A stretch of 64,000 nucleotides of DNA from Haloglomus salinum (GTDB taxonomy: Archaea > Halobacteriota > Halobacteria > Halobacteriales > Haloarculaceae), in NCBI RefSeq assembly GCF_024298825.1, contig NZ_CP101153.1:1984001-2048000 (forward strand). The letters are read 5' to 3'. The notes under the pieces are model-generated. The model searched no databases. It was not told where the DNA came from and worked only from the letters and a program-made list of their open reading frames with translations. Of this stretch, positions 1-64,000 are shown one piece after another; the first letter of the stretch is position 1, and each line of letters begins with the position of its first letter. Made by a program: the position numbers and the translations under genes.

Positions 1-306
1 CAGTTCACGACCGAGGCCGAGAGCTACGCCGACGCCGGCGTGACGGTGTACGGCGTCTCCACCGACGACGTGGAGAGTCACGCCGACTTCGCCGAGGCCG
101 AGGGTGTCGCCTTCGACCTGCTGGCCGACCCCGAGGAGGACGTGTGCGAGGCGTTCGGTGTCCCCCGCATCACCGGCCGCGCGAAGCGGACCACGTTCGT
201 CGTCGTCGACGGCGAGGTCGAACGTGTCTACGAGGGCGTCGACCCGGATGGCCACGCCCGCGACCTCCTGCTCGACCTGCTGGACGACGGCGTCGTCGAC
301 CTGTAG
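1..306 (+). CDS. Peroxiredoxin (Bcp/AhpC-TSA type), 5' end outside window
   Basis: The frame is open from base 1 to a TAG at 304-306, so only the C-terminal ~101 residues are present. They read as the second half of a thioredoxin-fold peroxiredoxin: a VYGVSTDD strand, the ADFAE helix, LLADPE, then a TTFVVV strand and a C-terminal helix. The block from VYGVS to LLADPE is nearly identical to the complete peroxiredoxin 47 bp downstream, so the two are tandem paralogs. The peroxidatic cysteine region lies outside the window. The expected role is thiol-dependent reduction of hydrogen or organic peroxides in the cytoplasm. Confidence 0.85.
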   Translation, partial: QFTTEAESYADAGVTVYGVSTDDVESHADFAEAEGVAFDLLADPEEDVCEAFGVPRITGRAKRTTFVVVDGEVERVYEGVDPDGHARDLLLDLLDDGVVDL

Positions 307-352
307 CGGACCGACCCAAACCGGTATCCCATCCCCGACCGAAGCGGAGGCC

Positions 353-796
353 ATGCTCGAATCCGGCGACGCAGCACCCGAGGTCAGCGCACCCAACCAG
401 CACGGCGACACCGTCACCCTCGACTTCTCCGGGCCGACGGTCGTCTACTTCTATCCGAAGGACTTCACGGGTGGCTGCACCATCGAGGCCAACGACTTCG
501 AGGAGCACCTCCCTGCGTTCGAGGACGCCGGCGTCTCCGTCTACGGCGTCTCGATGGACGACGTGGAGAGCCACGCCGACTTCGCCGAAGAGGAGGGTGT
601 CACCTTCGAACTCCTGGCCGACCCCGAGGGCGAGGTGGCCGCCGCGTTCGGCGTCGACACGGACGAGGGTTACACCGACCGCGTCACCTTCCTCCTGAAC
701 GACGGCGAGGTCGTCGCGGCGTACGACCCCGAACTGGCCGACCCCGCCGGCCACGCACAGGAGGTACTCGAAGACGCGACGGAACTGGCGGCGTAA
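353..796 (+). CDS. Peroxiredoxin, Bcp-like, 147 aa
   Basis: A complete thioredoxin-fold peroxiredoxin (MLESGDAAPEVSAPNQHGD start). The peroxidatic cysteine sits in YFYPKDFTGGCTIEANDF at about residue 43; the usual Bcp motif is TPGCT, so Pro is replaced by Gly. No cysteine follows five residues later, where many Bcp proteins carry the resolving cysteine, so it looks like a 1-Cys enzyme. Its likely role is scavenging peroxides with thioredoxin- or glutaredoxin-like partners. It follows a paralog after 47 bp, probably in one transcript. The ATG at 353 was chosen because upstream in-frame sequence belongs to the preceding gene region and the family begins here. Confidence 0.9.
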   Translation: MLESGDAAPEVSAPNQHGDTVTLDFSGPTVVYFYPKDFTGGCTIEANDFEEHLPAFEDAGVSVYGVSMDDVESHADFAEEEGVTFELLADPEGEVAAAFGVDTDEGYTDRVTFLLNDGEVVAAYDPELADPAGHAQEVLEDATELAA

Positions 797-865
797 CGGT
801 CTCGAAAAATCCACGGTCTTTCTGAGAACGTAATACTTTCTACATTCATGTCTGGGGTTTCAGAA

Positions 866-1342
866 CTAATTTGCCTCGTTGGTTAGCTCTCCGGCGACTA
901 CTGCGACCTCGTCGACCGCCGCCTGCCAGCCGTCCGGTCGCTCGCCGCCCCGCTTCGGGGGGTCGAGGTCCACCGTGACCGGATGGTAGGAGAGCCCGTC
1001 TAGCGTGTTCGCGGCCACGTTCCCGACGAACTCCGCGTTCTTCCGCTTCGCGGAGACGCCCCCACTGGCGAGGTCGTAGTAGCGTGTGAACAGGTGGACG
1101 ACGACCACGCGGTCGGCGTCGATGGCTCCCTCCGAGAGATGCCGGAACAGTTTGGCCGCGTTGTCCGAGGGGTCCGCACGGCGCCACTCCAGTTCGACCG
1201 CGACGAGCAGGTCGTCCCCCGAACCGGCCACGTCGACCGGCGTCCCGGCGACGTGGTGTTCCGTGGCCCAGTCGAGTACGGGACGGTCCGTGGCGAGTCG
1301 CTCGCGGAGGCGGGCAGCCACGTCACGAGCGAACGAGCCCAT
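866..1342 (-). CDS. Hypothetical protein, possible nuclease-fold
   Basis: A 158-aa soluble acidic protein with good haloarchaeal codon bias and no recognised family. The middle reads VDVAGSGDDLLVAVELEW followed by a conserved-looking NAAKLFRHL helix and a VVVVHLF strand. An acidic residue before a strand carrying E-x-E and a downstream lysine resembles the core of PD-(D/E)XK nuclease-like folds, but this is a weak visual likeness. The C-terminal part holds a short helix (DGWQAAVDEVAVVAGELT). It converges with the peroxiredoxin pair. Function unknown. Confidence 0.65.
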   Translation of the reverse strand: MGSFARDVAARLRERLATDRPVLDWATEHHVAGTPVDVAGSGDDLLVAVELEWRRADPSDNAAKLFRHLSEGAIDADRVVVVHLFTRYYDLASGGVSAKRKNAEFVGNVAANTLDGLSYHPVTVDLDPPKRGGERPDGWQAAVDEVAVVAGELTNEAN

Positions 1343-1375
1343 CGAGCTGGGCGAGCGGCGCCCCGAGCTTGAGCG

Positions 1376-2764
1376 TTACGCCGCCCGGCGCGCGAGCAGT
1401 GCAGCGCCGACCAGCGCGACGAGGGTCGCGATGGTACCGAAGCCGGGCTGTCCCCCGGTCTCTGTCCCGTCCGCCGGCGGTTCGGTCGGCGTGTCCGCCA
1501 CGGTCGGCGAGGTGGTCGGACTCGTCGTCTCGAACGGGGTCGGCGAGGCCGTCGCCGTGCCGGTGCTCACCGCCGTCGGCGTGGCGGTTCCGTCGGTCAC
1601 GGGCGTCGGCGCCGCGGTCGGGGTGCCGGCGCCCGTACGGTCGGTCGACGTGGGGGTGGCCGTGGTCGGCGTCCCGTCGCCGTCGTCGGTCCCGGTCCGG
1701 GTCTCCTCGGGCGGCGTGGGGGTCGCGGTGTCGTCGCCCCCGTCACCGCCGTCGACCGGGGTGGGCGTCGGCGTCGGGGTGGCTGTCGGCGTCGACTCAT
1801 CGCCGCTGCCGTCCGATGGCGTTGCCGTCGGCGTGGGGGTCCCGGTGTCGCCCCCGCTGTCCGTCGTGTGGCTCACCTGCGCGGTGTCGGTTCCCATCAG
1901 GTTCCCGTCGCGGGTCCGGTAGGGGAAGTCCTCCTCGCCGCCGGAGACATCGTACTCGAAGCGGCGGTTGGCGTTGGCGTCCGTGTACGCCTGCGCGACG
2001 AGTTCGCGGTCGCGTTCGACCGGCGTCTCCAGCCGGACGGTCACGTCCTCGTGGGTGCCGGCCGGGAGGTAGTCGGAGTGCCCACGGACCTCGTCCGGCC
2101 GGGCACCGCTGGCGTTCTGGACGGCGACGAAGCCGGCCTCCGAGAGTGTCACCGACGAGACGGTGACCGTCTCCCCGGTCGTCGACTGGTTCGCGAACGC
2201 GACGCTGGCGTCGTTGTACTCGTAGGTGACCGTTCCCGTGGCGGTGTCGTTGACGCCCTGACTGTTGACCGTGACCTCGACCTCGGCGCTGCCGGCGTCC
2301 TGTGGGTTCTGGACCGGCCGCAGGACGACTACCACCTCGTCACCCTGCTGGAGCGTGAGTGCCCCGCTCGTGGCGATGCGGACCGCACCCCCGTCTCGCT
2401 TCCCGCTGACTGTCGTCACGTTCGCCCGGACGTCAACGCGGGTGCCCCGGTCGTCGCCGCCGCGGTCGATGCCGATGCGCTCGATGGTCCCGGCGCCGAC
2501 ATTGGAGACGTCAGCCTCCGGTTGCCCGACCGCGTAGTCCACCACCACGTCGCTGAACGCCGTGCCGGGACTCTCGGCGTCGGCGCCCAGCGGCACGACG
2601 ACGGCGTGGGTCGATTCTGCCTCGTTCGGGTCGCTCGGTGTCGCGTCCACCGTCGCGACCGACCCGAGTTCGCCGGTTCGTGCCGTGCCTGCAGAAGCCC
2701 CGGCCGTCGCCCCGAGGACGACGACCACGGCGAGCAGCACCGCTCCCACATTGGTCGTGTTCAT
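1376..2764 (-). CDS. PGF-CTERM surface protein with DUF7282-type domain
   Basis: A 462-aa secreted protein. It has an N-terminal hydrophobic signal segment (NVGAVLLAVVVVLGATAGASA), then a ~130-aa beta-rich domain (TVDATPSDPNEAESTH onward). A DUF7282-like domain follows at about residues 190-275 (VSSVTLSEAGFVAVQN, LVAQAYTDAN, GGEEDFPY). A long Thr/Pro/Asp-rich linker then leads to a C-terminal PGF-CTERM tripartite tail (GQPGFG, hydrophobic helix, RRAA). PGF-CTERM tails in haloarchaea are processed by archaeosortase ArtA and the protein is lipid-anchored; the Thr-rich stretch is a likely O-glycosylation region. It is a close paralog of the gene at 3637-5022. The ATG at 2764 is preferred over one three codons upstream because it directly precedes the signal peptide. 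Confidence 0.88.
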   Translation of the reverse strand: MNTTNVGAVLLAVVVVLGATAGASAGTARTGELGSVATVDATPSDPNEAESTHAVVVPLGADAESPGTAFSDVVVDYAVGQPEADVSNVGAGTIERIGIDRGGDDRGTRVDVRANVTTVSGKRDGGAVRIATSGALTLQQGDEVVVVLRPVQNPQDAGSAEVEVTVNSQGVNDTATGTVTYEYNDASVAFANQSTTGETVTVSSVTLSEAGFVAVQNASGARPDEVRGHSDYLPAGTHEDVTVRLETPVERDRELVAQAYTDANANRRFEYDVSGGEEDFPYRTRDGNLMGTDTAQVSHTTDSGGDTGTPTPTATPSDGSGDESTPTATPTPTPTPVDGGDGGDDTATPTPPEETRTGTDDGDGTPTTATPTSTDRTGAGTPTAAPTPVTDGTATPTAVSTGTATASPTPFETTSPTTSPTVADTPTEPPADGTETGGQPGFGTIATLVALVGAALLARRAA

Positions 2765-2938
2765 ACACAACACGGACAGTCGCTGCCGTTGATACGTTCT
2801 GTGGCGAACTGTTCGACACTTGAAACGGTGGGTAGAGCCGGCAGTAGCGTGATGGGCCGAAATCCCGTCCGTACGGCCGTGAACGAACGACGTGCTCCGG
2901 ACGACGCTCGGTACCGGCGCGCGGACGGTGCCGACGAG

Positions 2939-3469
2939 ATGGTCCCCGAACGGTCCCGATTCTCGGTTGCCATCGACACCGCCTGGCGGTGGGCCGTGAC
3001 AGTGTGGGTTCGTATCGTGGCCGGCGCGGTCTGGGGGGTCACCGCGTTCTACGTCGGTATGCTACTCGACGCCGCCGGCGTCCCCATCGCCGAGGCCGCC
3101 AGCGCCGCCGTGACCGCCGCACCGTTCGTGTCCACGGTCGGCAGCGGTGCGCCGACGCTGCTCGCGACCGCCGCGTTCCCGCTGGGGATGCTCTGGACGC
3201 TCCGCGGGGACGATACGCCGAAGACGCACCGCCGGCGCCTCATCGCCCTCTCGCTGCTGGTCACGCTCCCGGTGGTCCTGCAGGCCGTGGAACTCGTGAC
3301 CGTCGGCGCAGCGAACGCGCTCCTGAGTCAGGCGGTGGGCGTCCCCGAGGCCCCGATTCGAGCGTTCTACCACGTCGCGACCACGCTCGCCGTCGCCTAC
3401 GGCGCCGCCTTCCTCTGGTACCACATGAAGACGGAGCCGAGTCGGAGTCGCTGGAGTACGTACTACTGA
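2939..3469 (+). CDS. Small integral membrane protein, unknown
   Basis: About 176 aa with four hydrophobic segments: AVTVWVRIVAGAVWGVTAF, a Pro/Ala-rich pair around GAPTLLATAAFPLGML, LIALSLLVTLPVVLQAVEL, and a C-terminal segment ending LAVAYGAAFLWYHM. A basic loop (KTHRRR) sits between the second and third. No family recognised. It lies between two convergent-looking surface-protein paralogs on the other strand. An ATG at 2852 would add 29 Arg-rich residues with poorer codon bias, so 2939 was chosen; this start is uncertain. Confidence 0.6.
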   Translation: MVPERSRFSVAIDTAWRWAVTVWVRIVAGAVWGVTAFYVGMLLDAAGVPIAEAASAAVTAAPFVSTVGSGAPTLLATAAFPLGMLWTLRGDDTPKTHRRRLIALSLLVTLPVVLQAVELVTVGAANALLSQAVGVPEAPIRAFYHVATTLAVAYGAAFLWYHMKTEPSRSRWSTYY

Positions 3470-3636
3470 ATGGGTACTCACCGGACAACGAGATCCCGGC
3501 TCGTTACCCAGCCACGCACAGGAGATGTTCGATGACACGCCGTCATCAGAACAGAGAATAGGAGACCAGCAGGCGCTGCTACGATTGTGCGAGCAGCGGA
3601 AGAAGAGGTTCAGCGAGCGGCGGGTCGATCCAGACC

Positions 3637-5022
3637 TCAGGCTGACCGTCGCACGAGCAGGGCCGCCCCAGCCAGTGCAACGAGGGCCACGACGAGACCG
3701 AACCCGGCCTGACCGCCGGTCTCAGTGCCGCCCGGCGTCTCGTCACTGCCGCCCGTGCTGGTCCCGCCCATGTCGTCGGCAGCGGTGGGTGTAGCCGTCG
3801 TAGTCGCAGTCGCGGTCGCGGTCTCGTCCATCACGGGGGTCGGCGTCGTAGTCGGGGTGCTCATACCCCTCTGGTCAGTGTCGGTCGGTGACGGGGTGAC
3901 GAGCGTGCCGCTCTCCCAGGCATCCCCGTCGTCGCTGGCAGTCGGGGTCGGAGTTATCTCACCGTCGTCACCGCTGTCGTCGGTCGGCGTCGCGGTGGGC
4001 GTCGGCGTCGCGGTCATGTCCTCGTCGGTCGGTGTCGCAGTAGGCGTCGGCGTCGCGGTCATGTCCTCGTCGGTCGGCGTCGCAGTGGGCGTCGGCGTGG
4101 CCGTCGAGGTGTCACCTGCCTCGTGTGTCACCTGCGCCGAGTGGCTCCCGTTCAGGTTCCCGTCCCGGTTGCGGTACGGGAAGTCCTCCTCGCCGCCGGA
4201 GACGTCGTACTCGAACCGGCGATCGCCGTTGGCATCCGTGTACGCCTGCGCGACGAGCTCGGTATCGTTCTCGATGACCGGGTCGAGCTGGACGCTCACG
4301 TCCTCGTGGGTCCCGGCGGAGAGATAGGTCGAGGAGCCGCGAATCGCGTCGGCGCTGGTGCCACTGCTGTTCTGGACGGCGACGAATCCACCTTCCGAGA
4401 GCGTCACCGACGAGACGGTGACCGTCTCGCCGGTCGTGGACTGGTTCTCGAACGTCACGTTCGCGCCGTTGTACTCGTAGGTCACGCTCCCGTTGGCGAC
4501 ATCCGCGGCGTTCTGACTGTTGATGGTAGTCGTGACCTTCGCGGTCCCGGCGTTCTGCGGGTTCTGCACCGGACGGAGCACGACGACCACCTCGTCACCC
4601 TGCTGTAGGGTGTGGTCGCCAGCGGTGGCGATACGGAGCGCCGATCCATCCTTCTTCCCGCTGACTGTCGTGACGTTCGCACGCACGTCGATGCGGGTTC
4701 CGGGGTCGTCGCCGCCGCGGTCGATGCCGATCCGTTCGATGGTCCCCGCTCCCACGTTCGAGACATCGGCTGTCGGCGACCCGACGGAGTAATCGACGAC
4801 CACATCACGGAACGGCGAGCCGGGGCTCTCCGCAGCACTCCCGAGCGGGACCACGATCGTGTGTGTCGACTCGGCGTCGTTCGGGTCGCTCGGTGTCGCG
4901 TCGACCGCCGCCACGTCGCCGAGGTCGCCGGTCCGCATCGTCCCGGCGATCGCACCGGTGGTCATCGCTGACAGTACGACTGTCGCAACGAGCAGCACCG
5001 CTCCAACCTGGTCAGTTCGCAT
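3637..5022 (-). CDS. PGF-CTERM surface protein with DUF7282-type domain, paralog
   Basis: A 461-aa paralog of the protein at 1376-2764 with the same order: signal segment, beta domain beginning VDATPSDPNDAESTH, DUF7282-like domain (VTLSEGGFVAVQN, LVAQAYTDANGDRRFEYD), Thr/Pro linker, and a PGF-CTERM tail (GQAGFG, helix, RRSA). The folded parts are highly similar, while the linkers differ. This copy carries a 15-residue repeat (TATPTPTATPTDEDM) in tandem, matching the DNA repeat at 3979-4113. The expected location is the cell surface, lipid-anchored after archaeosortase cleavage. The ATG at 5022 is chosen because it precedes the signal peptide, against a start six codons upstream. Confidence 0.88.
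   Translation of the reverse strand: MRTDQVGAVLLVATVVLSAMTTGAIAGTMRTGDLGDVAAVDATPSDPNDAESTHTIVVPLGSAAESPGSPFRDVVVDYSVGSPTADVSNVGAGTIERIGIDRGGDDPGTRIDVRANVTTVSGKKDGSALRIATAGDHTLQQGDEVVVVLRPVQNPQNAGTAKVTTTINSQNAADVANGSVTYEYNGANVTFENQSTTGETVTVSSVTLSEGGFVAVQNSSGTSADAIRGSSTYLSAGTHEDVSVQLDPVIENDTELVAQAYTDANGDRRFEYDVSGGEEDFPYRNRDGNLNGSHSAQVTHEAGDTSTATPTPTATPTDEDMTATPTPTATPTDEDMTATPTPTATPTDDSGDDGEITPTPTASDDGDAWESGTLVTPSPTDTDQRGMSTPTTTPTPVMDETATATATTTATPTAADDMGGTSTGGSDETPGGTETGGQAGFGLVVALVALAGAALLVRRSA
3979..4113. repeat. 45-bp tandem repeat inside surface-protein linker
   Basis: Three copies of a 45-bp unit start at 3979, 4024 and 4069; the third is diverged at its end. The unit length is a multiple of three, so the copies encode a 15-residue Thr/Pro module on the minus strand within the 3637-5022 gene. 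The paralog at 1376-2764 lacks this array, so the repeat expanded after the duplication. Confidence 0.85.
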
Positions 5023-5147
5023 ACGACGAACAATGACCACGATTGGACTACAGTTTCAGGCTATTTATTCGGCTCTTTATTTCGGCCTCCGGGACAGCGT
5101 GCCCTCGACCCCTGCCGTGTGGGCAATGGTGGCGCGGATGAGACGAG

Positions 5148-5153
5148 TATTTA
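5148..5153 (+). promoter_or_regulatory. TATA-like box of leuS
   Basis: TATTTA lies about 27 bp before the leuS ATG, the spacing expected for a leaderless haloarchaeal promoter. No Shine-Dalgarno sequence is seen before the start codon. Confidence 0.6.
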
Positions 5154-5177
5154 GGCCCCGCCCCACGCACTCTGGGT

Positions 5178-8027
5178 ATGAGCTACGACCCCGCCAGTAT
5201 CGAGGCCCGGTGGCGCGACCGGTGGCGCCAGGAGGGCTACTACGAGGCCGACCCGGACGACGACGGGGACGCGACGTTCATCACCGTCCCGTACCCGTAC
5301 CCCTCGGGCGGGATGCACGTCGGGCACGCCCGCACGTACACGGTCCCGGACGTGTACGCCCGCTACCGGCGGCTGCAGGGTGACAACGTCCTGTTCCCCA
5401 TCGCGTGGCACGTCACGGGGACCCCCATCATCGGCGCCGTCGAGCGGCTGAAGAAGGGCGAGGAGGAACAGCTCTCGGTCCTGCGTGACACGTACAACGT
5501 CCCCGAGGACACCTTACAGGACCTGGAGACGCCGATGGGCTTCGCCCGCTACTTCATCGAGGAGCACTACAAGAAGGGGATGCAGCAACTGGGGCTCTCG
5601 GTCGACTGGCGCCGTGAGTTCACCACCAACGACGAACGCTACTCGAAGTTCATCACCTGGCAGTACCGCACCCTGAAGGAGCGTGGCCTGCTGGAGAAGG
5701 GTCTCCACCCGGTCAAGTACTGCACCAACGAGAGCAACCCCGTCACCACGCACGACCTGCTGGAGGGCGAGGAGGCCGAGTTCCAGGAGTACACGCTCGT
5801 TCGATTCGAGGACAGTGACGGCACCATCCTGCCGATGGCGACCCTGCGCCCGGAGACGGTGCGCGGAGTCACCAACGCCTTCGTCGACCCGGACGGGGAG
5901 TACGTCCGCGCCGAGGTCGACGGCGAGGAGTGGGTCGTCTCGGCGCAGGCCGCCGAGAAGCTGCGCCTGCAGGACCACGAGGTCGAGGTCGTGGAGGAAC
6001 TGGGCGGCGCCGAACTGGTCGGCGAGCGCGTCACCAACCCCATCACCGAGGACGAGGTCGTCATCCTGCCCGCGTCGTTCGTCGACACGGACAACGCGAC
6101 GGGCGTCGTGATGAGCGTCCCGGCGCACTCGCCGGACGACTACATCGCCCTGCAGGAGGCCAAGGAGCGCGCCGACGAGATGACCCAGTACGGCATCGAC
6201 CCGGACGAGGTCCGGGCCATCGAACCCATCCCCATCCTCACCATCGAGGGGTACGGCGAGATTCCCGCCCGCGACGCCGTCGAGGAGTACGACGTGTCCA
6301 GCCAGGAGGACCCCGCGCTGGAGGAGGCCACCCAGGAGCTGTACAACCGGGAGTTCCACCAGGGCAAGCTCATCGACGCGTACGGCGAATACGCCGGCGA
6401 GACCGTCGAGGACGTACGCGAGCGGTTCCGCGACGACTACAAGGACCGCGGGGCGTTCGGCTCGATGCAGGAGTTCACCGAGGAGGTCGTCTGTCGCTGT
6501 GGCGGCGACGTCGAGGTGGCCAAACAGGAGACCTGGTTCCTGCGCTACAACGACGAGGACTGGAAGGCGAAGACCAAACGCCTCGTCGAGGACCTCGACG
6601 CCATCCCGGAGAACACGCGCGAGCAGTACACGCACACCGTCGACTGGCTGAACGAGTGGCCCTGCATCCGCAACTACGGGCTGGGCACGCGCCTGCCGTG
6701 GGACGAGGACTTCGTCATCGAGCCGCTGAGCGACTCGACCATCTACATGGCCTACTACACCATCGCCCACCGGCTGGACGACATCCCGCCCGAGGAGATG
6801 GACCAGCAGTTCTTCGACACGCTGTTCTACGGCGCCGACGCCGCCGACGAGCCCGACGAGCGGGCCCTGGACCTGCGCGAGGAGTGGGACCACTGGTACC
6901 CGGTCGACTACCGCGTCTCCGCGAACGACCTCATCTCGAACCACCTGACGTTCTACCTCTACCACCACGCCGAGCTGTTCGACGAACGCAACTGGCCGGA
7001 GGGTATCACCATCATGGGGATGGGCCTGCTTGAGGGCCAGAAGATGTCCTCCTCGAAGGGCCACGTGGTCCTGCCCGGCGAGGCCATCGACGAGTACGGG
7101 GCCGACACCGTCCGGTTCTTCCTGCTGAACTCCGCGGAGCCGTGGCAGGACTACGACTGGCGCGACGAGGCCGTCTCCTCGGCCCACGGGCAACTGCGCC
7201 GGTTCTACAACCGCGCGACGGAGGTCATCGAGCAAGAGGCCCCCGACAACCAGCCCGACCTGCGACCCATCGACGAGTGGCTCCTCTCAAAACTGCAGGG
7301 CGTCATCCGCGACTCGACCGAGGCCCTGGAGGGCTTCGAGACCCGGACCGCGAGCCAGGCCGCCTTCTACGCGATGGAGGAGCACCTGCGCTGGTACCGC
7401 CGCCGCGCGGACATGGACCGCGAGGGAGCGCGCTGGACGCTCCGGCACGTCCTGAGCCAGCGCCTCCGCCTGCTGGCACCGTTCACGCCGTACCTGACGA
7501 ACGAACTGCACGAGAAGCTCGCCGGTGAATCGGCCGAGACCGCCGGCTGGCCCGACGTGGACGAGGCCCGCGAGGACCCGACTGTCGAGGTCCGCGAGTC
7601 GCTGGTCGAGTCGCTCACCGACGACATCAACGACATCGTCGACGTGACCGGCACGGACCCCGAGGTCGTGCGCGTCTACACCGCCGCGGACTGGAAGCGC
7701 TCCGTGTTCGAGCAGGTCGTGGAAACCGGTCCCGATGTCGGCGCGGTGATGTCAGAGGTCATGTCGGACCCGGACCTGCGCGAGCGCGGGAACGAGGTGA
7801 ACCAGCTGGTGCAGGAGCTGGTCGAGTTCGTCCGCGAGGCCGACGAGGACCGGCTCGCCATCCTGGAGGCGGCAGACGAGGCCGACGTGTACGCCGACGC
7901 CGTCGACTTCTACGAGCGCGAGTTCGACGCCGACGTGCGCGTTCTCGACGAGGGCGCCGACCCCGAGGACCCCGGCGACAAGGCCGGTGACGCGGTGCCG
8001 TTCCGCCCGGCTATCCACATCGAGTGA
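5178..8027 (+). CDS. leuS: Leucyl-tRNA synthetase, archaeal type
   Basis: A 949-aa class I aminoacyl-tRNA synthetase that charges tRNA-Leu. It has the HIGH motif as HVGH at residues 47-50 (YPSGGMHVGHARTYTV) and the KMSKS motif as KMSSS at about 622-626. An inserted editing (CP1) domain with the threonine-rich signature lies near TLRPETVRGVTNAFV and TDNATGVVMSVPAHSPDDY. An anticodon-binding helical domain and a C-terminal extension typical of archaeal/eukaryotic LeuRS follow. Length and domain order match the archaeal family. It stands alone, with its own TATA-like box 27 bp upstream. Confidence 0.97.
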   Translation: MSYDPASIEARWRDRWRQEGYYEADPDDDGDATFITVPYPYPSGGMHVGHARTYTVPDVYARYRRLQGDNVLFPIAWHVTGTPIIGAVERLKKGEEEQLSVLRDTYNVPEDTLQDLETPMGFARYFIEEHYKKGMQQLGLSVDWRREFTTNDERYSKFITWQYRTLKERGLLEKGLHPVKYCTNESNPVTTHDLLEGEEAEFQEYTLVRFEDSDGTILPMATLRPETVRGVTNAFVDPDGEYVRAEVDGEEWVVSAQAAEKLRLQDHEVEVVEELGGAELVGERVTNPITEDEVVILPASFVDTDNATGVVMSVPAHSPDDYIALQEAKERADEMTQYGIDPDEVRAIEPIPILTIEGYGEIPARDAVEEYDVSSQEDPALEEATQELYNREFHQGKLIDAYGEYAGETVEDVRERFRDDYKDRGAFGSMQEFTEEVVCRCGGDVEVAKQETWFLRYNDEDWKAKTKRLVEDLDAIPENTREQYTHTVDWLNEWPCIRNYGLGTRLPWDEDFVIEPLSDSTIYMAYYTIAHRLDDIPPEEMDQQFFDTLFYGADAADEPDERALDLREEWDHWYPVDYRVSANDLISNHLTFYLYHHAELFDERNWPEGITIMGMGLLEGQKMSSSKGHVVLPGEAIDEYGADTVRFFLLNSAEPWQDYDWRDEAVSSAHGQLRRFYNRATEVIEQEAPDNQPDLRPIDEWLLSKLQGVIRDSTEALEGFETRTASQAAFYAMEEHLRWYRRRADMDREGARWTLRHVLSQRLRLLAPFTPYLTNELHEKLAGESAETAGWPDVDEAREDPTVEVRESLVESLTDDINDIVDVTGTDPEVVRVYTAADWKRSVFEQVVETGPDVGAVMSEVMSDPDLRERGNEVNQLVQELVEFVREADEDRLAILEAADEADVYADAVDFYEREFDADVRVLDEGADPEDPGDKAGDAVPFRPAIHIE

Positions 8028-8258
8028 CGGTGCACGGGTCCGGACGGTCGGTCACTCGTCCGTCGCCGCGCGGCCGCTCCGACGTCCGCCCCGGCCGGTC
8101 GACAGGCTTCCGGAGACGAATGTTGATTAGGCACACACCCCTACCCCGCGACCGAACGCGGAGCGGTGTCCCATCAGAGACCGTCGGACGATTCCCTCGT
8201 AACCGATGATGGCACGCACGACACATGTCCGGCGCTCGCCCGCCCGGGGTGGGAGGAG

Positions 8259-10127
8259 ATGAGCGCCGCCATCGAACTCATCAGCGTCGTCGTGACGATA
8301 ATGGGGTTGGGCGTCGCCTCGCAGGTCCTCGCGGACCGGTTGCAGGTACCGAGCGTGGTGTTCCTCATCCTGGCGGGCGTCCTCGTCGGGCCGGAGGGAC
8401 TCGGCGTCATCACCCCGTCGGTCTTCGGGGAGACCCTCCAGGCCATCGTCGGACTGAGCGTCGCCATCATCGTGTTCGAGGGGGCGTTCCACCTGCGAAT
8501 CGAGCGGCTCAGGGGAGCCCAGCGGGAGACGCTCCTGCTGGTCACGCTCGGCGCGTTCGTCTCGCTGGTCGGCACGGCCGTCGTCGTCCGGTACGCGCTG
8601 GGCGCGCCGTGGGACGTGGCCATTCTCATCGGGTCGCTGCTCATCGCGACGGGCCCGACGGTCATCACGCCCATCATGAACGTCGTTCCCGTCCGCGAGC
8701 GGGTGGCCTCGACGCTCGAGACCGAGGGGGTCGTCAACGACGTCACGGCCGCCATCCTGGCCATCGTCACCTTCGAGTACGTCCTCCTCGGGTCGCAGGG
8801 GCCCCTGGCGCTCGTCGGCGAGTTCGCGCTCCGGTTCGGCCTCGGCATCGCCGTCGGCGGGACCATCGCCGCAGGCCTGTGGTACGTCCTCCGGCACGGC
8901 ACGCAGGCGGTGGAGAACGCTCCGCAGAACGCGCGGCTCATGGTGCTGGTCTCGTCGCTGGCGATGTACGGCGTCGCGGAGGTGCTGGGCGCGCGGTTCG
9001 GCGCCTCCGAAGCCGGCATCGCGGCGGTCGCGACCGGCGGGTTCGTGCTCGGCAACACGGACATCCCCTATCGAGACACCATCGAGCAGTTCAAGGGCGA
9101 CGTCTCGTTGCTGGTCATCGCGTTCGTGTTCATCACGCTCGCGTCGCTGCTCTCGCTGCGGGACCTGCTCTCGCTGGGCGTCGGCGGAATCGTCGCCGTC
9201 GTCGTCATCGCGGTCATCGTCCGGCCGCTGGGGGTGCTGCTCAGCACCGGCGGCGGCCGGCTGACGACCCCCGAACGGCTGTTCATCAGCGCGCTGGGTC
9301 CGCGGGGAATCATCCCGGCCAGCGTCGCGACCCTCTTCGCACTGGAACTCCAGGCGACGAACCAGACGGCGGCGACGACGCTCGTCGGCACCGTCTTCCT
9401 CGTCATCTTCGCCACCGTCGTGATTGAAGGCGGCCTGGCCCGTCACATCGCGCAGGCGCTCGACGTGATACCAATGCGTGCCATCATCATCGGCGGCGGC
9501 CGGGTCGGTCGCGAACTCGCACAGCGGCTCGAGGAGCGCGGCGAGGAGGTCGTCCTCATCGAGCGGGACGAGCAGGAATGCGAGCGGCTCAGGGAGAGGG
9601 GATTCACCGTCCACAAGGGCGACGGGACACGGCAGGAGGTGCTGGAGCGGGCCGGCGTCGGGAACGCTCGCATCGTCGCGGCGTCGACCCAGGACGACGA
9701 CGTGAACCTCCTCATCGGGCAGCTCGCGAAGAACACGTACGACATCGAGACGGTCGTCGCCCGCGTGAACGAGCCGTCCAACCTCGACGCGTTCGAGGAC
9801 CTGGACGTCGAGGCCATCTCCACCTCGATGTCGGTCGCGTGGTCGATGGACAACGTCATCGAACGGCCGGGCATCTCGAAGTGGATGACCGAACTCGACC
9901 GCGACGGCGACGTCCAGGAGGTCGAGGTCACCTCCGAGGACCACGCCGGGAAAACGGTCGCGACGCTGGGTGAGGAGCTCCCCGAGGGGTGCCACCTGGC
10001 GCTCATCAGTCGCGACGAGACCAACCGACTCCCCGAGGCCGACGACACCATCGAGCTGGGCGACCACCTGACGTTCATCGGCCGGCGGTCGGCCGTCCGG
10101 GAGGCCATCGACTACTGTACCAGCTGA
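8259..10127 (+). CDS. CPA1-type cation:proton antiporter with TrkA-N/TrkA-C domains
   Basis: A 622-aa membrane protein. Residues ~1-400 carry about 12 hydrophobic segments with NhaP/CPA1 hallmarks (LILAGVLVGPEGLG, FEGAFHLRIERL, LLIATGPTVITPIM, ALGPRGIIPASVATLFAL). Residues ~405-540 form a Rossmann TrkA-N/RCK domain (AIIIGGGRVGRELAQRLEERGEEVVLIERD). The end is a TrkA-C-like domain (SLPEADDTIELGDHLTFIG-type ending). It probably exchanges Na+ or K+ for protons across the membrane under nucleotide control, a core function in a halophile. The ATG at 8259 follows GGAGG and starts the first membrane helix; a GTG at 8166 in the same frame would add a hydrophilic N-terminus. Confidence 0.9.
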   Translation: MSAAIELISVVVTIMGLGVASQVLADRLQVPSVVFLILAGVLVGPEGLGVITPSVFGETLQAIVGLSVAIIVFEGAFHLRIERLRGAQRETLLLVTLGAFVSLVGTAVVVRYALGAPWDVAILIGSLLIATGPTVITPIMNVVPVRERVASTLETEGVVNDVTAAILAIVTFEYVLLGSQGPLALVGEFALRFGLGIAVGGTIAAGLWYVLRHGTQAVENAPQNARLMVLVSSLAMYGVAEVLGARFGASEAGIAAVATGGFVLGNTDIPYRDTIEQFKGDVSLLVIAFVFITLASLLSLRDLLSLGVGGIVAVVVIAVIVRPLGVLLSTGGGRLTTPERLFISALGPRGIIPASVATLFALELQATNQTAATTLVGTVFLVIFATVVIEGGLARHIAQALDVIPMRAIIIGGGRVGRELAQRLEERGEEVVLIERDEQECERLRERGFTVHKGDGTRQEVLERAGVGNARIVAASTQDDDVNLLIGQLAKNTYDIETVVARVNEPSNLDAFEDLDVEAISTSMSVAWSMDNVIERPGISKWMTELDRDGDVQEVEVTSEDHAGKTVATLGEELPEGCHLALISRDETNRLPEADDTIELGDHLTFIGRRSAVREAIDYCTS

Positions 10128-10246
10128 TGGCAGGTGAGCGCGGACGCAGTGCCTTGAGATTCGAACTCGACTGTTGAAAGATAATGGCGTGCTATGCAAC
10201 ATAATATGGCACATTCATCCTCTAATTGTGGCCGATATAGATTATA

Positions 10247-11614
10247 TCACGGCTTCACGGTCGGGTCCGTCACCCGGCCGAGGAACAGCACGGCGTCGGT
10301 CGGCCGGTCGCGGATGCAGAACAGGAACGGCCGGTCGAGGGTGATGGACGGGTGGCCCGACACCTGGTCACCGAGACTCGCGGAGATGGCGACCGCGACG
10401 GTCCCCTCCTCGTCGACCGCGACGTAGGTGTCCTGCAGGACGTGGCTGAGATGGAGACCATCGGCGGCGCTCGGCGGGTCCGTCATCCCGCCGAAATCAG
10501 CGGCGGCGCGGTCGAACGCCGTCGTCATCCCCAGCCGCTTCAGCGGGCCGTTCAGCTCGAACTCGTTGGCGAAGGTGAACTTCGGCATCGTCACCGACGC
10601 CTTCCCGGGGTCGCGCTCGTCGAACTCGTCGAATCGTGACTGCAGCCACCCGCCGTCGATCGCTGCCTCCAGCTCTGCGAGCGACCGTTCGCGCTCCGGG
10701 ACGACCAGCACCATGCTCAGGTCGCCGCCGACGTACGGGAGTTCGACGGCCCGGTAGCCGACGCCCGCCTCGGAGTCGTCGGGGTACTCCCGGAGGAGCG
10801 TGAACTGCCCCTCCTGGTGCATCAGCGGCACGTCGACGGTCGAGCCGCCCGGTCGGGTGAACTCGCCGCGCTCGGTGTCGTCGGGGTCGAACGACTGCTG
10901 CCAGTCGGCGCGCAGCGCGACGGCGTTGGTGAGCGCAAATCTGGTGAGCTCGGTGACGGCGTCCGGACCGAGGAGTTCGTCTACCCGGCCGTCCGAGGCG
11001 CGTTTCCCCCAGTCGTTGATGCGCCGGCGGGCGGCGTCCGGCGACGACTCGAAGTCCACCTCGCGGAGGTCAGCGCCGTAGTTCTCGGCCAGTGTCCCGC
11101 GGAACGCGTCGGCGAAGGGATAACCCGTCTGTCCCCAGAACGCGTTCGCCAGCCCCAGCGAGAACCGGTTGACGTTCCACAGCTGCGGGAACTCCCGGTG
11201 CTGAACACCCCGGCCGCGGCCGTCGAGGTCGTGCTGGAGGGCGCCGACGGCGGGATGCAGGCGGCCCTGCTCGAGCGGGAAGTGACACGTCTCGGCCATC
11301 CGGCGTTCGGTCTCGCCGCGGGCGCCCGCCCACGTCATCGCCAGCGCGCTCGACAGGCCGAGCGGGGAGACCATCGCGTTCGGCGCTCCGTCGGGGAGTT
11401 CCGAGAGGAGGTCCAGCCCGAAGGCGGTGCAGCCACGGGCGTACGCGTCGACGGCCTCGTCGCTGGTGTCCGGCCTGCCGTCGGGACCGCTCACCTCGGC
11501 GCCGCCGGCGCCACGGAAGGTGTCGACGCCGAGCACACTGGCGAGCCCCAGTCCCGCGAGGCCGACGGCGCGGCGGCGGGTCAGGTCGACATCCGGGTCG
11601 AGACGCTCGCGCAT
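10247..11614 (-). CDS. Serpin-family protease inhibitor with Tat signal
   Basis: A 455-aa protein. The N-terminus (TRRRAVGLAGLGLASVLG) is a twin-arginine signal, so it is probably exported folded. The serpin fold is evident from SPLGLSSALAMTWAGARGET, the LANAFWGQTGYPF and NDWGKRASDGRVDELL blocks, LTNAVALRADW, PLKRLGMTTAFD, the hinge EEGTVAVA, and the C-terminal RPFLFCIRD. The reactive-centre loop can be aligned without gaps to alpha-1-antitrypsin from the hinge Gly404 (P15) to RPF, placing Val418 at P1 and Ser419 at P1'. A full-length loop with small hinge residues suggests an inhibitor of serine proteases, perhaps the cell's own halolysins. Target unknown. Confidence 0.92.
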   Translation of the reverse strand: MRERLDPDVDLTRRRAVGLAGLGLASVLGVDTFRGAGGAEVSGPDGRPDTSDEAVDAYARGCTAFGLDLLSELPDGAPNAMVSPLGLSSALAMTWAGARGETERRMAETCHFPLEQGRLHPAVGALQHDLDGRGRGVQHREFPQLWNVNRFSLGLANAFWGQTGYPFADAFRGTLAENYGADLREVDFESSPDAARRRINDWGKRASDGRVDELLGPDAVTELTRFALTNAVALRADWQQSFDPDDTERGEFTRPGGSTVDVPLMHQEGQFTLLREYPDDSEAGVGYRAVELPYVGGDLSMVLVVPERERSLAELEAAIDGGWLQSRFDEFDERDPGKASVTMPKFTFANEFELNGPLKRLGMTTAFDRAAADFGGMTDPPSAADGLHLSHVLQDTYVAVDEEGTVAVAISASLGDQVSGHPSITLDRPFLFCIRDRPTDAVLFLGRVTDPTVKP

Positions 11615-11687
11615 GGCCGGCCCGTCGGCACGAGCGGAGAAGAGCGCCCGCGTTTTGCACGGGTGTAACCGGTACGGCTCCCCCGTC

Positions 11688-12683
11688 CTATCGAACCCGC
11701 GTGTCCACCAGCTCGAACGGGTAGCCGTTGTCGTTGTCGTCGGCGTGCTCGTAGACGACGTGTGCGGTCGCCACGTCCTGGATGGCCAGTCCCGTGGAAT
11801 CGAACAGCGTGACGCCGTCGCCGGGTTCGCGGCCGGGTTTCTCGCCGGTGACGATCTCGCCGAGTTCCCCGTAGAGGTCGTCGTCGCCCAGTAGCCCCTC
11901 GCCCCAGGGGACGTTTATCTCGCCCGAGTGGGTGCACTGCTCGTAGTCGTCGATGACGAGCTTGGCATCGAGCAGTGTCTCGTCCCCGTGTTCGTGCTTG
12001 CCGGGCGCGTCGGCGCCCATGGCGTTGACGTGGGTACGCTCACCCAGCGCCCCCCGCGGGACGATGGGCTCCTCGACGGGCGTCACCGTCGAGAGCACAT
12101 CGCACGCCGCGGCCTCCTCGATACTCCCCCCGCGCACGTCGTACTCGTCCTCGTAGCGCTCGACGAAGGCGGCGACTGCCTCCTCGCGCACGTCCGCGAC
12201 GACGACCTCCTCGATGTCGCGGACGCAGGCGATACCCTCCAGCTGGGTGTAGGACTGCACCCCGGCGCCGACGATGCCGAGCGAGGTGGCGTCCTCGATG
12301 GCGAGGTGGTCGGTGGCGACCGCGGCGGCCGCGCCCGTCCGGAGTCGGGTGAGGGTGGTCCCGTCCATCAGCCCGAGCGGGAAGGCGTTGCGCGGGTCCG
12401 AGTAGACCATCGTCCCGAGGACGGTGGGCAGGTCGTACTGCTCGACGTTGTCCGTGTGGACGTTGACCCACTTGATGCCGGCCGCGTCCCAGTCGCCCGC
12501 ATCCATGTACGCCGGCATCGACCGGAAGTCCCCGTTGTACCGGGGGAGGTCGATGTAGCTCTTGGCGGGCATCTGCGTGTCGCCGCGCTGGTAGGCGCCG
12601 AAGGCCTCCTCGACGGCCCGAATCACGTCCGGCATCTGCGCGTTCTCGCGCACGTCGGACGGGTTCAGGAGGAGCGTCTGCAT
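11688..12683 (-). CDS. Ornithine cyclodeaminase / alanine dehydrogenase family enzyme
   Basis: A 331-aa NAD(P)-dependent enzyme of the ornithine cyclodeaminase/mu-crystallin family. The N-terminal substrate half includes MPAKSYIDLP, RSMPAYM and GIKWVNVHTDN. The Rossmann half begins with SLGIVGAGVQSYTQL, followed by VVVADVREEAVAAF and HVNAMGADAPGKHE. The archaeal member from Archaeoglobus is an alanine dehydrogenase, and haloarchaeal proteins of this family are often annotated so. The exact substrate cannot be read from sequence. The ATG at 12683 is chosen because upstream sequence in this frame has no coding character. It is divergent from a lipoprotein gene. Confidence 0.88.
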   Translation of the reverse strand: MQTLLLNPSDVRENAQMPDVIRAVEEAFGAYQRGDTQMPAKSYIDLPRYNGDFRSMPAYMDAGDWDAAGIKWVNVHTDNVEQYDLPTVLGTMVYSDPRNAFPLGLMDGTTLTRLRTGAAAAVATDHLAIEDATSLGIVGAGVQSYTQLEGIACVRDIEEVVVADVREEAVAAFVERYEDEYDVRGGSIEEAAACDVLSTVTPVEEPIVPRGALGERTHVNAMGADAPGKHEHGDETLLDAKLVIDDYEQCTHSGEINVPWGEGLLGDDDLYGELGEIVTGEKPGREPGDGVTLFDSTGLAIQDVATAHVVYEHADDNDNGYPFELVDTRVR

Positions 12684-12836
12684 GGGCGGCAATTCTTGCT
12701 TCCCCCACTTCGCTGTTCCCCTCCCATCGTCGGGTCGGGAGCCGGCCGTGCTGGTCGGAGCCGGTTGGCCGACGGTCGGGTAGCCGTCGCGGCGGCCGCC
12801 GGAACCCGTATGCTCCGTGCGTCCGAACCACGGGAC

Positions 12837-13745
12837 ATGCATCGGCTCGGGGCCGTCGCGCTCGCCTGTCTGCTCGTTCTCGCGGGCTGCAGCGCGGTTC
12901 CCGGAGGCGGGACCGGGAGTGGGGACGGCGGCGCGAGCGACCGGACGGAGACGTTGACACCGGTTGCCGTTCCGGAGACGGCGACTCCGGTCGAGCGACT
13001 CGCGCCCGGGCTCACGGCCCGTGGGGTGACCGACCCGCTGACGCTGGCGAACGCGCACGCCAACGCGCTCGGGGACCGCTACCGCTTCCACTCGAACTGG
13101 ACCGTTCGCTACCGGAACGGCTCCGTCCACGCCCGCGCCGACCAGACCACCGCCGCGGTGCCCGGGCGCTTCCGCTCGCGCATCACCGTCGCCGGTAACA
13201 CCGGCTTCCTCACCAACGGCGCCACGACCACGGTGACCGTCTGGGCAAACGAGTCGGTCCTGTTCGAGCGGCTCGAGCGCGACGGGATGAGCAGCTACCG
13301 CTACCTCGGCCCGGAGACGTACAACGGCGGTGCCGGCTTCTACAGCACGCTCCGCCGGCCGATCCCCTGGCGCGACCACTACGCCGTCTTCGCGGGTGTG
13401 TCGACCCGCGTCGCCGACCGGACGGCCGGCGGCGACACAGCCCCGACGACGTACACCCTCGTCGGCGAGCGCCTGCGTGACCCCATGACCTTCGCCGCGG
13501 CGACTGGCGTCAGCGAGCCGCGGAACGTCTCGCTCCGGGCGACCGTGACCGAGCGCGGCGTCGTCCGTTCGCTCGACCTGTCGTACGAGGGGCGCCTGCG
13601 CGGCGGGGAGCCGGTCCGGGTCTCCCGCTCGGTCGTCTACCGCGAGCCGGTGGGCGACGTGTCGCGCCCGCCCTGGTACCGGGCGGCGCTGAACGGGAGC
13701 CGGAACAGCCGCGGGAACGTCCCGAACCCGCGACTGGCGGGGTGA
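12837..13745 (+). CDS. Lipoprotein, DUF7537-like
   Basis: A 302-aa putative lipoprotein. The signal peptide ends with the lipobox LVLAGC (cysteine ~20), followed by a Gly/Ser-rich linker and TETLTPVAVPETATPVE. The mature part begins with LTLANAHANALGDRYRF and N-glycosylation-like NWT/NGS sites, then a beta-rich body (FRSRITVAGNT, VTVWANESVLFERL). This pattern of a leading helix with ANAH and a lipid-binding-like beta sheet resembles a haloarchaeal lipoprotein family; the DUF number is from memory. An ATG at 12810 is an alternative start but would place nine residues before the signal. Role unknown. Confidence 0.8.
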   Translation: MHRLGAVALACLLVLAGCSAVPGGGTGSGDGGASDRTETLTPVAVPETATPVERLAPGLTARGVTDPLTLANAHANALGDRYRFHSNWTVRYRNGSVHARADQTTAAVPGRFRSRITVAGNTGFLTNGATTTVTVWANESVLFERLERDGMSSYRYLGPETYNGGAGFYSTLRRPIPWRDHYAVFAGVSTRVADRTAGGDTAPTTYTLVGERLRDPMTFAAATGVSEPRNVSLRATVTERGVVRSLDLSYEGRLRGGEPVRVSRSVVYREPVGDVSRPPWYRAALNGSRNSRGNVPNPRLAG

Positions 13746-13776
13746 ACGTGCCGAGGGAACGAGAGCGCAGCTACCC

Positions 13777-13794
13777 GATGCGATGTATCGCATC
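13777..13794. other. Perfect 7-bp stem inverted repeat
   Basis: GATGCGA and TCGCATC are separated by TGTA just after the lipoprotein gene. The stem precedes T-runs at 13827-13832 and 13841-13846, so it may help 3'-end formation. Confidence 0.5.
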
Positions 13795-13826
13795 CGCGCG
13801 AGCGACCGTAGGGAGCGAGGAGCGGC

Positions 13827-13892
13827 TTTTTTGGTGCAGATTTTTTGGCCGAGCGGTTCGCCGGCGGAGCCGGCGAACCCGAGGCGAAAAAA
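13827..13892. terminator. Bidirectional terminator region
   Basis: Two T6 runs on the plus strand (13827-13832, 13841-13846) follow the lipoprotein gene. An 11-bp perfect inverted repeat (GGTTCGCCGGC at 13855-13865 with its complement at 13869-13879) lies next to an A6 run at 13887-13892, which reads as U6 downstream of engB. Archaeal termination uses oligo-U tracts, so both convergent genes have one. Confidence 0.65.
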
Positions 13893-13898
13893 GGTGCG

Positions 13899-14519
13899 TT
13901 AGAAGAACTTGAACAGGTCGTCGCGCTTCGCCGCGTGGAGGTGGTGCCGGACGGCCTGGTTCAGGGGCTCGATGCGGCCCTGTTTCGCGACGATGGGGGC
14001 GATGGTCTCCTCCTCCCACTGCTGCCACGGTGGGTAGAGTCCGAAGCGGTCGGCGATGTCGTCGAGGCGCTCGTCGCGGTCGTCGACCTTGTCCATCTTG
14101 TTGACCGCCAGCACCGCGGGGATGTCGAGTTCCTGCAGGAACGAGAACAGCTCGACCGTGTGGGGGATCTCCTCGGGGCCGGAGTGGCGGTCGATGATGT
14201 CGACCGCGGCCTTCCCGTCGAGGACGACGACGCCGGCGAGTATCTGCTCGGCGTACTGCTCCAGATAGCGGACGATGTCGGTCTTGATGTTCTCGCGGCG
14301 CCCTTCGTCGACGCCCGCCATGAACCCGAAGCCGGGCAGGTCCGTCACGACGAAATCCTCCGAGGCCCAGTCGTAGTGGTTCGGCTCCCGCGTGACCCCC
14401 GGTTTCCCGCCGGTGTCGAACTTGTGGCCCGTTATCTCGCGCATCAGCGTGGACTTGCCCACGTTCGACCGCCCGAGGAGGGCCACCTCGGCGTCGCGGT
14501 CCGGGCGTGTCTCGAACAT
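13899..14519 (-). CDS. engB: Ribosome-associated GTPase EngB
   Basis: A 206-aa TRAFAC-class GTPase of the EngB/YihA family. The P-loop is GRSNVGKST (residues 16-24), G2 is in [14 protein letters not shown]3 is DLPGFG (60-65), G4 is NKMD (140-143). EngB takes part in large-subunit assembly in bacteria, and archaeal members are thought to act likewise. The start at 14519 puts the P-loop at the usual distance; the frame remains open upstream but encodes nothing recognisable. It ends just beyond a terminator shared with the convergent lipoprotein gene. Confidence 0.93.
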
Positions 14520-14649
14520 GTACAGAGGCAGTGGGCTTGTGGGGATAAGGCGTGCGGGTCGAGGTACGAGGCTGCGGCGCGTACCGGGAGAACTGTCCGC
14601 TCGCTCGAACCACAGCCTACATGCCACGGACCCACATACGGAGTCGCCA

Positions 14650-15135
14650 ATGCCCGACGAGCCGGCCCACGAGATGCCCGAGGACGCGGCAGCGATGATC
14701 ACCGAGTACCTGGAGAACCAGCACGAGTTCCTGTCGTGGCTCGGGTTCACCGTCGAGGAGTTCACCGCCGACCGGCTCGTCGGGCGCATCCCGTTCGACG
14801 AGAAACTCACCAATCCGACCGAGCCGCCGACGGTGCAGGGCGGCGTCGCCTCCACGCTCGTCGATACGACCGGCGGCATCGCGCTCCGGCCGTATCTGGC
14901 CGACCCCGTCAACGACGGCATCGCCACCATCAACCTCAACGTCAACTACCTCCGGCGGGCCGGCGGGGACCTCGTGGCGACCGCCGAACCCATCCGCGCC
15001 GGTGGGTCGGTCGGCGTCTCCTACATCGAGGTCGTCAGCGAGGTGCCCGGCGAGGGGCAGAAACCGGTCGCCGCGGGGACGGGCGCGTACCGGCTGTTCA
15101 ACTCCGAGCGCGAGGACGGGGGCGAGGGCGAGTAG
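14650..15135 (+). CDS. PaaI-family (hotdog) thioesterase
   Basis: A 161-aa single-domain hotdog-fold protein. The family signature is visible in [24 protein letters not shown], followed by the strands [23 protein letters not shown] and VGVSYIEVV. PaaI-type enzymes hydrolyse acyl-CoA thioesters such as hydroxyphenylacetyl-CoA; the substrate here is unknown. It is transcribed divergently from engB, and its stop lies two bases from the end of the convergent acetyltransferase gene. Confidence 0.88.
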
Positions 15136-15136
15136 G

Positions 15137-15619
15137 TCACAGGCGCGTCGCGTACCTGACTCCGACGATCTGCCCCGCCGCGTACGACACCCGCTCGACC
15201 CGCTCGTAGCCCAACGACTCGTACAGCCCCTGTGCCGCGTACTGTTCCTCGCCCGTCTCCAGCACGACGCGCTCGGCACCGCGCTCGCGGGCGATATCCT
15301 CCAGCGCCCGGACGATGGCCCGGCCGTGTCCCAGTCCCTGCTGCGCGGGCAGCACGGCGACCCGCGTCATCTCGACCGCGGACAGGCCATCGTCCTGGCC
15401 TGGCTCGACCGGCCGGAGGCCGCCCACCGCGACCACCTCGCCGTCGGCCTCGCCGACGAGGAACGCGCCGTCGGCGTACGCCTCGGTCGGAGCGTCGAGG
15501 TCCGAGTGGTCCGCGGCCGCGAGGTAGGCATCCGCATCCCGCATCGCGCGCTCGTAGACGGCCCGGACCCGCCCCGCATCGGCGGAAGTGGCTCGACGGA
15601 TGTGGCGGGCGTCGCTCAT
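15137..15619 (-). CDS. GNAT-family N-acetyltransferase
   Basis: A 160-aa acetyltransferase. The acetyl-CoA binding motif A is VAVLPAQQGLGHGRAIVRALED (R/Q-x-x-G-x-G/A pattern), preceded by the GLRPVEPG and VEMTRVAV strands and followed by ERVVLETGEEQYAAQGLYESLGYE. It probably transfers acetyl from acetyl-CoA to an amine; substrate unknown. A second, diverged GNAT gene lies 98 bp upstream on the same strand. The ATG at 15619 was chosen because the domain starts there (RHIRRATSAD). Confidence 0.88.
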   Translation of the reverse strand: MSDARHIRRATSADAGRVRAVYERAMRDADAYLAAADHSDLDAPTEAYADGAFLVGEADGEVVAVGGLRPVEPGQDDGLSAVEMTRVAVLPAQQGLGHGRAIVRALEDIARERGAERVVLETGEEQYAAQGLYESLGYERVERVSYAAGQIVGVRYATRL

Positions 15620-15717
15620 GCCGGGTCCCTGTTCCCGTAACGGTTTCAGAGCACCGGCTACCGGCAACGTAATGGCTGAACGCTCCAGATAGAGTGGATA
15701 CGATATCGATAATGGAA

Positions 15718-16341
15718 TCATATCTGCTTTTTGCCGTTTCGGATATCCGTTATGGACTTCTCGAATCTGACGAGTTCGTACTCGCCCTCCTGCAGCCGGC
15801 CGACCTCCTCGTACCCCCGCGACCGGTAGAGTTCGACCCCGGCGCGCTGGCGGGCCGCGGTGGTCAGCACGGCCCAGTCGAACCCCGCGTCGGCGGCGCG
15901 GTGCTCCAGTTCGTCAAGCACGGCGGCCCCGAGCCCGTGCCCCTGCACTTCGGGCGCGACGGCGATGCGGAACAGTTCGACGGCCGCGGCGGGGTCGGCC
16001 TCGCCGCCCGTGAACCCCTCGTGGCCGCCCGGCGGGAGGTCGCTCGCCGGGCGGAACCCACCCATCGCGACGATGCCTGACGGCGCCGCCCCGTCCGCCT
16101 CGCCGACGAGGAACTCTCCGCCGTCGAGGTACGTCGCCGGGATGGCGTCGAGGTCGTCGGTGCCGGGCACGTCGTCGGCGTCGGTGCCGGCGTCCCGAAG
16201 TGCCCGCTCGTGGAGGGCGTGGAGGTCGGCGGGGTCGTCGCGCGAGGGGTCGAAACGGCGGAGCCTGATGCGGTCGCTCCCTGCGGCACCTGCGTCGGTG
16301 CCGTCCGTCGGGTCCCGGGGCTCGGCGCCGTTCTCGCTCAC
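15718..16341 (-). CDS. GNAT-family N-acetyltransferase, second copy
   Basis: About 207 aa. After a hydrophilic leader comes IRLRRFDPSRDDPADLHAL, then EFLVGEADG, IVAMGGFRP, and motif A as IAVAPEVQGHGLGAAVLDELE, ending with VELYRSRGYEEVGR. The same fold as the gene at 15137-15619, but only weakly similar, so the two are old paralogs or independent arrivals. An insert between the first strands (TDADDVPGTDDLDAIP) is acidic. A GTG at 16341 is taken as the start; a GTG at 16410 in frame would add 23 residues of non-typical composition. Substrate unknown. Confidence 0.82.
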   Translation of the reverse strand: MSENGAEPRDPTDGTDAGAAGSDRIRLRRFDPSRDDPADLHALHERALRDAGTDADDVPGTDDLDAIPATYLDGGEFLVGEADGAAPSGIVAMGGFRPASDLPPGGHEGFTGGEADPAAAVELFRIAVAPEVQGHGLGAAVLDELEHRAADAGFDWAVLTTAARQRAGVELYRSRGYEEVGRLQEGEYELVRFEKSITDIRNGKKQI

Positions 16342-16472
16342 GTGGACGACGGCGTTCGCCGGTGGCTTCAATCGTGGGGGGTCGACCGCGAGGACACGAC
16401 GGCTCGTCACTGTGCTCCACCACCCATTTACCCGGCGGGGTGTTGCCGACGCACGATGAGGGGTGCCCCGTG

Positions 16473-17849
16473 ATGAGACGCCCTGCCCCCGGACGGAACG
16501 GCGTCCGGCTCGTTCTGGTCCTCGTCGTCCTCGTGGCCGGCGCGCTGCTCGTCTCCAGCTGGCTGGCGACGCCGCCGGACGCCGCCGCAGTGGCGGCGAA
16601 CGCGACCGACCGGTCGCTCGCCGAGCACGAGCCCGTCGCCGCCGACCGCGACGGCGCGACGGTCATCACGACCGACCCACCCGGCGGCAGCGACGGACGG
16701 GCCGCCATCCTCGCCTTTGCCGCCGACGGCCGGCCGCTGTACCACGACGACACGTACGGCAACTACTTCGACGTGGACCCGGACCCCCCGGGGTCGCGGA
16801 CGGTGCTGTACGTCGCCGGGTCGCGGTACGAGACGTGTCCCGACCGCCTCGCGGCGCGGTCCGACCGGGCGTTCGAGGACGGCTGTGCCGAGGTCGTCGT
16901 CGAACGGACGAACCTGACGACGGGCCTGACCGAGCGCGTTCACACGGCCGTCACGGCGTGGGACATCTGGCACGACGTGGACCGGGTCGGCGAGCACCGG
17001 CTCCTCGTCGCCGATATCGCGCAGGACCGGGCGTTCGTCCTGAACACCCGGACCGGGGAGCGGGAGTGGACGTGGACCGCCGAAGGGGACATCGACCGTG
17101 ACGCGGGCGGGCAGGCCGGCGACTGGACACATATCAACGACGTGGAGGCGCTTCCGGACGGCCGGGTCATGGCGAGCCTGCGCAACAACGACCGCGTGGT
17201 GTTCATCGACCCGGGCGATGGCGTCGACCGGAACTGGACGCTCGGCGCCGAGGACTCGTACGACGTGCTGTACGAACAGCACAACCCGGACTACATCCCC
17301 GCGGAGCAGGGTGGTCCGACCGTCCTCGTCGCGGACTCGGAGAACAACCGCGTCGTCGAGTACCAGCGGGCGGACGGCCGGTGGCACGAGTCCTGGGCGT
17401 GGAGCGACGGCCGACTCCGCTGGCCCCGCGACGCCGACCGGCTCCCTGGCGGCCACACGCTGGTGACCGACTCGCAGGGGAACCGGGTCCTCGAACTGGA
17501 CGAGCGCGACCGGACCGTCTGGCAGGTGACCGTCTCGACGCCGTACGAGGCCGAGCGACTCGGCACCGGCGACGAGAGCGCGACCGGGCGGAGCAGGGTG
17601 GTGCTCCGGAACGGCACCGGAACGGTCGACGGCGCCGACCCACCACGAGAGTCGAAGACCGGGCTCGCGTGGCTCGTCGCCTTCCTCCGGGGCCCCGTCG
17701 TCAACGGGCTGCTCTACGTCGCTCCTGCCTGGATGACTGTCGCGGACCTCGCGGTCGCCGGGGTCGGCCTCGGCGCGCTGGGCACACTCGGGGCCCTGGA
17801 ACTCCACTGGTCGCGGTTCGGCCCGGCGTGGCTCCGTCGGCGGTGGTGA
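16473..17849 (+). CDS. Arylsulfotransferase (ASST)-like membrane-anchored beta-propeller protein
   Basis: A 458-aa protein. One hydrophobic N-terminal segment (LVLVLVVLVAGALLVSSWLA) anchors an external domain with propeller-blade repeats: DWTHINDVEALPDGRVMASLRN, the HNPDYIP...VLVADSENNRVVEY block, and WPRDADRLPGGHTLVTDSQGNRVLEL. These match the arylsulfotransferase family, whose bacterial members move sulfate between phenols. Two more hydrophobic segments close the C-terminus (VNGLLYVAPAWMTVADLAV and following). Whether this archaeal protein transfers sulfate is unknown, since the catalytic histidines were not assigned. A GTG one codon upstream is an alternative start. Confidence 0.82.
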   Translation: MRRPAPGRNGVRLVLVLVVLVAGALLVSSWLATPPDAAAVAANATDRSLAEHEPVAADRDGATVITTDPPGGSDGRAAILAFAADGRPLYHDDTYGNYFDVDPDPPGSRTVLYVAGSRYETCPDRLAARSDRAFEDGCAEVVVERTNLTTGLTERVHTAVTAWDIWHDVDRVGEHRLLVADIAQDRAFVLNTRTGEREWTWTAEGDIDRDAGGQAGDWTHINDVEALPDGRVMASLRNNDRVVFIDPGDGVDRNWTLGAEDSYDVLYEQHNPDYIPAEQGGPTVLVADSENNRVVEYQRADGRWHESWAWSDGRLRWPRDADRLPGGHTLVTDSQGNRVLELDERDRTVWQVTVSTPYEAERLGTGDESATGRSRVVLRNGTGTVDGADPPRESKTGLAWLVAFLRGPVVNGLLYVAPAWMTVADLAVAGVGLGALGTLGALELHWSRFGPAWLRRRW

Positions 17850-17871
17850 GTATCCGGACGCCCGCCCGGGC

Positions 17872-18450
17872 TCACGCGAACGTCACGTCGTCCTGCTGTT
17901 CGACCTCGCCGAACAGCCAGTCAGCGTGTTCGAGCGCGTACTCGCGGTGGTCCTCCTCGATAGCGCCGATGGCGTCCTCGACGAGGACGGGCCGGTAGTC
18001 GCGCAGCCCCGCCGAGCCCGCGGTGTGGAGTACACAGACGTTCGCGAGGGTTCCGCAGACGGCGAGGTCATCGACGCCCCGCGCCGAGAGCCAGCCGTCC
18101 AGCTGCGTCTCGTGGAAGGCGTCGTACGTGTGCTTCTCGACGACGAGGTCATCGTCGCGAACGTCGAGTTCGTCGACGAGTTCGGCCTCCCAGGAGCCCG
18201 CCACGACGTGCTCGCCCCAGCGCTCGAACTCGTCGTAGTAGTGGTTCCCGTCGAACTGGCCCGGCGGGTGGACGTCGCGGGTGTAGACGACCTGCGCGCC
18301 CGCGTCGCGAGCGCGCTCGACGAGGTCGACGACGGGCTCGATGACGGCCTCGCTGCCGGGCGCGTACAGCGCGCCGTCGGGCTTGCAGAAGCCGTTCTGC
18401 ATGTCCACGACGACGACCGCCGCCGAATCGCTGTCGAGTGTCGCTGGCAT
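17872..18450 (-). CDS. Isochorismatase-family cysteine hydrolase, nicotinamidase-like
   Basis: A 192-aa member of the cysteine hydrolase superfamily. The catalytic triad is visible: Asp16 in VVVDMQNGF, Lys106 in VVEKHTYDAF, and Cys139 in GTLANVCVLHTA. Metal-ligand candidates are Asp59 and His61 in TRDVHPPG, with a histidine at about 70. This DxH arrangement is that of nicotinamidases (PncA), which deamidate nicotinamide for NAD salvage, so that function is probable. It is convergent with the arylsulfotransferase-like gene and divergent from a ferredoxin. Confidence 0.88.
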   Translation of the reverse strand: MPATLDSDSAAVVVVDMQNGFCKPDGALYAPGSEAVIEPVVDLVERARDAGAQVVYTRDVHPPGQFDGNHYYDEFERWGEHVVAGSWEAELVDELDVRDDDLVVEKHTYDAFHETQLDGWLSARGVDDLAVCGTLANVCVLHTAGSAGLRDYRPVLVEDAIGAIEEDHREYALEHADWLFGEVEQQDDVTFA

Positions 18451-18559
18451 ACGCGGCCGTTGGACCGCGCGGGAGAAAACCGTTGTCCGGGGTTCGGCCG
18501 TCGGCTCGCCGGCGTGGGCCCGTCGTCACGCATATCACGACACCCGCCGAAGCCGCCGT

Positions 18560-18811
18560 ATGCGCATCGAGTACGACCGGGACACCTGCATCGGGATGTT
18601 CCAGTGCGTCGCGGAGTGGGACGCCTTCGAGAAGGACGAGAGCGCCGGAAAGGCCGTTCTCGCCGACGCCGAGCCGAGCGAGGACGACCCGGATGTCTTC
18701 GTCCGCGAGGTGCCCGAGGAGGCCGAACTGGATGCGAAGTTCGCCGCCCGGGCCTGCCCCGTCGAGGCCATCGAGGTGTACGACGACGAGGGGAACCGCA
18801 TCGTCCCGTAG
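18560..18811 (+). CDS. Ferredoxin, probable single 3Fe-4S cluster
   Basis: An 83-aa acidic ferredoxin of bacterial/archaeal 4Fe-4S fold. It contains only three cysteines: Cys10 and Cys16 (CIGMFQC, a C-x5-C spacing) and Cys66 followed by Pro (RACPVEAI). The missing middle cysteine and the C-x5-C...CP pattern are typical of single 3Fe-4S ferredoxins that often serve cytochrome P450s. A role as a low-potential electron carrier is probable; no P450 gene is seen nearby. Confidence 0.87.
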   Translation: MRIEYDRDTCIGMFQCVAEWDAFEKDESAGKAVLADAEPSEDDPDVFVREVPEEAELDAKFAARACPVEAIEVYDDEGNRIVP

Positions 18812-18873
18812 ACCGCCTCGTTCCGCAGCCGGCTCCCGCAGACCACCTCCTCACCCGGCGGCCGCCAGCCGCG

Positions 18874-20775
18874 TTACCGGTGGACGGAGCGGGTGAGCGC
18901 GAAGACGAACAGTGCGATGCAGAACGCTCCCAGGAAGGCTTCCGACGCGGCCAGCGCCCGTACCTCGACGGGGGTCGGCGTCTTCGGCAACTCGCCGACG
19001 ACGAAGGCCACGAACGACTGGAAGCTCAGCAACAGGTCGCCCGTCAGGGTCTCGGCCGCCCGGAAGAGCGCGAACACGCCCGCGTAGAGGACGACGACGG
19101 CCACCGAGAGGCCGACCGTTCGCTGCGGTCGCTCGCCGTAGCCGACTGTCAGGTCGAGTGCCAGGTTCGACAGGCCGCTCCCGAGGGCACGGAGGCGCGT
19201 CGCCGCGTCCTCGCCATCGCGGACGGTCCGCCACGCACTCCGGCGGCGGTTCCGCATCTCGCGCAGGAAGAACTCCGCACCGGCCGTGCTGTCGCCGACG
19301 GCCTCGGCCCCGTTCTTGGCCTTGAGGTACGTGTCCACGAGGTCGTTGACTCCCGGTCGCTCGACCGCCCCCGCGAACGAGTGGATATCCCAGCCTCCGG
19401 CGAGTGCCTCGGTGTGCCGCCCGAAGTCGAACCCGTCGAAGGTGGTGTTCACGAACCGGTAGGCGTCGAGTGACGTGACCGGTTCGAGGTCGTGCTGACG
19501 GAGCGTCACGGCCCCGACGGTCGCTCCCGTGAGGTCGTACAGCGTCGTGCCGGTCGCCGGCTGCCGGATGCGTCCCCCCTCGATGACCGCGTCGGACAGG
19601 TCGACGGGGCCGTCGCTCTCGGTGGCACCGAACCGGGCCCGGTCGCTCGCGACCAGCTCCGGCGCCCGGAGCCCCTCGTCGAACGTCGCGTCCGTGAACA
19701 GCACCTTCTCGCCGAAGGTCGCCTCGATCATCGCCGCCCGGCCTGCCCACTCGCCTCGGCTGAAGTCACACCGACCGCCGACCTCGAACTCTGACATGTC
19801 GGCGGTGTCGCGGAACGTCGCGCCCCGGAACGTGATATCATCGACGACGACGGTCTGGAGGAAATCCGCCGCCCCCCCGAACGTCGCACCGCGGAAGTCG
19901 GTCTTGCGCCCGCCCAGTGTCGCCCGCTTGAACGTCGCGTCGCCCGCGAACTCGCAGTCGGTGAACCGGCAGCGGTCGTGGAACGCGGCCTTCCAGAAGG
20001 TCGCCTCCCCCTCGATTCGTGCCCCCTCGAACAGGACGTCGTCGTGGAAGGTCGCGTCCGTGGCACTGAGCCGCCCCTCGATACGGGCGCCGTCGAACGA
20101 GAGGCGCCCGGTCGCCGTCGCGTCGTCGAGCACCACGGCGCCGCTGACCGCGAGCGACCGGGCGTCGACGCGCTGGAGGTCGGTCCCCCGTAGCCGGAGG
20201 GCCGCGACCCGGGCCCCGGTCAACTGGAGGGGTCGGCTCGTGGCCCCCTGCGTGAGGTCGACCGGTCCGTCGACGACCGCGTGGCGAAGGTCCACCGGGC
20301 GGGTGTCCGGTCCCTCGAGCCGCGTGTACGGGATGTCGAGCGCGTCGAGTCGGGCTCCGAGGTAGCTCCGGGGGCCGTCGTCGCTCGACAGGTCCGCGAG
20401 GAACCGGTCGGTCAACGCGGGCTTGGCGTCGTGGTCGTGCGGGAGATGCACGGCACAGCGCTCGTCCGCGACCGCCGACCGGGGACAGCGCTCGGGTGGG
20501 TCGGGTCCCGGCGCGGCCGCCATCCACGCCCGCCACCACGCCACCACGTCGGTCGTGGGGAGGACGTCCGTGCCCGCGGTGAGCACCCGCTCGATATCGA
20601 CGGTGTCGATGTCGGGCGGTGACACGTCGAGCTCCGTGGCGAGGCTCTGCCGCCGGTCCGAGGGGTTGTCGACTGCCGGATGCCGTTCGAGGAGTTCCAG
20701 CACGGGTCGCCCGTCGAGGAACGCTGTCACCTGTGCTGTCCACTCCGACGACTGGAAGAATCGACACCTGCCCAT
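18874..20775 (-). CDS. Pentapeptide-repeat protein with C-terminal ion-channel-like pore
   Basis: A 633-aa protein. The N-terminal ~150 residues are of unknown fold with a Cys/His pair (RCAVHLPHDHD). Residues ~190-470 contain pentapeptide-like A(D/N)LxF repeats in several blocks (FRGATFGGAADF, FKRATLGG, FTDATFDEG, LSDAVIEGG). Then TVGYGERPQRTV leads to two membrane helices (VGLSVAVVVLYAGVFALF; FLGAFCIALFVFALTRS) with a re-entrant-like segment between them (LLLSFQSFVAFVVGEL). This matches haloarchaeal and bacterial pentapeptide/ion-channel proteins, but the potassium filter TxGYG is absent from the pore position. The ATG at 20775 is chosen from domain extent. Confidence 0.82.
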   Translation of the reverse strand: MGRCRFFQSSEWTAQVTAFLDGRPVLELLERHPAVDNPSDRRQSLATELDVSPPDIDTVDIERVLTAGTDVLPTTDVVAWWRAWMAAAPGPDPPERCPRSAVADERCAVHLPHDHDAKPALTDRFLADLSSDDGPRSYLGARLDALDIPYTRLEGPDTRPVDLRHAVVDGPVDLTQGATSRPLQLTGARVAALRLRGTDLQRVDARSLAVSGAVVLDDATATGRLSFDGARIEGRLSATDATFHDDVLFEGARIEGEATFWKAAFHDRCRFTDCEFAGDATFKRATLGGRKTDFRGATFGGAADFLQTVVVDDITFRGATFRDTADMSEFEVGGRCDFSRGEWAGRAAMIEATFGEKVLFTDATFDEGLRAPELVASDRARFGATESDGPVDLSDAVIEGGRIRQPATGTTLYDLTGATVGAVTLRQHDLEPVTSLDAYRFVNTTFDGFDFGRHTEALAGGWDIHSFAGAVERPGVNDLVDTYLKAKNGAEAVGDSTAGAEFFLREMRNRRRSAWRTVRDGEDAATRLRALGSGLSNLALDLTVGYGERPQRTVGLSVAVVVLYAGVFALFRAAETLTGDLLLSFQSFVAFVVGELPKTPTPVEVRALAASEAFLGAFCIALFVFALTRSVHR

Positions 20776-20897
20776 CGTGTGGGAGTGCCAGCGCGCTGGC
20801 TGATAAATCTCGTCACCGAGACGAGTTCGCGATGCTCGCTGACGGTCGGAATCGGTCCGAATATGCCGCGAGAACGGGAATGCCGTCGGGACGTCGC

Positions 20898-21812
20898 TTA
20901 CGCGATCTCGTCGTACTGCTCGGAGAGCTTCTCTGCCGCCTCGTCCATCAGGTCGGCCTCGTAGTCGTCGAGGTCCCACTCGACGACCTCCTCGATGCCG
21001 TTCGAGCCCAGGCGGACGGGGACGCCGAACGCGGTGTCCTCGTAGCCGTACTCACCGTCCAGCACGAGCGAGCCGGGCAGCACCTCGCCCGTGTCGCGGA
21101 TGACGGCCTCGACCATGTGGGCAACGCCCGTCGCCGGGCCCCACTCGGTCGCGCCCTTGCGCGAGATGACGTCCATCGCGGACTCCTGCAGGTCGCCGAG
21201 GATCTCCTCCTTCTCGTCGTCGCTGAAGTCGGGGTCCGTGCCGTCGACGCGGACCTTCGAGAAGACCGGCACCTGCGCGTCGCCGTGCTCGCCCAGGATA
21301 GTGGCCTCCACGTTCTGGACGGGCGCGTCGAAGCGCTCGGAGAGGACGTAGCGGAAGCGCGCCGAGTCCAGGCGGCCGCCGAAGCCGATGACCTTGTGAC
21401 GGTCGCGGTCACCCGACTCGTACAGGTGGCGGTTCAGCAGGTCCACCGGGTTCGAGGTGGTGATGGAGACGAAGTCGTCGTTGTACTCGGCCAGCGAGGA
21501 GCCGATGTCGTCCATGATGGGCGCGTTGTCGCCCGCGAGGTCGATGCGGGTCTGGCCCTCCTTGCGCGGGATGCCGGCCGTGATGACGACCACGTCCGAG
21601 CCCTCGGTCGCCTCGTAGCCACCCTGCCGGACCGTCGTGTTGGAGTCGTAGGCGATGCCGTGGTTGGTGTCGGCGGCCTGCCCGATGGTGGTCGCCTCCA
21701 TGTCCGGGATGTCCACGAAGACGAGTTCGTCCGCGATGTCCCGAAGCGCGATGTTGTACCCCGCCGCCGCGCCGACCGTCCCGGCGGCGCCGATGACGCT
21801 CACTTTGGTCAT
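20898..21812 (-). CDS. mdh: Malate dehydrogenase (LDH-like)
   Basis: A 304-aa NAD-dependent malate dehydrogenase of the lactate-dehydrogenase-like group found in haloarchaea. The Rossmann motif is GAAGTVG (8-14), with Asp34 ending the second strand (VFVDI), favouring NAD. Substrate-loop arginines are in IPRKEGQTR (83, 89), and the catalytic histidine is His176 in [12 protein letters not shown]. It oxidises malate to oxaloacetate in the TCA cycle. The length matches the characterised halophilic enzyme. A CTTAAC box lies about 30 bp before the ATG on the minus strand. Confidence 0.96.
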
Positions 21813-21908
21813 GTGTCGTTCGTGTGTGGGTGGGCCTCACCCGTTAAGGATTGCTCTTTCCCGTTGTTCACTGACGAACGTGAGGAATCCGGGCGGGCGG
21901 TGCGGTGC

Positions 21909-23030
21909 TCACTCCAGCCGGTCCAGCACCGCGTCGGCGTCGTAGGCGAGCGAGAACTCCCGTGAGCGGCCCCGCCCCTCGACGTCGGCGTACTCGGCCT
22001 CGACGAGCCCCAGCTGTTCGAGCTTCTTGAGTATCTCCGAGTAGCGGGTGTAGCCCAGCCCCGTCTCGGCCTCGAACACCTCGTACACCTCGCCGGCCTG
22101 CTTGCCCTGGTTGTCGGCCAGCACCCGAAGGAGGTCCGCCTCGGAGTCGGAGAGCCCGCGGAGGTGCCGCGAGAGGTGGACGTGTTTGGCCTTCTCGTAG
22201 GCTGTCTCCACGTCCTCGCGCTCGACGGTCGTCGACCCGCGCATCTCGGCGGTCATCCCGGCGCGCCGGAGCAGGTCGATGCCCACGCGCAGGTCGCCCC
22301 CGGCGTCGGCCGTCAGCGCCGCGACGCGGTCGAGCACCTGTGGCCCGACCACGCCCTCGCGGAAGCCCTTGTCCACCCGTTCGCGGAGGATGTCGACGAT
22401 TTCGGCCTCGTCGTAGGTCGGGAAGTAGACCTCCTCCGGGCGGAACACCGACTGGACCCGCGAGTCCAGCGAGTCGATGACGTCGAGGTCGAGGTCCGAG
22501 GAGACGACGACGACGCCGATCCTCGCCCCGGAGTGCTCCTCGTGGGCACGGATGAGCGAGTACAGCGTCTCGGAGGCCTCGGACTCGTAGAACAGGTAGT
22601 TCACGTCGTCCAGCGCGACCACCAGCACCTCGTCGTCCTCGACGAGCCGGTCCGTAATCTGGCTGAACAGCTTCTTGAACGAGATGCCCGAAGTGGGCGG
22701 CTCGTAGTCGAACATCCCCTCGAACAGCTGGGAGAACACCGAATAGCGCGTCGAGTTCACCTGGCAGTTCACGCGGACCGCGCGCACGTCGGGCATCCCC
22801 TGGAGTTCGTCGAACAGCTTCCAGACCGCCGTGGTCTTCCCGGTCCCCGGCGGCCCGCGCATCATCACGTTCAGCGGGCGCGAGCCACGCACGGCGGGAC
22901 GGAGCGCGTACTTCAGCGTCTCCATCTGGCTGTCCCGGTGCTTGAACGTCTCCGGGAGGTAGTCGAACTCGAAGACGTGCTCGTCGCGGAAGACGGACTC
23001 GTCCCAGCCGAGCATGTCCTCGTCGCCCAT
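21909..23030 (-). CDS. orc: Orc1/Cdc6 replication initiator
   Basis: A 373-aa AAA+ ATPase with a winged-helix end. Walker A is GPPGTGKTT (59-67), Walker B LVVALDDVN (Asp141-Asp142), sensor region VVSSDLDLDVIDSLDSRVQSVF. The C-terminal winged helix includes EVYEVFEAETGLGYTRYSEILKKLEQLGL. Haloarchaea carry many orc1/cdc6 paralogs, and only some serve an origin. No origin-recognition-box repeats were seen in the flanking 150 bp, so it may be a non-origin paralog. The ATG at 23030 is chosen as MGDEDMLGWDESVF is the usual family start. Confidence 0.93.
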   Translation of the reverse strand: MGDEDMLGWDESVFRDEHVFEFDYLPETFKHRDSQMETLKYALRPAVRGSRPLNVMMRGPPGTGKTTAVWKLFDELQGMPDVRAVRVNCQVNSTRYSVFSQLFEGMFDYEPPTSGISFKKLFSQITDRLVEDDEVLVVALDDVNYLFYESEASETLYSLIRAHEEHSGARIGVVVVSSDLDLDVIDSLDSRVQSVFRPEEVYFPTYDEAEIVDILRERVDKGFREGVVGPQVLDRVAALTADAGGDLRVGIDLLRRAGMTAEMRGSTTVEREDVETAYEKAKHVHLSRHLRGLSDSEADLLRVLADNQGKQAGEVYEVFEAETGLGYTRYSEILKKLEQLGLVEAEYADVEGRGRSREFSLAYDADAVLDRLE

Positions 23031-23185
23031 AATTTCACTTTCACCACGGTCGGGCGGCCACTTCAACTAATCGGTGGCACGGAGTCCCCTTTCTCAAGGA
23101 GCGACCAACGGGAGCGAGTAGGGAGGAGCGCGTTCGTATCTGGACAAGACAATATTTTAAGTAGCCATACGTTCACATTGAAACT

Positions 23186-24439
23186 GTGGCAGACGACTAC
23201 GTGCGTCGGACGGCAATCACTCGTCTCGAAGTCACGGACGAGCAACGCGACTTGCTCGAAGACACCATCTCCGAGTGGAAGCGTGGTTGCCAGATCGCCA
23301 CCGACATGGCGTGGGGCACGTGCAACGCGAAAAGCGACGTACAGCCCCTCGCCTACGACGACGTGCGCGAACACACCGACCTCGGGAGTCAGCACGCGAT
23401 TCTCGCCACCCACCAAGCCGCACAGGCCATCACCAGCTGTCTCGAACGCCGAGCCAACGGGAAGAAGGTCAGCAAACCGACGTTCACCGCACCCACAGTA
23501 AAATACGACACCCGGAGTATGACGCTGTTCGATGACGGCACAGTGTCTCTCTCCACCACGGAGAGCCGCGTCCGGTGTGAGCTTGCTCTGCCCGACGCCG
23601 ACGATGGCTACCAACGGCAGTACTTGGACTCCGACAAGTGGAGCGTCACGGAAAGCACGCTCACCGCCCGTGGTGGCGATTACTTCCTGCACATCGGCTT
23701 CCGCCGACACAAGAGGGATACCGAACGGAACACCGCCGAGGACGGAACGGTCCTCGGGGTGGACCTCGGTATCGAGAACCTCGCCGTCACGAGTACCGCC
23801 TACTTCTTCAGCGGGCGGGAGTTGACCCACGAGCTCCGCGAGTTCGAGAAGGTACGCGCTGGACTCCAACAGACCGGCACTCGAAGCGCTCACCGGACGC
23901 TCGAACAGTCGAGTGGCCGTGAGCTACGATACGTCCGCGACGTCCTCCACCGGGCGTCGAACGCCATCGTAGACGAAGCTCTCCGGTACGAGTGCGACGT
24001 GATAGCGTTCGAGGACTTGACCCACATCCGCGACCAAACGGGAGCGTCGTGGGGTCACAAGTGGGCGTTCCGAACGCTCTACGAGCAAGTGGCGTACAAA
24101 GCCGAAGCGGAAGGCATCGCGGTAAAACAGGTGGGGTCGGCATACACCTCGAAACGGTGCGCGGAGTGCGGGTTCACGGCAGACGAGAACCGCCCGGCTC
24201 GTAATGACTTCCGATGCGTGGAATGCGAGTCGGAAGCGAACGCGGATTACAACGCCGCGAAGAACATCGGGATGCGGTATGTCCGTCGGGGCCAACAGTC
24301 GTCTCGGCGGACGGGCGACAGTCAACTCGCCCTGAAGTCTGGGACGCTGACGCCGAATGGCGGATTTACCGCCTACCCTCACGGGTCGGAGGTCGAGTCC
24401 ACGGACAAGCTCCACCCGCAAAGTGCCGAAGGCGCTTAG
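23186..24439 (+). CDS. tnpB: TnpB RNA-guided nuclease of an IS1341-type element
   Basis: A 417-aa TnpB with an apparently intact active site: RuvC Asp193 (GVDLGIENLAV), Glu276 (IAFEDLTHI) and Asp354 (NADYNAAKNIG). A zinc ribbon lies between them with Cys325, Cys328, Cys344, Cys347. The N-terminus has the helical guide-binding domain (TRLEVTDEQRDLLEDTI). TnpB proteins are RNA-guided DNA endonucleases that use a right-end RNA and help the element persist. No tnpA is adjacent, so the element is solitary. The start is GTG at 23186; no ATG is available. Its codon use is less GC-biased than its neighbours (many CAA, ACG and GTA codons). Confidence 0.95.
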   Translation: MADDYVRRTAITRLEVTDEQRDLLEDTISEWKRGCQIATDMAWGTCNAKSDVQPLAYDDVREHTDLGSQHAILATHQAAQAITSCLERRANGKKVSKPTFTAPTVKYDTRSMTLFDDGTVSLSTTESRVRCELALPDADDGYQRQYLDSDKWSVTESTLTARGGDYFLHIGFRRHKRDTERNTAEDGTVLGVDLGIENLAVTSTAYFFSGRELTHELREFEKVRAGLQQTGTRSAHRTLEQSSGRELRYVRDVLHRASNAIVDEALRYECDVIAFEDLTHIRDQTGASWGHKWAFRTLYEQVAYKAEAEGIAVKQVGSAYTSKRCAECGFTADENRPARNDFRCVECESEANADYNAAKNIGMRYVRRGQQSSRRTGDSQLALKSGTLTPNGGFTAYPHGSEVESTDKLHPQSAEGA

Positions 24440-24446
24440 CGTGGGG
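24412..24446 (+). ncRNA. Right-end hairpin, probable 3' part of the TnpB guide (omega/re) RNA
   Basis: CCACCCGCAAAGTGCC (24412-24427), a GAA loop, and GGCGCTTAGCGTGGGG (24431-24446) form a stem with one G-U pair and a few internal mismatches. It spans the tnpB stop codon, the position where TnpB guide RNAs overlap the gene end. The guide segment would continue past ~24454 into flanking DNA. The structure is seen; the RNA function is inferred from the family. Confidence 0.55.
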
Positions 24447-24580
24447 TAGTTGACGCTTCCCTCCGGCGTGTGACGCGGAGCACACGAAGAGGACCGTTTC
24501 CGGTCGAGAGGGGGCGGCCGCCCGAACCCGTCAGGTCCACCGAGAGGTACGCTCAAGCCCTTCGAGCGCCTCGCCCGCGT

Positions 24581-25180
24581 ATGCACGCCGCGATACTCCT
24601 GTACGACGGGTTCGACGAGATGGACGCCGTCGGGCCGTTCGAGGTGTTCGCGAACGCCGCCCGCGCCGGGGCTGACTGCGAGGTCTCCCTCCGCGAGATC
24701 GACGACGCGGCGGTCGTGACCGCGAGCCACGGGCTCCGCGTCGAGCCCGACGGCCCGCTCCCACAGCTCGGCGGCGACGACCTGCTCGTCGTCCCGGGCG
24801 GGGGGTGGAACGACCGCGACCGGCCGGGGGCGTGGACCGAAGCCGAGCGTGGTGCCGTCCCCGACAGCATCGCTGCCATGCACGACGGCGGCGCCACCGT
24901 GGCGAGCGTCTGTACCGGCGGGATGCTCGCCGCGCGCGCCGGCATCCTCGACGGCCGACCGGCGGTCACGCACGCGAGCGCGCTCGACGACCTCCGCCAG
25001 TACGCCACCGTGGTCGACGCGCGCGTCGTCGACGACGGCGATGTCGTCACCGCGGGGGGTGTCACCTCCGGGCTGGACCTCGCCTTCCACCTCGTGGACC
25101 GCGAGTTCGGGTCCGAGGTGGCCCGGCAGGTGGCGACGGAGATGGAGTACACGCCACAGGGCGACGTGGTGCGGCCGTAG
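24581..25180 (+). CDS. DJ-1/PfpI-family protein
   Basis: A 199-aa class I glutamine amidotransferase-like protein. The nucleophile-elbow cysteine is Cys111 in VASVCTGGMLAARAG, with the family strands ILLYDGFDEMDAVGPFEVF and LLVVPGGGWNDR. DJ-1/PfpI members include chaperones, glyoxalases, isonitrile hydratases and regulator domains; the AVGPFEVF start resembles the ThiJ/transcriptional-regulator type. No DNA-binding domain is attached. Precise activity unknown. Confidence 0.87.
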   Translation: MHAAILLYDGFDEMDAVGPFEVFANAARAGADCEVSLREIDDAAVVTASHGLRVEPDGPLPQLGGDDLLVVPGGGWNDRDRPGAWTEAERGAVPDSIAAMHDGGATVASVCTGGMLAARAGILDGRPAVTHASALDDLRQYATVVDARVVDDGDVVTAGGVTSGLDLAFHLVDREFGSEVARQVATEMEYTPQGDVVRP

Positions 25181-25278
25181 GTGTGTACTCGCGGTAAACA
25201 CGTGGAGTGAGAGTACACACCGCACAAACGAGAGTGCGCACGGAGCGTTTATGCTCCCGGGGATGGGAACGGTTCGAC

Positions 25279-26070
25279 GTGCGACTGACGAACTCGTTCA
25301 TCGGGGTCCGCGGGGTCGGCGAGGCCACCGAGCGGCGGCTGTGGCAGCGAGGCGTGACGCGCTGGGCCGACTACGACCCGGCCGTGGCGCGGGACTGCCG
25401 CGGCGTCGGCGCGACGACGGCCGACCGCATCGAGGCGTTCGTCGACGAGGCACCCGAGCGACTGGACGACCGCGACGCTACCTTCTTCGACGAGCGCCTC
25501 CCCTCCAGCGAGCGCTGGCGGCTCTACGAGGACTTCCGCGACGAGGCCGCCTTCTTCGATATCGAGACGACCGGGCTGGACGAACACCGCGACGACGTGA
25601 CCACTGTGAGCGTCCACCGCGACGGCGAAACGCGGACACTGGTCAACGGCGGCGGCACGGAGCCGCCCCACGAGCCGCTGACCCGGGAGCGACTCGCCGA
25701 CGCGCTCGACGCGCCGCTGCTGGTGACGTTCAACGGCATCCGCTTCGACCAGCCGTTCCTCGAGACCTCGCTGGACTGGTCGACCGAGGCGGCCCACCTC
25801 GACCTGATGTACCCCTGCAAGCGCCTCGGCCTCGACGGGGGGCTCAAGCGCATCGAACAGGACGTCGGCATCGACCGCGACCGCCCGGACATCTCCGGCC
25901 GGGACGCGGTGCGGCTCTGGCGCGAGTACGAGCGCGGCGACGCGAGCAGCCTGGCGACCCTGGTATCGTACAACCGTGAGGACACGGTCAACCTCCGGCG
26001 GCTGATGGACCTGGTCGGCGAGCGGCTCCACGACGAGGTGTTCGTGGCGGCGCGTGATGGTGGGGAGTAG
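25279..26070 (+). CDS. RNase H-fold exonuclease with N-terminal HhH domain
   Basis: A 263-aa protein. Residues 1-60 carry two helix-hairpin-helix-like elements (FIGVRGVGEATERRLW; CRGVGATTADRIEAF). Residues ~90-250 form a DEDD exonuclease domain of the YprB/ribonuclease-H-like class: Asp94 and Glu96 in FFDIETTGLD, FNGIRFDQPF, and YNREDTVNL with the last Asp. It probably digests DNA or RNA 3' ends in repair; substrate unknown. The start is a GTG at 25279; no ATG lies near the domain start. Upstream in-frame sequence is not coding-like. Confidence 0.82.
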   Translation: MRLTNSFIGVRGVGEATERRLWQRGVTRWADYDPAVARDCRGVGATTADRIEAFVDEAPERLDDRDATFFDERLPSSERWRLYEDFRDEAAFFDIETTGLDEHRDDVTTVSVHRDGETRTLVNGGGTEPPHEPLTRERLADALDAPLLVTFNGIRFDQPFLETSLDWSTEAAHLDLMYPCKRLGLDGGLKRIEQDVGIDRDRPDISGRDAVRLWREYERGDASSLATLVSYNREDTVNLRRLMDLVGERLHDEVFVAARDGGE

Positions 26071-26122
26071 GGAGAAGGCACCTGTCTGTTCTAGCGGCAA
26101 TCCGACTGCCGACGGCGACAAG

Positions 26123-26152
26123 CACCTGTTGAAAGCCCCCGCGGGCTCGACC
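26123..26152 (+). repeat. Dispersed module with GTTGAAAGCCCCCG core
   Basis: The intergenic stretch contains CACCTGTTGAAAGCCCCCG followed by CGGGCTCGACC. The same core recurs near 37.1 kb (as TGTAGAAAGCCCCCG) and, inverted, four times at 38.5-38.7 kb. It is therefore a dispersed intergenic repeat in this genome. Function unknown. Confidence 0.65.
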
Positions 26153-26190
26153 GGAACAACACTCACGGCACAGTGGAACCTCTCTCCGGT

Positions 26191-26724
26191 ATGGTTCCCG
26201 ACACGGCCGAGAACACTCCCGCCAGCCTCCGCGAACGCCTGGAAGCGACGATGTGGGCGCGTCACGAGAACCCGTGGAGCGGCTGGACCCGGGTCCCCGC
26301 CGGCCCTGCGCTGCTGCTCGCGGTTCACCTGCGGAGCAAGCGCCTGCTCGCGGTCGTCCTGGGGTGGGTCGTCGTCAACCCGTTCCTGTTCTCCCCGCCG
26401 GACCCGGAGACAGAGAGCTGGATGACCCGCGGCGTGCGCGCCGAGCGGTGGTGGCTCGGCGAGGGCCGCGGGACGCTGGGGCTGGACTGGCCGAACGTCG
26501 TCAACCTCGCCGGCGCGCTGGCGTACGTCGTCGGGCTCGTGGCCGCACTCCGCCGACGGCCGCGAGCGACCGCCGTGGCAACCCTCCTCGCGTCCGGGCT
26601 GAAGCTCGCGTGGATAGCGGTCATCGCCCGACGATACGACCAGCGGGACGAATCTTCGAACGAAAATCCGGAATTCTCCGATTCGGCCCAGAGTATCGAG
26701 ACTATCACAGAGTTATGTGAGTAA
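26191..26724 (+). CDS. DUF6653-like membrane protein
   Basis: A 177-aa protein with three to four hydrophobic segments. The N-terminal block LEATMWARHENPWSGWTRVPAGPALLLAVHLRS is the hallmark of a small haloarchaeal family (DUF6653, from memory). Then come LLAVVLGWVVVNPFLFSPP, VVNLAGALAYVVGLVAAL and ATLLASGLKLAWIAVIA. The C-terminal tail is Ser/Glu/Asn-rich. An ATG six codons upstream is possible. Role unknown. Confidence 0.75.
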   Translation: MVPDTAENTPASLRERLEATMWARHENPWSGWTRVPAGPALLLAVHLRSKRLLAVVLGWVVVNPFLFSPPDPETESWMTRGVRAERWWLGEGRGTLGLDWPNVVNLAGALAYVVGLVAALRRRPRATAVATLLASGLKLAWIAVIARRYDQRDESSNENPEFSDSAQSIETITELCE

Positions 26725-26733
26725 CTGTCCAGG

Positions 26734-27261
26734 TTACTGCATCGTATCGCTCGCACCCAGCGTCCGCTGGCCCTGCGAGACGGCCACCCGCCCGGCGCGG
26801 TGGACCGCGACCAGCGCCGCGACCGCCGCGACGACGAGTAGGCCCGCGCGGGCCGTCGAGAGCAGGCCCAGCGAGACGATGAGCGTGGTCGCGCACGCCG
26901 GCGCGTGGCGGAGGTCCGTCGCGAGCATCGCGCCGGTCGTGAGCCCGACACTGAGGACCCCTGCGGCGGCGAGGCGGAGGCCAGCCAGCGACCCGGCGGC
27001 TGGCGGCGCCGCGACGCTCCCGGACCCGACCAGCAGGACGAAGCACGCCAGTCCCGCGACGACACCGATGGCGTGGCCGCCGAGCACCCGGCGCGGCTGG
27101 CTCTCGGACGCCGTCGGGCGGTCGGCCAGCACGTACGCCGTCGGGCCGAGGCTGGGGAACAGCGCCGGGAGGCCCGTGAGCCACGCGGCACCCCCGGAGA
27201 CGAGGAGAAGCGCACCCGCTGCGAGGCCGGTCCGGAGCGTACGGGCGTCGATGCGGGACAC
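26734..27261 (-). CDS. HPP-family membrane protein
   Basis: About 175 aa, four to five hydrophobic segments. The HPP-like signature is the loop FPSLGPTAYVLADRPTASESQPRRVLGGHAIGVVAG between the first two helices, and HAPACATTLIVSLGLL later. HPP-domain membrane proteins have been linked to nitrite transport in plants and cyanobacteria; here nothing nearby supports a substrate. The start is taken as GTG at 27261 because upstream in-frame sequence has no coding character. It is convergent with the DUF6653-like gene (9 bp apart). Confidence 0.75.
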   Translation of the reverse strand: MSRIDARTLRTGLAAGALLLVSGGAAWLTGLPALFPSLGPTAYVLADRPTASESQPRRVLGGHAIGVVAGLACFVLLVGSGSVAAPPAAGSLAGLRLAAAGVLSVGLTTGAMLATDLRHAPACATTLIVSLGLLSTARAGLLVVAAVAALVAVHRAGRVAVSQGQRTLGASDTMQ

Positions 27262-27476
27262 GCCCGTGGCTCGGACGGTCCGTGGACAAAGGTCCGGGGA
27301 TTTCGGCTCGGAACACTGGCCGGCCGTCCGGTTCTGGCGAGGAGGTCGCAGTATTCGCCGCCGGGAGATAGGCAGGCGGGGCAGGTGGCCCTCACACGGG
27401 ATTCTATACATAAACGAGCCAGCAATCCACGGCACTCGACCCGCACGTTTTTCCGCGCGCTACCCCTGAATCGGGT

Positions 27477-28640
27477 ATGCTCGACTACGTGGATCTGGAG
27501 GCGGACCTGACCGAGGAGGAGCGGATGGTCCGGGACACGGCGCGCGATTTCGTGGAGGACAACGTCAAGCCGGTCGTCGCGGACCACTGGATCGAGGGGA
27601 CGTTCCCGAAGGACCTCATCCCGGAGATGGGCGAACTCGGCTTCTACGGTCCGAACCTCTCGGGCTACGGGCTGCCGGACCTCTCGGAGCGAGCCTACGG
27701 CATCCTGATGCAGGAGCTGGAGGCGGGCGACTCGGGGCTGCGGTCGATGGCGTCGGTGCAGGGGTCGCTCGTGATGTACCCCATCTACACGTACGGCAGC
27801 GAGGCCCAGAAGGACGAGTGGCTCGAGGCGATGGGGACCGGCGAGAAAATCGGCTGCTTCGGGCTGACCGAGCCTAACCACGGCTCGAACCCGTCTCGGA
27901 TGGAGACCTACGCCGAGGCCGAGGACGACGGATACGTGCTGAACGGCACCAAGACCTGGATTACCAACTCCCCGCTCGCGGACGTGGCGCTCGTGTGGGC
28001 GCGCGACCGTTCGTCCCCGGACGACCCCGTTCGTGGGTTCCTCGTCGAGACGGACCGCGACGGCGTCGAGACGCCGAAAATCGACGAGAAGCTCTCGCTC
28101 CGGGCCTCGATTACCGGCCAGATCGAACTGTCGAACGTCTACGTCCCCGAGGCCAACGTCCTGCCCGACGTGCAGGGGATGAAGGGGCCGCTCTCCTGTC
28201 TCACGCAGGCGCGCTTCGGCATCGCGTGGGGCGCCATCGGCGCCGCCCGTGACTGTTTCGAGACCGCGCGGGAGTACGCCACCGACCGCGAGCAGTTCGG
28301 CAAGCCCATCGGCGGCTTCCAGATTCAGCAGGAGAAACTCGCCGAGATGGCCACGCAGATTACCACCGCCCAGTTGCTCGCCTACCGGCTCACCGAGCTG
28401 AAGGAGCGCGGTGACCTGCGCCCGGAGCAGGTCTCGATGGCCAAGCGCAACAACGTGCGGATGGCCCGGGACCAGTCCCGCATCGCCCGTGAGATGCTGG
28501 GCGGGAACGGCATCACGGCGGACTACTCGCCGATGCGCCACATGGCCAACCTCGAAACGGTCTACACCTACGAGGGCACCCACGACATCCACTCGCTCAT
28601 CCTCGGCCACGACCTGACCGGCATCCCCGCATTCGAGTAG
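27477..28640 (+). CDS. Acyl-CoA dehydrogenase, glutaryl-CoA dehydrogenase-like
   Basis: A 387-aa flavoprotein. FAD/substrate motifs are CFGLTEPNHGSNPSRM, GTKTWITNSPLADVALVWAR, and REQFGKPIGGFQIQQEKLAEM. The catalytic base Glu366 is in TYEGTHDIHSL, the position used by short-chain and glutaryl-CoA dehydrogenases. The TEPNHGSNP and PNLSGYG segments favour a glutaryl-CoA dehydrogenase subgroup, which would oxidise and decarboxylate glutaryl-CoA to crotonyl-CoA. Substrate assignment is inference. Monocistronic. Confidence 0.88.
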   Translation: MLDYVDLEADLTEEERMVRDTARDFVEDNVKPVVADHWIEGTFPKDLIPEMGELGFYGPNLSGYGLPDLSERAYGILMQELEAGDSGLRSMASVQGSLVMYPIYTYGSEAQKDEWLEAMGTGEKIGCFGLTEPNHGSNPSRMETYAEAEDDGYVLNGTKTWITNSPLADVALVWARDRSSPDDPVRGFLVETDRDGVETPKIDEKLSLRASITGQIELSNVYVPEANVLPDVQGMKGPLSCLTQARFGIAWGAIGAARDCFETAREYATDREQFGKPIGGFQIQQEKLAEMATQITTAQLLAYRLTELKERGDLRPEQVSMAKRNNVRMARDQSRIAREMLGGNGITADYSPMRHMANLETVYTYEGTHDIHSLILGHDLTGIPAFE

Positions 28641-28656
28641 CGGTCTGTCGGCGCTC

Positions 28657-29058
28657 TCACTGCGGTTCCCGGCGCTCCGGTGGCGCCTCGGAGACGAACC
28701 GGCCCCACCAGGCCCGCCGGTCTGCCGCCGCGCGGTACAGTTTCTCCCGCACTGGCCCGTAGTCGGCCGTCTGGTTCAGGAACAGCCGCAGCTCCCGGGG
28801 CAGCACACCGAGCCGGCCGAGGACGGCCTCGATGGCCGCGCCACAGGACCACACCTCGTCCTCGGTCAGGAGGTGGGCACAGTCCTCGTAGTCGCCGGGG
28901 AGGCGCGCGCGTTCCTCGTCGGTGAGCGCCGCGAACCCGATGATGCCGAGGTCGGTGTGCTCGGCCGCGACGGCCGCCCACCACGAGCAGAAACCGCAGT
29001 CGTCGTCGTAGACGAACCAGGCCGGTCCGTCCCCGCTGGCGTCACGGATGTCGCTCAT
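28657..29058 (-). CDS. DCC-family thiol-disulfide oxidoreductase-like protein
   Basis: A 133-aa protein with the DCC signature at the start: FVYDDDCGFCSWWAAVAAEH, cysteines 21 and 24 forming a C-x2-C redox pair in a thioredoxin-like fold. The conserved second block is HLLTEDEVWSCGAAIEAVLGRLG, and the C-terminal part has the family's hydrophobic RELRLFLNQTADYGPVREKLYR. DCC proteins are predicted thiol oxidoreductases of uncertain partner. It is convergent with the acyl-CoA dehydrogenase. Confidence 0.85.
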   Translation of the reverse strand: MSDIRDASGDGPAWFVYDDDCGFCSWWAAVAAEHTDLGIIGFAALTDEERARLPGDYEDCAHLLTEDEVWSCGAAIEAVLGRLGVLPRELRLFLNQTADYGPVREKLYRAAADRRAWWGRFVSEAPPERREPQ

Positions 29059-29126
29059 GCGTACTCGTACGGGCGCGAGTGGGGAGTGACTTCTGCCGAG
29101 TGCGGCGGCGACCGGCTGACGGCGAA

Positions 29127-29627
29127 TCAGTCGAAGCGACCGGTCTCCGCGCCGCAGTCCTGGCAGACGGTGACGAGCGCGTCCTTGTCCTCGGTCGGCT
29201 GGACGGCCTGCTCGGTCCGCTCGCCGCAGTCCTCGCACTCGCGGAGGATGGTCGTCTCACCCATCTCGGCGGGCGCGCCGATGGCCAGCGCGACGACACG
29301 CTCGTCGGTCTCGTTGGTCCCCTGCTGCCACTCGCCCGGGGCGAACCGGACCGCCTCCCCCTGCGCCACACGGACCTCCCCGTCCTCGCTCGCGGATTCG
29401 GAGCCGCGTCGCGGCTCCCCTGCCTCGAACGTCGCGGTCCCCTCCAGCACGTAGAAGACCTCCTCCTGGCCCTCGTGCTGGTGGTAGCCGAAGGCGAAGC
29501 TCTCGCCCGGCGCGAGCTCGTAGTGGTTGATGGTGACGTCCTCGGCGCCGAGCGCGTTCGACAGCGGGCGTTTCGCGCTCGCCGGGCTCATCCACGAGTC
29601 CACGTCCTCGATGCGCACGTGTTCCAT
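29127..29627 (-). CDS. Cupin protein with C-terminal zinc ribbon
   Basis: A 166-aa protein. Cupin motif 1 is GYHQHEGQEEVFYVLEGTATF (residues ~47-67) with histidines and glutamate for a metal. Motif 2 is weaker (VRFAPGEWQQGTN). Residues ~128-162 form a zinc ribbon: ECEDCGERTEQ...VCQDCGAETG, four cysteines as two C-x2-C pairs. The combination suggests a small metal-dependent sensor or isomerase; function unknown. It is followed in the same direction by nothing close, and a second cupin gene lies 76 bp upstream. Confidence 0.82.
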   Translation of the reverse strand: MEHVRIEDVDSWMSPASAKRPLSNALGAEDVTINHYELAPGESFAFGYHQHEGQEEVFYVLEGTATFEAGEPRRGSESASEDGEVRVAQGEAVRFAPGEWQQGTNETDERVVALAIGAPAEMGETTILRECEDCGERTEQAVQPTEDKDALVTVCQDCGAETGRFD

Positions 29628-29703
29628 GGCCGGCCCGTCGCGGGTGGCGGACTAAAGCCTACTCCCCGTCGCTGTCGTCGGGTTCGTCGGCGCCGGCCGC
29701 AGG

Positions 29704-30243
29704 TCACTCGGCGCCGTCGCCCTCGCTCCCGGCCGCAGCGTGACCACCAGGGCCGTCCGCGTCCCAGTAGCCCACCGCGTCGGCCTCGCGGAAGAACGTT
29801 GGCGACGCGTCGCCCTCGCCACCCGGTGCCCGACCGACGAAGGTGCCGACGGTCCCGGACTCGGGGTAGACGGCCACGTCGGGCTCGTTCATCGTGGAGA
29901 TGGCGAGGAAGCGCAGCGGTTCCGCCCCCGTGTTGACGAGCTGGTGGGCGCCGCGCTCGTCAGCGGGACAGGCCACGTAGTCGCCCGCTTCGACGGGGTG
30001 GCCGTCCTCGGTATCGTCCGCCTCGTCGGTCCGGAGCCGCCCCTCGCCGTCCAGCACGAAGAACGCCTCCTCGTTGCCCGTGTGGTAGTGGAGCGGCCAC
30101 GAGCGGGCACCGGGCGGGAGTTCGTAGAGGCTCGTCCCGATGCGCTCGCCACCCGCCGCCGCGGCGAGTTGCTTCCGCCGGAAGTGGGTCGCCCCTTCCT
30201 CCGTCTCCGTCCACTCGAGGTCGTCGGCGTTCACGGGGTCCAT
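29704..30243 (-). CDS. Cupin-domain protein
   Basis: A 179-aa cupin. Motif 1 is SWPLHYHTGNEEAFFVLDGEGRLR (two His, one Glu), motif 2 VACPADERGAHQLVNTG. The C-terminus adds VAVYPESGTVGTFVGRAPG and a low-complexity tail. The histidine set is that of a metal-binding cupin; sugar or aromatic substrates are both possible. It is in tandem with the cupin/zinc-ribbon gene but the two share only the fold. The ATG at 30243 matches the domain start (MDPVNADDLEW). Confidence 0.82.
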   Translation of the reverse strand: MDPVNADDLEWTETEEGATHFRRKQLAAAAGGERIGTSLYELPPGARSWPLHYHTGNEEAFFVLDGEGRLRTDEADDTEDGHPVEAGDYVACPADERGAHQLVNTGAEPLRFLAISTMNEPDVAVYPESGTVGTFVGRAPGGEGDASPTFFREADAVGYWDADGPGGHAAAGSEGDGAE

Positions 30244-30342
30244 GCGCCTGCCACCGGACGCCGGGGCCCTCAGCGTACCGGTCGCGCGTGCCGTGGTGAC
30301 GGTGGCCACGGGTTTCTTTACAGCCGAGGAGCACGCGACGAT

Positions 30343-31719
30343 ATGCGACTGCTTCCCGCGCTGGTCGTCGTGCTCGGGATGGTGGGAGTGCTCGTGCTCG
30401 CGTCACCCGCGGCAGCGGTCGACGACGACCGTACCCTCTCGAACGCGACGCTCGCCTCCGGCGAGACGTACTGTGAGGGACAACGAGCCTTCTTCGGCGC
30501 ACCCAACAGCAGCGCCAACGCCACCTACGAGGTCACGACCGAGGACCCGCCACCGATCGCGCCGCCGGAGAAGGAGGTCACCCTCGACGCGAACGCGACC
30601 GGAGTCGTCCCCACGAACGGTCTCGGGGGGGTCTACGTCCTCCGCAACGAGAGCGGGGCGCCGGTCGTGGTCGACGGGACGGGCTACCAGACCCGGACCG
30701 GCGATGCCTCGGACGCCGCCTGGGAGGTGCTCGACTGTACCTTCCGCGTCGTTCCCCGGCAGGGAATCGTCGATGTCGATGATGACGGCGGGACCGCATC
30801 GTTCACGGTCTCGGCCAGCGACGACGATGCGGTCTACGTCCGGTCAGAGCGCCTGAGCGTCGACACCCTCGCCGACCTGACCGGCGGCACCAGAACCGCG
30901 GATGGTGTCCGGGTCCCGGTCACGGACGGGCAGCTGACGATGGAGTTCCCCGCGACCTTCGCCTGTCGCGCCGACGAGTACGACTTCGTCGTCGAAGGTG
31001 TCTCGACCGGAGCGACGACGACCGATCGCGTCACGCTGGAGGCGACCACCGAAACCCGGGTCGTCCTCGACGGGTCACCCGTCACCATCGACTCTGGGGA
31101 GACTGTCGGCATCGGCGTGCTGACGCGATGCCATCCGAGCGCGACCGTCCGCATCGGCTCCGAGAACGCGCCGTTCCTCGCGAACGCGACGTTCACCACC
31201 ACCCGCGAGAACGACTACGGTGAACTCCGGTTCGACACCGCGGCCGCGGGCTCGGCACCGCCCGCCGAACTGTTCGGGGCCACCACCGGCGCCACCTTCG
31301 CGAACGCGACTGTCGAACGCCGTCCCGATACCGATGCACTCCCGCCGGGCGAATACGACCTGACCGTGTACCAGAACGGCCACGAGCAGGATGTGGGCAC
31401 GCTGCGGGTCCGGTCGACGGCGACCCCGACAGCCACACCGACCACGGTCACGGCGGCGACGGTGACGGCGACACCCACGAACGGGACGCCGGTTCCGACC
31501 GTGACCGACCCCCCGACGCCCACGCCGACTACCCCGACTGCGGGCCCGGAGCCGCCGACCGCCTCACCGACGCCGACACCCGTGGTCGACGGGACCCCCA
31601 CCGCGACGCCGACCGACGGAACGCCGCCCGTGACGAGTAGTGATGGACAGCCCGGATTCGGTGTGGGGGTCGTGATTATCTCGGCAATGGTGGGACTCTA
31701 CGCTAGAGTCGCGAGATAA
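30343..31719 (+). CDS. PGF-CTERM surface glycoprotein-like protein, BGTF-like fold
   Basis: A 458-aa secreted protein: signal peptide (ALVVVLGMVGVLVLASPAAA), then a beta-rich body with repeated domains starting YCEGQRAFFGAPNS, DDGGTASFTVSASDDDAVYVRSE, and FACRADEYDFVVEGV. A Thr/Pro linker (TPTATPTTVTAATVTATPT) and a PGF-CTERM tail (GQPGFG, hydrophobic helix, R) close it. Cysteines near 45, 133, 213 and 267 could form disulfides. The domains recall those of haloarchaeal S-layer-associated glycoproteins. Expected to be archaeosortase-processed and displayed on the surface. Role unknown. Confidence 0.83.
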   Translation: MRLLPALVVVLGMVGVLVLASPAAAVDDDRTLSNATLASGETYCEGQRAFFGAPNSSANATYEVTTEDPPPIAPPEKEVTLDANATGVVPTNGLGGVYVLRNESGAPVVVDGTGYQTRTGDASDAAWEVLDCTFRVVPRQGIVDVDDDGGTASFTVSASDDDAVYVRSERLSVDTLADLTGGTRTADGVRVPVTDGQLTMEFPATFACRADEYDFVVEGVSTGATTTDRVTLEATTETRVVLDGSPVTIDSGETVGIGVLTRCHPSATVRIGSENAPFLANATFTTTRENDYGELRFDTAAAGSAPPAELFGATTGATFANATVERRPDTDALPPGEYDLTVYQNGHEQDVGTLRVRSTATPTATPTTVTAATVTATPTNGTPVPTVTDPPTPTPTTPTAGPEPPTASPTPTPVVDGTPTATPTDGTPPVTSSDGQPGFGVGVVIISAMVGLYARVAR

Positions 31720-31757
31720 ATGGGGAATTCGGCGCTCCGACGCGAAAAACGCTCCCG

Positions 31758-33362
31758 TCAGTCGTGACGGAACGACCGCTGCCCCGTGAACGCCATCGCC
31801 ATCCCGTGTTCGTCGGCGGCCTCGATGACGTCCTCGTCGTTGACGGAGCCGCCGGGCTGGATGACGGCCTCGATGCCCGCGTCGGCGGCCGCCTCGATGC
31901 CGTCCGGGAAGGGGAAGAAGGCGTCCGAGGCCATCACGGCGCCCTGGGCGTCCTTGCCCTCGGCGTGTTCCTCGGCCTTCATCGCCGCGAGGCGGACGGC
32001 GTCGACCCGGGAGACCTGGCCCATCCCGACGCCAACCGTCTCGGTGCCCTGCGCGAACAGGATGCCGTTGGACTTGACGTGCTTGAGCGTCTTCCAGGCG
32101 AACAGCATCGTCTCGACCTCCGCGTCGGTGGGCTGGCGCTCGGTGACGAACTCCAGGTCGTCGGCGCTCACGTCCTGCAGGTCCCGGTCCTGGACCAGTC
32201 GGCCGCCGACGAGGGGCTTCTCGGTGTGGCGCTCGCTCGTCTCGGAGAGGGTCGACTCGTCGCCCACGTCCAGCACGCGGAGGTTCTCCTTCTCGAACAG
32301 CACGTCGAGCGCGGCGTCGGTGTAGCCGGGCGCGACGACGACCTCCTTGAACGAGTCGATGATCTGCTCGGCCGTGGCCGCATCGCACTCCCGGTTCAGG
32401 GCGACGATGCCGCCGAACGCGCTCATCGGGTCCGTCGAGAGGGCGTCCGCGTACGCGTCCGCGAGCGTGTCCGCGGTCGCACAGCCGGCAGGGTTGGTGT
32501 GCTTGATGACGGCCGCGGCGGGCTCGTCGAACTCCTTGATGAGGTCGAGCGCGCCGTCGGCGTCGTTGTAGTTGTTGTACGAGAGGGCCTTCGCGCCCTC
32601 GTTCAGCTGCGGGGCGTCGACGACGTTGGCCTCCTCGCAGGTGGCGTCCGCGTACAGCGCGGCGGCCTGGTGGGGGTTCTCCCCGTAGCGGAGGTCGGCG
32701 ACCCGGTCGTCGGCCGCGAGGCGCCGTCTCGGGAACGGCTCGCCGTCGTCGCGGGTGGCGGTGTCGCCGTCGACGCGGACGACGCCCTCGTCGTGGTCGA
32801 CCTCGGCGCGGCCCTCGACGAACCACTCGACGGCGCGCGGGTAGGCGGCGAACTCCGCCTCGTACAGCACCCGCTCTTTCAGGTCGGCCGGCTCGTCGTC
32901 GTCGTAGACCGGCACGGGTTCCTGCGTGACGATGGGGCCGCCGTCGACCGTCTCGTCGACGACGTGGACGGTACAGCCAGTGACCGAGACGCCCGCGCCG
33001 AGCACCTGCTCGTGGGCGTCCATCCCCGGAAACGCCGGCAGGAGCGACGGGTGGACGTTGAGCGTCGTCGGCACCTCGTCGAGGAACGCCTCGGTGAGGA
33101 TGCGCATGTAGCCGTCGAGGCAGACGAGGTCGAACTCGTAGCCCGCCAGCCGCTCACGGACGCGTGCCTCGTGTGCTTCGCGGGACTCGCCCTCCTCGCG
33201 GACGACGACCTCGGTCGGGATGCCACGCTCGGAGGCCGCCTCGAGGACGGGTGCGCCCTCCTCGTTGGCGAGGACGACGGCGAACTCGGCACCACCCGGT
33301 GCGCGGTCGGCGATGTGCAGCAGGTTGCGCCCACGGTTGGACGCCATTCCGGCCAGTTGCAT
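31758..33362 (-). CDS. purNH: Fused GAR transformylase (PurN-like) and AICAR transformylase (PurH C-domain)
   Basis: A 534-aa fusion. Residues ~1-190 are a formyl-tetrahydrofolate-dependent GAR transformylase domain: LNVHPSLLPAFPG with the catalytic Asn102/His104, and ETVDGGPIVTQ with Asp140. Residues ~205-534 are the AICAR transformylase domain: LRYGENPHQ, KALSYNNYNDADGA, and KHTNPAGCA with Lys287-His288. The IMP cyclohydrolase (MGS-like) domain that normally precedes AICAR transformylase in bacterial PurH is absent; many archaea use PurO for that step. The protein would catalyse two folate-dependent formyl transfers in purine synthesis. An ATG five codons downstream (33347) is an alternative start. 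Confidence 0.92.
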   Translation of the reverse strand: MQLAGMASNRGRNLLHIADRAPGGAEFAVVLANEEGAPVLEAASERGIPTEVVVREEGESREAHEARVRERLAGYEFDLVCLDGYMRILTEAFLDEVPTTLNVHPSLLPAFPGMDAHEQVLGAGVSVTGCTVHVVDETVDGGPIVTQEPVPVYDDDEPADLKERVLYEAEFAAYPRAVEWFVEGRAEVDHDEGVVRVDGDTATRDDGEPFPRRRLAADDRVADLRYGENPHQAAALYADATCEEANVVDAPQLNEGAKALSYNNYNDADGALDLIKEFDEPAAAVIKHTNPAGCATADTLADAYADALSTDPMSAFGGIVALNRECDAATAEQIIDSFKEVVVAPGYTDAALDVLFEKENLRVLDVGDESTLSETSERHTEKPLVGGRLVQDRDLQDVSADDLEFVTERQPTDAEVETMLFAWKTLKHVKSNGILFAQGTETVGVGMGQVSRVDAVRLAAMKAEEHAEGKDAQGAVMASDAFFPFPDGIEAAADAGIEAVIQPGGSVNDEDVIEAADEHGMAMAFTGQRSFRHD

Positions 33363-33521
33363 ATCCGAGTGGCGGGGTGGCCGGCCGTTAGTGGTTGCGG
33401 TCCAGCGGGTGCGAGAGGCTCGCTCGCACGGGCCACGCTCCCGTGGCTCTCGTGTTCGCGTCCGTGACAGCGCGGCCGCTCCTGCGGTGGGGTTCGAGAG
33501 GAGTCGACGGTGGTCGCAGCC

Positions 33522-33914
33522 TCAGACGTCGTCCGGCGTGTCGGCGTCGTCCTCGACGGCGCGCTTCATCGACTCGCGACGGGATTTCGCGTCACGCCCG
33601 GTACACTCCAGCAGGAAGTCGTTCTTCGCGGCGTTGGCGTCCCCCGCGGCGTCGACGTCGCCCGTCTCCATCAGGCTCTCGAGGTCGCGCTCGACGAAGT
33701 CGACCGCGAGCTTGTCCTTCTTGCCCGAGTAGGCGACGGCGCCCGCGACGACCTTCTCGAAGACGGGGTTGTCGGGGTCGCCGACGACGTACAGGTCGCT
33801 CCCGTTGAACTCCTCCGTGCCAGTGATGGGGCCGAAGTAGTCCTCGATGGTCCCCTCCAGGTCGGGGACACGCTCTTCGAGATACTCGCCCCGGCGCATC
33901 TTGTACTCCTCCAT
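33522..33914 (-). CDS. DUF5611 family protein
   Basis: A 130-aa conserved haloarchaeal protein. The start MEEYKMRRGEYLEERVPDLEG and the following TIEDYFGPITG and AGAVAYSGKKDKLAVDFVER blocks are characteristic of this family (DUF5611, from memory). A short acidic tail closes it. Single soluble alpha/beta domain, function unknown. It lies 159 bp downstream of purNH's start in opposite relation and is probably monocistronic. Confidence 0.85.
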   Translation of the reverse strand: MEEYKMRRGEYLEERVPDLEGTIEDYFGPITGTEEFNGSDLYVVGDPDNPVFEKVVAGAVAYSGKKDKLAVDFVERDLESLMETGDVDAAGDANAAKNDFLLECTGRDAKSRRESMKRAVEDDADTPDDV

Positions 33915-34040
33915 GGGCGCCGATTTGCGGAGCAGGGGTTTACCGATTTCGGCCTGCTGTCTCCCGCGGCGGCCCACGCGCCCCGGCGCAGCCGCTGACT
34001 CTGGTGGGTCGCCGTCAGGAGTGCGGTGGCGGTCGGGACG

Positions 34041-35039
34041 CTACTCGCTCGCTTCCAGATACCCGTGGACACACTCCGGGCAGGCGTCGCCCCGCCGGAA
34101 CGACGACTCGGCGGGGATGGTGTGCCCACACTCCGGGCAGCGGTAGTGGCCCTCCGGGACCGTGAAGGAGGCGGTGGCTGCGGGCTCGGGCTCGATGTCG
34201 GGTGCCGGCTCGGCCGCCGTGTTGGGTGTCCCCCCCGCGTCACGGTCGTCGTCGAGAATCTCGGCCGATTCCGGCTTGTCGGCGTCGCTCGCATCCGTCT
34301 CGGGCTCGTCGGGCGCGTCGACCTCCTCGGCCTCGTCGTGGGTCAGCGGCTCCGGTTCCCAGGCCTCGCCGGCCTCGTCGCCCGGCCACTGACCGGGTGC
34401 GCGGTCGGACGCCGGCTCGTCGGTGAGTATCTCGGCGTCCTCGGTCACAGGGTCCGCTTCGTCGGCCGTCACGTCGGTCGCGTCGGCCGGTTCGGCGTCG
34501 AGGTCCACGTCTGCCGGGTCCGCCGGGTCCGATGCGTCGTCGGTCATCAACTCGACACCCTCGTCCTCGCCGGTGTCGGGTGCGACCGTCTCGGCCGCGC
34601 CGCCGGTGGCCGCCTCGACACCGCCGTCGTCGGCGTCGCCGGCCGACCCGCTCCGGTCGACGATGCTGCCGAAGCCGCCGGTGTCGGCGCTCTCGGTCGC
34701 GGCGCCGGTCGACGTCTCGCTGGCGGTGGTCGGTTCGCCGGTCCCGCTCGGCGCGTCGGTGCCGAGCTGGTCGGGTGACTCGAAGGCGTCGTTGTCCCCC
34801 GCGGCGGGTTCGTCGCCGGGGGTCCGGAGGGTCGTGTCGGTACTGACGCCGCCGTCGGCCGTGGCGCCCGCGGTGGAGACGACCTCCTTGTTGGTCGAGA
34901 CGACGCGCGTCGCGTCACACTCCGTGCAACGCTCGACGTCCTTCACGACGGTGACGACCTCGCTCCCCTTGGATTCGCGCTCTCGGACCATCTCGCGCTC
35001 GTCGTACGAGTGCCCGAAGAGCGAACACTTCAGCCCCAT
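34041..35039 (-). CDS. Haloarchaeal zinc-ribbon protein with long acidic linker (DUF7093-like)
   Basis: A 332-aa protein. The N-terminal ~60 residues (MGLKCSLFGHSYDEREM..., ERCTECDATRVVSTNKEV) form a small Cys-rich module. Residues ~65-285 are an acidic, Ala/Asp/Glu/Thr-rich stretch of low complexity, likely disordered. The C-terminal ~40 residues are a second zinc ribbon (YRCPECGHTIPAES...DACPECVHGYLEASE). The N-terminal module is a recognised haloarchaeal family (DUF7093, from memory). Function unknown; the architecture suggests a scaffold or nucleic-acid-binding protein. A TATA-like box sits 27 bp before its ATG. Confidence 0.78.
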   Translation of the reverse strand: MGLKCSLFGHSYDEREMVRERESKGSEVVTVVKDVERCTECDATRVVSTNKEVVSTAGATADGGVSTDTTLRTPGDEPAAGDNDAFESPDQLGTDAPSGTGEPTTASETSTGAATESADTGGFGSIVDRSGSAGDADDGGVEAATGGAAETVAPDTGEDEGVELMTDDASDPADPADVDLDAEPADATDVTADEADPVTEDAEILTDEPASDRAPGQWPGDEAGEAWEPEPLTHDEAEEVDAPDEPETDASDADKPESAEILDDDRDAGGTPNTAAEPAPDIEPEPAATASFTVPEGHYRCPECGHTIPAESSFRRGDACPECVHGYLEASE

Positions 35040-35062
35040 TGTGCGAACGTGGCCCCGACGCG

Positions 35063-35071
35063 AATTTAAAC
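35063..35071 (-). promoter_or_regulatory. TATA-like box, leaderless promoter of the zinc-ribbon gene
   Basis: AATTTAAAC is an AT island in GC-rich DNA, centred about 27 bp upstream of the minus-strand ATG at 35039. Confidence 0.6.
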
Positions 35072-35192
35072 GTACTGCAGGGTGTGACCCCCGACGTGCG
35101 GGCGTCAGTCACGCGTCAGACGCCGTGCCGCACCGCGGTTCTCGTCCGCGGCCGGGTCGGCAGGGCGGCTCCCCGCGACCCGCTCCGCGCGG

Positions 35193-35199
35193 ATTTATG
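35193..35199 (+). promoter_or_regulatory. TATA-like box of the DUF6432-like gene
   Basis: ATTTATG is centred about 28 bp before the ATG at 35224. With the box at 35063-35071 it makes this a divergent intergenic region with two leaderless promoters. Confidence 0.6.
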
Positions 35200-35223
35200 A
35201 CCGCCGGCGTGCTACAGTCGGGT

Positions 35224-35523
35224 ATGCAGGCGAAGCCCGAGTTCCGTGACCGGGACGAGGCCGAGGTCGCGGTGCTCGACGCGCTCGTCGACCGTCACGA
35301 GGACGGGATGACGGTGTTCGAGCTCCGGTCCGGGACGGAGCTGGACATCGACACCATCGAGGCGGCGCTCGGGGAGCTGAAGGGGGCCGGGCTCATCCGC
35401 GTCGAGGAGGAGGGGAGCCGGACGCGCATCTACCCCGACGAGCGGGTGGTGCCCGCCCCCGGCGAGGCCGAGGAGACCGACCCCTCGCTCGTCGACCGGC
35501 TCCTCGGCAGACTGCCGCTGTGA
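35224..35523 (+). CDS. DUF6432-like winged-helix protein
   Basis: A 99-aa small protein. Residues ~8-65 read as a winged helix (EVAVLDALVDRHEDGMTVFELRSGTELDIDTIEAALGELKGAGLIRVEEEGSRTRIYPDE, helices then a beta wing). The C-terminal PSLVDRLLGRLPL is a short amphipathic helix. It belongs to a small haloarchaeal family (DUF6432, from memory) and may be a DNA-binding regulator. It has a leaderless-type promoter and a divergent neighbour. Confidence 0.8.
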   Translation: MQAKPEFRDRDEAEVAVLDALVDRHEDGMTVFELRSGTELDIDTIEAALGELKGAGLIRVEEEGSRTRIYPDERVVPAPGEAEETDPSLVDRLLGRLPL

Positions 35524-35644
35524 GCCATCGTCGATGCCACTGCCGACCGTACGCGGTCGCGCAGGTGTCTGACGTACGGCTGACTGCTCGCGACACGTCC
35601 CTCTGCCGTCTTGCGGTTTCTACTTCCGACGTAGTCCGACAGGG

Positions 35645-35650
35645 TATTTA
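35645..35650 (+). promoter_or_regulatory. TATA-like box of the 47-aa zinc-ribbon gene
   Basis: TATTTA ends 25 bp before the ATG at 35675; spacing supports a leaderless transcript. Confidence 0.55.
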
Positions 35651-35674
35651 CTGCTCGCGCGTCTCGGAGGGGAT

Positions 35675-35818
35675 ATGATCGCACGCGTCGTTGCGGCGCT
35701 CCGGGGGAACCGCTCGGCCGGCTTCCACGAGTGCCGCCGCTGTGGCACGACCGTCGAGCCGTCGGCCTCCGGCTGCCCGGCCTGTGAGTCGACCGATATC
35801 GCTCGGTACGACCTCTGA
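35675..35818 (+). CDS. Small zinc-ribbon protein, 47 aa
   Basis: A 47-residue ORF (MIARVVAALRGN...ARYDL). Two C-x2-C knuckles, CRRCG and CPAC, are separated by 13 residues, the pattern of a zinc ribbon as in many small haloarchaeal zinc-finger proteins. It has a TATA-like box at 27 bp and a GGAGG a few bases before the ATG. Such micro-proteins act in regulation or biofilm control in haloarchaea; this one's role is unknown. Confidence 0.72.
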   Translation: MIARVVAALRGNRSAGFHECRRCGTTVEPSASGCPACESTDIARYDL

Positions 35819-35915
35819 GGCCGTCTTCCGGCTGTCTTCTCGTCCGTTCTGTCTCGCCAGCGACGGCCGGGTCCATGGCGTCGGAGTTATCCCCCGACGC
35901 CCGCAATCGGCGGGT

Positions 35916-37010
35916 ATGACTGTCGTCGCGGAGGAACACGAGGCACACGGGGCGACCTTCCGCGAGCTCGCGGACGGCCGTCGTGCCGTGGAGGCGTATC
36001 ACCGGCCCGAGCGAACGGCCACCGCCGTCCGGAACGGGGTCGGCGTCATCGAGATGGGCTACGGCGTCGTCGCCGTCACCGGGGAGGACCGCCACGAGTT
36101 CGTCGACGACGCGGTGTCGAACAGGGTCCCGGCCGCGGACGGCGAGGGCTGCTACGCGCTGTTGCTCGACCCACAGGGCGCCATCACGACGGACATGTAC
36201 GTCTACAACGCCGGCGAGCAACTGCTGGTGTTCACGCCGCCGGCCCGCGCCGCGCCGCTGGTCGAGGACTGGTCGGAGAAGGTCTTCATCCAGGACGTCG
36301 AGGTGCGTGACGCCTCGTCCGATTTCGGCGTCTTCGGTGTCCACGGCCCCACCTCGACGGAGAAGGTCGCCTCCGTCCTCCACGGTGGGTCCGGGTCGCC
36401 GGACCCGCGCCTCTCCTTCGTCCGCGGGTCGCTGGGTGACGCCGGCGTCACCGTCGTCCGGACGGATGCCCCGCTCGGCGAGGAGGGGTACGAGGTCGTC
36501 TGCGCCGCAGACGCGGCGAACGAGGTGTTCAACACGCTCCTCACGCGGGGGCTGAACGCCGTCCCGTTCGGCTATCAGGTCTACGAGACGCTCGCGCTGG
36601 AGGCCGGAACGCCGCTGTTCGACACGGAGTTGGAGGGGCGCATCCCGAACGTCGCCGGCGTCAGGAACGCGCTCGACTTCGAGAAGGGCTGCTACGTCGG
36701 CCAGGAGGTCGTCTCGAAGGTGGAGAACCAGGGCCGGCCGTCCCAGTGGCTGGTCGGCCTGCTGCCCGAGGCGCTTCCGACGGCGGGTGCGGCCGTCTTC
36801 GACGGCGACAGCGCGGCCGGCGAGGTCACGCGCGCCGTCGAGTCACCGACGCTCGACCAGCCGGCGGCGATGGCCTACGTCGACTTCGGGCTGGCGTCGG
36901 ACGACGTGACGGTCCGTGTCGACGGCGACGAGGTTCCGGCCGAGGTGGTGGAGCTGCCGCTCTACGAGGGCTCGGACCGGTCGGCGCGGGTTCCGGAGTA
37001 CGTGAGTTAA
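35916..37010 (+). CDS. ygfZ: YgfZ/GcvT-family folate-binding protein
   Basis: A 364-aa protein of the aminomethyltransferase-like fold. The YgfZ signature is EKGCYVGQE with Cys259, and the GcvT-like DPQGAITTDMYVY and GVHGPTS blocks precede it. YgfZ proteins support assembly or repair of some iron-sulfur enzymes using tetrahydrofolate, and lack the glycine-cleavage role; the KGCYxGQE motif separates this from GcvT. The ATG at 35916 is chosen; the frame is open 225 bp upstream but overlaps the zinc-ribbon gene. Confidence 0.88.
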   Translation: MTVVAEEHEAHGATFRELADGRRAVEAYHRPERTATAVRNGVGVIEMGYGVVAVTGEDRHEFVDDAVSNRVPAADGEGCYALLLDPQGAITTDMYVYNAGEQLLVFTPPARAAPLVEDWSEKVFIQDVEVRDASSDFGVFGVHGPTSTEKVASVLHGGSGSPDPRLSFVRGSLGDAGVTVVRTDAPLGEEGYEVVCAADAANEVFNTLLTRGLNAVPFGYQVYETLALEAGTPLFDTELEGRIPNVAGVRNALDFEKGCYVGQEVVSKVENQGRPSQWLVGLLPEALPTAGAAVFDGDSAAGEVTRAVESPTLDQPAAMAYVDFGLASDDVTVRVDGDEVPAEVVELPLYEGSDRSARVPEYVS

Positions 37011-37107
37011 AATCTGGCTCTAACGACCATTTCTCAATTAACTGGCGACTTTTCCGAAAATATGTCAATTCTACGTTTTAGTGTGGCTGACAACCGATTC
37101 CTACACC

Positions 37108-37129
37108 TGTAGAAAGCCCCCGCCCGCTC
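37108..37129 (+). repeat. Module copy 1: TGTAGAAAGCCCCCGCCCGCTC
   Basis: A 22-bp sequence with core AGAAAGCCCCCG. It recurs identically at 37164-37185 (56 bp later) and, in altered form (GTTGAAAGCCCCCG), at 26.1 kb and inverted at 38.5-38.7 kb. Confidence 0.8.
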
Positions 37130-37163
37130 TCCCTGGGACCGCGGTGACAACCGCGATGAACCG

Positions 37164-37185
37164 TGTAGAAAGCCCCCGCCCGCTC
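37164..37185 (+). repeat. Module copy 2, identical to copy 1
   Basis: Identical 22-bp copy of the module at 37108-37129. It lies 11 bp before the 16-bp array begins. Confidence 0.8.
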
Positions 37186-37196
37186 GACCATCCGGG

Positions 37197-38108
37197 ACTC
37201 GCTGCGCTCCTCACTCGCTGCGCTCCTCACTCGCTTCGCTCCTCACTCGCTGCGCTCCTCACTCGCTTCGCTCCTCACTCGCTGCGCTCCTCACTCGCTT
37301 CGCTCCTCACTCGCTGCGCTCCTCACTCGCTTCGCTCCTCACTCGCTGCGCTCCTCACTCGCTTCGCTCCTCACTCGCTGCGCTCCTCACTCGCTTCGCT
37401 CCTCACTCGCTGCGCTCCTCACTCGCTTCGCTCCTCACTCGCTGCGCTCCTCACTCGCTTCGCTCCTCACTCGCTGCGCTCCTCACTCGCTTCGCTCCTC
37501 ACTCGCGCTGCGCTCCTCACTCGCTTCGCTCCTCACTCGCTGCGCTCCTCACTCGCTTCGCTCCTCACTCGCTGCGCTCCTCACTCGCTTCGCTCCTCAC
37601 TCGCTGCGCTCCTCACTCGCTTCGCTCCTCACTCGCTGCGCTCCTCACGCCCTCCTCACTCGCTGCGCTCCTCACTCGCTGCGCTCCTCACTCGCTTCGC
37701 TCCTCACTCGCTGCGCGCTCCTCACTCGCTTCGCTCCTCACTGCCTCGCTTCGCTCCTCACTCGCTGCGCTCCTCACTCGCTTCGCTCCTCACTCGCTGC
37801 GCTCCTCACTCGCTTCGCTCCTCACTCGCTGCGCTCCTCACTCGCTTCGCTCCTCACTCGCTGCGCTCCTCACTCGCTTCGCTCCTCACTCGCTGCGCTC
37901 CTCACTCGCTTCGCTCCTCACTCGCTGCGCTCCTCACTCGCTTCGCTCCTCACTCGCTGCGCTCCTCACTCGCTTCGCTCCTCACTCGCTGCGCTCCTCA
38001 CTCGCTTCGCTCCTCACTCGCTGCGCTCCTCACTCGCTTCGCTCCTCACTCGCTGCGCTCCTCACTCGCTTCGCTCCTCACTCGCTGCGCTCCTCACTCG
38101 CTTCGCTC
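37197..38108. repeat. Tandem array of ~57 alternating 16-bp units
   Basis: About 912 bp made of CTCACTCGCTGCGCTC and CTCACTCGCTTCGCTC, two 16-bp units that differ at one base and alternate almost perfectly (32-bp higher-order period). Irregularities are seen at 37501-37510 (two extra bases), 37641-37660 (shortened unit), 37711-37720 and 37737-37745. Two G-type units stand in a row at the start and after 37655. Pyrimidines make up 12-13 of each 16 bases on the plus strand. All frames are open over long stretches because the unit has few stop codons; no protein is supported. Confidence 0.95.
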
Positions 38109-38131
38109 GTTGCGGTGCTTGCTTCGTCCGG

Positions 38132-38167
38132 GATGGGTCGAGCGAGCGGCCCCTTTCAGTCCTGCCC
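38132..38167 (+). repeat. Inverted repeat arm, CCCCTTTCAGTCC core
   Basis: The 36-bp stretch pairs with the reverse complement of 38435-38470 at 31 of 36 positions. The arms are ~268 bp apart, bracketing a GC-rich stretch without a recognised gene. Confidence 0.75.
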
Positions 38168-38434
38168 TGTTGCTTGTTGGGCCGAGCGTTCGCACGTGGT
38201 GGTTCCAGCAGGCCGCAGGGGCCCCAAACCTCCCCGCGCCGTCGCCGTGAGGCTTCGACACGCTCGCTCGCGCTCGCGGTCTCGGTCGATGAGGCGACGG
38301 CGCGCTTCCTGTCGGCGGAACCGGCCGGCCGACCAACCGCTCCCCGGCCGGGAGCGCGTGCCGAGGCCCTTGTGGCCGAGTGCCGCGCGACTCGGGGAAG
38401 GGCAGGGACGCCGCTCCGCCGAACAGACAACGAT

Positions 38435-38470
38435 GGGTGGGACTGAAAGGGGCCGGCCGCTCGACCCGTC
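38435..38470 (-). repeat. Inverted repeat arm, GGACTGAAAGGGG core
   Basis: The second arm of the pair with 38132-38167. The ACTGAAAGGGGC block is shared and intervening differences are five substitutions. Confidence 0.75.
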
Positions 38471-38535
38471 CCCGGCGAAGTAAGGACCGCAGGGCACCTC
38501 TGGCGCCCGAGGACCGCAGCGAGCCGCGGACGGTC

Positions 38536-38742
38536 GAGCGGTCGGGGGCTTTCAACACCTGGTGATTGCTGTTGTCGCAGTTGTGATTGACCGAGCGGTC
38601 GGGGGCTTTCAACACCTGGTGATTGCTGTTGTCGCAGTTGTGATTGACCGAGCGGTCGGGGGCGTTCAACACCTGGTGATTGCTGTTATCGCAGTTGTAA
38701 TTGACCGAGCGGTCGGGGGCGTTCAACACCTGGTGGCAGTCG
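38536..38742. repeat. 57-bp direct tandem repeat, 3 full copies plus a partial one
   Basis: Units begin at 38536, 38593, 38650 and 38707. Each starts GAGCGGTCGGGGGC and contains GGGGGCTTTCAACACC (or GGGGGCGTTCAACACC), the inverse complement of the GAAAGCCCCCG module. Copies differ at only a few positions, and the last is truncated by about 16 bp. The period is a multiple of three, so a frame stays open on the minus strand, but the encoded sequence is a low-value repeat. Confidence 0.92.
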
Positions 38743-38809
38743 TTGAGACTATCGTCGCCTCCTGCTAGCCACCGATACCGTCAAGCCCCGTCCCCCTTAC
38801 CCACGACGT

Positions 38810-38986
38810 ATGCGCGACGAGGCGGCAATCCGCGATCGGATCGCCGAACTTGAGGCCGAGTACGACAGCCACGACCCGCCGTCCTCGGCGCTGGAGGACG
38901 AGGCCGAGGTGGCCATCCTCCGGGCCATCGAGGAACTGGAGTGGGTGCTCGAGGAGCACGACGCGGAGGGCGGGTTCACGACCTGA
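38810..38986 (+). CDS. Small acidic coiled-coil protein, 58 aa
   Basis: A 58-aa ORF with an ATG after an AT-poor leader: MRDEAAIRDRIAELEAEYDSHD, then a proline break and ALEDEAEVAILRAIEELEWVLEEHD. Heptad-like leucine/isoleucine spacing suggests a helical hairpin that may oligomerise. Codon bias is haloarchaeal. It sits between the repeat island and TFB. No family recognised. Confidence 0.65.
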   Translation: MRDEAAIRDRIAELEAEYDSHDPPSSALEDEAEVAILRAIEELEWVLEEHDAEGGFTT

Positions 38987-39026
38987 CGCGCCGGCCGGGT
39001 GGTGGGTCCGGACGACTCCTGGCTCG

Positions 39027-40034
39027 TCAGGCGCCGGCGGTCTCGGCCGCCGAGTCGGGGCCCATGACTCCCGCGGCCTCCAGCAGGTCCTTGTACCGGT
39101 TGCGGATGGTGACTTCGGAGATATCGGCCACGTCGCCGACCTCGCTCTGGGTGAGCCCCTCGCTCGTGAGGAGCGAGCCGGCGTACAGCGCGGCCGCCGC
39201 GATGCCAACGGGTGACTTGCCCGAGAGGAGCTGTTCCTCGCTGGCGGTCTCGATGAGTTCGACGGCCTTGCGCTCGGTGGCGTCGCCGGCATCGAGCTCG
39301 CTCGCGAACCGGGGCAGGTACTCCGTCGGGTCCGCCGGCTCGATGGCGAGGTTCAGCTCCTTGACGATGTAGCGGTAGGCGCGTTTGAACTCCTCCTTGT
39401 CGACGCGGCAGACCCGCGCGACCTCGTCGAGGCTCCGCGGGACGTTCGCCTGCCGCGCGGCGGCGTAGACGGCCGCGGTCGCGATGCCCTCGATGGAGCG
39501 GCCGGGGAGCAGGTTCTCGTCGAGCGCGCGGCGGTAGATGACCGAGGCGGTCTCGCGGACGTTGTCCGGGAGGCCCAGGGCGCTAGCCATCCGGTCGATT
39601 TCCCCGAGGGCCTGCTTGAGGTTGCGCTCCTTGGAGTCGCGGGTGCGGAACCGCTCGTTCCAGGTGCGGAGGCGCTGCATCTTCTGGCGCTGCTTGCTGG
39701 ACAGGCTGTTGCCGTAGGCGTCCTTGTCCTGCCAGCCGATGTTGGTCGAGAGCCCCTTGTCGTGCATCATGTTGGTCGTCGGGGCGCCGACGCGGCTCTT
39801 CTCGTCTTTCTCCTGGGCGTCGAACGCGCGCCACTCGGGGCCGCGGTCGATGCTATCCTCCTCGACGACGAGCCCACAGTCCTCGCAGACGGTCTCGCCG
39901 TGCTCCGTGTCGACGCTCAGGCTCCCGCCGCACTCCGGGCAGACGAGCGTCGCCTGTGTCTCCTCGTCCTCGACTGCCGGCTGTGTCTCCTCGGACGACC
40001 GCTCGGCACGCTGGGTGAGTCGAGTGTCGGACAT
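39027..40034 (-). CDS. tfb: Transcription initiation factor IIB (TFB)
   Basis: A 335-aa archaeal TFB. The zinc ribbon has Cys32, Cys35, Cys50, Cys53 (CPECGGS...CEDCG). The B-reader/linker follows (DRGPEWRAFDAQEKDEKSRVGAPTTNMMHDKGL), then two cyclin folds (IDRMASALGLPDNVRETASVIYRRAL and the second from PRFASELDAGD). The second fold ends with the BRE-binding helix-turn-helix (SEVGDVADISEVTIRNRYKDLL). TFB recruits RNA polymerase to TATA/BRE promoters with TBP; haloarchaea have several TFBs. The minus-strand upstream region has an AATAAAC box near 40178. Confidence 0.96.
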   Translation of the reverse strand: MSDTRLTQRAERSSEETQPAVEDEETQATLVCPECGGSLSVDTEHGETVCEDCGLVVEEDSIDRGPEWRAFDAQEKDEKSRVGAPTTNMMHDKGLSTNIGWQDKDAYGNSLSSKQRQKMQRLRTWNERFRTRDSKERNLKQALGEIDRMASALGLPDNVRETASVIYRRALDENLLPGRSIEGIATAAVYAAARQANVPRSLDEVARVCRVDKEEFKRAYRYIVKELNLAIEPADPTEYLPRFASELDAGDATERKAVELIETASEEQLLSGKSPVGIAAAALYAGSLLTSEGLTQSEVGDVADISEVTIRNRYKDLLEAAGVMGPDSAAETAGA

Positions 40035-40285
40035 GGATTCGTGGTGGTGGTGGCGTCGCGGGTCGGTCCGGCTGGCGGTGCCCGTTGCCGGTTCGACGCC
40101 GGTCGGCACGGGCCGCCGTTCGTACGCGAACGTAGGACCGTCCGCTCCCTCAGCGCTGTGCCGAACAGTTTGGCGTTTATTATGCCCACCCGTGGATGGG
40201 CCCCTGCACGGTATCCCCGCCCTGCTCGTCGGTGTGTGTCTCCGTCCCACGGTTTATTTCGCTGGGGCTCGTAGCCCCTCGTGTC

Positions 40286-40591
40286 ATGTACGACCCGCAG
40301 GTCTACGGCCTGCTCGGGGCCGTCCTGCTGCTGCACCTCGGGACGCTCGTGTACGTCTACATCCGGCGGAACGGGGACGAGGGCTCGCCAGCCCCGGACC
40401 GGGACGGCGAGACCGTCGACCGGGGCACCGAGACCGCGGTCGACGCCGGCACGGAGGCCGACGAGACGGTGGTCTGTACGGAGTGTGGTGTCCGGAACGC
40501 GGCTGACTACCGCTTCTGCCGGGCCTGTGTCGCGGACCTCTCGGGAACGCCGGCCCAGGGTGGGAGCGAGGCGTTCTCGAACGCCGCCTGA
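40286..40591 (+). CDS. Small membrane protein with zinc ribbon
   Basis: A 101-aa protein. One N-terminal helix (VYGLLGAVLLLHLGTLVYVYI) anchors it; a charged linker follows, then a zinc ribbon VCTECGVRNAADYRFCRACVADL (four cysteines in two C-x2-C pairs). The ribbon resembles the double-zinc-ribbon type of DUF7577, from memory. The topology puts the ribbon probably in the cytoplasm. Function unknown. TTTATTT at 40253-40259 is a TATA-like box 30 bp upstream. Confidence 0.78.
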   Translation: MYDPQVYGLLGAVLLLHLGTLVYVYIRRNGDEGSPAPDRDGETVDRGTETAVDAGTEADETVVCTECGVRNAADYRFCRACVADLSGTPAQGGSEAFSNAA

Positions 40592-40841
40592 CCGTCCGTC
40601 CACATTGCCGGTGGACCGCAGCCAGCCGTCCGCCACGCGTGGCACCGGCCCGGTGTTTCCCGCCCACCTGCCCATTCGCCGAGTCATCTATCCACGTCCG
40701 TACGCTATGTGGTGGGTTCGAGTTCCGATTCTCGACTTTATATCTGCATATTGTTCTATCTGTTTCGGTGCTGTGGGTATACGTTCTTGATATTCAGTTC
40801 CAGCGGAACGCTTACGTGCGAGAGGCGACGACATCTCTGTG

Positions 40842-41213
40842 ATGAGTGACCGGTCTCGAACGCGGACGTTCTTCGATGCTCTCACGTTCCCGGTGCGGCT
40901 GTTGAGCGCCGGGCTCGCCGAGGACGAGAACGCCCGCGTCCGTGTCGAGCAGGACGCGTACGTGCTCGAACTCGACCTGCCGGGATACGACACCGAGGCC
41001 TTCGATGTGTCGTGGGACGACGGCTATCTCTCGGTGACTGCGGGCACTGACGACCGCTCGTACGAGAACGAGTTCCACTTCCCCTCGGTCGTCCGCGCGG
41101 CCGACATCCGTGCGACCTACGACGCCGACGAGGGCCGACTGACCGTCACCCTGCCCGTCTACGGGCGCCGCCCGCCCGGTGGCGCCACCGCCGAGCAGGG
41201 GGCGGCCGACTGA
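40842..41213 (+). CDS. Hsp20/alpha-crystallin small heat-shock protein
   Basis: A 123-aa protein with an alpha-crystallin domain: VEQDAYVLELDLPGYDTEAFDVSWDDGYLSV, FHFPSVVRAADIRATYDADEGRLTVTLPV. The L-x-V/L-x-x-P-like closing element is LTVTLPV. It has a short N-terminus and low-complexity tail, shorter than average for the family. It would hold unfolding proteins and form oligomers. The upstream 250 bp is AT-rich with TTTATAT at 40737-40743. A GTG one codon before the ATG is an alternative start. Confidence 0.88.
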   Translation: MSDRSRTRTFFDALTFPVRLLSAGLAEDENARVRVEQDAYVLELDLPGYDTEAFDVSWDDGYLSVTAGTDDRSYENEFHFPSVVRAADIRATYDADEGRLTVTLPVYGRRPPGGATAEQGAAD

Positions 41214-41285
41214 ACCACCGCCCCGCCGTCAGCCGTTCGTCCGGCACGGGGTTTCGCGCGCGTGCCGTCGCCCGTCGCCCACCGT

Positions 41286-42185
41286 TCAGCGTGGCTTCGG
41301 GACGTAGTCGGGGCCGACACGGAGGTCGAGCGCCTGCGGGCGGGCATACATCGTGACGTGGTCGTGCTCGGCGATCTCCCCGTCCCGCGAGAAGGTGATG
41401 GCCTCGTCGCTGGTCACCGTGACCTGTGCCGCCTGGAAGTGGTGGACCGAGTCGGTTCCCTCGCCGAGCAGCCGGTGGATGACCGCCTCGACCGCGAGGT
41501 TCCCCGCGGGGACGTCCTCGATGACCGCCACGTCGAACAGCCCGTCCTCCATGTCGGCCTGCCCCCCCTGCTCGACGAACCGGCGGGCGTTCCCGACGAG
41601 GACGGTCACTGCCGAGCCCTCCCAGCTGTCGCTCTTGCCGCCGCCGTGGAGGTCCAGACGGAGGTCGACCCCCTCGAACTCGACGGCCTGCTGGAGCCCG
41701 CTGACGACGAACGCCAGCGTGCCGAGGCGCTGCTTCAGCTCGCCCGAGGCCGAGGTACTGGCGTCGGCCGGGAAGCCGGCGATACAGGAGACGACGAACG
41801 GTTTCCCGTCGGCGAGTCCCACGTCGACCGACCGGACCTCGCCCTTGTCGGTGAGCTGGAGCCCGTGTTCGATGCTCCGGATGCCGACGGCGTTCGCCAG
41901 CAGGTTCGCCGTCCCCGCCGGGATGACGTTCAGCGTCACCTCGCCCAGGTGGTCGGCCTGTTCCAGTCCCCGGAGCACCTCGTTGATGGTCCCGTCGCCC
42001 CCGCAGACGGCGATCTCGCTGACGCCCTCCTCGCCAGCCTCCCGCCCCAGCGTCACTCCGTCACCCTCACCCTCCGTCTCCCACACCGCGAACCCCTTCC
42101 CGCGGGCCTTCTGACGCACGATCTCGGCGTGGTCGCCGGTCCCGCTGACGGGGTTCATGATGAGGGTGCGCGACCCGACCTGCAT
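41286..42185 (-). CDS. Diacylglycerol/lipid kinase-family protein (YegS-like)
   Basis: A 299-aa protein of the DAGK-catalytic superfamily. The ATP loop is VCGGDGTINEVLRGLE (Gly62-Thr66), and the RTLIMNPVSGTG start and NVIPAGTANLLANAVGI block are conserved family motifs. It most likely phosphorylates a lipid or sphingoid base; archaeal members may act in archaeol phospholipid metabolism. No membrane helices. It is followed 77 bp downstream, in the same direction, by nothing but lies after the epimerase in transcription order. Confidence 0.88.
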   Translation of the reverse strand: MQVGSRTLIMNPVSGTGDHAEIVRQKARGKGFAVWETEGEGDGVTLGREAGEEGVSEIAVCGGDGTINEVLRGLEQADHLGEVTLNVIPAGTANLLANAVGIRSIEHGLQLTDKGEVRSVDVGLADGKPFVVSCIAGFPADASTSASGELKQRLGTLAFVVSGLQQAVEFEGVDLRLDLHGGGKSDSWEGSAVTVLVGNARRFVEQGGQADMEDGLFDVAVIEDVPAGNLAVEAVIHRLLGEGTDSVHHFQAAQVTVTSDEAITFSRDGEIAEHDHVTMYARPQALDLRVGPDYVPKPR

Positions 42186-42262
42186 ACGTTGGCGGTCGGC
42201 GTGCGGATACTTAGGGGGTGTGGAGACCGTCCCGCGCTACCGCCGGTGCACGGGCGAGACCC

Positions 42263-43348
42263 TCAGTTCATCCCTTCCGTCCCGATGTCGGGGTTCTCGC
42301 GGTAGAACTCCACGAGCGTCTCGGCGTAGTCCTCGAAGTCGGGGCACTCGATGCCCGACCCTTCGAGGTCCGCGACGGCGTTCGAGCAGTCGAAGGAGGC
42401 GGGCCAGGTCTGGTACTCCAGCCCGCCACTCTTCAGCAGCTCGGATTCGGGCTTCAGGCTCTCCAGCAGGCCCTTCACGATGCCCTTCGGGTACGGGACG
42501 ACGAAGGTGCGGTCCTTGCCCGCCGCCTCCCCCAGAATCTTCACGAGTTCCGTCGTCGTCGGCGGGTCCGGGTCCGCGAGGTGGTACGTCTTCCCCTCGG
42601 ACTCGTCGATGCCCGAGAGGTAGCCGATGGCGTCGACGATGTAATCGCGGGGGACGACGTTGAACTCGCCCTCGCTGGCACCCTTCGGCGCCGGGATGAC
42701 GGCGTTGTCGCCCTGGTCGACGAGCCCCTCGACGAAGGCGTACATCCCGTCGTACTTCTGGGTCTCGCCGGTCTCGCTGTCGCCGACGGCGACGCCGGGG
42801 CGGTAGATGGTCGTGGGCACCTCGTCCATCCGCTCGCGGACCTGTACCTCGGCCATGTGCTTCGTGGACTCGTAGTAGTTGTAGAATGACTGGCCCTCCT
42901 GGAGCATGTCCTCGGTGAAGCGGCCCTCGTAGTCGCCCGCGACGACGACGCTGGAGACGTAGTGGAAGCGGTCGGCGTCGGCCGCGGCGGCGAACTCGGC
43001 CATGTGGGCGCTCCCGTCGATGTTGACGGCCTTGCCGGGCGCCCGATCCATCGTCAGGTCGTAGATGGCCGCGAGATGGTACACCACGTCGGTTTCGTCG
43101 ACAAGCGCGTCGTAGTCGTCGACCGCGAGTTCGGGGTCCGTGATGTCGCCCTCGACGAGTTCGACCCGGGCCTCGGCGTCGGCATCGACGTCGTCGCCGA
43201 TGTCGCTCACCCGGGTCTCGGCCTCCGGGCGGAACTTCGGCTGCACCAGGCAGGTCACCGTAGCATCCTCGTCGTGTCGTTCCAGCAGTACCTCGACAAG
43301 CGCCGAGCCCAGGAACCCCGGGAACCCGGTCAGGAACACGTCCGTCAT
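42263..43348 (-). CDS. NAD-dependent epimerase/reductase (extended SDR, Male-sterility type)
   Basis: A 361-aa extended short-chain dehydrogenase. The cofactor motif is TGFPGFLGSALVEVL (TGxxGxxG near residue 8), with NID and STKHMAEVQV features: YYESTKHMAE holds the catalytic Tyr-x3-Lys. VVYHLAAIYDLTMDR is the acyl-reductase-like signature, and RPGVAVGDSETGE follows. Members reduce or epimerise sugar-nucleotide or acyl substrates; substrate unknown. The C-terminus (ALADLEGSGIECPDFEDYAETLVEFYR) is typical of haloarchaeal copies. Confidence 0.85.
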   Translation of the reverse strand: MTDVFLTGFPGFLGSALVEVLLERHDEDATVTCLVQPKFRPEAETRVSDIGDDVDADAEARVELVEGDITDPELAVDDYDALVDETDVVYHLAAIYDLTMDRAPGKAVNIDGSAHMAEFAAAADADRFHYVSSVVVAGDYEGRFTEDMLQEGQSFYNYYESTKHMAEVQVRERMDEVPTTIYRPGVAVGDSETGETQKYDGMYAFVEGLVDQGDNAVIPAPKGASEGEFNVVPRDYIVDAIGYLSGIDESEGKTYHLADPDPPTTTELVKILGEAAGKDRTFVVPYPKGIVKGLLESLKPESELLKSGGLEYQTWPASFDCSNAVADLEGSGIECPDFEDYAETLVEFYRENPDIGTEGMN

Positions 43349-43436
43349 GGCCCCGACCGGGCGGGCCGCCGACAAAGAGGTTGCCCCGTGTGTACAGGCC
43401 CCGCTTATATCGTTCCGCCCGGTGCGCCACGGGAAC

Positions 43437-44126
43437 TCACTCCAGCAGGACCGTGAAACCCCACTCGCCGCCGCTCCCCTCACCGGGTGCCGAGCCGGCA
43501 GGGCCGACCTGGTAGCGGGTCCGGAACGTGTGCTCGCCCACCGGGAGGCAGGCGTCCGTCTCCGAGCTCGCGTACAGCGCCAGGTCGGCCGTCGCCGACG
43601 CGCCCGGCGCCAGTTCGAACGTGCGGTACTCCTCGGTGGTGACGATACCGTGGCGGAGCCGCCAGCAGTCCGGTTCGGCGTCCCACTCGCTCTCGACCGG
43701 GAGCAGGACGAGCCGCCCGGACTCGTCGTGGACGTACCGGAAACGCGCGGCACGCCCCTCACCAATCCGCACGGCGCCGTCGCCGGTGTTGGTGAGCGTC
43801 ACGCGGAGCGCGGGTGGCGCCTCGGCGGTCGCGACGGGTGCTACGAGCGTCACGTCGGCCGCGAGCGGCGCGGCCGGTCCGTCGATACCGACCAGCGAGA
43901 CGCCGGGGCCGCCGCTCCCGGCGGGTCGGGTGCCACCGGCTGCCCCGCCGTCACCGTCGGCACCGGCGAGGCCGCCGTCGGTGCCGGTGGGCGTGGGCGT
44001 CGGCTCGTCACCCGTGCCCGGGTCGCTGGCTCCGGTCGTACAGCCCGCGAGGAGTGCGAGCCCCGCGAGCCCACCGGCACGGAGGAGGGTTCGGCGGGTC
44101 GGACGGTCGGATGGCTCGATGTGCAT
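43437..44126 (-). CDS. Tat-type lipoprotein
   Basis: A 229-aa protein. RPTRRTLLRAGGLAGLALLAGC is a twin-arginine signal that ends in a lipobox (LLAGC, cysteine ~29). After a Gly/Thr/Ala-rich linker, the mature domain is a beta sandwich-like sequence: LRVTLTNTGDGAVRIGEGRAARFRYVHD, FELAPGASATADLALYASSETD, GEHTFRTRYQVG. The fold resembles an Ig-like or intracellular-protease-inhibitor-like domain, but no family is certain. Two cysteines lie near residues 150 and 190. Confidence 0.8.
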   Translation of the reverse strand: MHIEPSDRPTRRTLLRAGGLAGLALLAGCTTGASDPGTGDEPTPTPTGTDGGLAGADGDGGAAGGTRPAGSGGPGVSLVGIDGPAAPLAADVTLVAPVATAEAPPALRVTLTNTGDGAVRIGEGRAARFRYVHDESGRLVLLPVESEWDAEPDCWRLRHGIVTTEEYRTFELAPGASATADLALYASSETDACLPVGEHTFRTRYQVGPAGSAPGEGSGGEWGFTVLLE

Positions 44127-44271
44127 ACCCACCAGACGCGCGTTCACGGCATGAACTAGTCGATGCCTCAAACGCCCGTTTGCGGTACCGTGTGGCCTGC
44201 TGTCTCGTGTCCGAGTGTTCACGGTCGCCGCCGGCCGGGGGTTGATGACGCCGCCGGCCGCAGTGACGGGT

Positions 44272-44682
44272 ATGTCCGACGCGCCCACGCCGCCCGACGA
44301 CGAGCGCAACGTCCTGGGCGACCCGCTCGAACCGTGCAGTACGGACCCGATGACCGGCGCGTTGCGCGACGGCGAGTGCCACGCGCTCCTGCGCGACCCG
44401 GGCCGCCACGAGGTCTGTGCGGTGATGACCGAGGCGTTCCTCGAGTACAGCCGCGCCCAGGGCAACGACCTGGTGACCCCCCGCCCGGACCTGAACTTCC
44501 CCGGGCTGGAACCGGGCGACCGCTGGTGTGTCTGTGTGCCCCGGTGGCTGGAGGCCGCCGAGGCGGGTCAGGCTCCGCCGGTCGTCCTCGAAGCGACGAA
44601 CGAGTCCGTGCTCGACATGATTCCACCGTCCCGGCTCGAGGCACACGCGCACGACGCGGACGCGCCAATCGACCTCGACTGA
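44272..44682 (+). CDS. DUF2237 family protein
   Basis: A 136-aa protein of a widely distributed family. The signatures are NVLGDPLEPCSTDPMTGALRDGECHALLRDPGRHEVCAVMTEAFLEYSRAQGNDL and FPGLEPGDRWCVCVPRWLEA, with conserved cysteines at about 22, 36, 50 and 87-89. Function unknown in the literature I recall. The ATG at 44272 is chosen because family members begin just before NVLG. Confidence 0.9.
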   Translation: MSDAPTPPDDERNVLGDPLEPCSTDPMTGALRDGECHALLRDPGRHEVCAVMTEAFLEYSRAQGNDLVTPRPDLNFPGLEPGDRWCVCVPRWLEAAEAGQAPPVVLEATNESVLDMIPPSRLEAHAHDADAPIDLD

Positions 44683-45054
44683 ACGGGGACGGGGTACCGA
44701 CCCCGATCACCGACCGCATCGTGGTCGGGGCCGATTCTCCCGCGCGCTTCCCCCGTAACTCTCCTTCGCCGCCACTGCCTGGCTCCGGATGCAATTCCTG
44801 CCCCGACCTGACGCTCGTCCAGTTCTGTCCCGTAACGGGCTCCAGATTCGGACGTTCGAGAATGCCCGAATCATTATATCCGTTCCAAGATTCCGTGCTC
44901 CGGAGATTCACGAGATGTTTTTTCCGCATATATAAACGATAACGCGTAAATACGTCTGTTCGGTCTGTTCTTAGCGTGAATAACTGATGTTCGAAAAGCT
45001 ATTCTGCCGAAGGATAGACGAGCGTCGCATCGTCGTTCGTCCGGAGGTGTCCGG
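44683..45054 (+). promoter_or_regulatory. Gene-free upstream region of the nitrate operon
   Basis: 372 bp without a gene. It contains a hairpin (CCCCGATCAC/GTGGTCGGGG, around 44700-44730, one G-U pair) after the DUF2237 gene. An imperfect inverted repeat ATTCGGA/CCCGAAT lies at 44846-44852 and 44865-44871, beside ATTATAT at 44873-44879. A clear AT box is at 44927-44936 (ATATATAA). From the second box to the nasA ATG is ~120 bp, so the transcript would have a leader. The inverted repeat could be an operator; no known nitrogen regulator site was recognised. Confidence 0.6.
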
Positions 45055-47208
45055 ATGAGCGAGTGGGTGTCGACCACCTGTATGCGGTGTGCGGTCGGCT
45101 GTGGCCACCGACAGCGCGCCGTCGACGACGGCTACGGCATCGACACCGTCAGCGGCGATCCGATGCACCCGGTCAGCGAGGGGCTGGCCTGCCGGCGGGG
45201 GACTCGCGAGTCGGCCGACCCCGACGGGTCGTGGCTCACGCGACCGCTGGTCCGGCGCGACGGCGAACTGCTCCCGACAACGTGGGAGAACGCCCTCGAC
45301 GAGGCCGCCGGGGCGATGCGGCGGGCGATGGCGAAGTCACCCGACGCGGTCGCGGTCCTGGGAAGCGGCCAGCAGACCAACGAAGCCGCCTACGCGCTCG
45401 GGAAGCTCGCCCGCGGTGGCATCGGGACCCGGTACTACGACGCGAACACCACACTCTGCATGGCGAGCGCCGTCACTGCCTACTACGACGCGTTCGGCAG
45501 CGACGCGCCGCCCTGCACGTACGACGACATCCCCGGTGCCGAGGCCCACGTCGTCTGGGGGGCTAACCCGGCCGTCGCACACCCGGTGCTGTTCAGGTGG
45601 ATCCGCGAGTCAGCCGAGGGCGGCGAACTCCTCGTCGTCGACCCCGTCGCGACCGAGACCGCGGACCTCGCTGACCGCCACGTCGCCCTCGACCCGGGCG
45701 GCGACCTGGCGCTGGCACGGGCCGTCCTGGCGCGGGTCGTCGAGCGCGGTGACGTCGACGAGTCGTTCGTCGCGGACGCCACGACCGGGTTCGACGAACT
45801 GCGGGCGAAGCTCCCCGACGCCGACGCGGCCGCCGCCGAGGCGGGCGTCCCGATAGCCGACGTGGACGCGCTCGCGGACGCCTTCGGCCGCCAGACGCTG
45901 GTCTACTGGGGGATGGGCGTCAACCAGTCCGTCGACGGGACCGCCACCTCGGGGGCGCTCATCGACATCTGTCTCGCCACCGGCAACCTCGGCCCGGACA
46001 CGGGCCCGTTCTCCCTGACCGGCCAGGCGAACTCGATGGGCACCCGCGTCTGCTCCTCGAAGGGCTCCTGGCCCGGCCACCGGGACTTCCAGGACCCGCA
46101 CGAACGCGCGGCCGTCGCCGACTACTGGGACGTGGACCCGGGGCGCCTGCCCGACGACACCGGTCCCGGCCCGGTCGACACCATCGCGGCCGTCGAGGAC
46201 GAGGTCGACGTCGTCTGGACGGTCGCCACCAACCCCGTCGCTGGCGTGCCCGACGCCGGCAACGTCGCCGACCGCCTCGACGAGTCCTTCCTCGTCGTCC
46301 AGGACGCGTTCCACTCCGAGACCGTCGAGTACGCCGACGTGGTGCTCCCTGCCGCCACGTGGGGCGAGTCCGCGGGGACCGTGATGAACATGGAACGGAC
46401 GGTCTCCCGGGTCCGTGCGGCGACGGACACGCCGTCCGGCGTCAGGCAGGACATCGATATCGTCGCCGAGGTCGGGCAGCGGCTCTGTCCGGGCCTGCTG
46501 GGCGAGCCGCCGCTCGACCCCGAGGCCGTCTTCCGCGAGTTCTGCGACCTCACGGACGGAACGGACGCCGACTGCTCCGGGCTCTCCTACACCCGGCTGG
46601 AGGCCGAGACGGCTGTCCGGTGGCCGGCGCCCGAGCCGCGGGCGAGCGGCGGCTACCGGTACCACTCGGCAGCCGAGGGCGAGGACGACGACGCCACCGC
46701 CGACTGGTCGTTCCCGACACCCTCCGGGCGGGCGCGGTTCTCGACTGCGGTCGAGACCCACGACGCCGAACCGACCGACGAGGCGTACCCGCTCGTCCTG
46801 ACGACGGGGCGTGAGGCTGACGGCTACAACACCGGCGTCAGGAGCCGCGACGGCACCGGACCGGGCGAGCCGACGGCGCCCGTCGCGCGGGTCGCGCCGA
46901 CTACGATGTCCAGCGTCGCGCCCGACGGCGAGCGCGAGGTCACGCTCGCCTCGCGCCGGGGCACCGTGGACGTGACGCTCCACCCCGACGAGGCGGTCCC
47001 CGAGGGCCTGGTCTGGCTCTCTATCCACCATCCCGCGACGAACCGGCTGACGACGCCGGACCGTGACCCGCGTTCCGCGGAGCCGAACCTCAAGCAGTGC
47101 GCGGTGCGGGTCGAGGTCCGTCCCGACGAGTGCGAGGCCGACCTCGCCCAGCCGGACGACGACGCGCTGCCCGAGGACCGCGAGGCGCTCACGGAGGTGG
47201 CGGAATGA
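45055..47208 (+). CDS. nasA: Assimilatory nitrate reductase, ferredoxin-dependent, catalytic subunit
   Basis: A 717-aa molybdopterin oxidoreductase. A 4Fe-4S site lies at Cys9, Cys12, Cys16, Cys46 (CMRCAVGCG...GLACRRG). Mo-bisMGD-binding motifs follow, with Cys135 in NTTLCMASAV as the likely molybdenum ligand, then GQANSMGTRVCSS and TPSGRARFSTAVET. Its size and single-cluster layout match the haloarchaeal assimilatory enzyme, which reduces nitrate to nitrite with ferredoxin electrons. It starts an operon; the stop overlaps narK by ATGA. A leader of ~120 bp with a TATA-like box precedes it. Confidence 0.95.
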   Translation: MSEWVSTTCMRCAVGCGHRQRAVDDGYGIDTVSGDPMHPVSEGLACRRGTRESADPDGSWLTRPLVRRDGELLPTTWENALDEAAGAMRRAMAKSPDAVAVLGSGQQTNEAAYALGKLARGGIGTRYYDANTTLCMASAVTAYYDAFGSDAPPCTYDDIPGAEAHVVWGANPAVAHPVLFRWIRESAEGGELLVVDPVATETADLADRHVALDPGGDLALARAVLARVVERGDVDESFVADATTGFDELRAKLPDADAAAAEAGVPIADVDALADAFGRQTLVYWGMGVNQSVDGTATSGALIDICLATGNLGPDTGPFSLTGQANSMGTRVCSSKGSWPGHRDFQDPHERAAVADYWDVDPGRLPDDTGPGPVDTIAAVEDEVDVVWTVATNPVAGVPDAGNVADRLDESFLVVQDAFHSETVEYADVVLPAATWGESAGTVMNMERTVSRVRAATDTPSGVRQDIDIVAEVGQRLCPGLLGEPPLDPEAVFREFCDLTDGTDADCSGLSYTRLEAETAVRWPAPEPRASGGYRYHSAAEGEDDDATADWSFPTPSGRARFSTAVETHDAEPTDEAYPLVLTTGREADGYNTGVRSRDGTGPGEPTAPVARVAPTTMSSVAPDGEREVTLASRRGTVDVTLHPDEAVPEGLVWLSIHHPATNRLTTPDRDPRSAEPNLKQCAVRVEVRPDECEADLAQPDDDALPEDREALTEVAE

Positions 47209-48536
47209 CGCACAAGGTCGAGCAGCTCTGTCTGGCGACGCTCGGGTTCTTCTGGGCGTTCCTGATGTGGTTCTCGACGGCGGCGTTCTCGCCGAGCATC
47301 GGGGCCGCGTTCGACCTCACGACGGCCGAGCTCGCGCTGCTCGCGTCGTCGGCCATCTTCCTCGCGCCGCCGGGGCGCGTGCTGGCTGGCTGGGCGGCCG
47401 ACCGCGTTGGCGCCCACAACGCCTTCGCGGTCATCCTCTCGGTCACGGGCCTGGTGAGCATCGCCTCCGCGTTCGTCGAGAGCTACGACGTGCTGTTCGT
47501 CATGCGGCTCGTCGTCGCGGCAGCGGGCATCAGCTTCGTCGTCGGCATCCAGCACGTCGCACAGTGGTTCGACGAGCACGAGATGGGCACCGCCGAGGGT
47601 CTCTACGCCGGGACCGGTAACGTCGGCGCCGGCGTCGGCGCGCTGGTGCTGCCCCGGCTGTACGGCGTCAACTTCGGCGACGCCTTCCTCCACCTGGGTA
47701 TCGGCGCGGTCCTCATCGCGGTGCTGTACAAGTGGCGTGGTGAGCCCGCTCGCGACGCGAAGACGGCCCAGACCGCAGCCGACAACACCTCGCTGAAGGA
47801 CACGCTGTACGTCTGGAGCCGGTACGCCGCCATCGCGCTGATGCTGGCGTACCTGATGTCGTTCGGGCTGGAGATCGCGATGAACTCCTGGCTCCCGAGC
47901 TACTACGCGCAGGGCTTCGAGACGGCTATCGCCGACCTCGGCTTCGAGAGCGTCGCCGCGGTCCAGACCGCTGCGGGGACGTTCGCGGCCGTCCAGTCGT
48001 TCAACGCCTCGCTCTGGCGGCCGTTCTCGGGGTACATGTCCGACCTCTGGCAGCGCAAGGGGTGGACTCCCTACCCCGTCCTGACAGACAGCCTCGACTA
48101 CGCACCCCGGGTCCACTGGCTGCTGACCGCGCTGCTGTGCATCACGGCCATGATGGTGCTGCTGACCGTCGCGGGACTACTGGGGCTACTCCCGCTGTCG
48201 GTGATCGTACTCGCGGTGTTCGGCATCACCGTCAGCTTCGGGACCGGCGGCGTGTTCGCCATCGTCCCGCTCATCTTCCCGGACCGCCCGGGGACGGCGG
48301 CGGGGTTCATCGGCGGCATCTCCACGACCGGCGGCATCGTCATCCCGCTGGTCTACGGCTACGTCCCGAACATCCACACCGGCTACGCCGTGGTCGCGCT
48401 GGGCCTGTTCCTGCCCATCATCGGCTTCTTCGTCTGGGCGATGCGCCACGACGGGGGCCTGTCCAGTCACGGCATCGGGTCGCGGGAGCGCTGGCTCGGC
48501 GATGGTGGGGGCGCCGTCCCCGGAGGTGACGACTGA
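47205..48536 (+). CDS. narK: Nitrate/nitrite transporter (MFS, NarK/NNP family)
   Basis: A 443-aa MFS protein with 12 hydrophobic segments. Nitrate-porter features are FFWAFLMWFSTAAFSPSIGAAF, the FVVGIQHVAQWFDEHEMGTAEGLYAGTGNVGAGVGALVLPRLYG signature in helix 5, and GTGGVFAIVPLIFPDRPGTAAGFIGGISTTGGIVIPL in the second half. It would import nitrate and possibly export nitrite. It overlaps the nasA stop (ATGA), indicating translational coupling. In Haloferax mediterranei the corresponding gene of the nas operon is called nasB. Confidence 0.93.
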   Translation: MTHKVEQLCLATLGFFWAFLMWFSTAAFSPSIGAAFDLTTAELALLASSAIFLAPPGRVLAGWAADRVGAHNAFAVILSVTGLVSIASAFVESYDVLFVMRLVVAAAGISFVVGIQHVAQWFDEHEMGTAEGLYAGTGNVGAGVGALVLPRLYGVNFGDAFLHLGIGAVLIAVLYKWRGEPARDAKTAQTAADNTSLKDTLYVWSRYAAIALMLAYLMSFGLEIAMNSWLPSYYAQGFETAIADLGFESVAAVQTAAGTFAAVQSFNASLWRPFSGYMSDLWQRKGWTPYPVLTDSLDYAPRVHWLLTALLCITAMMVLLTVAGLLGLLPLSVIVLAVFGITVSFGTGGVFAIVPLIFPDRPGTAAGFIGGISTTGGIVIPLVYGYVPNIHTGYAVVALGLFLPIIGFFVWAMRHDGGLSSHGIGSRERWLGDGGGAVPGGDD

Positions 48537-48751
48537 TGGCGGGCCCGACACCCACCGGCGCCGGCGCCGGCGACGGAACGGCCGGTGACGGCGACGCCCC
48601 GGACCCGCACGCCGGCGGCGAGAACGTCGAGCACGACGACTGGTACCGCTGGGGCCGGGTCGTGCTGTACGCCGAGATGCTGCTGGCGGTGCTCGTCACG
48701 GTGTTCTCGCTGTACCTGGCGTTCACCGGCTCCGCGGGGTTCCTGACATGA
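48536..48751 (+). CDS. Small single-helix membrane protein in nas operon
   Basis: A 71-aa protein: a Gly/Asp-rich hydrophilic N-terminus with HDDWYRWGR, then one membrane helix (VVLYAEMLLAVLVTVFSLYLAF). It overlaps narK (TGATG) and the mobA-like gene (ATGA). The position suggests an accessory to NarK or the reductases, for example a transporter-associated peptide. No family recognised. Its coupling on both sides makes it a real gene. Confidence 0.78.
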   Translation: MAGPTPTGAGAGDGTAGDGDAPDPHAGGENVEHDDWYRWGRVVLYAEMLLAVLVTVFSLYLAFTGSAGFLT

Positions 48752-49533
48752 GTGGGGACTCCTCCCCCGACGAGCGCCCCTGCGACGGCCGGCCCGAGCG
48801 GTCGGGGCTGCTCCTCGCTGGCGGCCGCTCGACCCGGTTCGGCGAGCCGGACAAGGCGCTCGCCGAGCTCACGGGCGCGCCGCTGGTCAGCCACACGGCG
48901 GCCGCGCTCGCGCCCGCCGTCGACGAACTCGTCGTCAACTGTCGCGCGGCTCAGCGCGACGAACTGGCGAGCGCCCTCGAAGGGCTCGACGACCGCCTGC
49001 CGGTCCGGTTCGCGGTCGACCCGGTACCCGACGAGGGGCCCGTCGCGGGCCTGCTGACGGGCCTCCGCGTGACGCGGGGCCGGCACGTCGCGGTTGCGGG
49101 CTGTGACCAGCCGTTCCTCCGGACCGCGACGGTCGCGGACCTGTTCGACCACGCGACGGGCGAGACGGGGTCCGGCGCCGAGACCGCGGCCGCTCCGACG
49201 GGCGCGGCACCGGTGGCTGACGGACGACGCCAGCCGCTCGGCGCAGTCTACCGGCAGGACCGGGCCCAGGAGGCAGCCATCCGGACGATGGCGGCCGGCT
49301 CGCAGGCACTCCGCGACGTGCTCGCGCGGGTCGACCCCGTGGCCGTGCCCGTCTCGCCGGCCGTCGTCCGGGATATCGACACGCAGCACGAACTCGATGA
49401 GGTATCGGGCGGACAGGCGTCGAGCAGTGCGGATAGCTCTAGTATGATGGGAATTACGCACGAGAACGCGGCATCGACGACGAACAGGCCTGCCAGTCAC
49501 ACCGAGCGACTCCCCGGCCGAGGTGAGCCCTGA
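48748..49533 (+). CDS. mobA: MobA-like molybdenum cofactor guanylyltransferase
   Basis: A 261-aa nucleotidyltransferase. The NTP-binding motif LLLAGGRSTRFGEPDKAL (residues 21-38) and VAVAGCDQPFL (with Asp for metal) match MobA, which attaches GMP to molybdopterin. In the Haloferax nas operon a MobA-like protein (NasC) follows the transporter, as here. Homology seems to end near residue 222; the remaining ~40 residues are Ser/Thr/Asn-rich with lower GC3. It overlaps the next gene by one base (TGATG). Confidence 0.9.
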   Translation: MSGDSSPDERPCDGRPERSGLLLAGGRSTRFGEPDKALAELTGAPLVSHTAAALAPAVDELVVNCRAAQRDELASALEGLDDRLPVRFAVDPVPDEGPVAGLLTGLRVTRGRHVAVAGCDQPFLRTATVADLFDHATGETGSGAETAAAPTGAAPVADGRRQPLGAVYRQDRAQEAAIRTMAAGSQALRDVLARVDPVAVPVSPAVVRDIDTQHELDEVSGGQASSSADSSSMMGITHENAASTTNRPASHTERLPGRGEP

Positions 49534-51302
49534 TGCCACACAAGAAGGAGGGCATCAAGGCGGACTGCTACGGTGACGAGGTCCGCGAGCAGCTGCTGGC
49601 GTTCGCCGAGAGCGGGGGCGTCGACGCCATCCCCGAGGACGAGCGCGAGGACTGGTTCACCCGGTTCAAGTTCTGGGGCGTCTTCCAGCAGCGGACCGGC
49701 CAGGAGGATTACTTCATGCTGCGGCTCACGGGCACCGACGGCGTCCTCGACCCGGGGCAGTTCCGCGCGCTGGCGGAGGTCGCCGACGAGTACGCCGACG
49801 GCCCGGTCGAGAACCCCGAGTTCGGGGACAGATGGCTCGACCTCACCACGCGCCAGTCCGTCCAGCTCCACTGGATCGAACTCGAAGACGTACCGGACGT
49901 CTGGGAGACACTCGAGGGCGCCGGCCTCTCGACCCGCTCTGCGGGCGGCGACACGATGCGCAACATCACCGGCAACCCCACCGCCGGGAAGGACGCCCGC
50001 GAGGTCATCGACACGAAGCCCATCCTGGAGGAGATCCAGGCGGAGATTCGCGACGACGACGACCTCGCGAACATGCCCCGCAAGTTCAACATCAGCGTCT
50101 CGGGCATCCCCGACGGTTCCGCGCAGGACGCCATCAACGATATCGGGCTCGAACCCGCGATGAAGGCCGTCGAGGGGGACTCCCGGGTCGGCTTCAACGT
50201 CCGTATCGGCGGCGGGCTCGGCGGTCACGAGCCCCGCGTCGCCCGGCCGCTGGACGTGTGGGTCCCGCCCGAGCGCGCGGTCGATCTGGTTCGTGGCTTC
50301 GTCGAACTCTACCACGACGAGGGGAACCGGACCAACCGGAACAAGAACCGCGCCCGGTTCTTCGTCGACGAGCGCGGTACCGACGCCATCCGCGAGCAGC
50401 TCCAGACCGAGTACGTCGACTGGGAACTCCGGACCGCGGGCGAGGACTGCCGCGAGTCCTACACGTACAACGCCGGCCACGGCGACCACGAGAGCGTCCC
50501 GGAGGGCCCCATCGACTACGTCGGCGTCCACGAGCAACACGACGGGCGCTACTTCGTGGGACTGAACGTCCCCGTCGGGCGCCTCCCCGCAGACGACGCC
50601 CGTGCGCTGGCGGACCTCGCGGAGGCGTACGGGAGCGGCGAGGTGCGGCTCACCCGGCGGCAGAACCCGCTCGTGATGGACATCCCCGAGGCCGACCTCG
50701 CGGCGTTCTTGGAGGAGCCGTTGCTCGAGGCGTACTCACCGGACCCCACCGTCTTCGAGCGCGGCGGCATGGCCTGCACGGGCACGGAGTTCTGCTCGCT
50801 CGCGCTCGCCGAGACCAAGGCACGGGAGGCCCGGATGCTCCGCTGGCTCGACCGGAACGTCGACCTGCCCGACGACGTGGACACCATCAAGCTGCACTTC
50901 TCGGGCTGTACCGCGGACTGTGGCCACGCCAACACCGCCGACATCGGCCTGCTCGGGATGCGCGGGCGCAAGGACGGCGAGATGGTCGAGGCGCTCGACA
51001 TCGGCGTCGGCGGCGGGATGGGCGAGGACCCCTCCTTCGTCGACTGGGTCCGCCAGCGGGTTCCCGCCGACGAGGTGCCCGGCGCGCTCGCGACCCTGCT
51101 CAGCGCCTTCGCCGCCCACCGCGAGGACGGCCAGTCGTTCCGCGAGTGGGTCGACGCCACCGGGAGCGAGGCCATCACCGAACTCCTCGAACCCGAGGAG
51201 ACCGATTACGTCGACCCGGCGCTCCACGACGCCAAGCAGTCCTGGTACCCGTTCGCCGACGAGTCGAGCCCCGACGATAGCCCGGCACCGGCCGACGACT
51301 GA
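49533..51302 (+). CDS. nasD: Ferredoxin-nitrite reductase (siroheme, 4Fe-4S)
   Basis: A 589-aa nitrite/sulfite reductase family protein. The two half-domains carry the siroheme-4Fe-4S ligands Cys415, Cys421, Cys459 and Cys463 (ACTGTEFC and SGCTADC). RQSVQLHWIELEDVP and RKFNISVSG are family blocks. It reduces nitrite to ammonium with six electrons from ferredoxin in the cytoplasm. The first ATG overlaps the mobA stop. The AT-rich last part of mobA may hold an internal promoter. In Haloferax the gene is called nasD. Confidence 0.95.
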   Translation: MPHKKEGIKADCYGDEVREQLLAFAESGGVDAIPEDEREDWFTRFKFWGVFQQRTGQEDYFMLRLTGTDGVLDPGQFRALAEVADEYADGPVENPEFGDRWLDLTTRQSVQLHWIELEDVPDVWETLEGAGLSTRSAGGDTMRNITGNPTAGKDAREVIDTKPILEEIQAEIRDDDDLANMPRKFNISVSGIPDGSAQDAINDIGLEPAMKAVEGDSRVGFNVRIGGGLGGHEPRVARPLDVWVPPERAVDLVRGFVELYHDEGNRTNRNKNRARFFVDERGTDAIREQLQTEYVDWELRTAGEDCRESYTYNAGHGDHESVPEGPIDYVGVHEQHDGRYFVGLNVPVGRLPADDARALADLAEAYGSGEVRLTRRQNPLVMDIPEADLAAFLEEPLLEAYSPDPTVFERGGMACTGTEFCSLALAETKAREARMLRWLDRNVDLPDDVDTIKLHFSGCTADCGHANTADIGLLGMRGRKDGEMVEALDIGVGGGMGEDPSFVDWVRQRVPADEVPGALATLLSAFAAHREDGQSFREWVDATGSEAITELLEPEETDYVDPALHDAKQSWYPFADESSPDDSPAPADD

Positions 51303-51412
51303 TGCCCGGGGACACACCTTCCGAGGGGGAGGATGCACCGACGGTCGCGCCGATGGACGCCGCGCCGGAGCTGTTCGGCGAGGCGGGCGAGCCACCATGG
51401 CCCGCGAACTGA
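51302..51412 (+). CDS. 36-aa peptide coupled to nitrite reductase
   Basis: A 36-residue ORF, MPGDTPSEGEDAPTVAPM then DAAPELFGEAGEPPWPAN, whose ATG overlaps the nasD stop (TGATG) like the other junctions in the operon. It is acidic and Pro-rich with an aromatic C-terminus. No family recognised. Being the sixth gene in a chain of overlaps supports translation; size and lack of homologs limit confidence. Confidence 0.45.
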   Translation: MPGDTPSEGEDAPTVAPMDAAPELFGEAGEPPWPAN

Positions 51413-51467
51413 CCACCGCGGCCGCCGCAATCGACAGCCCTTCCCGGGCCCTGCCCCGAGTTCCTGT

Positions 51468-52700
51468 GTGTCGACGGACACCGCCGACGGGACGGACGCT
51501 CCCGCCACCGAGCCGACCGGGGGCGCCCACGATACTGCTCGCGGCTGGGGTCCGGTTGCGGCCATCGCCGGCTGGCAGACCGCTGCGAGCGCCTGCTACT
51601 ACAGCCTCTTCGCCGCGACCGGCCTGCTGAAGCCGGCGTTCGACCTGTCCGGGGCGACCGTCGGGCTCTTCCTGACGGTCGGACTGCTGGGCTACACGCT
51701 GGCGCTGTTCCCGACCGGCGCGCTCGTCGACGGCTTCGGTGAGCGCCGCGTCATGCTCGCGGGGCTCGCCGGCCTGGCGGTCGCCGCCGTCGGCGTGAGC
51801 CTCGCGCCGACCTACGGTGCGTTGCTGGCGGCGGCCGCGCTGCTCGGGGCGGCGTACTCGACGGCGATGCCCGCGACGAACCGCGCCATCGGGGCGAGCG
51901 CGCCGCCCGGCCGCGCGAACCTCGCGATGGGGCTCAAGCAGGTCGGCGTCACCGCCGGGAGCGGGCTGGCATCGGGCGTCTTCGCCGCGGTCGCGGCGAC
52001 GACCCTCGTCACCTGGGTCGCGGGCTTCCGTGCGGTCGCCGCGCTCGGGGTCCTCGCGGCCGCCGGCTTCGCGCTCGTGTACGACGGTCGCCCGGGCAGC
52101 GGGCGGCTCGCGACGCCGGACCTCCGTGGGCTCGGTGACAACCGCTCGTACGTCCTGCTCGTGGCTGCGGGCTTCTTCCTCGGTGCGGCCATCTTCGCCG
52201 CGCTGGGCTACGTCATCCTCTACGTCGACGAGGGTGTCGGCGCGACGGTCGCGCTCGGTGGGCTCGTGCTCGGTGCGACGCAGGTGACCGGCAGCGTCGG
52301 TCGGGTGCTGGCCGGCGACCTCGCGGACCGCCTGGGCGGCGCCTACGGTGCGGCGACCGTCACGCTCGGGCAGGCCGCCGCCGCGTTCGTGCTGTTCGGC
52401 GTCCTCGCCGCCGGGGTCGAGTCGGTGCTCGTCGCCGGGGCCGTCCTGCTCGGCATCGGTATCTCGGTGCTGGGCTCGACGGGCGTGTTCTACTCCTGCC
52501 TCGCCGGCCTCGTCGACGACGAGGACATCGGCGCGGCGACGGCCGCCGGACAGACCAGCATCAACGCCGGCGGGATGGTCGCACCGCCCGCCTTCGGCTT
52601 CCTCGCGGACACGGCGGGCTACGGGACGGCGTGGCTGCTCCCGACGGCGTGCATGCTCGCGGCGGTCGTACTGCTGGCGGGCGTGCGGCGGACGGCGTGA
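51468..52700 (+). CDS. MFS transporter, possible nitrate/nitrite or organic anion carrier
   Basis: A 410-aa MFS protein with 12 hydrophobic segments after a hydrophilic N-terminus (STDTADGTDAPATEP). Motif A is seen as GALVDGFGERRVMLAGL, and the second half has AGDLADRLGGAYGAATV. The start is taken as GTG at 51468, 55 bp beyond the small peptide; no ATG precedes the first helix. It lacks the NarK nitrate signature, so substrate is unknown, though its place at the end of the nas operon suggests a related ion such as nitrite or ammonium-linked compounds. Confidence 0.83.
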   Translation: MSTDTADGTDAPATEPTGGAHDTARGWGPVAAIAGWQTAASACYYSLFAATGLLKPAFDLSGATVGLFLTVGLLGYTLALFPTGALVDGFGERRVMLAGLAGLAVAAVGVSLAPTYGALLAAAALLGAAYSTAMPATNRAIGASAPPGRANLAMGLKQVGVTAGSGLASGVFAAVAATTLVTWVAGFRAVAALGVLAAAGFALVYDGRPGSGRLATPDLRGLGDNRSYVLLVAAGFFLGAAIFAALGYVILYVDEGVGATVALGGLVLGATQVTGSVGRVLAGDLADRLGGAYGAATVTLGQAAAAFVLFGVLAAGVESVLVAGAVLLGIGISVLGSTGVFYSCLAGLVDDEDIGAATAAGQTSINAGGMVAPPAFGFLADTAGYGTAWLLPTACMLAAVVLLAGVRRTA

Positions 52701-52739
52701 GGACGAAACATTTCTGTGCTTGCCTCGAACGCCGCCGGT

Positions 52740-52883
52740 ATGGGACTCGTCTGTGGCGACTGTGGCGGTGACATTGCGGTTCCGGTAACGGACGACTACG
52801 TCGACGCGATGAGTGGAGGTTCGACAGTCGGCCAGTGTGTCGACTGCGGCGGCTACGTGCCGTTGACGGATGCGGCGGTGTGA
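52740..52883 (+). CDS. Small zinc-binding protein, 47 aa
   Basis: A 47-residue ORF starting MGLVCGDCGGDIAVPV. It has C-x2-C pairs CGDC and CVDC, 28 residues apart, a zinc ribbon with a long insertion. Acidic with good GC3. It lies 39 bp after the MFS gene. Function unknown; similar micro-proteins are common in haloarchaea. Confidence 0.65.
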   Translation: MGLVCGDCGGDIAVPVTDDYVDAMSGGSTVGQCVDCGGYVPLTDAAV

Positions 52884-52902
52884 CTGGGGCCCGTAGAGCG
52901 GC

Positions 52903-53622
52903 TCACACCTCCAGTTCCTCGGCGGCAGCGGTCAACTCGGTCACGTGCTCGTTGTACGCGTCGACGAACTCGGCCACGTCCGGTGCGAGCTCCTTCAGGT
53001 CGGGGACGCTCGGCGGGCCGTACTGCGAGAGGAGGTAGATGCCGTCGTTGCCGCCCACCCGCAGGTACGACACCTGCGCGCCGTCGCGCTTGAGCTCCCA
53101 GCGCGAGCCGTTGACGCGCGCGGTGAACGTACCGTACTGGTCGCCCTCGTAGCGGTCGAGTTCGCCGACCATCGTCGTACAGACCTCGCGGATGCGCGCG
53201 AGGACGCGTTCGCGCTCGGCGACGATGTCGCTCGTGTCGGTCGGCTCCGGGAACTCGGTCGGGGCGTCGTCGAGCGCGCCCGCCAGGGAGTCGACCCAGG
53301 CGTCGAACGCGCGGACGAAGGCGGCGTAGTCGCGTGCGGCCAGCGCCAGCGCGTCCGGCTCGGGCGGCTGCTTGGTCGAGACAACGTACACCGGTTCCCC
53401 CGAGCGCGGCTCGAACAGGAGGAACTCCACGTCGCCGGCCTCGTACTTCAGGGTCCACTCCCCGGCGTCGGTGGTGAACGCGCGGCGGCCGTAGTCGCCA
53501 CCCTGCACCCGAGCGAGCGCCCGCGCCAGCCCGCTCGCGTGGTCGCGGATGGCGCCGGCCACCTCGTCGCGTCGGTCGGCCACCGCCTCGGGGTCCGTCT
53601 CCAGCTCCGGCAGGTCGGTCAC
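52903..53622 (-). CDS. Hypothetical protein, unknown, about 239 aa
   Basis: A soluble acidic protein. Residues ~1-120 form a helical start (LPELETDPEAVADRRDEVAGAIRDHASGLARALARVQ) and a beta block (RAFTTDAGEWTLKYEAGDVEFLLFEPRSGEPVYVV). The second half repeats the same plan: VLARIREVCTTMVGELDRYEGDQYGTF then TARVNGSRWELKRDGAQVSYLRVGG. The two halves look like a tandem duplication of one alpha/beta domain. No family recognised. The start is GTG at 53622; a GTG at 53679 would add 19 residues. Confidence 0.7.
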   Translation of the reverse strand: MTDLPELETDPEAVADRRDEVAGAIRDHASGLARALARVQGGDYGRRAFTTDAGEWTLKYEAGDVEFLLFEPRSGEPVYVVSTKQPPEPDALALAARDYAAFVRAFDAWVDSLAGALDDAPTEFPEPTDTSDIVAERERVLARIREVCTTMVGELDRYEGDQYGTFTARVNGSRWELKRDGAQVSYLRVGGNDGIYLLSQYGPPSVPDLKELAPDVAEFVDAYNEHVTELTAAAEELEV

Positions 53623-53826
53623 GGACGATGGTGGCGCGGCGGCGGCCTTAGGGTTCCGGTCGCTGTCTCGGGGCGCCACATAATCTGCCAGATTTCGTCA
53701 GTACGACGGGAATTATGGGGAAAAATACTCGACTTTTTGAGATATACTGGGGAGTGTAGAAGAAAAGGGTGGGGATGGCTACGGCTCGTCGAATGGGTGC
53801 GGAAGAACTGGGTTATGGGGTCGCCG

Positions 53827-54009
53827 TCACTCGTCCTCGTCGGCGTCCGCCGACTGCGGGGTGCCGTCCCCGCCGTCCGTGAGCAGCTCCACGTCTTCGG
53901 CGGGTTCCTCCTCGACGAACGAGGGGTCGTCCGTCTCTTCCTCCAGTTCCTCCTCGAACTCCTCGGCGACCTCGCTGGACCAGTCACGCGGTGTGTACCC
54001 GTGGCACAT
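53827..54009 (-). CDS. Small acidic protein, 60 aa
   Basis: A 60-residue protein beginning MCHGYTPRDWSSEVAEEF, then a highly acidic run of Glu (EEELEEETDDPSFVEEEP). The conserved-looking start with W and the extreme acidity resemble small haloarchaeal unknowns. The ATG at 54009 was chosen since the upstream in-frame sequence is non-coding. Function unknown. Confidence 0.6.
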   Translation of the reverse strand: MCHGYTPRDWSSEVAEEFEEELEEETDDPSFVEEEPAEDVELLTDGGDGTPQSADADEDE

Positions 54010-54113
54010 GGCGAGAGAGTGTAATGGTTCTACACGGTTAATCTCTGGGCCGGGAGCGTCCGGCCCGCTCCGGCGGCTGGGTCTCACCACGAACCCCACG
54101 GGATACGCTCCTG

Positions 54114-55019
54114 TCACGCGAACTCGCGGACCGTCTCGAAGTCGTCCGCCCGGAGCGCGTCCGCGAGCGCGGCCTCGTCCACGTCGGGCATCCGCTGAGG
54201 GTACTTCCGAGCGAAGTAGCCGACGATGTTGGTCACGTCGCGCGCGAGCAGTTCCTCGGCGTTCGCGTGGTCGGTCGGGACCGCCTGCGGCCAGTCGAAG
54301 ACGGTGACGCCCTCCGACCCGACGAAGACGTTGTACTCGGACATGTCGGCGTGGACGAACCCCTCGCGGTACGCGCCGGCCATCTCGTCGAGCACGAGGT
54401 CGAGGACGGGCACGACCTGCTCGTCCTCGAGGCCCGCGCGCGACAACTCGACGCCGTCCATCTTCGCCATCACGATGGCGTGGCGGTTCTGGTCGACCGG
54501 CCGGGGCACGCGCACGTCGGGATACAGCGTCTCCAGGGCCTCGTACTCGCGCTCGGCGGCCTTCCGTGCGGTGTAGAACCAGGAGATGTGCTGCTTGTCG
54601 CTGGTGTAGTCGCGCTCCTTGTCCACTTCGCGGAAGTTGGTGTACCCCTCGCGGTGGTACTTCAGCGCGAGCGGCTGGAAGCTCCGGACCTCGTAGACGT
54701 CGGACTCCTTGCCCACGCCGAGCGGCCCACCAACGCCGTCGATGGTGTCGCGTTCGGCGAAGGTGTGCAGCGCCAGCGCGTCGTACCCCTCGAACGTGAG
54801 CCGGTAGCCGGTGTACTGGATGGTCTTGCGCTCGACGAGGCCGCGGCGCTCACAGCGGTCCAGCCGGTAGTCGACGTTCTCCGAATCGAGTCCCGAGAAC
54901 TCCGGGAGCTTCCCCTCGGCGACCCAGCGCGAGAACCGCATCCCGTGCTCCAGGCCGGACAGCAGGTGGAAGTCCTCCGGCTCGAGTTCGGCCATCTCGC
55001 CGGCCACGTTCCGGACCAT
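54114..55019 (-). CDS. rio2: RIO2-type serine/threonine kinase
   Basis: A 301-aa kinase. Residues ~1-90 form the RIO2 N-terminal winged helix (FHLLSGLEHGMRFSRWVAEGKLPEFSGLDSENVDYRLDRCERRGLV). The kinase begins at GVGKESDVYEV (P-loop, ~100), with Lys in ALKYHREG, the catalytic HADMSEYNVFV (Asp and Asn) and the metal VFDWPQAV. RIO2 acts in small-ribosomal-subunit maturation in archaea and eukaryotes. It stands alone, and its start at 55019 gives the usual length. Confidence 0.95.
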   Translation of the reverse strand: MVRNVAGEMAELEPEDFHLLSGLEHGMRFSRWVAEGKLPEFSGLDSENVDYRLDRCERRGLVERKTIQYTGYRLTFEGYDALALHTFAERDTIDGVGGPLGVGKESDVYEVRSFQPLALKYHREGYTNFREVDKERDYTSDKQHISWFYTARKAAEREYEALETLYPDVRVPRPVDQNRHAIVMAKMDGVELSRAGLEDEQVVPVLDLVLDEMAGAYREGFVHADMSEYNVFVGSEGVTVFDWPQAVPTDHANAEELLARDVTNIVGYFARKYPQRMPDVDEAALADALRADDFETVREFA

Positions 55020-55151
55020 AGCGGCCGTAGCGCGCCGACGGGCAAAAGCAACTCCTCTCGGAACAGCGGTTCGGGTCGCCGATAAACCGGATTCGGCGAT
55101 ACGAAACCGGGCGCCGGTCGCTCGTCGCATGTCAGGTCGGAGCCGCGCCCC

Positions 55152-55721
55152 TCACGAGTCGGCCGAGTTCCCGAGCAACGGGCGGAGCAGCAGCCCCCGA
55201 TAGTGCAACAGCTGGTAGATCGTCGAGAGCGCGAACAGGACGAGGAACCCGTTGGCCCAGGCGAGTGCCGGAACGGCCGAAACGACCGGGAACCCGCCGG
55301 CCGACAGGGTGACGAGCACCAGGGCGAGGGTCCCGAGAAGGCGGTAGTACTCCTCCCAGGTGATTCCGGTCCCGGAGATCGCCGCGAGATGGCGGCCGAC
55401 GTGAGGCGCACCGCTGCACGGGACCACCTCCTTGCGGTCGCGGTCGTACTCCACGACGTCGTGCTCGGCCAGCGTGGGCAGGTGGGTCTGATGGAGCGAG
55501 ATGTACACCGCCTCCCGGACGTCACGGGGTGGCGGTGTCTCGCCGGTCTCCCGTGCCGCGACCACCTCCGAGAGGGCCCGGACGGTGGTCGGCCCCCACG
55601 ACGTTCCGAGGTGATGGAGTGTCGCTCGTCGCCGAGGATTGCGGAGGATGTGGTGGAGATCGTCGTCGCTCAGCGTCGGCCGACCGCGAAGCGAGAGCCT
55701 GGATTCGGTGTTGGTGGACAT
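55152..55721 (-). CDS. DUF7344-type winged-helix regulator with two membrane segments
   Basis: A 189-aa protein. Residues ~15-110 form a winged helix of the DUF7344 type: LSDDDLHHILRNPRRRATLHHLGT, VREAVYISLHQTHLPTLAEHDVVEYDRDRKEVV. Then two membrane helices (LLGTLALVLVTLSAGGFPVV; WANGFLVLFALSTIYQLLHY). The combination of a DNA-binding domain and membrane anchor suggests a membrane-bound regulator. It is divergent from the SipW-type cluster, 386 bp from its first gene, and the family is also represented at the far end of that cluster (60563-61129). Confidence 0.85.
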   Translation of the reverse strand: MSTNTESRLSLRGRPTLSDDDLHHILRNPRRRATLHHLGTSWGPTTVRALSEVVAARETGETPPPRDVREAVYISLHQTHLPTLAEHDVVEYDRDRKEVVPCSGAPHVGRHLAAISGTGITWEEYYRLLGTLALVLVTLSAGGFPVVSAVPALAWANGFLVLFALSTIYQLLHYRGLLLRPLLGNSADS

Positions 55722-56107
55722 GGTGTTTCACACGGGAGCGCGCCGGGTGGGCCACGACCGTGGGGGGACCGGCCGGAGCCCACCGAGGGCGCGTTGGAGC
55801 CGTGCGGTGCAGGGGTGGTATGTATGAGCCGGATACCCCGGCGCCGAGGTACCGCTCGTCTGAACCTGGCCGCCGCATCACCGGCTGGGGAATACGTCCC
55901 GATTGTCTCGGATAACTGTCACTTAACCGTAGGGTCCTCCCTGTTCAGTCCGTGGTTAAAATCCTCGCGATAGCGTCTAATCCGGGGCTAGAACCCCGAT
56001 AGGCTCGCGATAGGGGGTGTCAAAGCGACTCATAGGTAACCATCCCCCTCTGCAAGGGGTTCTCACCCGGTCGGGGTCCCCGCACGGGCCGGACCGGGGG
56101 AGAAACC
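55722..56107 (+). promoter_or_regulatory. Intergenic control region and structured leader before the SipW cluster
   Basis: The region holds a TATA-like GGTTAAAATCC (55954-55964) upstream of the first SipW-type gene, and a GTTAAGT-like element for the divergent regulator. Downstream of the box, three stems lie in the transcribed leader: CGGGG/CCCCG (55983-55998), CCCCT/AGGGG (56045-56059), and CCCGGTC/GACCGGG (56066-56072 and 56092-56098). The last stem encloses GGGGTCCCC and ends ten bases before the ATG. No gene is visible here. Confidence 0.65.
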
Positions 56108-57118
56108 ATGTCCAACGAACGAATCCGCATCTCCCGGCGCAAAGCACTCGTCGGGCTCGGTTCGATCGGCCTCGCGTCCGCGGGCGCCGGTCTCGGCACG
56201 TATGCACAGTTCACAGACCAGGAGGAGCAGTCGGTCACCTTCACCGCAGGTGGCGTCGACGGCAAGCTCAGCTGGGGCGCCAGCTACAACAAGAATCAGG
56301 TGGCAGACGAGCTGACCAACGTCGAGGTCACCGACACCGCCGCGGGCGTCGCATTCAACCTGACGGACGTCAAGCCCGGCGATTACGGTTCCATCACGTT
56401 CGAGCTGGAGGTCACGAACAATCCGGCGTGGGTGTCCTCGTGTGTCGGCTACGCGAACGACATCGACGGCCGGACGTTCGAGCCGGAGGTCGAGGCCGAC
56501 GACGACCTCGACGGCTCGGAGACTGACCCGGTCCAGAACCATCCCCACGGCGAACTGGCCGACAACCTGCTCATCATCCCGTTCTACTCGGACGGACCGA
56601 ACACGTTCTTCGACGACAACGGCACGCCTGGCGAGCCGGACGGCGACTGGACGCCCGGCGATATGGGCGTCTACGGCAACGGGACCACCGCGGCGTTCTG
56701 GAACAGTCGCGAGGGAACGAACGACTTCGGTGACCTCCAGCCACGGACGCTCCACGACGTGGCAACGGGTGCGAGTTCGAAGAACACGATCCTCTGGAAC
56801 GAGGACGACGGTCTCGTTGTCATCCCTGGCCCGGAGGACGCCTCGGTGGAGAGCGGTTGTGTGGTACTGGACGGGGACGCCGAGGACGACTCCAACACCT
56901 ACGACGACGAGCGCGAGGCGTCGCCGCTGGAGCCCGACGACACGCTCAACTTCGGCTACGACTGGCACCTCCCCTACACGGCGGGGAACGCCCTGCAGGG
57001 CGACAGCGTGACGATGAAGCTCGGGTTCACGTTCAGCCAGGTCCGCCACTCCGACGCGCCGCAGTTCCAGAACAGCTACGATCCGGGGAACTACACGCCG
57101 AACGACGATTCGAGCTGA
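56108..57118 (+). CDS. SipW-dependent-type secreted protein, TasA/camelysin-like
   Basis: A 336-aa protein. The N-terminus RISRRKALVGLGSIGLASAGAGLGTYAQFTD is a signal of the SipW-dependent type, ending in a cleavage region before a F-T-D-x-E motif. The body has LTDVKPGDYGSITFELEVTNNPAWVSSCV, DNLLIIPFYSDGPNTFF and DDTLNFGYDWHLPYTAGN, the pattern of TasA/CalY-like beta-sandwich proteins. Only two cysteines. In bacteria such proteins form matrix fibres after cleavage by SipW. It leads a same-direction set ending with the signal peptidase gene. Confidence 0.85.
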   Translation: MSNERIRISRRKALVGLGSIGLASAGAGLGTYAQFTDQEEQSVTFTAGGVDGKLSWGASYNKNQVADELTNVEVTDTAAGVAFNLTDVKPGDYGSITFELEVTNNPAWVSSCVGYANDIDGRTFEPEVEADDDLDGSETDPVQNHPHGELADNLLIIPFYSDGPNTFFDDNGTPGEPDGDWTPGDMGVYGNGTTAAFWNSREGTNDFGDLQPRTLHDVATGASSKNTILWNEDDGLVVIPGPEDASVESGCVVLDGDAEDDSNTYDDEREASPLEPDDTLNFGYDWHLPYTAGNALQGDSVTMKLGFTFSQVRHSDAPQFQNSYDPGNYTPNDDSS

Positions 57119-57305
57119 TTCGCTCGCAGAACCGTGCTCACCGGGCGAGCTGCGCCGACTGCCGGCCATCCCCCGTCGACACTCGCGGGACCGTCCGGGC
57201 ACGTCCTGACCTCGATCGATCCGCCGTTGGCGGCCAGGCGGTCTCCTACCGCCCCCCATCGACACAAATGCGCGGTGACGCCACGAACGCCTCCGTAACT
57301 ACCAT

Positions 57306-58433
57306 ATGACCGACGACGACGCACCCCTTCGACGTGACGTACTGCTCGCGCTCAGCGCAACCGGCGCGGCCACCGCCGGCGCCGGCGTGGGGAGTCTCGC
57401 CGCCTTCGCGGACCGCGAGGGGACGGCCGCGTCGTTCCAGGCGGGGGGTGTCGACCTCGTGGTCCACTACAAGGGGAACGACGAGACGGTGACCGTCGAC
57501 AGCGGCGGGGTCGGCGACGGCCCCGAGTTCACGCTCCCGGACCCGACGGAGTCGACGCCGACGGAGGCGAAGTTCTGCTTCGAACTGCAGGGGAACCCGG
57601 CGTACATCTGGCTCTGTCCCGGTATCGACCTCGACCTGTGTTCGGATGCCGACGCCGACGGGGACGGACCCCTCGACGAGGTCGGCGAGACGGTCGACGG
57701 GACGCTGGGCGAGCTAGCCGAGGCGCTGGACCTGTCGCTGGCGTACTGCGACGTGGACGCCTCGGAGCCGGAGACGATACCGACCGGCTCGCTCTGCGAG
57801 TTCCTCGGCCAGTACGCGGGCGGGTTCCCCCTCGACGGGAACGCCCGGCCGGCCCCGGCGCCGGGCTCCCAGGCGCCGTTCCAGCCGGACGCGCCCGGCT
57901 CGAACCCCTGTCTCTGCCTGAGCCTCTCGGTAACTGGCGACCTGCCGCTGGAGCTGGGCGCCGTCGACCTGGGGCTCAACCTCCGGTTCCACGCGGTCCA
58001 GGCCCGGCACAACGACGGCGAGACGGGACCCTGTGCGACGCTGGAGCCGCCGGAGCCGGCGCCCGACCCGACACCGACCCCGGAGCCCGCCAGCGGTATC
58101 AGCTTCGTCGCGTTCTGCAACTCTGCGGGGACCCTGAGCGAGGACGATGTCCTGTCGCTCGATGTCAGCCACGAGGGCGGAACGCCGGCGCTGACGTGGG
58201 CAACCGAGACCGATGTCGAGCACGTGGTCCTCAAGAGCGGGGTCGGCCCGGGCGGGGTCAAGGCGAATCCGGACCGCGGGATGGAGGTGTTCCACTACCC
58301 GGACGGGGCACGCAGTGGGACGGTCCGGGTCGGGAAGGGGGACTCGCTGGCCGATTCAGAGGAGTCGGCGCCCTGTCCCGAAGGCGAGACGGGTGTCAAG
58401 ATAGACGACGACCAGTTCGACCAGTACCAATGA
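57306..58433 (+). CDS. SipW-type secreted protein, cysteine-rich
   Basis: A 375-aa protein. The N-terminus RRDVLLALSATGAATAGAGVGSLAAFADRE is a SipW-type signal. FCFELQGNPAYIWLCPGIDLDLC and a long Asp/Glu/Pro-rich middle follow. The C-terminal part has FVAFCNSAGTLSEDDVLSLDVSHEGG and VFHYPDGARSGTVRVGKGDS. Ten cysteines (an even number), rare for haloarchaea, suggest five disulfides outside the cell. A Pro/Glu stretch (EPPEPAPDPTPTPEP) separates two domains. It is probably the second substrate of the neighbouring peptidase. Confidence 0.82.
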   Translation: MTDDDAPLRRDVLLALSATGAATAGAGVGSLAAFADREGTAASFQAGGVDLVVHYKGNDETVTVDSGGVGDGPEFTLPDPTESTPTEAKFCFELQGNPAYIWLCPGIDLDLCSDADADGDGPLDEVGETVDGTLGELAEALDLSLAYCDVDASEPETIPTGSLCEFLGQYAGGFPLDGNARPAPAPGSQAPFQPDAPGSNPCLCLSLSVTGDLPLELGAVDLGLNLRFHAVQARHNDGETGPCATLEPPEPAPDPTPTPEPASGISFVAFCNSAGTLSEDDVLSLDVSHEGGTPALTWATETDVEHVVLKSGVGPGGVKANPDRGMEVFHYPDGARSGTVRVGKGDSLADSEESAPCPEGETGVKIDDDQFDQYQ

Positions 58434-58497
58434 CACGACCACACGTACGGCCGACGCCGGAGCGAACGCACACACGACCGGCCGCGGGGCACGACCC

Positions 58498-59865
58498 ATG
58501 AGCGACCGGTCCGACACCGACGCGGCGAGGAGTGGGAGCAGCGACGCGACCGACGACGAGGCGACCGACGACGAGGCGACCGATGCGAGGCCGTGGCCGT
58601 CCGACCGCGGGTCGCTCCCGCTCCGGCGGCTGTTCGACGTCCTGCTCGTGGTGGCACTCGTGGCGGTGGTCGTCCCCTTTGCCGTCTACGCCGCCCCCTC
58701 GCTGGTCGGCGCGGATGAGAGCTACATCGTCCGGAGCGGCAGTATGGAGCCGGCCATCGGGACCGGCGACGTGGTGCTCGTAGAGCGGGCCACGCCCGCG
58801 GATATCGAGACCGGCGATGTCATCACGTTCGTGCCGGACGGCCAGCCCCCGCCAACCACCCACCGCGTCGTCGCGAAGACCGAGGAGGACGGAGTGGTCC
58901 GCTTCACCACCAAGGGTGACGCCAACGAGGCTCCCGACTCCGAGCCGGTCGTCGAGACCGAACTCGTCGGGGAGGTGACGCTGGTGCTGCCGTACATCGG
59001 CTACGTCGTCTCGTTCGCGAGCACCTCGACCGGGTTCTTCGTGCTCGTCGCCGCCCCGTTCGGCCTCCTCCTCGCGACCGAGGTGTGGGCGGTGTTCTGG
59101 GAGGACGACGATAGCGACAGTGGTGACGCCGGCAGCGCGCCGGAGCCGTCACCGGGCGCCTCGTCCGGAGCTGCCGGTGACGACGAGGCGGCCTACACGC
59201 TGTCCCCGACTGACATCCGGCTCTCGCTGGTCGTCCTCCTCGTGCTCACCGGCTACAGCAGTTTCGTGGCGATCCGCCGGCCGACGCCGTGGTCCATCGC
59301 GGTCGCGGTCGGCGCCTTCGGGACAGCGGTCTACCTGGCCGCGATGCGCTATGCTGCGGTGACCGAGACGGGCTCCGGCGGTCCCGCTGTGGCGACGCCG
59401 CCACCCACCCGTGAGGTGACCCCCTCCGGCAGCGACGGCGGCTACGGGTTCGAGGCACCTGGCGACGCGCTCGGGGTCAGAGTGCTCCCGGTGTCGCTCC
59501 TCGCCTCGATCGAACCCACCGCTCGCGAGGGGAACGGCCACCTGAAGCAGTCTCACGAGGCGGCGCCGGACCCGGACTCGTCGGATTCGGACCCGGCGGA
59601 TGCGGACCCGCCGGACCTGGGCCCGTCGGACGGCTCGACCGAGGATGCGGCGGGGCCGACCGACACGGCGGAGTCAGGCGACGGCGCGGATGAGTCGGCG
59701 ACCGACGACGACAGCCGGGGCGCCCTCGATACGCTCACCGAGTCGGTCGTGGTCCGGCCGGTCGTCCGATTCCTGTACGCGGTCGGCTACGTGGAGGTCG
59801 CCGCGGTCCGTGCCGTCCTCCGTGGTCTCGGGCTGCGGTCATCCGACGACGGGGGTGAGAGCTGA
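58498..59865 (+). CDS. Signal peptidase I, SipW/ER-type, with C-terminal membrane extension
   Basis: A 455-aa membrane enzyme. Hydrophobic segment ~48-68, then the catalytic Ser82 in VRSGSMEPAIGTGD, His122 in PTTHRVVAK and Asp141 in TTKGDANEAPDSEPV. The Ser-His-Asp arrangement is that of archaeal/eukaryotic ER-type (Sec11/SipW) peptidases rather than Ser-Lys. More membrane segments follow (FFVLVAAPFGLLLATEVW; LSLVVLLVLTGYSSFVAI; IAVAVGAFGTAVYLAAM). A long acidic tail with a C-terminal helix completes it. It likely processes the SipW-type proteins upstream. The start at 58498 is an ATG; the N-terminus is a hydrophilic Asp/Ala run. Confidence 0.93.
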   Translation: MSDRSDTDAARSGSSDATDDEATDDEATDARPWPSDRGSLPLRRLFDVLLVVALVAVVVPFAVYAAPSLVGADESYIVRSGSMEPAIGTGDVVLVERATPADIETGDVITFVPDGQPPPTTHRVVAKTEEDGVVRFTTKGDANEAPDSEPVVETELVGEVTLVLPYIGYVVSFASTSTGFFVLVAAPFGLLLATEVWAVFWEDDDSDSGDAGSAPEPSPGASSGAAGDDEAAYTLSPTDIRLSLVVLLVLTGYSSFVAIRRPTPWSIAVAVGAFGTAVYLAAMRYAAVTETGSGGPAVATPPPTREVTPSGSDGGYGFEAPGDALGVRVLPVSLLASIEPTAREGNGHLKQSHEAAPDPDSSDSDPADADPPDLGPSDGSTEDAAGPTDTAESGDGADESATDDDSRGALDTLTESVVVRPVVRFLYAVGYVEVAAVRAVLRGLGLRSSDDGGES

Positions 59866-59866
59866 G

Positions 59867-60430
59867 ATGTCTCTCCGTCGAGGGGTGCGGCTCGGCGTCA
59901 CGCTCGGGCTCGCCGTCGTCGTGCTGTCGGGTGCCGGCGTTCCCCAGCCGACGGTCGGGGTGTTCCACGACGTCGAGGAGGCCGGCGTGTCCGTCTCGGT
60001 CTCCGTCTCGGATCCCCTTTCGACATCTGAGACCGGGGGACCGTCGCTGCAGAGCGCCGATACGACGACGCCCGTCCCGACGCCAACGGATAACACGTCG
60101 TCCACGCCCGTCACTCCGGAACCGCGCTCGACCGCGACACCGACGGCCGCCAACGATACGGCGACGACGCCGGCGGCTACCGGAACGTCGACCGCCACAT
60201 CCACCGACACATCGACACCGACACCGACGGCTACCGATACACCGACGCCGTCGCCGACTGCTGAGTCCACTGCGACGTCGACAGCGGCGCCGACGGCCAC
60301 TCCGGAACCGACCGCAGAACCGACTCCGGAACCGACCGCGACTGCCGAGCCCACCGATACGTCGACATCGCCGCCGCCCGAGGAGACCGCGACGGATACC
60401 TCCGGGTCCGAGTCCACGACGCCCACGTGA
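59867..60430 (+). CDS. Secreted Thr/Pro-rich protein with SipW-like signal remnant
   Basis: A 187-aa protein. Residues 1-27 form a signal (GVRLGVTLGLAVVVLSGAGV), followed by VGVFHDVEEAGVSVSVSVSDP. The F-x-D-x-E pattern recalls the region after SipW cleavage sites. The remainder is almost entirely Thr/Pro/Ala/Glu/Ser, mucin-like, with no C-terminal anchor (no PGF-CTERM). The start overlaps the peptidase gene closely (1 bp gap from its stop). It could be a glycosylated linker or fibre component. Codon use stays haloarchaeal. Confidence 0.75.
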   Translation: MSLRRGVRLGVTLGLAVVVLSGAGVPQPTVGVFHDVEEAGVSVSVSVSDPLSTSETGGPSLQSADTTTPVPTPTDNTSSTPVTPEPRSTATPTAANDTATTPAATGTSTATSTDTSTPTPTATDTPTPSPTAESTATSTAAPTATPEPTAEPTPEPTATAEPTDTSTSPPPEETATDTSGSESTTPT

Positions 60431-60562
60431 TCGGCGGTGACCGGTGGGGCCACAAAATGGGCCGTGTGGTTTCGGGGCCATCTTCTTTGTCCCATGCTCA
60501 CAATCGGGAAATCACTGACCCAGTATTCAGTGCGTGCTGGGGGGCACGCCAGGGGGGAACGC

Positions 60563-61129
60563 ATGAGTGTCTCTACAGCCAGCAACGGCGGGGTATCAGA
60601 GGAGGAGCGTAGCGAGGACGAACCACTGTCGACCGGCGACATCTACTTCACGCTGAGCAACTGCCGCCGTCGGTTCCTCATCCAGTATCTCTCGCGACAG
60701 GAGTCGATGTCGGTCACGGAGCTGTCGCGGGTCATCGCGGCGTGGGAGAACGAGACGACGGTCGAGGAACTGTCGTACGACGAGCGAAAGACCGTCTACA
60801 CCGCGCTCCTCCAGACACATCTCCCGAAGCTCGACGAGATGGGCGTCGTCGAGTACGATGCCTCGCGCAAGCACGTCAGGCTCACCGACCGGGCCGAGCA
60901 GCTCCGGCCGTATCTGGAGCTCGACCGGGAGGGGACGGACGGCGACGATGCGATCCCCTACGGGTTACTTGTCTGGGTGCTGCTCGGGGTCGCCGTGTCC
61001 GGGGTCCTGCTCGGCCGGTACTCCGTGGCCGGACTGGAGGGCGCACTGCTCACCGCGCTCTCGTTCGGTGTCGCCGCGGGCGTCTCGGTCGGCTTCGTGC
61101 TGGCCGCCACCGAGACCGTGAGCGAGTAG
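60563..61129 (+). CDS. DUF7344-type winged-helix regulator with two membrane segments, second copy
   Basis: A 188-aa protein of the same family as 55152-55721: LSTGDIYFTLSNCRRRFLIQYLS, VEELSYDERKTVYTALLQTHLPKLDEMGVVEYDASRKHVRLT, then two membrane helices (GLLVWVLLGVAVSGVLLG; LLTALSFGVAAGVSVGFVLAA). Motifs are conserved between copies (YTALLQTHLPKL, VEYDASRK). It follows the SipW set in the same direction after 132 bp. A membrane-tethered transcription regulator is plausible; the target is unknown. Confidence 0.87.
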   Translation: MSVSTASNGGVSEEERSEDEPLSTGDIYFTLSNCRRRFLIQYLSRQESMSVTELSRVIAAWENETTVEELSYDERKTVYTALLQTHLPKLDEMGVVEYDASRKHVRLTDRAEQLRPYLELDREGTDGDDAIPYGLLVWVLLGVAVSGVLLGRYSVAGLEGALLTALSFGVAAGVSVGFVLAATETVSE

Positions 61130-61136
61130 GGGTCAC

Positions 61137-62117
61137 TCACTCCAGCCGGGCGGCCAGCGCGCCACAGAGGTCGTCCATCGCCCGGTCGGCAGCCGGCACG
61201 TCGCCCGTCAGCGAGCAGAACCCGTGGGAGAGGTCGGGCTCGTGGACGCGTTCGACCGGCACGGCCGCGCCTTCCAGCCGGTCCGCGTAGTCCCGCCCCT
61301 CGTCGCGGAGTGGGTCCACCCCGGCGGTCGCGACCACGGCGGGCGGCGCCCCGGCGAGCAGGCTGTCGTCCGCCCGTAACGGCGCCGCGAACGGGTTGTG
61401 TGCGTCGACCGGCGAGCGGAGGTACTGCTCCCAGAACCACGCGATGTCGGCGGCGGTCAGGAGCGGTCCGTCGCCGTGCTCCGTGTACGACGCGGGTGAG
61501 TCGTCCCGGTCGAGCATCGGGTAGCACAGCGCCTGCACCGCGACATCGGGGCCTCCCTCGACGGCCGCACGCAGCGCCACCGCGGCCGCGAGCCCGGCGC
61601 CCGCGGACGTGCCGGCGACCGCGAGCGGTCCGCCCCCGCCCAGCGTGTCGGCGTTCGCGGCTACCCACTCGGTCGCGCGGTAGGCGTCGTCGAGCGCCGC
61701 CGGGAACGGGTGCTCCGGGGCGAGCCGATAGTCGACCGAGATAACCAGCGCACCGGTCCGGGCGGCCAGCTCCCGGCAGATGTCGTCGGCGGAGTCGAGC
61801 GTTCCGAGCGTCCAGCCGCCACCGTGGCTGAAGACCACGGTCGGGCGATTCGGTATCGTGGTATCCGATTCATCGTCACCCGGTGGTGGCCCTTCCGGAC
61901 GATACGCTCTGAGCGGGAGTTCGTCGCCAGCAGGTCCATCGATGGCGAAATCCCGGACTGCGGCCATCTCGGGGCCGTCGCCCGCCGAGAACAGGTCGTC
62001 CTCGAGCCGGCGGGCGCTCGGTACCGACAGGGTGTGCCACTCCGGGAGGCCCTGTGTCTGGAACTCGCGCACGACGCGTGCGCAGTCGGGGTCCAGTCCG
62101 TCGAGGTCGTCGGCCAT
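61137..62117 (-). CDS. Alpha/beta hydrolase, hormone-sensitive lipase type esterase
   Basis: A 326-aa esterase. The oxyanion-hole motif is SHGGGWTLG (98-101) and the nucleophile Ser171 is in VAGTSAGAGLAAAV, both diagnostic of the HSL family. Asp is in GVDPLRDEGRDY and the His in HEPDLSHGFCSL. It hydrolyses short acyl esters; natural substrate unknown. An ATG at 62177 is an alternative start, but MADDLDGLDPDCARVV matches relatives. It is convergent with the second DUF7344 gene (7 bp apart). Confidence 0.9.
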   Translation of the reverse strand: MADDLDGLDPDCARVVREFQTQGLPEWHTLSVPSARRLEDDLFSAGDGPEMAAVRDFAIDGPAGDELPLRAYRPEGPPPGDDESDTTIPNRPTVVFSHGGGWTLGTLDSADDICRELAARTGALVISVDYRLAPEHPFPAALDDAYRATEWVAANADTLGGGGPLAVAGTSAGAGLAAAVALRAAVEGGPDVAVQALCYPMLDRDDSPASYTEHGDGPLLTAADIAWFWEQYLRSPVDAHNPFAAPLRADDSLLAGAPPAVVATAGVDPLRDEGRDYADRLEGAAVPVERVHEPDLSHGFCSLTGDVPAADRAMDDLCGALAARLE

Positions 62118-62732
62118 GGGACGCCCTGCGCGGGCAGCGGCCAAACGTGCTGGGATGAGCCCAGTGTCGGTCGGCATCGGTGTCTCCCGGTCAGCGTGCC
62201 CCCCGCAAGTGTAGCATCCGCTCGCGAGCGAGTGCGAGGAACCCGCCGGGGCATCCCCGTGTCGGCCGCTCCCAGAACGAGGGCTCGCCGACGGCGGCCC
62301 ACGGTCAGCACGCCGCGCGTTCTGCCGGGAGGGTAGCCAGAACCCGGCGCCCGACGAACAGCGCGGCGATGGCCCGGCGGCCGCGCTCGTCGGAACGGGC
62401 CGTCCGCCGACAGCCGGTCACGCTCCTCCGGACCGTTCGGCACGCCGACCTCCCCCGGGCTCGCCGGACGCCTCTTCCGCGTATATTCTGCACCGGGTAT
62501 GTCTATAAAATTCGTATTTTCTGGCTAATTCACTCTGCATTTGGTGCTTTTAGCGGACTATCGACGAACTGAATCTGTAGCTGCTTTCTCGACTCCATCG
62601 CTCGTCCCTGGTCCCTCATCCAGTAAACCAGATATCACGATATCGAATCGCGGCTGGCGTCCCACGGTCGCGTGTCTCGGCGCCGTGGCTCCCGACTCGG
62701 TGGCGAATCGGCCAGCGAGAACAGGGCGGGCG
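62118..62732. other. Gene-poor stretch, 615 bp
   Basis: No convincing gene. Short frames exist on both strands (for example 62305-62493 minus, Arg-rich with a fairly protein-like C-terminus) but lack good starts or families. An AT-rich patch at 62498-62640 (TATAAAATTCG, repeats of GATATCACGATATC) may hold promoter elements for the flanking genes. Confidence 0.5.
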
Positions 62733-63632
62733 TCAGTAGCCCGGCGACATCCGCATCGTCGAGATGCCGTCGGTGAGTTCGTCCCAGCGTTCGTCGATCT
62801 CGGCGGCGGTCCAGCCGCCCGCCTCGCCGACGTTCTTCGAGAGGCTCTGCTCGCGGTCGGGGTCCGAGACGACCGCCAGGTTCCCACCGGCGATGGCCAG
62901 CGTGACGCCGTTGACGTCCTCGGCGCCATCGCTGGCGAGGAAGACCGGCGCGGCCGGCACCAGCTGTGGCCCCATCGACTCCTCGTCGGCACCGGCCATC
63001 GCGGGCAGGTCCTCGGTCATCCGGGTCAGGGCGGTCGGCCACAGCGCGTTCACGCGGACGTCGTACTGGTAGAGTTCGCGGGCCGACGTTCGCATCAGAC
63101 CCAGGATGCCGGCTTTCGCCGCGGAGTAGTTCGCCTGCCCCGGGTTCCCAGCTGCGACGCCACTGGAGACGCAGGTGAGCGAGCGCTGGCGGTCGAAGCC
63201 ACCTTCGGCCTTGTAGCGCTCGCGCCAGTGGCTCGAAACCGCGCGAACCACCGAGAAGTGGCCCTTCAGGTGGACATCGATGACGGCGTCCCACTCGTCC
63301 TCGTCCATGTTGAACACCATCGAGTCCCGGAGGATGCCGGCGTAGTTGATGACGCCGTGGACGGCGCCGTACTCCTCGACGGTGTCCGCGACGAGCTGTT
63401 CGGTGTATTCCAGGTCGGTCACGTCGCCGAAGTGGGCCATCGCCTCGCCACCAGCGTCCTCGATGCGCTCCACGGTCTCCTGAGCGGGTTCGGCGTCGCT
63501 CCCCTCGCCGTCCACGTCGACGCCGAGGTCGTTGACGACGACCGTCGCGCCGTGCTCGGCCATCGCGACCGCGGTCTCCTCGCCCAGTCCACCGCCCGCG
63601 CCGCAGACGATCTGCACCGTGTCCTCGAGCAT
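62733..63632 (-). CDS. Short-chain dehydrogenase/reductase, hydroxyacyl-CoA dehydrogenase-like
   Basis: A 299-aa classical SDR. The cofactor loop is GAGGGLGEETA, and the catalytic Tyr-x3-Lys is NYSAAKAG with Ser in CVSSGVAAG. The region GVINYAGILRDSMVFNMDEDEWDAVIDVHLKGHF matches the peroxisomal multifunctional-enzyme SDR domain, though the usual NNAG is NYAG here. Likely a NAD(P)-linked 3-hydroxyacyl-CoA or related oxidoreductase. It has an unusual RWDELTDGISTM end. Divergent from the kynureninase-like gene. Confidence 0.87.
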   Translation of the reverse strand: MLEDTVQIVCGAGGGLGEETAVAMAEHGATVVVNDLGVDVDGEGSDAEPAQETVERIEDAGGEAMAHFGDVTDLEYTEQLVADTVEEYGAVHGVINYAGILRDSMVFNMDEDEWDAVIDVHLKGHFSVVRAVSSHWRERYKAEGGFDRQRSLTCVSSGVAAGNPGQANYSAAKAGILGLMRTSARELYQYDVRVNALWPTALTRMTEDLPAMAGADEESMGPQLVPAAPVFLASDGAEDVNGVTLAIAGGNLAVVSDPDREQSLSKNVGEAGGWTAAEIDERWDELTDGISTMRMSPGY

Positions 63633-63732
63633 TGGCGGGGGGTCGGTGGGTGGGTACTTGTATCCGCAGTTTCGCACGACGGGTCGCCGCCGACGCACAA
63701 GAGGCATATCGCCCGCGCCGTACACCGAAGCA

Positions 63733-64000
63733 ATGACCGAGACGCCGGGCGAGGACGGGCCCGACATCGACGCCGACCGGCTGACCCGTGAGTGGGCCGA
63801 ACGACGGGACGCCGACGCCTGGAGCCTCGCCAACGCCTTCGACGCGCCGGGGACGTACCTGGAGGGGAACTCGCTGGGGCCTATCTCCGACCACGCCGAG
63901 GCCGCCGTCGGCGACCTGCTGGCGGAGTGGCGCGACCTCGCGGTCGAGGGGTGGAGCGACTCGGACTGGTTCGAGTGGGGCGAACGCCTCGGCACGCGAA
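63733..64000 (+). CDS. kynU: Kynureninase-like PLP enzyme, 3' end outside window
   Basis: The frame starts with ATG at 63733 and is open to the end of the window (first 89 residues). DADRLTREWAERRDADAW leads to YLEGNSLGPISDHAEAAVGDLL, where the x-GNSLG motif is the kynureninase signature, and EWRDLAVEGWSDSDWFEWGERLG. The PLP lysine lies beyond the window. The enzyme would cleave kynurenine to anthranilate and alanine. CATATC at 63705-63710 is a TATA-like box 25 bp before the ATG. Confidence 0.75.
   Translation, partial: MTETPGEDGPDIDADRLTREWAERRDADAWSLANAFDAPGTYLEGNSLGPISDHAEAAVGDLLAEWRDLAVEGWSDSDWFEWGERLGTR

Follow-up and report, generated by a model that had tools for sequence, protein, structure and literature searches.

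A SipW-type peptidase and TasA-like protein module with a divergent DUF7344 candidate regulator in Haloglomus salinum

We analyzed a 64,000-nucleotide stretch of the Haloglomus salinum genome (NZ_CP101153.1, positions 1,984,001 to 2,048,000; hereafter the window), in which a first-pass annotation had described a SipW-peptidase/TasA-like cluster bracketed by two membrane-tethered regulators. All six genes were found where that annotation had placed them, and their coordinates were confirmed (Table 1). Haloglomus halophilum carries the six genes in identical order, and comparison with it reveals purifying selection (dN/dS 0.12 to 0.44), with values of 0.12 for DUF7344_A and 0.37 for the Thr/Pro-rich protein. 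The divergent intergenic region is highly similar in the two species and includes conserved blocks; a direct repeat within it, CTCGCGATAG, was considered as an operator and dropped, since it is not conserved in H. halophilum and is missing from the paralogous modules. A scan for sigma-70 promoters says nothing about archaeal DNA.

Table 1. Genes and features of the module (positions within the window)
Feature	Position	Strand	Description
DUF7344_A	55152..55721	-	Winged-helix protein with C-terminal hydrophobic helix or helices; divergent from operon; PF24035 E 1.8e-27
Divergent intergenic region, 386 nt	55722..56107		Presumed site of both promoters
SUB1	56108..57118	+	TasA-like secreted protein, twin-arginine SipW-type signal
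SUB2	57306..58433	+	Cys-rich (10 Cys) TasA-like protein; additional C-terminal beta domain; directly precedes peptidase
PEP	58498..59865	+	ER-type (S26B) signal peptidase with long C-terminal extension
Thr/Pro-rich small protein	59867..60430	+	Third candidate substrate; SipW-type motif TVGVFHDVEE
DUF7344_B	60563..61129	+	Second winged-helix protein, two hydrophobic helices; co-directional; PF24035 E 2.7e-27

PEP scores 116.7 bits as an archaeal signal peptidase I (TIGR02228, cut-off 51.85) and matches human SEC11C (2e-12); against the Bacillus SipW equivalog NF046067 it reaches 100.8 bits, under the cut-off of 190. Ser82, His122 and Asp141 sit in RSGSMEP, PTTHRVV and TKGDANE, respectively, and are invariant in an alignment of three paralogous peptidases. 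The family matches, the catalytic motifs and the alignment agree with the original assignment of PEP as an ER-type signal peptidase I with these catalytic residues. Its C-terminal extension contains two additional hydrophobic helices.

Both proteins first read as SipW-type secreted proteins keep that assignment: the SipW-type signal model TIGR04088 gives 25.7 bits for SUB1, above the cut-off, and 16.8 bits for SUB2 as a protein, rising to 20.6 bits in the genome scan (cut-off 19). The SUB1 signal reads SRRKALVGLG...GTYA/QFTDQEE. The Thr/Pro-rich secreted protein is likewise present as described; its own SipW-type motif had gone unmentioned, and the module thus has three candidate substrates, not two. 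This motif is weak (13.6 bits, below cut-off; 32.8 bits in a paralogue) and follows a strongly hydrophobic signal, and the tail of the protein (34% Thr, 18% Pro) is probably disordered; a profile search placed it in no family over cut-off, the row for its H. halophilum counterpart (L094:7672-8541) being set aside for want of a defined start. Counterparts of SUB2 were found at L006:7778-8764 and L007:6035-7219. Sister subunits carry fused vWA and laminin-B domains, which fit a surface role, several of them having vWA, laminin-B or beta-helix domains, while simpler subunits of ~300 aa, such as SUB1, occur in every one of the three modules of the genome.

The module in the window is one of these three paralogous, putative surface-fibre modules, the other two, of the same anatomy, lying elsewhere in the genome. 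Each has its own peptidase, one gene per module, and a divergent DUF7344 gene, and the genome's 12 SipW-type signals are all confined to the three modules, in keeping with the proposed link between the peptidase and the SipW-type proteins. A search for the same gene order in other haloarchaea found it kept in many. Our comparison set comprised 46 named haloarchaeal loci, 31 of them with a long peptidase (long-type). In 24 of these 31, a divergent DUF7344 gene stands immediately before the run of TasA-like genes (median 5), where genome density (486 genes in ~129 Mb) predicts ~0.08 DUF7344 genes per locus; in 22 of the 31, a gene for a small disordered SipW-type protein follows the peptidase and ends the module. 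The linkage of substrate and peptidase recurs in Patescibacteria as well. Among the open papers searched, none deals with haloarchaeal SipW/TasA modules or with DUF7344, and none describes an experiment on the genes of the module.

DUF7344_A and DUF7344_B score 96.0 and 95.4 bits against PF24035 (cut-off 27.8). The two membrane helices that had been ascribed to each were recovered as two hydrophobic helices in DUF7344_B, while the second helix of DUF7344_A falls below the threshold used. In a phylogenetic tree, DUF7344_A lies within a DUF7344 group nearly all of whose members are divergent neighbours of SipW modules; DUF7344_B groups solely with its Haloglomus orthologue, outside the SipW-adjacent group, and was matched only within the genus. 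Many modules have two DUF7344 genes, usually both upstream. The bracketing of the module by two regulators, a central element of the first-pass annotation, is a local feature, and the conserved putative regulator is the divergent DUF7344_A.

Substrates were collected with a profile built to leave out the signal. A twin arginine is present in 107 of 115 haloarchaeal substrates and in 2 of 31 from other organisms; in most cases it precedes the cleavage landmark by a fixed 22-23 residues, and the h-region that follows is Ala/Gly-rich and of low hydrophobicity. TatC genes were found in the genome, so that an RR-polar-x-[ILVMF] motif, a mildly hydrophobic h-region and Tat machinery are all present; SUB2 has a hydrophobic residue ahead of RR, and a strict Tat rule would reject it. 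These twin-arginine signals suggest that haloarchaeal substrates leave the cell folded, via Tat.

The TasA-likeness of SUB1 and SUB2, expected from the start, finds support in two separate AF2 models and a profile search, and it is remote. The TasA fibre 8aur ranks first in the PDB for both models (prob 0.94 for SUB1 and 0.93 for SUB2), with TM-scores of 0.21-0.42, short of the usual 0.5, and model pLDDT of ~70. A PDB profile search with the substrates also places TasA first (5of1, E 0.0099; 8aur, E 0.011), and a smaller profile ranks AbpX first (E 0.009). An hhalign comparison with one single TasA sequence matched one strand at 9% probability, which is weak and was not used as support. A viral fold search returned no matches, and the NCBIfam equivalog for TasA (NF046066) gave 15.3 of the 450 bits required.

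Taken together, the module appears to be an archaeal counterpart of the TasA system that forms biofilm fibres in bacteria. As in tapA-sipW-tasA of Bacillus subtilis, an ER-type signal peptidase is encoded alongside TasA-like substrates that share an A-x-F-x-D processing site, and a minor companion protein has the same type of signal. In contrast to the Bacillus system, the haloarchaeal signals are of the twin-arginine type, the TasA-like subunits number 2-6, are divergent and carry fused domains, the peptidase has a long C-terminal extension, and membrane-tethered DUF7344 takes the place of SinR as candidate regulator; there is no TapA homologue above cut-off, the best candidate, a small protein at L006, scoring 11.7 bits against a cut-off of 80. 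In Patescibacteria and other bacteria, SipW/TasA-like pairs also have the peptidase directly after the substrate genes; unlike the haloarchaeal modules, they have Sec-like signals without RR, a peptidase that is short as a rule, and no DUF7344 that we could find. Among archaea, TasA-related fibre proteins are known from the bundling pili (AbpA of Pyrobaculum calidifontis; AbpX, 9sj2/9rhp), the similarity to AbpX being the remote profile match given above.

We consider it probable that the locus encodes a TasA-type fibre module whose subunits are exported by Tat and cut by a SipW-type peptidase, and that a membrane-tethered protein regulates it. On the other hand, the substrates may be surface proteins with a TasA fold that form no polymer, such as adhesins or S-layer decorations, processed by the module's peptidase; the widely varying substrate sizes and the fused domains would suit such proteins, yet the nearest solved relatives, TasA and AbpX, are fibre proteins, and simple subunits like SUB1 occur in each module, so we regard this as unlikely. 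A protease identity is scarcely credible: the match to camelysin-type metallo-endopeptidases (Peptidase_M73, PF12389) is 17.1 bits, below the cut-off of 22.5, and covers residues 21-53, in the signal region, while HExxH occurs in 0 of 203 substrates (a scan to which other zinc motif types are invisible). We therefore rejected it.

A further known system is the haloarchaeal-type pilin 9p0a, whose twin-Arg signal region is related to that of the substrates (hhalign to a 9p0a-like pilin, E 2.4e-6). At locus L097, a DUF7344 gene and a signal peptidase gene adjoin the gene for a pilin closely homologous to 9p0a; since this related locus type holds a solved pilin, the module type is not wholly new. 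The shared DUF7344, Tat-like signal and companion peptidase, with a weak TafA match of 13.8 bits in the module, could mean that the product is not a TasA-type fibre but a 9p0a/Taf-like pilus. This appears quite improbable, however, because the hhalign match is restricted to the signal, the Taf models (NF052520/NF052522) stay under cut-off, which is 190 bits for TafA, and neither TafA nor TafE is matched anywhere in the genome at E up to 1. Moreover, 9p0a-type loci are without a substrate run, carry companion DUF5305 and CARDB genes, and have a peptidase that the profile of PEP misses; the mature domains, dissimilar by the tests made, match TasA and not 9p0a in the fold search. It is also conceivable that PEP, which does score as an archaeal signal peptidase I, is a general enzyme placed here by chance and that a housekeeping Sec11 cuts the SipW-type proteins, separate and weaker signal-peptidase matches lying at C1:1519672-1520646. 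The confinement of every SipW-type signal to a cluster with its own peptidase, and the recurrence of this linkage in haloarchaea and Patescibacteria, make such an arrangement very improbable.

For the favoured TasA-type fibre, we propose that SUB1 and SUB2 are probably exported folded through Tat and would remain membrane-tethered through the signal helix until PEP cuts at A-x-F-x-D-x-E and sets the mature N-terminus free. If they behave like TasA and AbpA, the freed N-terminal segment may serve as a donor strand to complete the adjacent subunit, and cleavage would then be the step that allows polymerisation. SUB2, which is Cys-rich and adjoins the peptidase, could be a minor part, perhaps a cap, and the Thr/Pro-tailed protein, with its more Sec-like signal, another, perhaps an anchor or a stalk that crosses the S-layer. 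Regulation of the operon would fall to the divergent DUF7344 protein. A fuller version of this scheme, which we advance tentatively as a possibility, is that subunits fold in the cytoplasm and leave via Tat, and that the donor segment is retained within the membrane-bound signal until cleavage by the module's own peptidase, which would act as a polymerisation switch, while membrane-tethered DUF7344 senses the state of the surface or envelope and sets the expression of exchangeable, domain-decorated subunits.

If this is true, the TasA/SipW fibre paradigm would extend to a widespread haloarchaeal operon type, and DUF7344 would gain a testable role. It would also pose a puzzle, since bacterial fibre subunits have Sec-like signals, whereas those described here are apparently Tat-exported in a folded state. 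That one genome has three such modules, differing in their fused domains, suggests a toolkit of surface fibres.

All six genes that the first-pass annotation placed at this locus of the haloarchaeal genome (a single contig of 4.19 Mb) were found, with corrections. The window spans C1:1984001-2048000. Gaps of 187, 64, 1 and 132 nt separate, in order, the genes from SUB1 through DUF7344_B and would allow a single transcript starting at SUB1. Haloglomus halophilum carries the same six genes in unchanged order, and the dN/dS values against it (0.12-0.44 across all six) reveal purifying selection on the module.

Features of the module and of related loci (L006 and L007, paralogous modules, and L013, a further locus, of the same genome; L096-L099, second DUF7344-signal peptidase locus type)
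Feature	Coordinates	Remarks
DUF7344_A	55152-55721	(-)
SUB1	56108-57118	
SUB2	57306-58433	
Peptidase	58498-59865	
Small Thr/Pro-rich protein	59867-60430	
DUF7344_B	60563-61129	
SipW-signal clusters	window; C1:1146214-1153564; C1:1808434-1812885	TIGR04088 scan
TasA-like subunits with extra domains	L006:10975-12615; L007:11192-12916; L007:8247-9593; L006:9075-10877	inserted vWA, C-terminal laminin-B or beta-helix-like
Second locus type	L097:3681-12211; also L096, L098, L099	DUF7344, pilin, CARDB protein, 390-aa signal peptidase, DUF5305 protein
DUF7344 copy	L013:2735-3112	low-GC3 stretch, as of a mobile element

The module is one of three alike in this genome and not unique. The SipW-type signal profile TIGR04088 gave 12 genome matches (9 above cut-off), all within three clusters; the three strong signal peptidase I matches each lie inside or at the end of these clusters, and 5 of the 12 DUF7344 matches adjoin them. 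The common plan comprises a divergent DUF7344 gene, TasA-like genes (two in the window vs. four and six in the others), a peptidase with a C-terminal extension and a small SipW-type protein whose tail is probably disordered. The window peptidase is 40-41% identical to its two paralogues, with invariant catalytic residues. Domains fused to the sister substrates are vWA, laminin B and, by eye, beta-helix; the vWA domain sits inside the TasA-like core. The last TasA-like gene, directly before the peptidase, is Cys-rich in all three clusters; its product may be a cap or a minor subunit held by disulfides. Such pre-peptidase genes (8-18 Cys) are frequent, as in SUB2 and the last substrates of L006, L007, L014, L016, L021 and L050, and their products have an additional C-terminal domain (DUF7467 in L014).

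The gene order, which the first-pass annotation proposed seeking in other haloarchaea, recurs there. A peptidase-alignment search gave 80 named loci, whose open frames were sorted by profiles built from this genome; the 46 haloarchaeal loci divide into 31 with a long peptidase frame (at least 270 aa, stop to stop) and 15 with a short one. DUF7344 occurs somewhere in 26 of the 31 long-type loci, and a divergent copy lies directly upstream of the first substrate in 24 of the 31 vs. 2 of the 15, counts given without a P value since the loci are not mutually independent. Density alone would predict ~0.08 DUF7344 genes per locus (486 in ~129 Mb, 40 relatives). The 24 loci carry a median of five substrates. 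A simple pattern, applied without a shuffled control, found a small SipW-type protein after the peptidase in 22 of the 31, its tail mostly T/P/S/D/E-rich. The short-peptidase class (among L014-L093) has a SipW-type peptidase and one or two substrates, usually without DUF7344.

In a tree of 56 DUF7344 proteins, 27 of the divergent neighbours share a single group of 28 rows (support 91/89, without a star). Most second copies, unrelated copies and copies from 9p0a-type loci lie on the other side, and the sole partner of DUF7344_B is its H. halophilum orthologue. Both proposed bracketing regulators are present, but the divergent one is thus the conserved element and the bracketing is local. DUF7344 would regulate the module.

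An arginine pair is invariant in the signals of all 12 substrates of this genome. Searching the named loci with a profile without the signal region, which keeps the count non-circular, we found RR upstream of a recognisable cleavage landmark in 107 of 115 haloarchaeal vs. 2 of 31 non-haloarchaeal substrates, 22-23 residues away in 97 cases; of the eight exceptions, several arise from a wrongly placed landmark. The haloarchaeal h-region is milder and Ala/Gly-rich (medians 1.63, A+G 0.50) relative to non-haloarchaeal relatives (2.39, 0.33). Signals of this genome's small tail proteins are strongly hydrophobic (2.2-2.8). TatC is present; haloarchaea use Tat heavily, so the RR signals may mirror a general lineage habit. 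Even so, the signals suggest that the fibre-type subunits may be exported folded.

A profile of 61 SUB1 relatives matched two TasA structures best in the PDB (5of1, E 0.0099; 8aur, 0.011), aligning over the whole core, and a 12-sequence profile matched AbpX best (E 0.0088). AlphaFold2 models (SUB1, pLDDT 70, pTM 0.71; SUB2, 70.8, 0.55) searched against 350,542 chains ranked the TasA fibre 8aur first, at probabilities of 0.94 and 0.93; runner-up matches reached 0.14 and 0.11, and the best other listed probability for SUB2 was 0.69. The TM-scores are low (0.21-0.42), so these models suggest, rather than prove, a TasA-like overall fold.

TasA fibres form through donor-strand exchange, TasA and TapA both lose their signals to SipW, and TasA-related fibres have been noted in archaea (PMC9674648). 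The same substrate-peptidase link appears in Patescibacteria. Among L048-L092 (Patescibacteria and other bacteria), many Candidate Phyla Radiation genomes have a TasA-like gene followed directly by a SipW-like peptidase; signals there are Sec-like and, unlike haloarchaeal ones, lack the arginine pair. The L097 pilin is almost identical to the PDB 9p0a 'Pilin' (E 7e-118) and related to NCBIfam TafE/TafA, below their cut-offs, but shares only its signal region with the window proteins. There is thus a precedent for a DUF7344 gene and companion peptidase beside a pilin of solved structure; it speaks for the regulator-peptidase-fibre reading and makes that reading less new. A DUF7344 gene may be a marker for several surface-protein loci that have a peptidase.

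The first-pass interpretation as a fibre module is partly supported. Conserved order, families, signal type, selection and fold resemblance are shown; Tat export, cleavage by the peptidase, polymerisation, the role of the small proteins and regulation are what we infer. By anatomy the module works like a TasA/SipW fibre system, and the description that fits it best is a haloarchaeal version of that system with Tat-type signals; formally it is a candidate member, given the low TM-scores and scores below the Bacillus equivalog cut-offs.
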